From positions 1 through 23,268 of IMG/VR virus record IMGVR_UViG_3300014050_000145: a stretch of 23,268 bases of DNA, one strand, 5' to 3'. Numbering within the stretch: the first letter of the stretch is position 1; each line of letters begins with the position of its first letter. Shown piece after piece: positions 1-23,268 of this stretch. The stretch comes from a virus. The notes beneath the pieces were generated by a model. It searched no databases and was not told the origin of the DNA. It saw only the letters and a list, made by a program, of their open reading frames with translations. The position numbers and the translations under genes are program-made.

Positions 1-224
1 TATTTTCTTCCGTTCAAACAGGAACCAAACCAAGGAAAAACTTTATGGCCCTCGAATCCGCAATCCACACAAGGGTTCGTCCCCTTCACCTCATCAATGT
101 ACGCCTTATTACGTCGTCTAATGAGGCGATTATTAACGGCTGTCTTTTCTTTAATGGACTCTGCGTTACGTGCGTAATGTCTACGTGCGGCTTCTCTTTG
201 TTGTACTTTGTCCTTAAATGGCAT
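1..224 (-). CDS. Partial HNH-endonuclease-like protein (C-terminus beyond the window)
   Basis: The reverse strand is open from an ATG at 224 to the window edge, giving 74 visible residues. The start reads MPFKDKVQQREAARRHYARN, a strongly basic Arg/Lys-rich helix, followed near residue 49 by TNPCVDCG. A basic N-terminal helix followed by a Cys-x2-Cys pair is the layout of many small phage HNH proteins, where a catalytic D-H pair would come next. The catalytic part is not visible, so this could also be another zinc-binding protein. An AAGGTG-like ribosome site lies a few bases before the ATG. The gene is divergent from its right neighbour with only 17 bases between the two starts. Confidence 0.6.
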   Translation of the reverse strand, partial: MPFKDKVQQREAARRHYARNAESIKEKTAVNNRLIRRRNKAYIDEVKGTNPCVDCGFEGHKVFPWFGSCLNGRK

Positions 225-241
225 AGGCGACACCTTACACT

Positions 242-352
242 ATGATGATGAAATGCGTTGAATGTGAACACGACTTGGTGGGCGGTGCCTGTCTTGTGGA
301 TACGTGCAAGTGCATCTGTGTTTGGGAGGTAGTAGATGACTCTAGCATCTAA
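242..352 (+). CDS. Cysteine-rich microprotein, 36 aa
   Basis: ATG at 242 (two further in-frame ATGs follow directly) opens a 36-codon frame ending TAA at 350-352. The product begins MMMKCVECEHDLVGG and has cysteines at 5, 8, 17, 22, 24 and 26, including Cys-x2-Cys and a Cys-x-Cys-x-Cys run, then an acidic tail. Six cysteines in 36 residues suggest metal binding. The frame overlaps the start of the HNH gene at 336 by 17 bases, the type of overlap common in this genome. The ribosome site is weak. No family is recognised; it could be a chance frame, but its cysteine spacing argues against that. Confidence 0.4.
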   Translation: MMMKCVECEHDLVGGACLVDTCKCICVWEVVDDSSI

Positions 353-620
353 GAAAAAGAAAGTGTACGGCCCCTATAAAGACAAGTCTAAAGGTGGACG
401 TGAGAAGACCGTTATCTACGACCCTAAGACACAGAAGACATCTAGTACTAATACCGCCCGTTACAAGAAAGAAAAATCTCTTGGGCGCACTTTATCTAAG
501 GACGAGCACGTAGACCACAAAGACAACAATAAGCACAATGGGTCCGCAAATAACTTGCAGGTCATGAGCGCATCAAAGAATATTGGCAAGGGTAACCAAC
601 ATAGAAAGAAGAAAAAATAA
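336..620 (+). CDS. HNH homing-type endonuclease
   Basis: A 94-aa basic protein with a single HNH nuclease domain at about residues 48-90. The motif reads EHVDHKDNNKHNGSANNLQ: His58 and Asp60-His61 form the first HNH element, Asn72-Asn73 the middle Asn, and SASKNIGKGNQH supplies the final basic/His part. This is the pattern of free-standing phage HNH nucleases (HNH_3 type), which nick or cut DNA using one metal ion. GGGAGG lies about 6 bases before the ATG. Its stop overlaps the endolysin start (TAATG), so the two are translationally coupled. It may be a selfish homing gene or a packaging helper; HNH proteins often work beside terminases, but terL is 10 kb away here. The C-terminus is all Lys/Arg. 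Confidence 0.85.
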   Translation: MTLASKKKKVYGPYKDKSKGGREKTVIYDPKTQKTSSTNTARYKKEKSLGRTLSKDEHVDHKDNNKHNGSANNLQVMSASKNIGKGNQHRKKKK

Positions 621-1363
621 TGGCTGAACAAGGTACAGTAGCTGCAATTATTGAAATTGCTAAAAAAGAAGTTGGAACGATAGAAGGGCCTAAAGACAAT
701 GAAACAAAGTACGGTGCGTTTACAAAAGCTAATTATCTTGCTTGGTGTGGTTCTTTCGTTATGTGGTGCGCTCATCAGGCAGGTGTAAAGGTTCCTAACA
801 CTGTCTCTACAGTTGCAGGAGCAGCAGCATTTAAGAAGATGGGCACATGGTTTGACGCAGATTGCGGTCAGTCACCACAACCAGGAGACGTTTTGTACTT
901 TGACTTTCCAGGAGATGGCGTAGACCGTATCTCTCACGTAGGTATCTGCACAGGTATTGACTCCGATGGAGTTGTGCTTACTATTGAAGGAAACACCTCT
1001 GGTAAGAAGAAGGGTGACCAACGCAATGGTGGCGAAGTATGTGAGCAGATTCGTGCATACAAGCCAAACAAGAAGAAGGTTCTTGTAAGCATTGTTGGTT
1101 GGGGTCGTCCTAACTACAAGGGTAACGAAGTAAATGTAGATGTACCTGCACCAGAGGTTCCAGCGTTTCCTGGACAGATTAAGCCAGGTGCTAAGGGTGA
1201 ATCTGTCAAGATTGTACAGAAAGCTCTAGGATTGGCTGCAGACGGCGATTACGGCCCAGCGACAAAGAAGGCAGTTATCGCATTTCAGGACAATCACGAC
1301 GTAGTGGACTCAAACGGCATCATCGGACCTAAGACATGGGCTGAATTGGTCAAATTCCTATAA
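620..1363 (+). CDS. Endolysin: CHAP-type amidase/endopeptidase with peptidoglycan-binding domain
   Basis: A 247-aa lysin. Residues 5-165 form a CHAP/NlpC-P60-like cysteine hydrolase: catalytic Cys43 in AWCGSFVMWC, His106 in RISHVGIC, and Glu123 in TIEGNTSG as the third polar residue. It should cut peptide or amide bonds in host peptidoglycan at the end of infection. A Pro-rich linker at 173-186 leads to a peptidoglycan_binding_1 domain at about 187-245, with GAKGESVKIVQKALGL and DGDYGPATKKAVIAFQ followed by IIGPKTW. There is no signal peptide, so it needs a holin for export. The start overlaps the HNH stop (TAATG), and a strong terminator follows the stop. Confidence 0.93.
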   Translation: MAEQGTVAAIIEIAKKEVGTIEGPKDNETKYGAFTKANYLAWCGSFVMWCAHQAGVKVPNTVSTVAGAAAFKKMGTWFDADCGQSPQPGDVLYFDFPGDGVDRISHVGICTGIDSDGVVLTIEGNTSGKKKGDQRNGGEVCEQIRAYKPNKKKVLVSIVGWGRPNYKGNEVNVDVPAPEVPAFPGQIKPGAKGESVKIVQKALGLAADGDYGPATKKAVIAFQDNHDVVDSNGIIGPKTWAELVKFL

Positions 1364-1381
1364 ATTGGACATTCCACAAAA

Positions 1382-1415
1382 AGCCCCCCTGGATGGTAAT
1401 CTAGGGGGGTTCTTT
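1382..1415 (+). terminator. Rho-independent terminator after the endolysin
   Basis: An 11-bp stem (1382-1392 with 1401-1411, core CCCCCCT/AGGGGGG, two G-U pairs) closes an 8-base loop and is followed by TCTTT. It begins 18 bases after the endolysin stop and should end or reduce its transcription before the next gene. Confidence 0.8.
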
Positions 1416-1429
1416 CATAAGGGGTGGTC

Positions 1430-1978
1430 ATGACAACAATCGTAGCGGTGCAATACGACGATAAAGTAATTTTTGCTGCAGATAATCAGGTAACTGGCGA
1501 TAACGGACGTCGCTACAACCATCCTGATATGAAAAAAATTGTACAACGAGGTGAGTTTTTAGTTGCAGGTAGTGGTGAAGTTCAACCATGCGATGTGATT
1601 CAACACCAGTGGACACCGCCAAAAGTAACAACAAAAGATTGTGATGACATCTATCATTTCATGATTACTAAGGTGATGCCATCTCTTCGTAAGTGTTTAA
1701 CGGATAATGGTTATGACTTTAATGAGGGCAAAGGAGATGGAAAAGCGGATGAAAACCGCTTTAGTTTCCTTATAGCCGTCTGTGGTGAGGTCTTTGATGT
1801 AGCAGATGACTTATCGGTTTGTCGCTCTGCAGATGGTGTGTATGGCGTTGGTTCAGGTTCTAGTTATGCAATTGGAGCACTCTACGCAGGTGCAAAGCCT
1901 AAAAGGGCTGTAGAGATTGCCTGTAAGTTAGATGTTAATACTTCAGGGCCAATTCAGATAGTAGAACAATTTAAATAA
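1430..1978 (+). CDS. HslV/proteasome-beta-like N-terminal-threonine peptidase
   Basis: A 182-aa Ntn hydrolase resembling HslV (ClpQ). Starting at ATG 1430 the product begins MTTIVAVQYDD; removing Met exposes Thr1, the nucleophile of proteasome beta subunits. A GTG at 1424 is in frame, but that start would bury the Thr, so 1430 is preferred. Counting from Thr1, Asp17 (AADNQ) falls exactly where HslV has its essential Asp17, and the DMKKI lysines at 34-35 match HslV Lys33 after a two-residue insertion. GVGSGSSYAIGALYAG matches the HslV GSG segment, and the end IQIVEQF matches its TIEEL end. No HslU-type ATPase is in the window. It may process virion proteins or degrade host proteins. GGGGTGG precedes the start; it follows the endolysin terminator and precedes a coiled-coil gene. 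Confidence 0.85.
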   Translation: MTTIVAVQYDDKVIFAADNQVTGDNGRRYNHPDMKKIVQRGEFLVAGSGEVQPCDVIQHQWTPPKVTTKDCDDIYHFMITKVMPSLRKCLTDNGYDFNEGKGDGKADENRFSFLIAVCGEVFDVADDLSVCRSADGVYGVGSGSSYAIGALYAGAKPKRAVEIACKLDVNTSGPIQIVEQFK

Positions 1979-1995
1979 ACTGATAGGGTGAGGGC

Positions 1996-2310
1996 ATGGA
2001 CGAAGTACTATACAAATCAAATAGAGAAAAGAAGCGTCTTGCTAGAGCGCTAGAACAAGAGCAGTTTCTAGAAGAAAAGAAAACAGCCCCTATAGTAAAA
2101 GCATGGGAAGAAGCACAGATAAAAGCCGCTGGAATTCAATCAGCGCTAGATTATTTTATAGAACAATACAATGAACATAAGGATGAGTTAGATAAAGACA
2201 TGCAACAACAAGTAGAAGAAAAAATAGAGGAACGCCAAAAGGACATCAGGGAATACCTCATGTCAAAAAAAGACCAATACCTAGAAGCAATGGGAATACA
2301 AGCAGATTAA
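1996..2310 (+). CDS. Coiled-coil protein of unknown function, 104 aa
   Basis: A highly charged, Glu/Lys/Gln-rich protein with no cysteine or membrane segment, almost certainly one or two long helices. EKKRLARALEQEQFLEEKK (residues 11-29) and the stretch at about 55-95 have the heptad character of coiled coils. It starts 17 bases after the peptidase-like gene, with AGGGTGAGGGC just upstream, and is probably co-transcribed with it. It could be a substrate, adaptor or regulator of the peptidase, but only position suggests that. No family is recognised. Confidence 0.7.
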   Translation: MDEVLYKSNREKKRLARALEQEQFLEEKKTAPIVKAWEEAQIKAAGIQSALDYFIEQYNEHKDELDKDMQQQVEEKIEERQKDIREYLMSKKDQYLEAMGIQAD

Positions 2311-2319
2311 GGAACCCTT

Positions 2320-2397
2320 ATGGAATTTATCTTTATGTTTTTTCAAGTCCAATTAGCAGCAATCCTTGCTTTATTACAGGCCTTACTTGGCCTGTAA
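2320..2397 (+). CDS. Possible membrane microprotein, 25 aa
   Basis: AAGGA at 2309-2313 lies 6 bases before an ATG that opens 25 codons: MEFIFMFFQVQLAAILALLQ, then ALLGL. The whole peptide is hydrophobic and could span the membrane once. It sits between the coiled-coil gene and the holin-like gene. The last codons form a 9-bp hairpin with the stop codon. The good ribosome site and position argue for a real gene; the tiny size makes it uncertain. Confidence 0.4.
   Translation: MEFIFMFFQVQLAAILALLQALLGL
2374..2397 (+). other. Perfect 9-bp hairpin ending at a stop codon
   Basis: TTACAGGCC (2374-2382) pairs perfectly with GGCCTGTAA (2389-2397) around a TTACTT loop. There is no T-run on either strand, so it is not a classical terminator. 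It may slow polymerase or protect the mRNA 3' end. Confidence 0.5.
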
Positions 2398-2477
2398 AAG
2401 ATGTAAAATGTCCAAGCGTGAGGGCAAAAACGTAAAATAGGTTCTCCCATACGAATACAAGACCGCAAAGGACACAG

Positions 2478-2822
2478 ATGGGTAATGTAATGGCAAGTTT
2501 AAAAAACGTATTGATGCGTATTGTTGCGGTATTTGCAGCAAGCGGTCTTGGTGTTATTGGTGCTGGTGCAGTTGCTGGTATTTCAGTTGCTAAAGCAATG
2601 TTTGTTGCTGGTCTTACAGCAGTAGCAGCAGTTGTAGAGAAGTTGGCTCGTGCATTTATGGATGACGGAAAACTTACTCTTGATGAAATCAACGCAGCAT
2701 TTGCCACTGTTGATAAGGGCGCAAAGACTGTTGCAGATGTAAAGGTTGAAGAACGTCAAGCTGCAGAAGCTGCACAAGCAGCAGCAAAGACTGCTAAAGA
2801 AGACGACCCTAACTACAACTAA
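2478..2822 (+). CDS. Holin-like membrane protein, 114 aa
   Basis: The N-terminal half is hydrophobic: about residues 12-35 (RIVAVFAASGLGVIGAGAVA) and 37-55 (SVAKAMFVAGLTAVAAVVEK) look like two membrane helices. An acidic segment DDGKLTLDEINAAF (about 62-75) follows, resembling an EF-hand loop in composition, then an Ala/Lys-rich charged tail. Two helices with a charged C-terminus near a lysin gene suggest a holin or antiholin, and I recall similar proteins in actinobacteriophages, but no experiment supports this here. AAAGGA precedes the ATG by 5 bases. An in-frame ATG at 2490 is an alternative start, and dual starts are typical of holin/antiholin pairs. The stop overlaps the convergent zinc-ribbon gene's stop. 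Confidence 0.65.
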   Translation: MGNVMASLKNVLMRIVAVFAASGLGVIGAGAVAGISVAKAMFVAGLTAVAAVVEKLARAFMDDGKLTLDEINAAFATVDKGAKTVADVKVEERQAAEAAQAAAKTAKEDDPNYN

Positions 2823-2995
2823 CCGCCAGTCTTATAAAAACCTGAGCCTTTGAATTGAAGGCCAAAAGAGTTATACACACGTTGAAGAGCGTAGCCACAT
2901 TTGTTGCAGATATATTCAGGTTCTGCTTCATGAATGCTACGCTCTTTTTCGTAGTCTAAATCACACGTTATACATGCATATTGATATTGGGGCAT
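2819..2995 (-). CDS. FmdB-type zinc-ribbon protein, 58 aa
   Basis: Starting at ATG 2995 the protein begins MPQYQYACITCDLDYEKERS and has Cys8-x2-Cys11 and Cys30-x2-Cys33, ending in FKGSGFYKTGG. This is the layout of the FmdB/CxxC_CxxC_SSSS putative regulatory family: an MPxYxYxC start, two zinc knuckles and a GSGFYxT end. An upstream ATG at 3034 is in frame, but the family always starts at MPxY, and AAAGGA lies 8 bases before 2995. It follows the 36-aa zinc-finger gene by 4 bases, so both share a transcript. Its stop overlaps the stop of the holin-like gene on the other strand. It probably binds zinc; its role in phages is unknown. Confidence 0.88.
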   Translation of the reverse strand: MPQYQYACITCDLDYEKERSIHEAEPEYICNKCGYALQRVYNSFGLQFKGSGFYKTGG

Positions 2996-2999
2996 TATT

Positions 3000-3110
3000 T
3001 TAATCCTTTTGTAAATGTTTCTTTTCGCATCCACGTGCTAGGTCTGGTACTACAAATCGTTTATTGCAGATGGCACAAGTGTAACGTTCCAAAAACTCCT
3101 TAGACTCCAC
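3000..3110 (-). CDS. Zinc-finger microprotein, 36 aa
   Basis: A GTG start at 3110 gives 36 residues: VESKEFLERYTCAICNKRF (Val read as Met), then a basic tail ending ARGCEKKHLQKD. The pattern Cys-x2-Cys-x12-Cys-x4-His fits one zinc finger. AAGGA lies about 12 bases before the GTG, which is long, but no better start exists before the in-frame TAA upstream. The stop codon lies inside the ribosome site of the FmdB-type gene 4 bases downstream, so the two are almost surely coupled. Unknown function; possibly a small DNA- or protein-binding regulator. Confidence 0.6.
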   Translation of the reverse strand: MESKEFLERYTCAICNKRFVVPDLARGCEKKHLQKD

Positions 3111-3158
3111 AGACCAATTATGTCCTTACACAACGGCAGAAAGGGGTAAACTACTAAT

Positions 3159-3326
3159 ATGATATCTCAGGTTCAGTTTGGTCAACAAGCAATGACTGTT
3201 AGTAAACAAGCCATGCCAGAGAATCTTAAGTTTGATGGGAAAGCTGGAATTCCTACACCTGGAACTCAAAATCATCTTGCTGCTAACTCTAACGCTGCTT
3301 TACCAAAGCCAGGGTTTAGTGACTAA
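3159..3326 (+). CDS. Small hypothetical protein, 55 aa
   Basis: ATG at 3159 opens 55 codons, beginning MISQVQFGQQAMTVSKQAMP. The protein is low in charge and rich in Gln, Ala, Asn and Pro, with KFDGKAGIPTPGTQ in the middle, and looks unstructured. AAAGGGG lies about 12 bases before the start. Its TAA overlaps the next ATG (TAATG), which supports translation. It opens a run of five overlapping small genes. No family is recognised. Confidence 0.6.
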   Translation: MISQVQFGQQAMTVSKQAMPENLKFDGKAGIPTPGTQNHLAANSNAALPKPGFSD

Positions 3327-3526
3327 TGAATACCTTGGACATGCACGTCCCTATAACAGCAAAAGACCGCTGTGATAAGTGCGCTGCACAGGCAATGGTT
3401 CGTGCAAAGTTAACAACTGGAGAACTTTACTTTTGTGGACACCATGCCCGTGAAATTGGCACCCCTTTAGTACAAGCTTCAATAAAGGTCTATGACCCAG
3501 AAGGAGTCTTTAACTATGGAAAGTAA
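3326..3526 (+). CDS. DUF7455-like zinc-ribbon protein, 66 aa
   Basis: Residues 14-45 read KDRCDKCAAQAMVRAKL and then GELYFCGHHARE. That is Cys-x2-Cys, a strand with VRA, then Cys-Gly-His-His. I recognise this as the small DUF7455-type ribbon common in actinobacteria and their phages, where the core is a CDxCGAxAxVR...L.FCxHH pattern. It should bind one zinc ion through the Cys and His residues. The function is unknown. It overlaps the gene before (TAATG) and the gene after by 11 bases, within a run of coupled small genes. It is the best single hint at an actinobacterial host. Confidence 0.8.
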   Translation: MNTLDMHVPITAKDRCDKCAAQAMVRAKLTTGELYFCGHHAREIGTPLVQASIKVYDPEGVFNYGK

Positions 3527-3662
3527 TCCAATGACAATGGTTGATTACTACAAGTTATGGCAACCAATTTCTGGGCAACAATTTGGTGGGCTTGGTATGT
3601 ACGGCTCAAGTAAACAAGACGTGGGTAAATACGACAAAGAGAATTTGGAAAAAACATCATGA
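3516..3662 (+). CDS. Small hypothetical protein, 48 aa
   Basis: AAGGAG at 3501-3506 sits 9 bases before ATG 3516, inside the end of the preceding gene. The product begins MESNPMTMVDYYKLWQPISG, is rich in Gly, Tyr and Gln, and ends with a charged KENLEKTS. Its TGA overlaps the next ATG (ATGA). The strong ribosome site and both overlaps make it a likely real gene. No family is recognised. Confidence 0.65.
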   Translation: MESNPMTMVDYYKLWQPISGQQFGGLGMYGSSKQDVGKYDKENLEKTS

Positions 3663-3955
3663 GTAATTTAAGCCACCAATTTGATGGAGCAATAGAGGCG
3701 TATGAAGATATGCAACGACGTCGTTATGCTCGTAAAAAAGGAGTTACTGGATTTATTGGTAATGGCTACTGGTTTGGAAGTTATCCATACATGATGGGTG
3801 CTTATGGCGCAGGAACAATTACTCAAACACAATCAGAGCATTACCAAAACCCAGTTCAAGATTTAGGACAAAATACGGGAGATACTGCAGGAGATGCTAC
3901 AGGTATGGGAGAAGGTGGAACTGCAGTTGGTGATGGAGGCGGTTCACCAGCATGA
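3659..3955 (+). CDS. Hypothetical protein with Gly-rich C-terminus, 98 aa
   Basis: The first 30 residues are charged and helical (QFDGAIEAYEDMQRRRYARK). The middle is rich in Gly, Tyr and Met (GYWFGSYPYMMGAYGAG), and the end is an acidic Gly/Thr/Asp-rich tail. Such a pattern occurs in small structural or membrane-associated phage proteins, but no family is recognised. It overlaps its neighbours by ATGA on both sides (3659-3662 and 3952-3955), so translation is coupled along the run. Confidence 0.65.
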   Translation: MSNLSHQFDGAIEAYEDMQRRRYARKKGVTGFIGNGYWFGSYPYMMGAYGAGTITQTQSEHYQNPVQDLGQNTGDTAGDATGMGEGGTAVGDGGGSPA

Positions 3956-4164
3956 GTAATCAGTTAAATCGTAAAATTTTAAAAGTAAATAACAGAACAG
4001 GTATTAAACAAATTTTTCAATATGCAGAACCAAAAGTTAAATCTGCTGCACGTGCATCAGTATTGTCATGGGCTAGTCGTGGTAAAGGTGTGCAGGGTGA
4101 ATCAACAAATGCACAAGACTTAGGTTCAAAACAAATTATTAATAAACGCAGAAAACCAATGTAA
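3952..4164 (+). CDS. Small basic hypothetical protein, 70 aa
   Basis: A Lys/Arg-rich 70-aa protein, starting MSNQLNRKILKVNNRTGIKQ and ending with INKRRKPM. It contains AEPKVKSAARASVLSWA, a short amphipathic helix. The net charge is strongly positive, so it may bind nucleic acid or a virion partner. It overlaps the previous stop by ATGA and ends the run of small genes. No family is recognised. Confidence 0.65.
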   Translation: MSNQLNRKILKVNNRTGIKQIFQYAEPKVKSAARASVLSWASRGKGVQGESTNAQDLGSKQIINKRRKPM

Positions 4165-4198
4165 CTTCTGCTTTAATTATCTTCTTAGAGGGATAACA

Positions 4199-4216
4199 AT
4201 GTTCCGAGGGGAATGA
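4199..4216 (+). promoter_or_regulatory. Five-codon leader ORF abutting a TTG start
   Basis: AGAGGG at about 4187-4192 precedes an ATG at 4199 that encodes MFRGE and stops with TGA at 4214-4216. The next codon, in the same frame, is the TTG start of the 726-aa gene. GAGGGG inside the mini-ORF (4206-4211) can act as the TTG's own ribosome site. The arrangement suggests translational coupling, or less likely read-through of the TGA. Confidence 0.45.
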
Positions 4217-6397
4217 TTGAAACTACTGCGTCCATTCGCAGCACTATCCGTAGCAGTTAAAACTGGAAGACTTTTGTTAGGTGGGGGTTTAATTACCCTG
4301 TTTCTTGTTTTTGGCATGTCACAAGAAGCACATGCAACAGGAGAAGTTTCTTCTGAACAAGTCGTTGTCAGTCCTACATGGCAAGCCATGAACAATGCAA
4401 TTCAAACAGCAACTACAGAAGTAACGCAAGCAAATATTGCTAGTGCATCGGCTGCTACATCTGTTACTACTGCATCTACCCAAATTGCAGAAGCCATTAC
4501 TGCTGTTGCTGCATTAAACACTGAAGTTACTGATGCTCAAACCGCTGTTACTCAAATAACAGATGCAATCACATCTGTTGAAACAGCAGACCCAACAACT
4601 ACTAATCAGTCCTCACCCATTGTTACCGCTGCCCAATTAGTTGTGACAAATGCTCAAACAGCAGTGGATGATGCTGAGGCTGCTATTACTACGGCTACAA
4701 CAGAACTAACTCAAGCTACAACAGCCCGCAACGCAGTTACAACATCTTTATCAAATGCTCAAACAGAACTAACACAAGCCAACACAGCACTTGATGCTGC
4801 TCAGACTGCAGTAAATAATCTTCAAGCAACTATTGCAACAACAACCAATGTTTTGGCTGGAGTTGATGATGCTGGTGTTCGTATGAATCTTCCTTTTGAA
4901 ATGCTTATGGGAGGAACTCGGTATAGCAATGTATATGTTGGTTCAAATGCCACAGTAACATTTGGAACAAATGAAGGTTGGGTTTACTACACGACGCCAA
5001 GTGCTCCTTCTATTTCAATTGCTGGATATGACTGGACCACATGGAGCCAAGGTTCTGGAATTACATACTCCACTACAGCCACTAGTTTAGATATTGCTTG
5101 GGACCTTCGTGTGTATCCATTAATGGATATGTCTACCCAAATGACACAAATTCGTTTTAATGCTGATATCAATCCTACTAGCGGTGCTTGGGTTGCAAAC
5201 GTTGCCGTTACTGGTCCTATTCCAAATGGGGCACGGTTTAACGTAAGAGAAACAACTAATGGCGCATTAACATCAATTGTTGATACAAATGATGGTATAG
5301 GTTTTAATGGTCAAATTGGGCAGGGAACATATGTTGCTCCAGCTATTGACCCAAACGCAAACAACGCAACAATTCAAGCAGCAATTGATTCTGCCAATGC
5401 AACAATCTCTCAATTAAATTCAACTATTGGAACAATTGTTGCCCGCAATACAGCAACCTCTCAGGCACTACAAACACTGCCGTCCATTGCAAGTCTTTCT
5501 ACAACTCTTACTAATTCATCAATTATTGTGGAAGGTCTTCAAACTTCTGTAACAACAAAAGCTGCTGCTTTGCAAGATGCAATTGAATTATTGCCAGTTG
5601 CTCAGGCTCCAGCACTTCATACGCCTCCTCAGTATGAAGTAGACAGCGTTGACACATCTACTGACCTTGATACAGAAGAACCATCACAAACCACAGACCA
5701 ATCACAAGAAGACACAAACAATACAGAAACCGACGAAACTGATGCGGTTGATTCTGAGACAGATACATCAACAGACCAAGAACAACAGACACAAGACCAA
5801 GAGCAAGAAAATCAGTCAGAAGAATCACAGACACCTCCAGTAGATGAGGCCCCTACTGTATCAGACGTAGTTGATAATGCTATGGCGGATGGTGTTCTTA
5901 CTGATGCGGAAAAAGAAGCGGTTGTTGATGCATTACTTGAATCAGCAGATGGTGAAGCGTTGACTGCTGAGGCTATTGCAGAAGCTGGATTAGAGTATTC
6001 AGATTTACCACCAGAAACTCCCGTAGAAGTTCGCAAAGATGAAAATGGAAATGAAGTTATAATTACTGCAGAAGTAGCAGCAGCATTACAGCTTTTAGAA
6101 TCCCCTTCTGAATTATTTGGCGCAATATTTAGCGACCCTAGTCAAGTTCTTCTTGCATTAGGAAGTATTGGCGCAGATATGTCTCCACAAGAACGTGAAG
6201 AAGCAACCAAGATGGTTGTTGCAACTGTTGTTGCTGCGGGTGCAGCAATGAATGCAGCAACTGTAGCGGCTAGTGCCGCATCAACAACAACGGGCGGAAG
6301 TAGTGGGGGTACAACTCCAAAGGGTGGCGGAACTGGTGGCGGTCCTGCTGCTGGTAATGACAAACCAAGAAGAACGTTTAGGAGACGTATCAAATGA
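4217..6397 (+). CDS. Large secreted, probably membrane-anchored surface protein, 726 aa
   Basis: Residues 1-40 are a Sec-type signal peptide: basic start (KLLRPF), hydrophobic core LLLGGGLITLFLVFG and an AHA cleavage site near 38-40. Residues 55-212 are Ala/Thr-rich heptads (coiled coil). Residues about 218-375 are a beta-rich domain with LPFEMLMGGTRYSNVYVGSN, faintly like nidogen-type sandwiches. A second helical stretch spans 380-455. Residues 473-545 are an Asp/Glu/Gln/Thr-rich acidic spacer. Residues 547-665 are helical, and 666-690 are hydrophobic (MVVATVVAAGAAMNAATVAA). A Gly-rich linker ends in RRTFRRRIK. The signal peptide plus a late hydrophobic helix and basic tail suggest an outside-facing anchored protein. 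The TTG start is chosen for its ribosome site, since no in-frame ATG precedes the signal. It overlaps the next gene by ATGA. Exclusion, adhesion or virion roles are all possible. Confidence 0.75.
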   Translation: MKLLRPFAALSVAVKTGRLLLGGGLITLFLVFGMSQEAHATGEVSSEQVVVSPTWQAMNNAIQTATTEVTQANIASASAATSVTTASTQIAEAITAVAALNTEVTDAQTAVTQITDAITSVETADPTTTNQSSPIVTAAQLVVTNAQTAVDDAEAAITTATTELTQATTARNAVTTSLSNAQTELTQANTALDAAQTAVNNLQATIATTTNVLAGVDDAGVRMNLPFEMLMGGTRYSNVYVGSNATVTFGTNEGWVYYTTPSAPSISIAGYDWTTWSQGSGITYSTTATSLDIAWDLRVYPLMDMSTQMTQIRFNADINPTSGAWVANVAVTGPIPNGARFNVRETTNGALTSIVDTNDGIGFNGQIGQGTYVAPAIDPNANNATIQAAIDSANATISQLNSTIGTIVARNTATSQALQTLPSIASLSTTLTNSSIIVEGLQTSVTTKAAALQDAIELLPVAQAPALHTPPQYEVDSVDTSTDLDTEEPSQTTDQSQEDTNNTETDETDAVDSETDTSTDQEQQTQDQEQENQSEESQTPPVDEAPTVSDVVDNAMADGVLTDAEKEAVVDALLESADGEALTAEAIAEAGLEYSDLPPETPVEVRKDENGNEVIITAEVAAALQLLESPSELFGAIFSDPSQVLLALGSIGADMSPQEREEATKMVVATVVAAGAAMNAATVAASAASTTTGGSSGGTTPKGGGTGGGPAAGNDKPRRTFRRRIK

Positions 6398-6561
6398 TAA
6401 AGCTATTCAAAGACATGGTTGACCAATTGTGGACACTGCTCGGTATGTTTATTGCATGGGTTGTGTTAGACGGAAGCGCAAAAACCATTGTTGGCTATGC
6501 AATTTTGGGAACTTTAATTGCATGGGCAATTACGTATCCACTGCGTAACCGAGACGAATAA
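6394..6561 (+). CDS. Two-helix membrane protein, 55 aa (holin candidate)
   Basis: MIKLFKDMVDQLWTLLGMFI starts the protein. Hydrophobic stretches at about 11-26 and 31-47 form a helical hairpin, and the end is basic/acidic (PLRNRDE). Size and topology fit small holins or partner membrane proteins. The ATG overlaps the stop of the 726-aa gene, so production is tied to that protein and they may act together in the envelope. It is too short for family assignment by eye. Confidence 0.65.
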   Translation: MIKLFKDMVDQLWTLLGMFIAWVVLDGSAKTIVGYAILGTLIAWAITYPLRNRDE

Positions 6562-6602
6562 GGGATTATTTACTCTGAGGAAGGCACAGTGTTAGGAGAA
6601 AC

Positions 6603-6794
6603 ATGACACAAGCACAACTAAAAGCTGCAGCAGCAACATACTTGCGTGCAGCAGCAGCATCTGTTCTTGCTCTTTACTTAGCAGGACAGACAGACCCAAA
6701 GGTTCTACTCAACGCAGCAATTGCTGGTTTAGTTGGCCCATTGGCTAAGGCGTTAAATCCAAAAGACGCATCATACGGAATCGTTAAGAAGTAA
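6603..6794 (+). CDS. Holin-like membrane protein, 63 aa
   Basis: An Ala/Leu-rich protein with probable helices at about 12-28 (YLRAAAASVLALYLAG) and 35-52 (LLNAAIAGLVGPLAKAL), then NPKDASYGIVKK. I recognise this general form, DPKxLLNAAxAGLxGPxxKALNPxD, from small putative holins of actinobacteriophages, from memory only. AGGAG precedes the ATG by about 5 bases. It stands between two other membrane-protein genes. If it is the holin, it would form the membrane holes that let the endolysin reach the wall. Confidence 0.65.
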   Translation: MTQAQLKAAAATYLRAAAASVLALYLAGQTDPKVLLNAAIAGLVGPLAKALNPKDASYGIVKK

Positions 6795-6811
6795 CTAAAG
6801 GAGAAGCACCA

Positions 6812-7162
6812 GTGACAATGTTCTTTACTACTATTGGCGTTGTTGCTGGTGCTCTCATTAGTTTAGGGATTTTACTTAACCCACTTCGTAAAAAGATTAA
6901 GCGATGGGCGGAATGGATGGAGCGCTTTATGCGTGATTGGGAAGGTGAAGAAGCCGAACCAGGACGTGACCGTGTTCCAGGCGTTATGGAGCGCCTTAAT
7001 AGGTTAGATGGAGAACTTAGCAACAACGGCGGAAGCACCACTAAAGACAAGGTTGATAACCTTTATAACAATCAAGGAATCCTTATGGAAGCCTTTGTAG
7101 AGATGGGCGAACGACTTATTTCTATTGAAAATTGTCTAACGAATAAAGAGACTGACGCCTAA
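6812..7162 (+). CDS. Membrane-anchored coiled-coil protein, 116 aa
   Basis: One N-terminal membrane segment (MTMFFTTIGVVAGALISLGI, residues 1-21) is followed by a basic segment RKKIKRWAEWMERFMRDW, an acidic turn and two helices with heptad character (RVPGVMERLNRLDGEL; MEAFVEMGERLISIEN). This layout resembles DUF2746-like membrane proteins of mycobacteriophages, often near lysis genes. GTG 6812 is the chosen start because AAAGGAG lies 8 bases before it; ATG 6818 is the alternative. It may be a holin partner or spanin-like factor. That role is inference. Confidence 0.65.
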   Translation: MTMFFTTIGVVAGALISLGILLNPLRKKIKRWAEWMERFMRDWEGEEAEPGRDRVPGVMERLNRLDGELSNNGGSTTKDKVDNLYNNQGILMEAFVEMGERLISIENCLTNKETDA

Positions 7163-7182
7163 AAGTAAGGGACTATTAGACC

Positions 7183-7917
7183 ATGGCTACTTTTAATACC
7201 GCACAAGCAAAGTTTGGTCAGTCCAATGCGAACCCTGCAAATGCTGCGGGTGGACTTGGCAATGCAGTTGGCGCAATGATGGCAAGTCGTGGCCCAAGCA
7301 AAAAGAGCGCTGAAATTTATAAAGATATGATGAGCCATGAACATGGTTTAAATAAAGACATGGCATCTCATCTTGGCGGAATTCAAATGCAAATCAACCG
7401 TGGAGAACAACGCCACGAAGTAAGAAAAATGGTTTTAAGTCACAACCAATCCCAAGAAGCAGCAGCCACTGCACATCATCAAGGATTAGAGACCGCAACA
7501 ACTCAAGCAGGATTACAACGTCGTGCCGCTGCACAGCAGCAACGCCATGAGTATCGTACACAAACTGCTGCTCACGGTAATGCAATGAGTTTTGCTTCTC
7601 ACATTGGCTCTTTAGCTGAAGGTGGAACGTCAGTTGATTTTGCACACGGAGATACTAAAGCTAAGTTTACAACGAGGAAACCAGCAGCAGCTGCTGCAAC
7701 AGGAAGTGCAAAACCTAAAGGACCTGAACTCATTGGTATGCCACTAAACATTGCAACAGCAGGTAAGCCTGTTGCTCCATCAACACCTGCCAAAGTGCAG
7801 AAGTATGCACATCGTGACCCTAAGACAAATAAAATTTCTCATTACGAAGATACACCTCAAGTCCTTCCAGCTAAAAAAACAACTGCTAAAAAGGCTGTTA
7901 CAAAAAAGAGGAAATAA
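7183..7917 (+). CDS. Hypothetical Ala/His/Gln-rich protein with Lys-rich tail, 244 aa
   Basis: Unknown family. Residues 1-40 are Ala/Gly/Asn-rich. Residues 40-135 are a long helix rich in His, Gln, Met and Ala, with repeated histidines (MSHEHGLNKDMASHLGG; AATAHHQGLETATTQ). Residues 150-215 are basic and Pro-rich. The C-terminus is Lys-rich (PAKKTTAKKAVTKKRK). The tail resembles histone-H1-like or DNA-coating proteins, and a stretch YAHRDPKTNKISHYED precedes it. The long helix and basic tail would suit a virion or DNA-associated protein. It precedes the DUF6321-like gene by one base, and the pair are probably co-expressed. Confidence 0.7.
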   Translation: MATFNTAQAKFGQSNANPANAAGGLGNAVGAMMASRGPSKKSAEIYKDMMSHEHGLNKDMASHLGGIQMQINRGEQRHEVRKMVLSHNQSQEAAATAHHQGLETATTQAGLQRRAAAQQQRHEYRTQTAAHGNAMSFASHIGSLAEGGTSVDFAHGDTKAKFTTRKPAAAAATGSAKPKGPELIGMPLNIATAGKPVAPSTPAKVQKYAHRDPKTNKISHYEDTPQVLPAKKTTAKKAVTKKRK

Positions 7918-7918
7918 T

Positions 7919-8206
7919 ATGGCGACAAAAAAGAAGGCAGCAAAAACAGAAGCATGGACTCGCAAAGAAGGTAAGAACTCTAAAGGCGGTCTAAATGAAA
8001 AGGGACGTAAGTCCTATGAAAGAGCACACCCAGGTTCTGATTTAAAACCTCCTGTTAAAAAAGAACAAGCAGCAAAGTCTGAAAAGTCTGCTGCTCGTCG
8101 CAAGTCATATTGTGCTCGTTCTGCTGGACAAGCTAAAATGTTTCCCAAAGCAGCTAAAGACCCAAACAGTAGGTTGAATAAAGCCAGGAGAGCGTGGGAT
8201 TGTTAA
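7919..8206 (+). CDS. DUF6321-like protein, 95 aa
   Basis: MATKKKAAKTEAWTRKEGKN starts the protein, followed by GGLNEKGRKSYERAHPGSDL, then a Lys-rich stretch and RRKSYCARSAGQAKMFP and LNKARRAWDC. I recognise the WTRKEGKNxxGGLNxKGRxSYxRxNPGSDLK start and RRxSxCARxxG middle from DUF6321, present in many environmental phages. The function is unknown. The longer frame starting at 7751 would overlap the previous gene by 167 bases; the ATG at 7919 has GAGG about 7 bases upstream and starts the family domain. The stop overlaps the next gene by TAATG. Confidence 0.82.
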   Translation: MATKKKAAKTEAWTRKEGKNSKGGLNEKGRKSYERAHPGSDLKPPVKKEQAAKSEKSAARRKSYCARSAGQAKMFPKAAKDPNSRLNKARRAWDC

Positions 8207-8451
8207 TGAAATGTGCCAATTGTAAAAACGATGCTTCATACATTTACCGCATTACATTTGAAAAATCTCTTTATTACTGCAAAAAAGATTTACCTAGATT
8301 TTTAGAAGAACGTCGTAGAGCTGGATTTTTAGATATTCCTAAAGAACCAAAACCAACCGTTACCGAGACTGTTGAAGAACCGATTCTTGATGAGTTAACA
8401 GAAGAATCTGAAAAGCCAAAGAAGAAAGCGGCAAAGAAGAAGGCAGAGTAA
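8206..8451 (+). CDS. Small zinc-ribbon protein with Lys-rich tail, 81 aa
   Basis: MKCANCKNDASYIYRITFEK begins the protein, with a Cys-x2-Cys pair at 3 and 6 and a third Cys in YYCKKDL (about 25), so it may bind zinc. After an acidic Pro/Glu linker the end is PKKKAAKKKAE, like AlgP or histone-H1 tails. A GTG at 8194 is in frame, but ATG 8206 overlaps the previous stop (TAATG) and starts at the ribbon. Its neighbour also carries a zinc finger. Unknown function. Confidence 0.65.
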   Translation: MKCANCKNDASYIYRITFEKSLYYCKKDLPRFLEERRRAGFLDIPKEPKPTVTETVEEPILDELTEESEKPKKKAAKKKAE

Positions 8452-8452
8452 A

Positions 8453-8683
8453 ATGCCTTTAATTCGTAAATTTGCAGTACAGGGTCACGCTATTCCTTCT
8501 ACAGCGCATACCCCTAGAGGCCCATTTCCTCCTGAAGTGATGGCACAGCCAGAGATGGCTATAGATGAACGTCATTCCGATTCGTTACATCCAGGATTAG
8601 ATGATGTGCGTTTATTTAAATGCAAAGAGTGCGATGAAATTGTAATAGAGGAAGAACTGTCTACACACGAGTGTGATGAATAA
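8453..8683 (+). CDS. Small zinc-finger protein, 76 aa
   Basis: The first 50 residues are Pro-rich and probably loose (QGHAIPSTAHTPRGPFPPEV). The C-terminus reads LFKCKECDEIVIEEELSTHE followed by Cys-Asp-Glu: Cys-x2-Cys, then His-x-Cys, a compact finger. It starts 2 bases after the previous stop and ends just before a candidate promoter at 8687, so it probably closes the transcript running from the secreted-protein region. The loose Pro-rich part could be a virion tether. No family is recognised. Confidence 0.65.
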   Translation: MPLIRKFAVQGHAIPSTAHTPRGPFPPEVMAQPEMAIDERHSDSLHPGLDDVRLFKCKECDEIVIEEELSTHECDE

Positions 8684-8686
8684 ACC

Positions 8687-8715
8687 CTGACATTCTTGCA
8701 TAAGTCTTGGATACT
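8687..8715 (+). promoter_or_regulatory. Candidate sigma-70-type promoter
   Basis: CTGACA (8687-8692; 5 of 6 to TTGACA) and GATACT (8710-8715; 4 of 6 to TATAAT) are 17 bases apart. It lies in a 93-base gap and would drive the gene at 8777. The match is good for spacing, moderate for the second box. Confidence 0.4.
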
Positions 8716-8726
8716 TACAGTCAAGG

Positions 8727-8747
8727 TTCCCCTAAGCGCATGGGGAA
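8727..8747 (+). other. Leader hairpin before the 219-aa gene
   Basis: TTCCCC (8727-8732) pairs with GGGGAA (8742-8747) around TAAGCGCAT. It is downstream of the candidate promoter and 29 bases before the start codon, with no T-run. It may stabilise the mRNA; function is inferred only. Confidence 0.4.
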
Positions 8748-8776
8748 AATAAAACCTCTCTAGAGAAAGAAGAAAA

Positions 8777-9436
8777 ATGGCTACAAATAACAATGGAAAT
8801 CTTCTTGACGACGCAGGTGAAGTCGCAATTGATTTCGTATGGGGTAATTTCCCAATTCAACCAAACGATGCTCGTCCAAACACAACTGCAGGTCGTTTAG
8901 ACCCAGCATTAGATAACCACATCATTGCTCTATCAGGATGGGGCGGATATCCTTTATTTACCGCAAACTCAGCAGGAGAAGATGTAGCAGGTCCAACTGA
9001 TTACATCCTTACTCCAAATGTTCTTGGACAAACAACTGCTTCTGCAACTGATGCATTGAAGGATGCATCGTTTGCAACAATTACAGTTGCAACAGCGGCA
9101 ACAAACGCTGCTAAAACAGTAACAGCAGTAGAACGTGCTTCAGGCGGTCTTGCAGTACTTACTGCATCAGGTGCAGGAGCAGCATATGCAATTGGAACTA
9201 AGGTTACAATTGCATCTGTTCATGCAACTGTTAATGGAACATACACAGTTGTTGATAAAGCAACAAACTCAGTGACAGTCGCTACAACCGATACAAGCGC
9301 ACTTTCACTTTCAAGTCTTACAGGAACAATCGTAGGTGTTGCTGGAACAATCAAGACCCAGTCAATTGCAGCAGGCCAGAACAACATCGTTCCTGGTTCT
9401 ACAATTGTAATTACACCATGGGCAGCAGCGTCCTAA
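8777..9436 (+). CDS. Probable virion protein, Ala/Thr-rich, 219 aa
   Basis: Residues 12-62 form a small domain with AIDFVWGNFPIQPNDARPNT and LDPALDNHIIALSGW. Residues 85-215 are Ala/Thr/Val-rich beta strands, with VERASGGLAVLTASGAG and TYTVVDKATNSVTVATTD looking like an immunoglobulin- or fibre-type fold. No cysteine or membrane segment is present. Composition (Thr, Ala, Val, Gly) and a private candidate promoter and leader suggest an abundant structural protein such as a decoration protein or a minor tail protein. I recall similar N-termini from phages but not their function. Start: ATG 8777 after a purine-rich AGAAAGAAGAAAAA. Confidence 0.65.
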   Translation: MATNNNGNLLDDAGEVAIDFVWGNFPIQPNDARPNTTAGRLDPALDNHIIALSGWGGYPLFTANSAGEDVAGPTDYILTPNVLGQTTASATDALKDASFATITVATAATNAAKTVTAVERASGGLAVLTASGAGAAYAIGTKVTIASVHATVNGTYTVVDKATNSVTVATTDTSALSLSSLTGTIVGVAGTIKTQSIAAGQNNIVPGSTIVITPWAAAS

Positions 9437-9441
9437 TTTAA

Positions 9442-10209
9442 ATGGCAAGAACAACAGGTGGGGGAGCTCGTCGTAATACACGGCGAGCTACTCCGTCTGC
9501 TCAAGAGATGTTAAATTCTCTTAAAAACTTTGGAACAGAATTTATGGGCGCTCCTGTTGCCGCCTCAAAAGCACAGGCAAATAGCATCCGAGACATTATG
9601 GATGACTCAAGTCAATCTATGGACTTCTATAACCCTAGACCCGACTACAACAATCTTGCTGGCGAATTAGCTAAGTACGACCCTCATTTTACGGATAGAA
9701 GTCGTCCCTTCTACGAAGTCATTGACATGAACATTGACTTAGACCGTCAAGGAAATCTCCAAGTACCTGGTGAACAACCAGATGAACTAGAAGATGCATC
9801 TCCAGCAGATATTACGTTAGTACCTACATCCACAACTAATCCACAACGTCCCCGTACAGTTGCTGCAGGTTATGATGAGGATGAAGAAAAACTTACTGTT
9901 GTATTTCGTGATGGCACCTTTTATAACTACTACGAAGTAGATAAGAATGAATGGGCTGCATTTAAAGCCAATCGTTCTAAAGGTGCTATTATCGCCCAAA
10001 TGTTGGACTTTCACCCACGTGGGCCAGCAGATATGTCTTCCTTTTCTCAGAAAGCGCAGGCAGCGTTCTATCGTTATAGTCGTGGTTTCCAAATTCAAAA
10101 ACAAGGAAAAGCTGTGGGTCAAACCAGAGCAACGTACAAAACAATAGACCAAAGAAAACGAGCAGGGAAGAATCCATCAAAAGGCGGAAGAGCACCAAGA
10201 GGACGGTAA
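9442..10209 (+). CDS. KTSC-domain protein, 255 aa
   Basis: The N-terminus (1-20) is Arg/Gly-rich and probably disordered. Residues about 25-110 are helical and acidic. Residues 137-190 fit a KTSC domain: PRTVAAGYDEDEEKLTVVF, then GTFYNYYEVDKNEWAAFKA. In that domain a short beta-sheet carries F/Y-x-Y-x-V-P/D followed by a helix; the family also sits beside lysyl-tRNA synthetases and in phage genes of unknown role. The C-terminus is basic (GKNPSKGGRAPRGR). It is 5 bases after the 219-aa gene and directly abuts the 131-aa gene, so the three are probably one transcript. The function is unknown; nucleic-acid binding is an inference from the basic ends. Confidence 0.72.
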   Translation: MARTTGGGARRNTRRATPSAQEMLNSLKNFGTEFMGAPVAASKAQANSIRDIMDDSSQSMDFYNPRPDYNNLAGELAKYDPHFTDRSRPFYEVIDMNIDLDRQGNLQVPGEQPDELEDASPADITLVPTSTTNPQRPRTVAAGYDEDEEKLTVVFRDGTFYNYYEVDKNEWAAFKANRSKGAIIAQMLDFHPRGPADMSSFSQKAQAAFYRYSRGFQIQKQGKAVGQTRATYKTIDQRKRAGKNPSKGGRAPRGR

Positions 10210-10605
10210 ATGCCAAAGGTATATAACATCGGACCAAAACACTTTGTACAACTAATTGACTTACCTGTTGTTTGGGGCAATAAATTCATTGTTCGTGGAT
10301 GGACTCAAGAAATTGAAGAACCATTTAGAACTTCAGAGCCTTTTTTAGTAAGATTACCTAAATACAAAGCATTAGCCTTTGGTAAGTGGACTGGCTTTAA
10401 AAATGAAGAAGAAGCACTTAAATCGGCACTTAACACACGGGAAGTAACATACGATGATTTTACGGAAGAAGCAGGATGGACAGCCCCAGACTCGGATAGA
10501 GAAACGAGTATCTACAATCTCCACCCCAGATTTGATTCAATGGATGGAGCAATCAATGTTCACGATTGGCAAGTGTATTACCGATTGGCAAAAGAATCGG
10601 AATAG
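10210..10605 (+). CDS. Hypothetical protein, 131 aa
   Basis: Starts at the base after the previous stop, with AGAGGA 7 bases upstream. The protein begins MPKVYNIGPKHFVQLIDLPV and is rich in Trp and Tyr (RGWTQEIEEPF, FGKWTGFKNEEEALKSAL, VHDWQVYYRLAKESE). It has no membrane helix, cysteine or repeat. It looks like a compact alpha/beta protein. The last 50 bases encode the start of another gene in a different frame. No family is recognised. Confidence 0.7.
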   Translation: MPKVYNIGPKHFVQLIDLPVVWGNKFIVRGWTQEIEEPFRTSEPFLVRLPKYKALAFGKWTGFKNEEEALKSALNTREVTYDDFTEEAGWTAPDSDRETSIYNLHPRFDSMDGAINVHDWQVYYRLAKESE

Positions 10606-10681
10606 CGCATCTCTAGATGAAGTAGTTCTTGGTGCAGAAGCATTTTTTGCAATTGCAAAAGAATTGAAGAAACGTGCTTAG
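10556..10681 (+). CDS. Small helical protein, 41 aa, overlapping its neighbour
   Basis: GGAG at 10546-10549 precedes ATG 10556 by 6 bases, giving MFTIGKCITDWQKNRNSASL followed by DEVVLGAEAFFAIAKELKKR. It overlaps the preceding gene by 50 bases in another frame. The frame is open further up to 10454, but no earlier ATG has such a ribosome site. The WQKNRNSASLDEV...GAEAFFAIAKELK pattern resembles tiny genes I have seen near phage terminases. It is the last gene before the candidate terL promoter. Confidence 0.55.
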   Translation: MFTIGKCITDWQKNRNSASLDEVVLGAEAFFAIAKELKKRA

Positions 10682-10685
10682 TGTG

Positions 10686-10694
10686 TGCTATTAT
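10686..10694 (+). promoter_or_regulatory. Candidate extended -10 promoter before terL
   Basis: TGCTATTAT is an extended -10 box (TGn plus TATTAT, 5 of 6). TTGAAG at 10664-10669 is a weak -35 with a 19-base gap, somewhat long. It lies 73 bases before the terminase start. Confidence 0.35.
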
Positions 10695-10727
10695 ACTTTT
10701 GCTTTACCTCTCTCCTGGTCTGGCGAT

Positions 10728-10747
10728 GGCCCACAGAAATGTGGGTC
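10728..10747 (+). other. GAAA-tetraloop hairpin in the terL leader
   Basis: GGCCCACA (10728-10735) pairs with TGTGGGTC (10740-10747) around GAAA, an 8-bp stem with one G-U pair and a stable GNRA-type loop. There is no T-run. It ends 20 bases before the start of terL, just upstream of its ribosome site, so it could control translation or protect the mRNA. Confidence 0.5.
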
Positions 10748-10767
10748 TAGTCAATTAAAGGGTAAAA

Positions 10768-12363
10768 ATGAAAATTGATTATGATGATAACAAATTTGAA
10801 GAAATTAATCCTGAGTTTTATTTACAGGACGAAGACCCTGAACAAGTAGCTCTTGAAAAAGAAGAAGAGTTAGATGAACTGTCACAGCAGTTTGTAGACA
10901 AACTTATTGACAAAATGATGGACTTCCTTAAAGTCCTTGTGGGCCATGATTTACACCCATATCAAAAGCCTTTAGCACGTCGTATTATGGAATCGGTCAT
11001 TATCAATGATGCAGAAGAAATAACCGCTCTTGCTGCACGTCAGTCAGGTAAATCAGAAACAGTGGCTGACACTGTTGTTACGTTAATGATTCTTTTACCT
11101 CGGCTTGCAAAACTGTACCCAGAGTTGTTGGGAAAGTTTAAAGATGGTGTATGGGTTGGTTTATTTGCGCCAACTGAAGGACAGGCAGAAACTTTGTTTG
11201 GTCGTGCAGTAACACGCCTTACATCAGAACGTGCTTTAGAAATTCTTAATGATGTTGAAATTGATGATAAAGCTGCACGTGTAGGTGGTGTTACTCGTCA
11301 AATTAAATTAAGTAACTCAGGCTCTAGCATTACAATGATGACTGCTAACCCTCGTGCAAAAATTGAATCTAAATCTTTTCATTTAATTGTTATTGATGAG
11401 TGCCAAGAAGCTGATGACTTTGTTGTTTCTAAGTCTATTGCTCCTATGCTTGCATACTATGCGGGAACTATGGTTAAAACAGGAACTCCTACAACAAGTA
11501 AAAATAACTTTTACAAAGCAATTCAATTAAATCGTAGACGGCAAACAACACGTGGCAATAGACAGAACCATTTTCAATGGGACTGGAAAGAAGTTATTAA
11601 ATACAACAAAAACTATGAACGTTCCATCAGAAAAGAAATGCTTCGCATTGGTGAAGATTCAGATGAATTTCAAATGTCGTATAACTGCAAATGGCTTCTT
11701 GAACGAGGAATGTTTATTACATCAACCAAAATGGATGAGTTGGGAGATACTTCCCAAGAACTTGTTAAATCATGGCATAAAACTCCATGTGTTGTTGGCA
11801 TTGACCCTGCACGTAAAACTGACAGCACTGTTGTAACAGTGGTGTGGGTTGACTGGGATAGACCAGATGAGTTTGGTTATTTTGACCATCGCATTCTTAA
11901 TTGGCTAGAACTACAGGGCGATGATTGGGAAGAACAGTACTTTCAAATTGTTAACTTTTTAGAAAACTATGATGTGCTTGCTGTTGGAGTAGATGCCAAC
12001 GGTGTAGGTGACGCAGTTGCTCAACGGTTAAAGCTGTTATTACCACGAGCAGAGGTTATGTCATTAACATCTAGCCCAACAGAACAATCAAAACGTTGGA
12101 AACATCTTCAAGCCCTTATTCAACGAGAAATGATTAGTTGGCCTGCTCATGCAAAGACACGTCGTCTTCGTACTTGGAAACGTTTTTACCAACAAATGAC
12201 AGATGCTGAAGTCCAATTTAAAGGACCTAACTTTATGGTTGCAGCTCCAGATGAAAACTACGCCCATGATGACTTTGTAGATTCTTTATCTATTGCTTGC
12301 TCTTTGACGCAAGATTTAGTGATGCCTGAAGTAGTAGCGTCAAGTAATCCTTTTTTTGGGTAG
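10768..12363 (+). CDS. terL: Terminase large subunit (DNA-packaging ATPase/nuclease)
   Basis: A 531-aa motor protein that drives DNA into the prohead and cuts it to length. ATPase: Q-motif-like region LHPYQKPLARRIM (62-74), Walker A AARQSGKSE (89-97), Walker B LIVIDE (206-211) with catalytic Glu211, and coupling motif KTGTPTTSKN (237-246). RNase-H-like nuclease: Asp346 in VVGIDPARKTDS, Asp409 in VGVDANGVGDA, and the acidic cluster HDDFVDSLSIA (500-510). All key residues are present, so it should be active. Its length is normal for the family. AAAGGG precedes the ATG. No small terminase subunit is recognised; the 131-aa or 41-aa upstream genes are candidates by position. An ORF at 11552 in another frame is a shadow. 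Confidence 0.96.
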   Translation: MKIDYDDNKFEEINPEFYLQDEDPEQVALEKEEELDELSQQFVDKLIDKMMDFLKVLVGHDLHPYQKPLARRIMESVIINDAEEITALAARQSGKSETVADTVVTLMILLPRLAKLYPELLGKFKDGVWVGLFAPTEGQAETLFGRAVTRLTSERALEILNDVEIDDKAARVGGVTRQIKLSNSGSSITMMTANPRAKIESKSFHLIVIDECQEADDFVVSKSIAPMLAYYAGTMVKTGTPTTSKNNFYKAIQLNRRRQTTRGNRQNHFQWDWKEVIKYNKNYERSIRKEMLRIGEDSDEFQMSYNCKWLLERGMFITSTKMDELGDTSQELVKSWHKTPCVVGIDPARKTDSTVVTVVWVDWDRPDEFGYFDHRILNWLELQGDDWEEQYFQIVNFLENYDVLAVGVDANGVGDAVAQRLKLLLPRAEVMSLTSSPTEQSKRWKHLQALIQREMISWPAHAKTRRLRTWKRFYQQMTDAEVQFKGPNFMVAAPDENYAHDDFVDSLSIACSLTQDLVMPEVVASSNPFFG

Positions 12364-12444
12364 TTGAACAACACAAACAGGTCAAAAGGGTGGAAACTAT
12401 TGCCTAGGAAAAGGCCTTTCCATATTAATCCTTAAGGAGTAACA

Positions 12445-12840
12445 ATGAGCATTTCCCCAGCACCACAGTTTCCAGAGCGTGCGCCACAAGCGTACGAACT
12501 GAAGGCAGCAGGTAACGCAACACGTCGTGGTCCACTTCGTTTTGAAGAAGGTATTGCAACAGATACTGATGTTCCAAACGATTTCCAAAAAGGCATGATG
12601 CAAGGCATGATGCCTGCAGCAGGTCGCCCAAACCACAACGCAAATGTATTTGAGAAGCCAGCAGCAGAAACTCTTGCAGAGCGTGCACACGTAGGTTCTG
12701 CATCATGGGTAGAAGCACCAACATTCCTCGGTGAGTTTGCACATGGAACATCAAACGACTACTCAGCTCAAACATTTGAGACAGTAGCTCGCTCAGGTGG
12801 ACGTTCACAGCGTCAATCTGCAACAGTCGTAAACGACTAA
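12445..12840 (+). CDS. Probable abundant head protein, 131 aa, unknown family
   Basis: Starts at ATG 12445 after AAGGAG. It begins MSISPAPQFPERAPQAYELK and is rich in Ala, Pro, Gly and Thr, with two Met-rich repeats (GMMQGMMP). It has no cysteine or membrane segment. Codon use is skewed towards C-ending codons such as AAC and TTC, like the capsid gene and unlike terL or portal, which suggests high expression. Its own strong hairpin follows. Between terL and portal, it could be a decoration or head-assembly protein, by position only. Open frames on the opposite strand (12397-12823) look like shadows. Confidence 0.7.
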   Translation: MSISPAPQFPERAPQAYELKAAGNATRRGPLRFEEGIATDTDVPNDFQKGMMQGMMPAAGRPNHNANVFEKPAAETLAERAHVGSASWVEAPTFLGEFAHGTSNDYSAQTFETVARSGGRSQRQSATVVND

Positions 12841-12859
12841 TTTTACACAGACGTCCGTA

Positions 12860-12885
12860 TGGCCCCCACGATAGTGTGGGGGCTA
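12860..12885 (+). terminator. GC-rich terminator-like hairpin
   Basis: TGGCCCCCAC (12860-12869) pairs with GTGGGGGCTA (12876-12885) around GATAGT: a 10-bp stem with one G-U pair. The T-run after it is poor (TTGG), so it may be an attenuator or an mRNA-stability hairpin rather than a full terminator. Confidence 0.55.
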
Positions 12886-12907
12886 TTGGAATATCGGAGG
12901 AGTTGTA

Positions 12908-13174
12908 GTGGCTAGTAAACCCGCAAACGAAAAACTGTATTTAATGATTGTTGCACAGGCTAAGGCTAAGTATTCTAATTATCCCAATCCTGGAGCAAGT
13001 CACTGGGTTCATGAACGCTACATTCAATCAGGCGGAAAGTTCATTGAAACAAATGAACAAACTCGTAAGTTAGAAATGCGTAAAAAAAAGCACGCTAAAT
13101 CAATAAAAGATAAAAGCGCTACAATTAAAGCTGAGAAGAAGAATTCTAAGAAAGATAAGAAGAAAGATAAGTAA
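12908..13174 (+). CDS. DUF5872-like protein with Lys-rich tail, 88 aa
   Basis: A GTG start at 12908 has GGAGGAG 5 bases upstream and gives MASKPANEKLYLMIVAQAKA. Residues 8-47 form a small helical domain with YPNPGASHWVHERYIQSGG and FIETNEQTRKLEMRKKKHAK, similar to DUF5872-type modules where GxxxSxWxxxxYxxxGG recurs. Residues 57-88 are almost all Lys, Glu, Asn and Ser (KNSKKDKKKDK). The basic tail may bind DNA or the acidic face of the prohead. Its stop overlaps the portal start (TAATG). Function unknown. Confidence 0.65.
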   Translation: MASKPANEKLYLMIVAQAKAKYSNYPNPGASHWVHERYIQSGGKFIETNEQTRKLEMRKKKHAKSIKDKSATIKAEKKNSKKDKKKDK

Positions 13175-14910
13175 TGTCATTTCTTGATTTTTCTCCACCA
13201 TCCTATAGAGCGGCTTCTAGCGACTTAACCATTTCTATTTCTCCACTAGGTTTAGTGGAATTAGCAGATGAAGAATTTGAAGTACATGGTCCACGACTTA
13301 ATCGCTACTCTCTTAACTGGGCAATGTATCTTGGTCATCATTGGGGCTATCGCCGTGAACAAGGCGAAATGCAAATTTCAGTTAATTACTACCGTGCGTT
13401 TAATGACTTTTTAGCACGTTTTGTTTTTGGTAAAGGTGTTCACTTCCGTTCCCCTAAAGCAACAGAAGCAATTATTCCAGACCGTCTAGAACGTATTTGG
13501 GAAGTAGACAACGACAAAATGCGTGTCCTTCTTGAAATGGGACAACAAGGCGGTATTACTGGAGATGTATTTGTAAAAATTGCTTACGAAGAACCTTGGG
13601 TTGATTCTGCAGGAGGACAACATCCAGGACGTGTTCGTATTCTTCCTATGAACTCTTCTTTCTGTTTTCCTGAGTTCCACCCACATGACCGCACACGTTT
13701 ACTACGTTTTAAACAAAAGTACCGTTTCTGGGGAACGTCACTAGAAGGTACACGCCAAGTATTTACTTATACTGAAATTCTTACTGATGACACTATTGAA
13801 GAATACATCAACGATGAACTCATTGACTCACGTCCAAACCCTTTGGGCATTGTTCCTGTAGTTCACATTCCTAATGTTCCTGTTTCAGGTTCACCGTGGG
13901 GTCTCGCAGACGCACATGACATCATCACACTAAACCGTGCCTACAATGAGATATCAACTGACGTAGCAGACATCATTAACTATCACGCTTCTCCTGTGAC
14001 AGTTATTGTTGGTGCTAAAGCTTCTAATCTTGAAAAGGGTGCAAAGAAGGTTTGGGGCGGTCTTCCAAAAGATGCTCAAGTCTTCAACCTAGAAGGTGGA
14101 GCTCAAGGCATTGAAGGTGCTTTGAAATATCTAGAACTTCTAAAGCGCTCAATGCATGAAATCATGAACATCCCAGAAACCGCACTGGGACAAGTTCAAC
14201 CAATTTCAAATACATCTGGTGTTGCTCTTTCTATTCAGTATCAACCATTAATGAACCGTTATGCACAAAAAGTTGCACAATACGGAATTGGTCTTGAAAA
14301 GATTAATGAAATTGCGCTACGTACCCTTGCAATGAAAGAACCACAACAATTCATCTATAATCCAAATGAAGATGGTCCTATTAAAGATGGTCAATTAACA
14401 AAACTTGATTTTGCAGACCCTATTACATACAAAAATCATGTTCAATTCCCACAGCCACTTCCATTAGATAAATTGATTCTTCTTAATGAAATTCAAACTA
14501 AACTTGGTATGGGTCTTGAATCTAAAGAAGGTGCGTTACGCACCCTTGGTGAAGAGTTCCCAGAAGAAAAACTTCAAGAAATTCGTCAAGAACTCATTTC
14601 AGATGCAAGCGCAGATGGTGCTTTGCAACTTGTAAAGATTCAAATTCAAAAAGCTATTATGGATATGACTGGCATGATGCCAGGACCTGATGGCAATTCT
14701 GCAATCCCAATGTCTCCTACAGAATTAGGTGATGGAGATGTTATGGGTGATGGAATAGAAGGACCTCAAACTGACGCCAACGTCAAAGACCCTGCACAAG
14801 AACAGATGATGGGAATTGAGAAGAGCCAAGAGGCTGCAATAAGAGAGAAACTTGTCACTGAAGCCTACGGAACAAAAATTCCGCAAAGGAGAACAGTAGA
14901 CAAGGAGTAA
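13174..14910 (+). CDS. Portal protein
   Basis: A 578-aa portal, the dodecameric ring at one head vertex through which DNA enters and to which the terminase docks. It matches the SPP1-gp6-like portal family: an N-terminal wing (RYSLNWAMYLGHHWGYRREQ), beta-rich body (NYYRAFNDFLARFVFGKGVHF), GDVFVKIAYEEP, VVHIPNVPVSGSPWGLADAH, then the stem/crown segment RSMHEIMNIPETALGQVQ and SNTSGVALSIQYQPLMNRYA. The Leu/Lys-rich tail with MGIEKSQEAAIREKLV is helical. Start: TAATG overlap with the previous gene. It is followed by an AT-rich 122-base leader and the scaffold. The length is normal. Confidence 0.93.
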   Translation: MSFLDFSPPSYRAASSDLTISISPLGLVELADEEFEVHGPRLNRYSLNWAMYLGHHWGYRREQGEMQISVNYYRAFNDFLARFVFGKGVHFRSPKATEAIIPDRLERIWEVDNDKMRVLLEMGQQGGITGDVFVKIAYEEPWVDSAGGQHPGRVRILPMNSSFCFPEFHPHDRTRLLRFKQKYRFWGTSLEGTRQVFTYTEILTDDTIEEYINDELIDSRPNPLGIVPVVHIPNVPVSGSPWGLADAHDIITLNRAYNEISTDVADIINYHASPVTVIVGAKASNLEKGAKKVWGGLPKDAQVFNLEGGAQGIEGALKYLELLKRSMHEIMNIPETALGQVQPISNTSGVALSIQYQPLMNRYAQKVAQYGIGLEKINEIALRTLAMKEPQQFIYNPNEDGPIKDGQLTKLDFADPITYKNHVQFPQPLPLDKLILLNEIQTKLGMGLESKEGALRTLGEEFPEEKLQEIRQELISDASADGALQLVKIQIQKAIMDMTGMMPGPDGNSAIPMSPTELGDGDVMGDGIEGPQTDANVKDPAQEQMMGIEKSQEAAIREKLVTEAYGTKIPQRRTVDKE

Positions 14911-15032
14911 AAAATATTTATTAATATAGCGAGATTTTTTATACCAGATAGTATGAAATTGTCTTGTTAAAAACCAATGTGATACGCCGCAAGGCATACG
15001 GACAACGACATAAGAAAAACAGGTGACCAATA
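14911..15032 (+). other. AT-rich 122-base leader before the scaffold gene
   Basis: Contains no gene. It is AT-rich with GATTTTTTATACC, and has a short GCC-GCAA-GGC hairpin with a GNRA loop (14986-14995). TTGTCT and GATACG in the middle are 16 bases apart, a weak promoter. AGGTGA precedes the scaffold ATG. Confidence 0.3.
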
Positions 15033-15785
15033 ATGGCCGATAATCAAGAAGTACTGGACGCAATTGCAGAACAAACTGTAGCGGCAGTCCAAGGAAACAC
15101 TGAGGAACCAATGGCTGGATTTACTGCAGACGATGTTGCAAAAGCTCGTGCTCAGGAAAAGGCAAAGCTATATCCACAGATGGAAAAGATGGCTAATGAA
15201 CTTGCTGCTTTGAAAAAAGCACAAGAAGAAGAGGCCGCACGTAAAGCTGCAAAAGCTGCTGAACGTGAAGCTGCAAGAGCAGAACAAGAAAAGAAAAAAG
15301 AAGAAGAAGAATTATCTGCAAAAGAGCTCCTCATAAAGAAGGAGCAAGAATTTTTGTCTCAGTTAGAGACCGAACGTCTTGAAAGAGAACGTGCTTTTGC
15401 TCTTCTTCAAAAAGAACAAGAATTAAATCAACTTAACAATTACCGTCAAACACGCACTGAGCAGGAACGTGACAATATTGTTCCAGAACTTATTGACTTG
15501 ATTAGCGGTAATACTCAAGACGAGATTGAGGAAAGTATTTCTGTCCTTCGTGAGAAATCACAGAGCATTCTTCAGTCCGCACAAGCAGCAATGCAATCCG
15601 CAAAGCAGCAAATGGCAGGCACTCGCATTACAGCGCCTGCATCAGGACCCCTGGATAATGATTCGGAAAACAATTCGTACACTCCTGATTCAATCAGGGA
15701 TATGTCATTGGCCGATTATGCGAAACAAAGAGCCAAACTACTTGGCACTGCAGCCAGCAACCGTGGTCAGGGACTGTTCGGTTAA
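15033..15785 (+). CDS. Prohead scaffolding protein
   Basis: A 250-aa protein dominated by a Glu/Lys/Ala coiled coil at about 35-140 (KAQEEEAARKAAKAAEREAA; LSAKELLIKKEQEFLSQLET). Residues 150-190 are helical, and 190-250 a flexible C-terminus ending IRDMSLADYAKQRAKLLG and GQGLFG, the part that usually contacts the capsid protein. Location between portal and capsid and the helical coil match phage scaffolds, which guide head assembly and leave. No protease domain is fused. Its stop precedes the capsid gene by 34 bases. Confidence 0.9.
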   Translation: MADNQEVLDAIAEQTVAAVQGNTEEPMAGFTADDVAKARAQEKAKLYPQMEKMANELAALKKAQEEEAARKAAKAAEREAARAEQEKKKEEEELSAKELLIKKEQEFLSQLETERLERERAFALLQKEQELNQLNNYRQTRTEQERDNIVPELIDLISGNTQDEIEESISVLREKSQSILQSAQAAMQSAKQQMAGTRITAPASGPLDNDSENNSYTPDSIRDMSLADYAKQRAKLLGTAASNRGQGLFG

Positions 15786-15819
15786 TCCCCCCATCAACTA
15801 AAGAAAGGACTTGACCTCA

Positions 15820-16950
15820 ATGGCAAGTGCAATTACAGGCTCCTCGCAACTAGCGAGTGCTCCAACCGCTTACTCAGGTGCTAATAGCTCCCTGAATCAA
15901 GCAATCCAAACAATCTGGTCAAAAGAAATTTTGTTCCAGGCAATGCCAATTCTTCGTTTTGAACAGTTTGCAGTTAAGAAGACTGAACTTGGTGTAGCAC
16001 CAGGTCTTCGTGTGAACTTCCTTCGTTACAAGAACTTTGCTGTAGACCCATCACCTCTTACTGAAGGTGTTCGTATGACAACCAATGCTCTCACAGCAGA
16101 GCAGATTGCAATCACAGTTGCAGAACACGGCTACGCAGTAGCAGTTTCTGAACTTCTCCTTAACGCATCATTTGATGATGTTATGGCATCTGCTTCACGT
16201 CTTCTTGGTCGCCACATGGCACAGTACCTTGATGTTCAGGCACGTAACACACTTTCTGCAGCAACTTCTGCAGTATTTGGTTATGACCGCTCAGGCATCA
16301 CAGGTGGCGCTTTCACAAACTACGATGAAGGCGACGCTGCAACAGCGTTCTCAGACCTTGATGGTAACTTCAAGTTGACAACTGCTGCAATCAAGGACGC
16401 TGCTCTTACCCTTGCTGGTAAGAACATCCCACGCCTTGGCGAAACATACGTACAGTTCGTACACCCTAAGCAGTCTCGTGACCTTCGCTCTAACCCAGAG
16501 TTCATTGAAGTCACAAAGTACGCTGCTCCAGGAAACTTCATGCTCGGTGAAATCGGACGTCTTTACGACGTAGTATTCATTGAAACAACACAGGTTAAGA
16601 AGTTGTCCCAGAACGCTGGATACACAACCTCTTCACTCGTTGGTGTTCCAGCAGACCAGGGAGTTGTTCCTGTTAAGTCAAACACCAACCCAGGTTCAGG
16701 TGGAAACCCAGTATCTGCTGATTACACAGCAGAAAAGGGTTACCTAACATCTGCAACAGGTAACGGTGCTGACGTTTACGAATCAATCATGATTGGTGAC
16801 AACGCATTTGGTCACGCAATCTCTCTTCCAGTTGAACTCCGTGACGGTGGCGTTCTTGACTTCGGTCGTGAGCACGCTCTTGCATGGTACGCAATCTGGG
16901 GTCTCGGTGTAATCACCGACCAGGCTATCGTCAAGGTTTACACAAACTAA
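15820..16950 (+). CDS. Major capsid protein (HK97 fold, N4-gp56-like)
   Basis: A 376-aa capsid protein. Typical segments are SLNQAIQTIWSKEILFQAMP, FAVKKTELGVAPGLRVNFLR, LTEGVRMTTNALTAEQIAIT, VAEHGYAVAVSELLLNASFD, and FVHPKQSRDLRSNPEFIEVT, with GVLDFGREHALAWYAIWGLG at the end. This is the N4-gp56-type capsid family. The ATG at 15820 is 10 bases after AAGGA; the in-frame TTG at 15811 would leave no spacing. Codons are C-ending far more than in the neighbours, consistent with very high expression. A very strong hairpin follows the stop. The scaffold is immediately upstream. Confidence 0.95.
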   Translation: MASAITGSSQLASAPTAYSGANSSLNQAIQTIWSKEILFQAMPILRFEQFAVKKTELGVAPGLRVNFLRYKNFAVDPSPLTEGVRMTTNALTAEQIAITVAEHGYAVAVSELLLNASFDDVMASASRLLGRHMAQYLDVQARNTLSAATSAVFGYDRSGITGGAFTNYDEGDAATAFSDLDGNFKLTTAAIKDAALTLAGKNIPRLGETYVQFVHPKQSRDLRSNPEFIEVTKYAAPGNFMLGEIGRLYDVVFIETTQVKKLSQNAGYTTSSLVGVPADQGVVPVKSNTNPGSGGNPVSADYTAEKGYLTSATGNGADVYESIMIGDNAFGHAISLPVELRDGGVLDFGREHALAWYAIWGLGVITDQAIVKVYTN

Positions 16951-16955
16951 GACTC

Positions 16956-17003
16956 TGTAGTTGTCTGGGGGACCTACTCCTTCCTGGTCCCCCAGCCACT
17001 ACA
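16956..17003 (+). terminator. Strong post-capsid hairpin/terminator
   Basis: CTGGGGGACC (16965-16974) pairs perfectly with GGTCCCCCAG (16986-16995) around an 11-base loop, and TGTAGT (16956-16961) pairs with ACTACA (16998-17003) below a small internal loop: 16 bp in all. No long T-run follows, so it may trim or stabilise capsid mRNA as well as terminate. Confidence 0.75.
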
Positions 17004-17037
17004 CACATTTAAAAAACTACTTTAGGAGAAATACACC

Positions 17038-17409
17038 GTGGCAAATACACAAACAAGTCCATTGGACGCAACAGGGCGTGCTGCAGAAGCAGCTGCTAAG
17101 AAAAATGCAAAAGCATTAAAAGACCGTCAAGATGAGATTTCACTTGCGGCACAAGTTGAGGCAGAACAACTGGAAACACAAATCTTTGACCCAAAGAAAC
17201 CAGATGCTCCAATTGTTTTAGATGAAATTGAAAATGTTGGTGTAACAACGGCTAATGACACAGTTATTATCCGCACAATTACAGACATTGATGACATGAC
17301 TTACGGAGTCGGAAATCACTACAGTTTTAAAGCTGGAGTTAAATACCGAGTACCAGGACATCTCGCTAATTATCTAGAACAACTAGGATATATTTGGCGG
17401 CCTAACTAA
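17038..17409 (+). CDS. Head-associated protein downstream of capsid, 123 aa
   Basis: A GTG start at 17038 has AGGAG 9 bases upstream. Residues 1-45 are helical and Lys/Glu/Ala-rich (GRAAEAAAKKNAKALKDRQD). Residues 55-123 are beta-rich: ITDIDDMTYGVGNHYSFKAG, then VKYRVPGHLANYLEQLGYIW. That last part resembles short phage proteins following capsid genes, with a YxFKxGVKYRVPxxLAxxLxxxGYxW pattern. Head-completion or a neck role is likely by position only. It lies between two strong hairpins. Confidence 0.7.
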   Translation: MANTQTSPLDATGRAAEAAAKKNAKALKDRQDEISLAAQVEAEQLETQIFDPKKPDAPIVLDEIENVGVTTANDTVIIRTITDIDDMTYGVGNHYSFKAGVKYRVPGHLANYLEQLGYIWRPN

Positions 17410-17422
17410 GCCGTCAGCAGTA

Positions 17423-17478
17423 GTCCGACCCTCAACTGGTTCCCGCCCTCCTCCCCGTTGGGGGTTGGACCTTTTTTT
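17423..17478 (+). terminator. Classic Rho-independent terminator
   Basis: A 14-bp stem (17423-17436 with 17457-17470, two G-U wobbles) with a C-rich 20-base loop is followed by C and seven T's (17472-17478). It closes the capsid-region transcript 14 bases after the 123-aa gene. Confidence 0.92.
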
Positions 17479-17525
17479 GGCGTATATATTTGAGATGATT
17501 GTTCCAAATAGTTTTCGGAGGTTAC

Positions 17526-18569
17526 GTGGCTACACTTTCTAGTCTTGCAGACCGTTTAAGGTCTGAACTAGGCGATATGGGAAAATCCTTCGTTTACCAA
17601 TTTACAGCAGACGGAACCACTAATCGTTTTCTTATACCTTACTCTCCTTTAGATGGAGAAGGTCTAATTGTTTTAGATTCTGGTGCAGATGTTTCTGAGG
17701 ATGCAACTGTAGAAGAAACAACTGGCTATTTAACTTTTGATATTGTGCCAACTGCTGGTCACATAATTACTGTTTCTGGAACATACTTCCGTTATTTTAC
17801 AAACGCCGAAGTATGTGAGTACATAGATACTGCTTTTGGGCAACATGTAGCAAACCACGCAGATGGGTATGGGCGTGGATATACATTAGCAACTCTTCCT
17901 GGTATTGAAGAATATCCAGTAGTTGTTTATGCCTCTAGTTTGGCTCTTTATACTTTAGCCACAGATGCTTCTTTTGATATTGATATTCAAGCACCAGACG
18001 GTGTAAACATTCCACGTTCTGAACGGTACCGTCAGTTAATGCAAATGATTGAAGTGCGTAAACAACAGTATCGTGAACTCTGTTCACAACTTGGTATTGG
18101 TCTTTACAAAATTGACGTATTCTCATTGCGCCGAATTTCAAAGACAACTAATCGTTACGTTCCTGTTTATCTTCCTATGGAAGTTGATGACCGCTCTATG
18201 CCACGTCGTGCCATCATTCCTATTCCTAGTTATGGTTCTGCTATTTCTCCATCAGATGTTCCTACATATGATTTAACAATGTATGAAGGTGACTCATTTG
18301 AAGTAACATTAGATTTCCCATTTGATGTAACTGATTACACATTTAAATCACAAATTCGTGTAAACTATGGCGACCCAACAGTTGCTGCAACATTTGCTAC
18401 AGAACAAACGGATACTGACAAAGTGAAAATATCTTTAACGCCAGAACAAACTGCATCTTTACCAGAACGTGCGTATTGGGATATTCAAGGAACAACAGAG
18501 TCTGACCCAACGTATCAACAGACCTATATGCGAGGCGCTGTATTCTGCACACGACAGGTGACTGATTAA
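17526..18569 (+). CDS. Head-tail or fibre-base protein, 347 aa, with BppU-like C-terminal domain
   Basis: GTG at 17526 is 4 bases after GGAGG (17517-17521). A TTG at 17499 is in frame but has no ribosome site. Residues about 1-85 are beta-rich (VYQFTADGTTNRFLIPYSPL). Residues 90-215 are helical (FTNAEVCEYIDTAFGQHVAN; ERYRQLMQMIEVRKQQYREL). Residues 248-347 resemble the beta-sandwich of BppU-type baseplate proteins: YDLTMYEGDSFEVTLDFPFD, YTFKSQIRVNYGDPTVAATF, ISLTPEQTASLPERAYWDIQ, MRGAVFCTRQVTD. That domain often holds fibres or receptor-binding parts. It follows a terminator and overlaps the fibre gene at 18569, so it may mount the fibres. Anchor role is inferred. Confidence 0.75.
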   Translation: MATLSSLADRLRSELGDMGKSFVYQFTADGTTNRFLIPYSPLDGEGLIVLDSGADVSEDATVEETTGYLTFDIVPTAGHIITVSGTYFRYFTNAEVCEYIDTAFGQHVANHADGYGRGYTLATLPGIEEYPVVVYASSLALYTLATDASFDIDIQAPDGVNIPRSERYRQLMQMIEVRKQQYRELCSQLGIGLYKIDVFSLRRISKTTNRYVPVYLPMEVDDRSMPRRAIIPIPSYGSAISPSDVPTYDLTMYEGDSFEVTLDFPFDVTDYTFKSQIRVNYGDPTVAATFATEQTDTDKVKISLTPEQTASLPERAYWDIQGTTESDPTYQQTYMRGAVFCTRQVTD

Positions 18570-19096
18570 TGGCAAAAGTTTCTAATTACACAATGGACTG
18601 CGGTTGCGTAGGTACATGTACTTGCGGAACTCAAGGCATCACAATTCAAGTTCTTCCTGGACAAGGCGGAGCACGAGGACCACAAGGTACTCAAGGAGCA
18701 ACGGGTTCAGGTTCGCAAGGAATCCAAGGAACTCAAGGACTTATTGGTCCTGGAGGTGGAGCGCAAGGTATCCAAGGTTTGCAGGGAACTGCAGGCGGAG
18801 GAGCAACCCTTCAAGACATTTCTGATGCTATTCAAAGCGCTGCTTTGGGAAGCACAGATGATTTATCTGAAGGTGTTACAAATCTTTACTTTACTACTGC
18901 TCGTGTCTCTTATATCCACACACAAGGGTCCGCGAGTAGTTCGTGGTTAATTACTCATAATTTAGGATTTCATCCCAACGTAACTGTTGTAGACTCAGCA
19001 GGGAACATCGTAGAGGGTGAACTTTCGTACACTAATTTGGACTCCTTAACCGCAACATTTAGTACTGCCTTTAGCGGCACAGCGTACCTATCTTAA
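18569..19096 (+). CDS. Short collagen-like fibre protein, 175 aa
   Basis: Residues 10-21 hold a Cys cluster (CGCVGTCTCG), which could crosslink chains. Residues about 31-85 are Gly-X-Y repeats ([20 protein letters not shown]) with short breaks. Residues 88-115 contain [20 protein letters not shown], a segment shared with the gene at 22027. The C-terminus WLITHNLGFHPNVTVVDSAG and the AYLS end form a fibre-tip domain common in phage tail fibres. It would trimerise. The start overlaps the previous stop (TAATG). The host-binding role is inferred from the layout. Confidence 0.85.
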   Translation: MAKVSNYTMDCGCVGTCTCGTQGITIQVLPGQGGARGPQGTQGATGSGSQGIQGTQGLIGPGGGAQGIQGLQGTAGGGATLQDISDAIQSAALGSTDDLSEGVTNLYFTTARVSYIHTQGSASSSWLITHNLGFHPNVTVVDSAGNIVEGELSYTNLDSLTATFSTAFSGTAYLS

Positions 19097-19108
19097 GGAG
19101 ATAGAATT

Positions 19109-21997
19109 ATGGCACGTAAGTTTTTAACACCAATTGATTTAGGCAAACTTGAATTACAGAATGCCCGAATTCAAAACCTTTCCTCTTCTAATGCTCCAGC
19201 GTCTCCAGTTGAAGGTCAGATTTACTATGACACAACTGACCATGTATTAAAGACATGGAACGGTATCGCTTGGATTACATCTAATCAAGGTGTGCAAGGT
19301 TCCCAGGGAACACAGGGCATTCAAGGCACACAAGGTGTGCAAGGAACTCAAGGACAGACTGGTACTCAAGGTTCTACTGGTACACAAGGTGCAGAAGGTG
19401 CACAAGGTTACAATGGAAGTAACGGTACTCAAGGTGAAACAGGTACTCAAGGTATTCAAGGTGAGACTGGTATTCAAGGTGCTGATGGTACAGATGCACT
19501 TTGGAACTTCACTGGTGCTTATGGTATTGGAACTTCGTATGCAGTTGGTGATGTAGCAACATACGGGGGACAGACTTGGTACCGTATTGATGCTCACGGC
19601 GGAAATACTGGAGACACTCCTTCAGAAGGAGCGTATTGGACACTTCTTGCTGCACAAGGTGCACAGGGTACAACTGGTTCACAAGGTGAAACAGGTACCC
19701 AAGGTATTCAGGGTGAAGTTGGTACACAAGGTGTTCAAGGTTTACAGGGCGAACAAGGTGTTCAAGGATACGAAGGAACACAAGGTCTCCAAGGTGAGAC
19801 AGGTCTTCAAGGAGCCGATGGTTCATTTGGTGGCGTAACAGTTGAGTACGAAACAAATGCAAGCACAACAATGGCAGACCCTGGTTCAGGAACCATTCGT
19901 TTTAATACTGCAGATACTTCAAACTCTACACATATTGCTATTGACCAAGAAGATATCAATGCAACTGATATTGCTTCTTATCTACAAACAATTGATGACT
20001 CTAGTTCAACAATTAAGGGTCACGTAAAGATTTCTGTTAAGACCAACCCAGCCGTATTTGGCATTTGGGCAATCAACTCAATGGTTGATAACTCAGGTTG
20101 GTACAACATTGATGTAACACCACTTTCAGGCAGTGGCGATATTCCAGATGGCAGCGATGTTCTTGTAACATTTGCTCGTACAGGTGATATTGGTGCTCAA
20201 GGTATTCAAGGTACACAGGGTGAAACTGGTATTCAAGGAGAGACAGGAACCCAGGGAGTTCAGGGAGAAACTGGAACCCAAGGCGTACAAGGTGAGACAG
20301 GAACTCAAGGTACACAGGGTGTACAAGGAGAAACTGGTACACAAGGCGTACAAGGAGAACAAGGTACACAAGGTATTCAAGGCTTTGATGGAACTCAAGG
20401 AACTACAGGTACTCAGGGAGAAACAGGAACCCAAGGTGTACAAGGCGAAACAGGAACTCAGGGAGTTCAAGGTGAAACTGGTACACAAGGTATTCAGGGT
20501 GTACAGGGTGAAACGGGAACTCAGGGCGTTCAGGGTGAGCAAGGCATTCAGGGAGTACAAGGCGAACAGGGTGTACAAGGTACGCAAGGTGAAACTGGTA
20601 TCCAGGGTGCTGAAGGTTCATTTGGCGGTGTAACAGTTGAGTATGTTTATGATGACACAACAACTGTGGCTGACCCAGGTGATACATATATTCGCCTTAA
20701 TGCTGCTCCAGCATCTGCAACTCATTTCTTAATTGATGACATTAATGCTGCAAACGTAGACATTCACTCATACCTACAGACTATTGATGATTCAACATCA
20801 GCCATCAAGGGCCATGTAAAGATTTCTAAGAAGTCAAACCCTGCAGTATTTGCAATGTATGCAATTAACTCAATGGTTGACCAAGCGACATACTTTGATA
20901 TTGATGTTACATACCTATCTGGTTCTGGAACATTAACTGACAATGATGCAGTACTGATTACTTTTGCCCGCACTGGTGACGTTGGTGCACAGGGTGTGCA
21001 AGGTGAGCAAGGAACTCAAGGCACTCAAGGAACTCAAGGCGAGCAGGGTACTCAGGGAGTACAGGGTGAAATTGGTACTCAGGGAGTTCAAGGTGAAACA
21101 GGAACTCAAGGTACTCAAGGAACCCAAGGTGAGCAGGGTACACAGGGCGTTCAAGGCGAGCAGGGTATTCAAGGAACCCAAGGTGAGCAAGGAACCCAAG
21201 GTACACAAGGCTTACAAGGCGAGCAAGGCACACAAGGTGTGCAAGGCGAGCAAGGAATTCAAGGTATTCAAGGTGAGACTGGTTTACAAGGCGCTCAAGG
21301 AGTTCAAGGCGAACAAGGCGTACAGGGCTATGAAGGTGCTCAGGGTCTTCAGGGAGAAACTGGTATTCAAGGCGCTCAGGGTACACAGGGTGAGCAGGGA
21401 ATCCAAGGTACACAAGGTACTGAAGGAAACTCAGACCGTTACAAAACCACTTCTACAACAGAACTAACAATTTCTGCTAGTGGAACTAAAACGCTTACTG
21501 TTGAGACAGGTTTAAGTTATTCAGTTGGTCAAGACATTGTTATTGCATACGATGTCAGCAACCACATGTCTGCCACAGTTTCATCTTACAACTCTGGAAC
21601 TGGTTCACTTGTTGCAGTTGTCAATGACAAAGTTGGTTCTGGAACTTACTCAGCATGGTCAGTAAACTTAGATGGTGCTACTGGTGTACAGGGTACACAG
21701 GGTATCCAAGGTCTACAAGGTCAATCTATCCAAGGTGCTCAAGGTACTTCTGGACAAGATGGAACTTATGCAACAACCATCACTGGAACATCAACAGATG
21801 GTGGAGTTACTGGAACTACAGCGTTTACCATTACACACAACCTTGGCACAACTGATATCATCGTAGCGGTATACGATACCTCTACAGCAATGGAAGTTGT
21901 TACAGATATCACATACTTAACAACATCAACAGCAACAATTGGATTTGCGGTTGCGCCAATCACTACTAAGTCATACAGAGTTGTAGTAAAGGCCTAA
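19109..21997 (+). CDS. Long collagen-like fibre protein, 962 aa
   Basis: ATG at 19109 with TTAAGGAG upstream. N-terminal domain 1-59 ([20 protein letters not shown]). Collagen-like blocks follow at about 60-128, 181-238, 361-503, 625-774 and a short one at 856-882. Between them: a CBM5/12-like module at 130-180 ([20 protein letters not shown]...YWTLL); two homologous 121-122-aa fibre domains at 239-360 and 504-624; a beta domain at 775-855 ([20 protein letters not shown]); and a C-terminal tip at 883-962 ([20 protein letters not shown]). Repeats are nearly all Gly-X-Gln and Gly-Glu-Thr with almost no Pro. It is probably a trimeric receptor-binding fibre. Its neighbours are further fibre genes. 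Confidence 0.9.
19283..19492 (+). repeat. Collagen-like coding repeat, block 1
   Basis: A 9-base-period repeat of GGT/GGA-X-CAA or ACT codons encodes [20 protein letters not shown]-type triplets. The near-identical units make this region prone to slippage and unequal exchange. Confidence 0.85.
19823..20188 (+). repeat. Duplicated fibre domain, copy 1 (122 aa)
   Basis: Encodes [12 protein letters not shown]...VTFARTGD. It aligns along its length with copy 2 at 20618, sharing [12 protein letters not shown], [25 protein letters not shown] and TFARTGD. The family resembles fibre domains ending ARTGD in other phages. Confidence 0.85.
20195..20617 (+). repeat. Collagen-like coding repeat, block between the two fibre domains
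   Basis: Encodes an uninterrupted run of Gly triplets ([20 protein letters not shown]) with one FDG break. The unit GETGTQGVQ returns many times, which points to recent expansion. Confidence 0.85.
20618..20980 (+). repeat. Duplicated fibre domain, copy 2 (121 aa)
   Basis: Encodes [12 protein letters not shown]...ITFARTGD. It is clearly homologous to copy 1 but diverged throughout, so the duplication is old or the copies were acquired separately. It is bounded by collagen-like repeats on both sides. Confidence 0.85.
20987..21429 (+). repeat. Collagen-like coding repeat, longest block
   Basis: About 49 Gly-X-Y triplets ([20 protein letters not shown]). Most triplets end in Gln, with Glu-Gln-Gly prominent. 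Antisense long frames across it are artefacts of the repeat. Confidence 0.85.
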
Positions 21998-22026
21998 CCG
22001 AACTACTGAGTTAGGAGTACAGCAGT

Positions 22027-23268
22027 ATGGCCCGTAGGGTTTTAGTTCCACTTGGCTTATTAGCCATGTCTGCTGACCCTACGGGTGTAAACGCTGGAGA
22101 TGCTTACTACAATACAGTTTCTGAAAAAATCAGAATCTTTAATGGCACGACTTGGGAAGATTCTGGTGCATCGCTTCAAGATGTAACTGATGCAATTCAG
22201 AACAACGCTCTTACCTCTACTGATGATTTATCAGAAGGTATTCAAAATCTTTACTACACAAATCAAAGAGTTGCTACCGCTTTAAATAGCGGCGATTTAC
22301 AAAACATTACATTTACCTACCAGTCAATGGATGACACCATTGATGTATCAGTACCAACAGTTCAAGGCACTACTGGAGCACAAGGAACTCAAGGTACACA
22401 AGGAACTACAGGTTCCCAAGGCGCTACAGGCACACAAGGAAATCTTGGTTCAACTGGGTCGCAAGGTACTCAAGGAACTACAGGTTCTCAAGGAACTACT
22501 GGCTCTACTGGTACGCAAGGGTCAACAGGTATTCAAGGTGCTCAGGGAACTATAGGTACAACGGGTTCTCAGGGTACAACTGGAACTACTGGTACTCAGG
22601 GAGCCACAGGAGATACAGGTTCGCAAGGAACCACAGGCTCTACTGGAGCACAAGGAACAACTGGTTCTCAAGGTACAACTGGAATTCAAGGAACAATTGG
22701 TACCCAAGGAACAACTGGTAGCCAAGGTACAACAGGTTCAACTGGTTCGCAAGGAATCCAAGGAACTCAGGGCATAACAGGTAACCAAGGTACTACTGGT
22801 ACCTCTGGTACGTCTTCTACTAATTATGCCTACAGAGCAGATACAACAAACCAGACAGATTCACAACCATCTAACGGTTATTTGCGTTGGAATAATGCAA
22901 CGCAAAAATCTGCAACATACCTTTATGTAAATCATCTTACTCAACTTGGATTTGACGTTGACGTATTTTTGGCGCTTATTAAACAGTACGACAATCTTAT
23001 TATTCAAAAACAAACAGACTCAAATCAATACATTACTTATCAAGTAACTGGTGCTGTCACTGTAATATCAAATAGTTATGTAAAAATCCCTGTATCAACT
23101 ACAGGCGATGGTGGTACGGGCAATGATTCTTTTTCTAACAATGAAAACATTGACTTAATTCTTTTTACTACTGGTCTGCAAGGTGCACAAGGAACAATTG
23201 GTTCAACTGGTTCGCAAGGCACCACAGGAGCGCAAGGTGTGCAAGGCTCTACTGGTACACAGGGAAGT
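22027..23268 (+). CDS. Third collagen-like fibre protein, partial (3' end beyond the window)
   Basis: ATG at 22027 with TTAGGAG upstream; 414 codons are open to the window edge. N-terminal domain 1-52 ([40 protein letters not shown]) is related to the start of the 962-aa fibre. [20 protein letters not shown] at about 64-84 is shared with the 175-aa fibre. Collagen-like repeats cover about 112-258, here Gly-Thr-Thr, Gly-Ser-Gln and Gly-Ala-Gln types rather than Gly-Glu-Thr. A globular domain follows at about 260-382 ([40 protein letters not shown]), then repeats resume. It is probably an alternative or additional fibre. The tip is not visible. Confidence 0.88.

Follow-up and report, generated by a model that had tools for sequence, protein, structure and literature searches.

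Nearly proline-free Gly-X-Y fibre genes of an actinophage-like virus and their companion domain

Within a viral DNA stretch of 23,268 nucleotides (IMG/VR record IMGVR_UViG_3300014050_000145; hereafter the window), three consecutive plus-strand open reading frames (ORFs), termed A, B and C, encode proteins with Gly-X-Y repeats, which in B and C hold no proline at the X and Y positions. We consider it probable, though well short of certain, that an actinophage-like virus uses these proteins as tail or neck fibres, built as trimeric, clamped Gly-X-Y rods. Each fibre would probably be a homotrimer with the rod as its shaft, in which glycine at every third position would allow three chains to pack, and a β-rich clamp domain, together with the N- and C-terminal domains, would keep the chains in register. 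The rods of B span about 50 triplets between clamps, and each would measure about 43 nm if collagen geometry applies. Clamps every 40–60 triplets, combined with the cool aquatic setting that we assume, could make proline and charge pairs dispensable, and the X/Y composition would therefore be free to drift by lineage. The same clamp is found with GTQ/GTT triplets in the window and with GSS/GTS, GFQ/GNQ or proline-rich GPT triplets elsewhere. The absence of proline is real and well described for B and C and ordinary for the lineage, and what stabilizes the rods is a testable question.

Endolysin-like, terminase, portal and major capsid genes follow one another in this order along the window. 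The nearest named phages are Streptomyces phages of the BRock/LuckySocke group (53–54% identity for the terminase and 59–62% for the major capsid protein), which makes an actinobacterial host likely; these phages also share the order of the terminase, portal, scaffold and capsid genes. However, a 29.5-kb stretch of LuckySocke is without any Gly-X-Y run, whereas the window virus has such runs. The fibre genes sit after the capsid and adaptor-like genes, among late structural genes (Table 1). Residues 254–349 of the adaptor-like protein match PF23926 (Pfam, E 1.7e-8), and residues 13–257 match a hypothetical protein of BRock/LuckySocke encoded between the capsid and tail genes; an adaptor role is plausible, and the fibres could attach there. 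The contig L125 matches window positions 16762–23268 (6,507 bases) at 99.97% identity, extends beyond the window and provides the complete C product of 549 residues.

Table 1. Features of the fibre region in the window and on the contig L125
Feature	Position	Strand	Description
Adaptor-like gene	17499..18569	+	Directly upstream of the fibres; C-terminal LtfC-like β-sandwich PF23926
Fibre gene A	18569..19096	+	175 aa; C-terminal domain with ITHNLG motif
Fibre gene B	19109..21997	+	962 aa; 154 triplets; tail fibre PHROGs
CBM5/12-like carbohydrate-binding module	19493..19654	+	Between Gly-X-Y stretches of B
Clamp domain copy 1 of B	19814..20185	+	β domain between Gly-X-Y rods
Uninterrupted rod, 50 Gly-X-Y triplets	20183..20632	+	In B
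Clamp domain copy 2 of B	20618..20977	+	61% identical to copy 1
Uninterrupted rod, 51 Gly-X-Y triplets	20975..21433	+	In B
Fibre gene C	22027..23268	+	Truncated at the window end, with 414 aa inside
Domain of C, remotely clamp-like	22819..23172	+	hhalign probability 95.8, E 7.8e-9, 17% identity
GH130/GT108-fold gene	L125:6930-7931		333 aa; starts 15 bases past the last base of C
TPR-methyltransferase gene	L125:7903-9231		After the GH130/GT108-fold gene

An earlier note on this DNA had described a three-gene array of nearly proline-free collagen-like fibres with Gly-X-Gln, Gly-Glu-Thr and Gly-Thr-Thr repeats; the array and the triplet types stand, and the near absence of proline holds for B and C (0 Pro in 214 triplets) but not for A (2 Pro in 15 triplets). 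Counting runs of at least four Gly-X-Y triplets, we found that B is dominated by GTQ (40), GVQ (22), GET (17), GIQ (16) and GEQ (13), and the part of C within the window, with 60 triplets, by GTT (14), GTQ (9), GSQ (9) and GST (7). Gln and Thr occupy most Y sites, and the Gln residues of B are strongly partitioned (108 in Y, 3 in X). The runs of A are short and broken, and both of its prolines are at X (2 of 15 X sites). The Pfam Collagen family PF01391 matches B (226.5 bits) and C (97.4 bits) well above its cut-off of 27.2 and does not match A, whose C-terminal domain matches phrog_30556 (PHROG, E 1.1e-19); an A homologue is present at 61 of the relatives' loci described below (best 80 of 163). 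The fibres match many tail PHROGs, with the repeats accounting for part of the scores, and sequence and position together place A, B and C among putative phage tail fibres or collagen-like minor tail proteins. The CBM5/12-like module (PF02839, E 2e-4, 21.7 bits, under the curated cut-off of 26.2) lies inside fibre B and suggests glycan binding, and the fibres may serve in host binding.

The proline depletion is specific to the repeats. In 20 other genes of the window, proline accounts for 4.8% of the non-Gly residues, which predicts about 21 prolines in the 428 X/Y sites of B and C, where there are none, and about 22 in the 458 sites of all three fibres, where there are two (binomial 4e-8). 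The imino-acid-rich X/Y sites typical of PF01391, although not strictly required in that family, are thus absent from B and C. With B and C nearly devoid of proline, their stabilization cannot come from imino acids, in line with the earlier proposal that such helices are held by other means. Charges, which the same proposal had offered as one such means, are refuted for B and C: neither the 154 triplets of B nor the 60 of C contain Lys or Arg at X or Y, against 47 expected for the two proteins. The rods therefore have no internal salt bridges, and stabilization by charge pairs is ruled out. Hydrogen bonding by Gln and Thr, the other means then proposed, may play a part, as these residues occupy most Y sites, but the X/Y order in proline-poor loci scores no better than its reverse (see below).

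The composition had also been regarded as unusual, and this was not borne out: it proved common in related phages, the outcome that the note itself had named as refuting. With the adaptor gene serving as neutral marker, we took the best 80 of 163 related loci, 70 of which have at least 600 bases downstream of that gene. A Gly-X-Y ORF follows in 44 of these 70 and no such gene in the other 26, which weighs against the fibre reading given above. Among the 44, proline makes up at most 1% of X/Y sites in 30 and at most 5% in 39; five loci (L190, L191 and L196–L198) are proline-rich, and in the adaptor-gene tree (71 rows) they fall in one separate, well supported clade, apart from that of the window. 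Several rows are near-identical, both here and among the best 80 of 172 clamp loci considered below, and as best-80 samples these counts describe near kin. A wider census of viral Gly-X-Y loci, an arbitrary set from the matches listed (120 loci taken, 9 without a kept run, 111 kept, some of them, such as L044, L011 and L023, probably not collagen), gave 29 of 111 loci with at most 1% Pro and 56 of 111 with more than 10%. As proline-poor repeats are the rule in the relatives and make up this share of the census, proline-free rods are a frequent viral variety, ordinary for the window's lineage, and no oddity. Among open-licence PMC papers, we recognized none on proline-free phage collagens by title.

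Viral and bacterial collagen-like proteins (PF01391; Rasmussen et al. 2003) share Gly-X-Y runs with the present fibres and occur among phage structural proteins. Fibres of the same composition are represented by WJZ48255 of Synechococcus phage DSL-LC02, whose GTQ/GTT repeats have a single Pro over 129 triplets and neither Lys nor Arg; DSL-LC02 is, however, a Kyanoviridae cyanophage rather than an actinophage, and its rods are mostly short, with 54 triplets at most. Conversely, the collagen triple helix repeat proteins of Actinomycetia phage DSL-LC01 share the clamp domain (41% identity) and a lake-water source, but their repeats are of the proline-rich GPT type (69 Pro in 94 triplets), unlike those of B and C. 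Bacterial collagen-like proteins are reported to have Pro at 19–31% of X sites, compared with none in B and C, and their Y sites are rich in Thr and Gln, residues that the source stresses (PMC8968730). The EPclA-type prophage collagens of E. coli O157:H7 similarly place Gly-X-Y shafts between globular domains, but differ in having Pro at about half of the X sites, many charged residues and a melting temperature of 42 °C (PMC3368898).

The clamp domain comes together with such repeats throughout. At all 81 clamp loci (80 contig loci from the best 80 of 172, one of them a near-copy of the window, and DSL-LC01), the same ORF carries Gly-X-Y repeats, whose proline content ranges from 0 to 39% and whose triplets differ greatly. 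Because the domain is accompanied by repeats at every one of these loci while proline content and triplets vary, the most economical interpretation is that the rods are held by the clamp. An AlphaFold2 (AF2) model of copy 1, run on the domain alone as a monomer, reached a pLDDT of 86.8, and the predicted fold recurs in BFVD (TM up to 0.91), where it resembles parts of the models for 'collagen triple helix repeat' proteins from phages, a marseillevirus, Indivirus and Klosneuvirus. The model matched no PDB fold at E 1e-3, a point against the proposed trimer, and the sequence gave no credible PDB match and no Pfam match; a domain that recurs in phage and giant-virus collagen-like proteins in this way merits an experimental structure. 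At L246, L248, L249, L251, L252 and L269–L272, the same clamp accompanies Gly-Ser-Ser, Gly-Thr-Ser and Gly-Thr-Asp repeats of up to 540 triplets per ORF, in which Pro is almost absent and Gln absent. If proline-free rods do form triple helices, glycine spacing and trimer clamps would suffice for it, which can be tested on constructs a few hundred residues long and would be useful for the bacterial production of collagen-like materials.

The gene that follows C, just beyond the window, encodes a protein predicted to have the fold of the GH130/GT108 clan. Its AF2 model (pLDDT 85) matches mannoside phosphorylases and GDP-mannose-dependent mannosyltransferases of Leishmania (Foldseek against the PDB, best E 3e-10), and ranks 1–40 are nearly all GH130/GT108 enzymes; the sequence had no match in Pfam, PHROG or NCBIfam. 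This neighbourhood raises the alternative that the Thr-rich, proline-free rods are stabilized by sugars, the phage enzyme and its TPR/methyltransferase partner O-mannosylating fibre Thr, and Thr mannosylation possibly taking over the role of hydroxyproline in animal collagen. We regard this as unlikely. In its favour, Thr is abundant in B and C, the enzyme gene adjoins C, and repeats near the enzyme are proline-poor: among the best 80 loci for each query, 62 found with the enzyme (all with at most 5% Pro) and 28 found with a divergent form carry repeats, and all 90 repeat-bearing loci of the pooled 160 are proline-poor, against the background of 56 of 111 census loci above 10% Pro (matches listed). 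All 27 enzyme loci of at least 15 kb within the best 80 have repeats, and the nearest repeat ORF lies at a median distance of 1.8 kb (94 of 164 loci with repeats). Clustering the enzymes from the best-80 listings at 70% identity left 37 clusters, 24 with repeats, of which 23 are proline-poor and one (L092) is proline-rich. Moreover, among adaptor relatives in records of at least 20 kb, the enzyme is present in 7 of 9 proline-poor, 0 of 4 proline-rich and 0 of 8 repeat-free ones.

Homologues occur in only 3 of 50,697 phage records, namely DSL-LC02, S-SCSM2R and DSL-LC01. In DSL-LC02, an unrelated cyanophage, the proline-poor collagen-like gene adjoins a gene annotated as a β-mannosyltransferase and two FkbM methyltransferase genes, an arrangement like that next to C, and in S-SCSM2R about 9 kb separate the homologue from a Collagen match. 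Nineteen contig records have the enzyme without repeats nearby, and 9 of these show a Collagen match elsewhere. GT25 genes also occur in the records of 6 of 46 relatives, each of them proline-poor. Downstream of proline-poor fibres, genes for GT25 (PF01755) and a GlcNAc transferase (PF11397) are located at L178:14593-15201, L187:15796-16437 and L184:9328-10557.

Several results weigh against sugar stabilization. Only 1 of 15 proline-poor (≤2%) census records searched has the enzyme, which leads us to reject it as a general partner of proline-free repeats, and it occurs in 4 of 50 census records overall, two of them proline-rich (L092 and L120). Thirteen proline-poor clamp records lack it, DSL-LC01 combines a distant homologue with proline-rich fibres, and 52 of the best 80 divergent-form loci have no repeats within 10 kb. 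Because the enzyme loci are related to one another, shared lineage may account for the association. Furthermore, the possible targets include another virion protein, DNA and host glycans; cultured freshwater actinophages are reported to carry glycosyltransferases, which are discussed as modifiers of DNA or the cell wall (PMC10202952), and such enzymes may therefore have other targets. We interpret these genes as a cassette for fibre modification that goes with the Gly-Thr-Gln/Thr class and may act by mannosylating Thr. The broader proposal is that a transferable cassette (the GH130/GT108-fold enzyme, TPR, methyltransferase and sometimes a GT25 or GlcNAc transferase) modifies fibre Thr, allows triple helices without proline, hydroxyproline or salt bridges, and has moved with the fibres between actinophages and cyanophages; this we hold to be speculative and doubtful. 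The recurring neighbourhood makes sugar-based stabilization directly testable.

A further alternative is that the repeats are flexible or polyglycine-II-like linkers that space the β domains and form no triple helix. The lack of imino acids and charge pairs agrees with it, as does the order of X and Y residues in proline-poor loci, which ignores triple-helix propensities: scored with host–guest melting values, the actual order beats the reverse order in 18 of 35 relatives (best 80 of 163) and in 10 of 55 clamp-domain loci (best 80 of 172). This order also weighs against our preferred reading, and we rejected the idea that triple-helix propensity drives the choice of X and Y. On the same values, the order in B and C is slightly above random, with 97 and 8 of 2,000 swaps, respectively, equally good. 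Against linkers stands the selection on strict Gly periodicity. Across seven ortholog pairs with 141 synonymous changes, none of 1,037 Gly sites changed, compared with 61 of 1,037 X sites and 72 of 1,037 Y sites; these pairs share members, and the L231/L232 pair (11 of 101 Gly changed) was left out, its ORFs being misaligned. Long unbroken rods of 40–66 triplets recur among proline-free orthologs, the X/Y asymmetry is strong, as in the Gln of B, and proline-rich versions sit on the same clamp domain. Linkers are accordingly improbable in our judgement. The strict Gly conservation in close pairs makes a Gly-packed rod likely, and it is this conservation that points to a triple helix of three chains. 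Sequence searches of the rods against the PDB returned ordinary collagens through the Gly period, a result uninformative on structure.

That proline is missing merely through genome base composition is very improbable: proline and GC are weakly correlated (rho 0.24, p 0.03, 86 census loci) and proline-rich relatives have a GC of 0.46–0.50 (5 loci) against 0.41–0.46 in the 16 proline-poor loci examined, but for census loci with a GC under 0.35 the median is 11% Pro, and the within-genome comparison already disfavours this explanation, with other window genes at 4.5% Pro at the same GC and the repeats far below expectation. Clamped trimeric fibres thus remain the reading that we prefer.

Two further ORFs of the window were noted in passing. 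Positions 4217–6397 contain a 726-aa ORF with a TTG start that appears coiled-coil-like (sub-threshold Pfam match) and has no PHROG match. Positions 1424–1978 encode a 184-aa, Ntn-hydrolase-like protein with a marginal match to a proteasome subunit (22.9 bits against a cut-off of 22.4).
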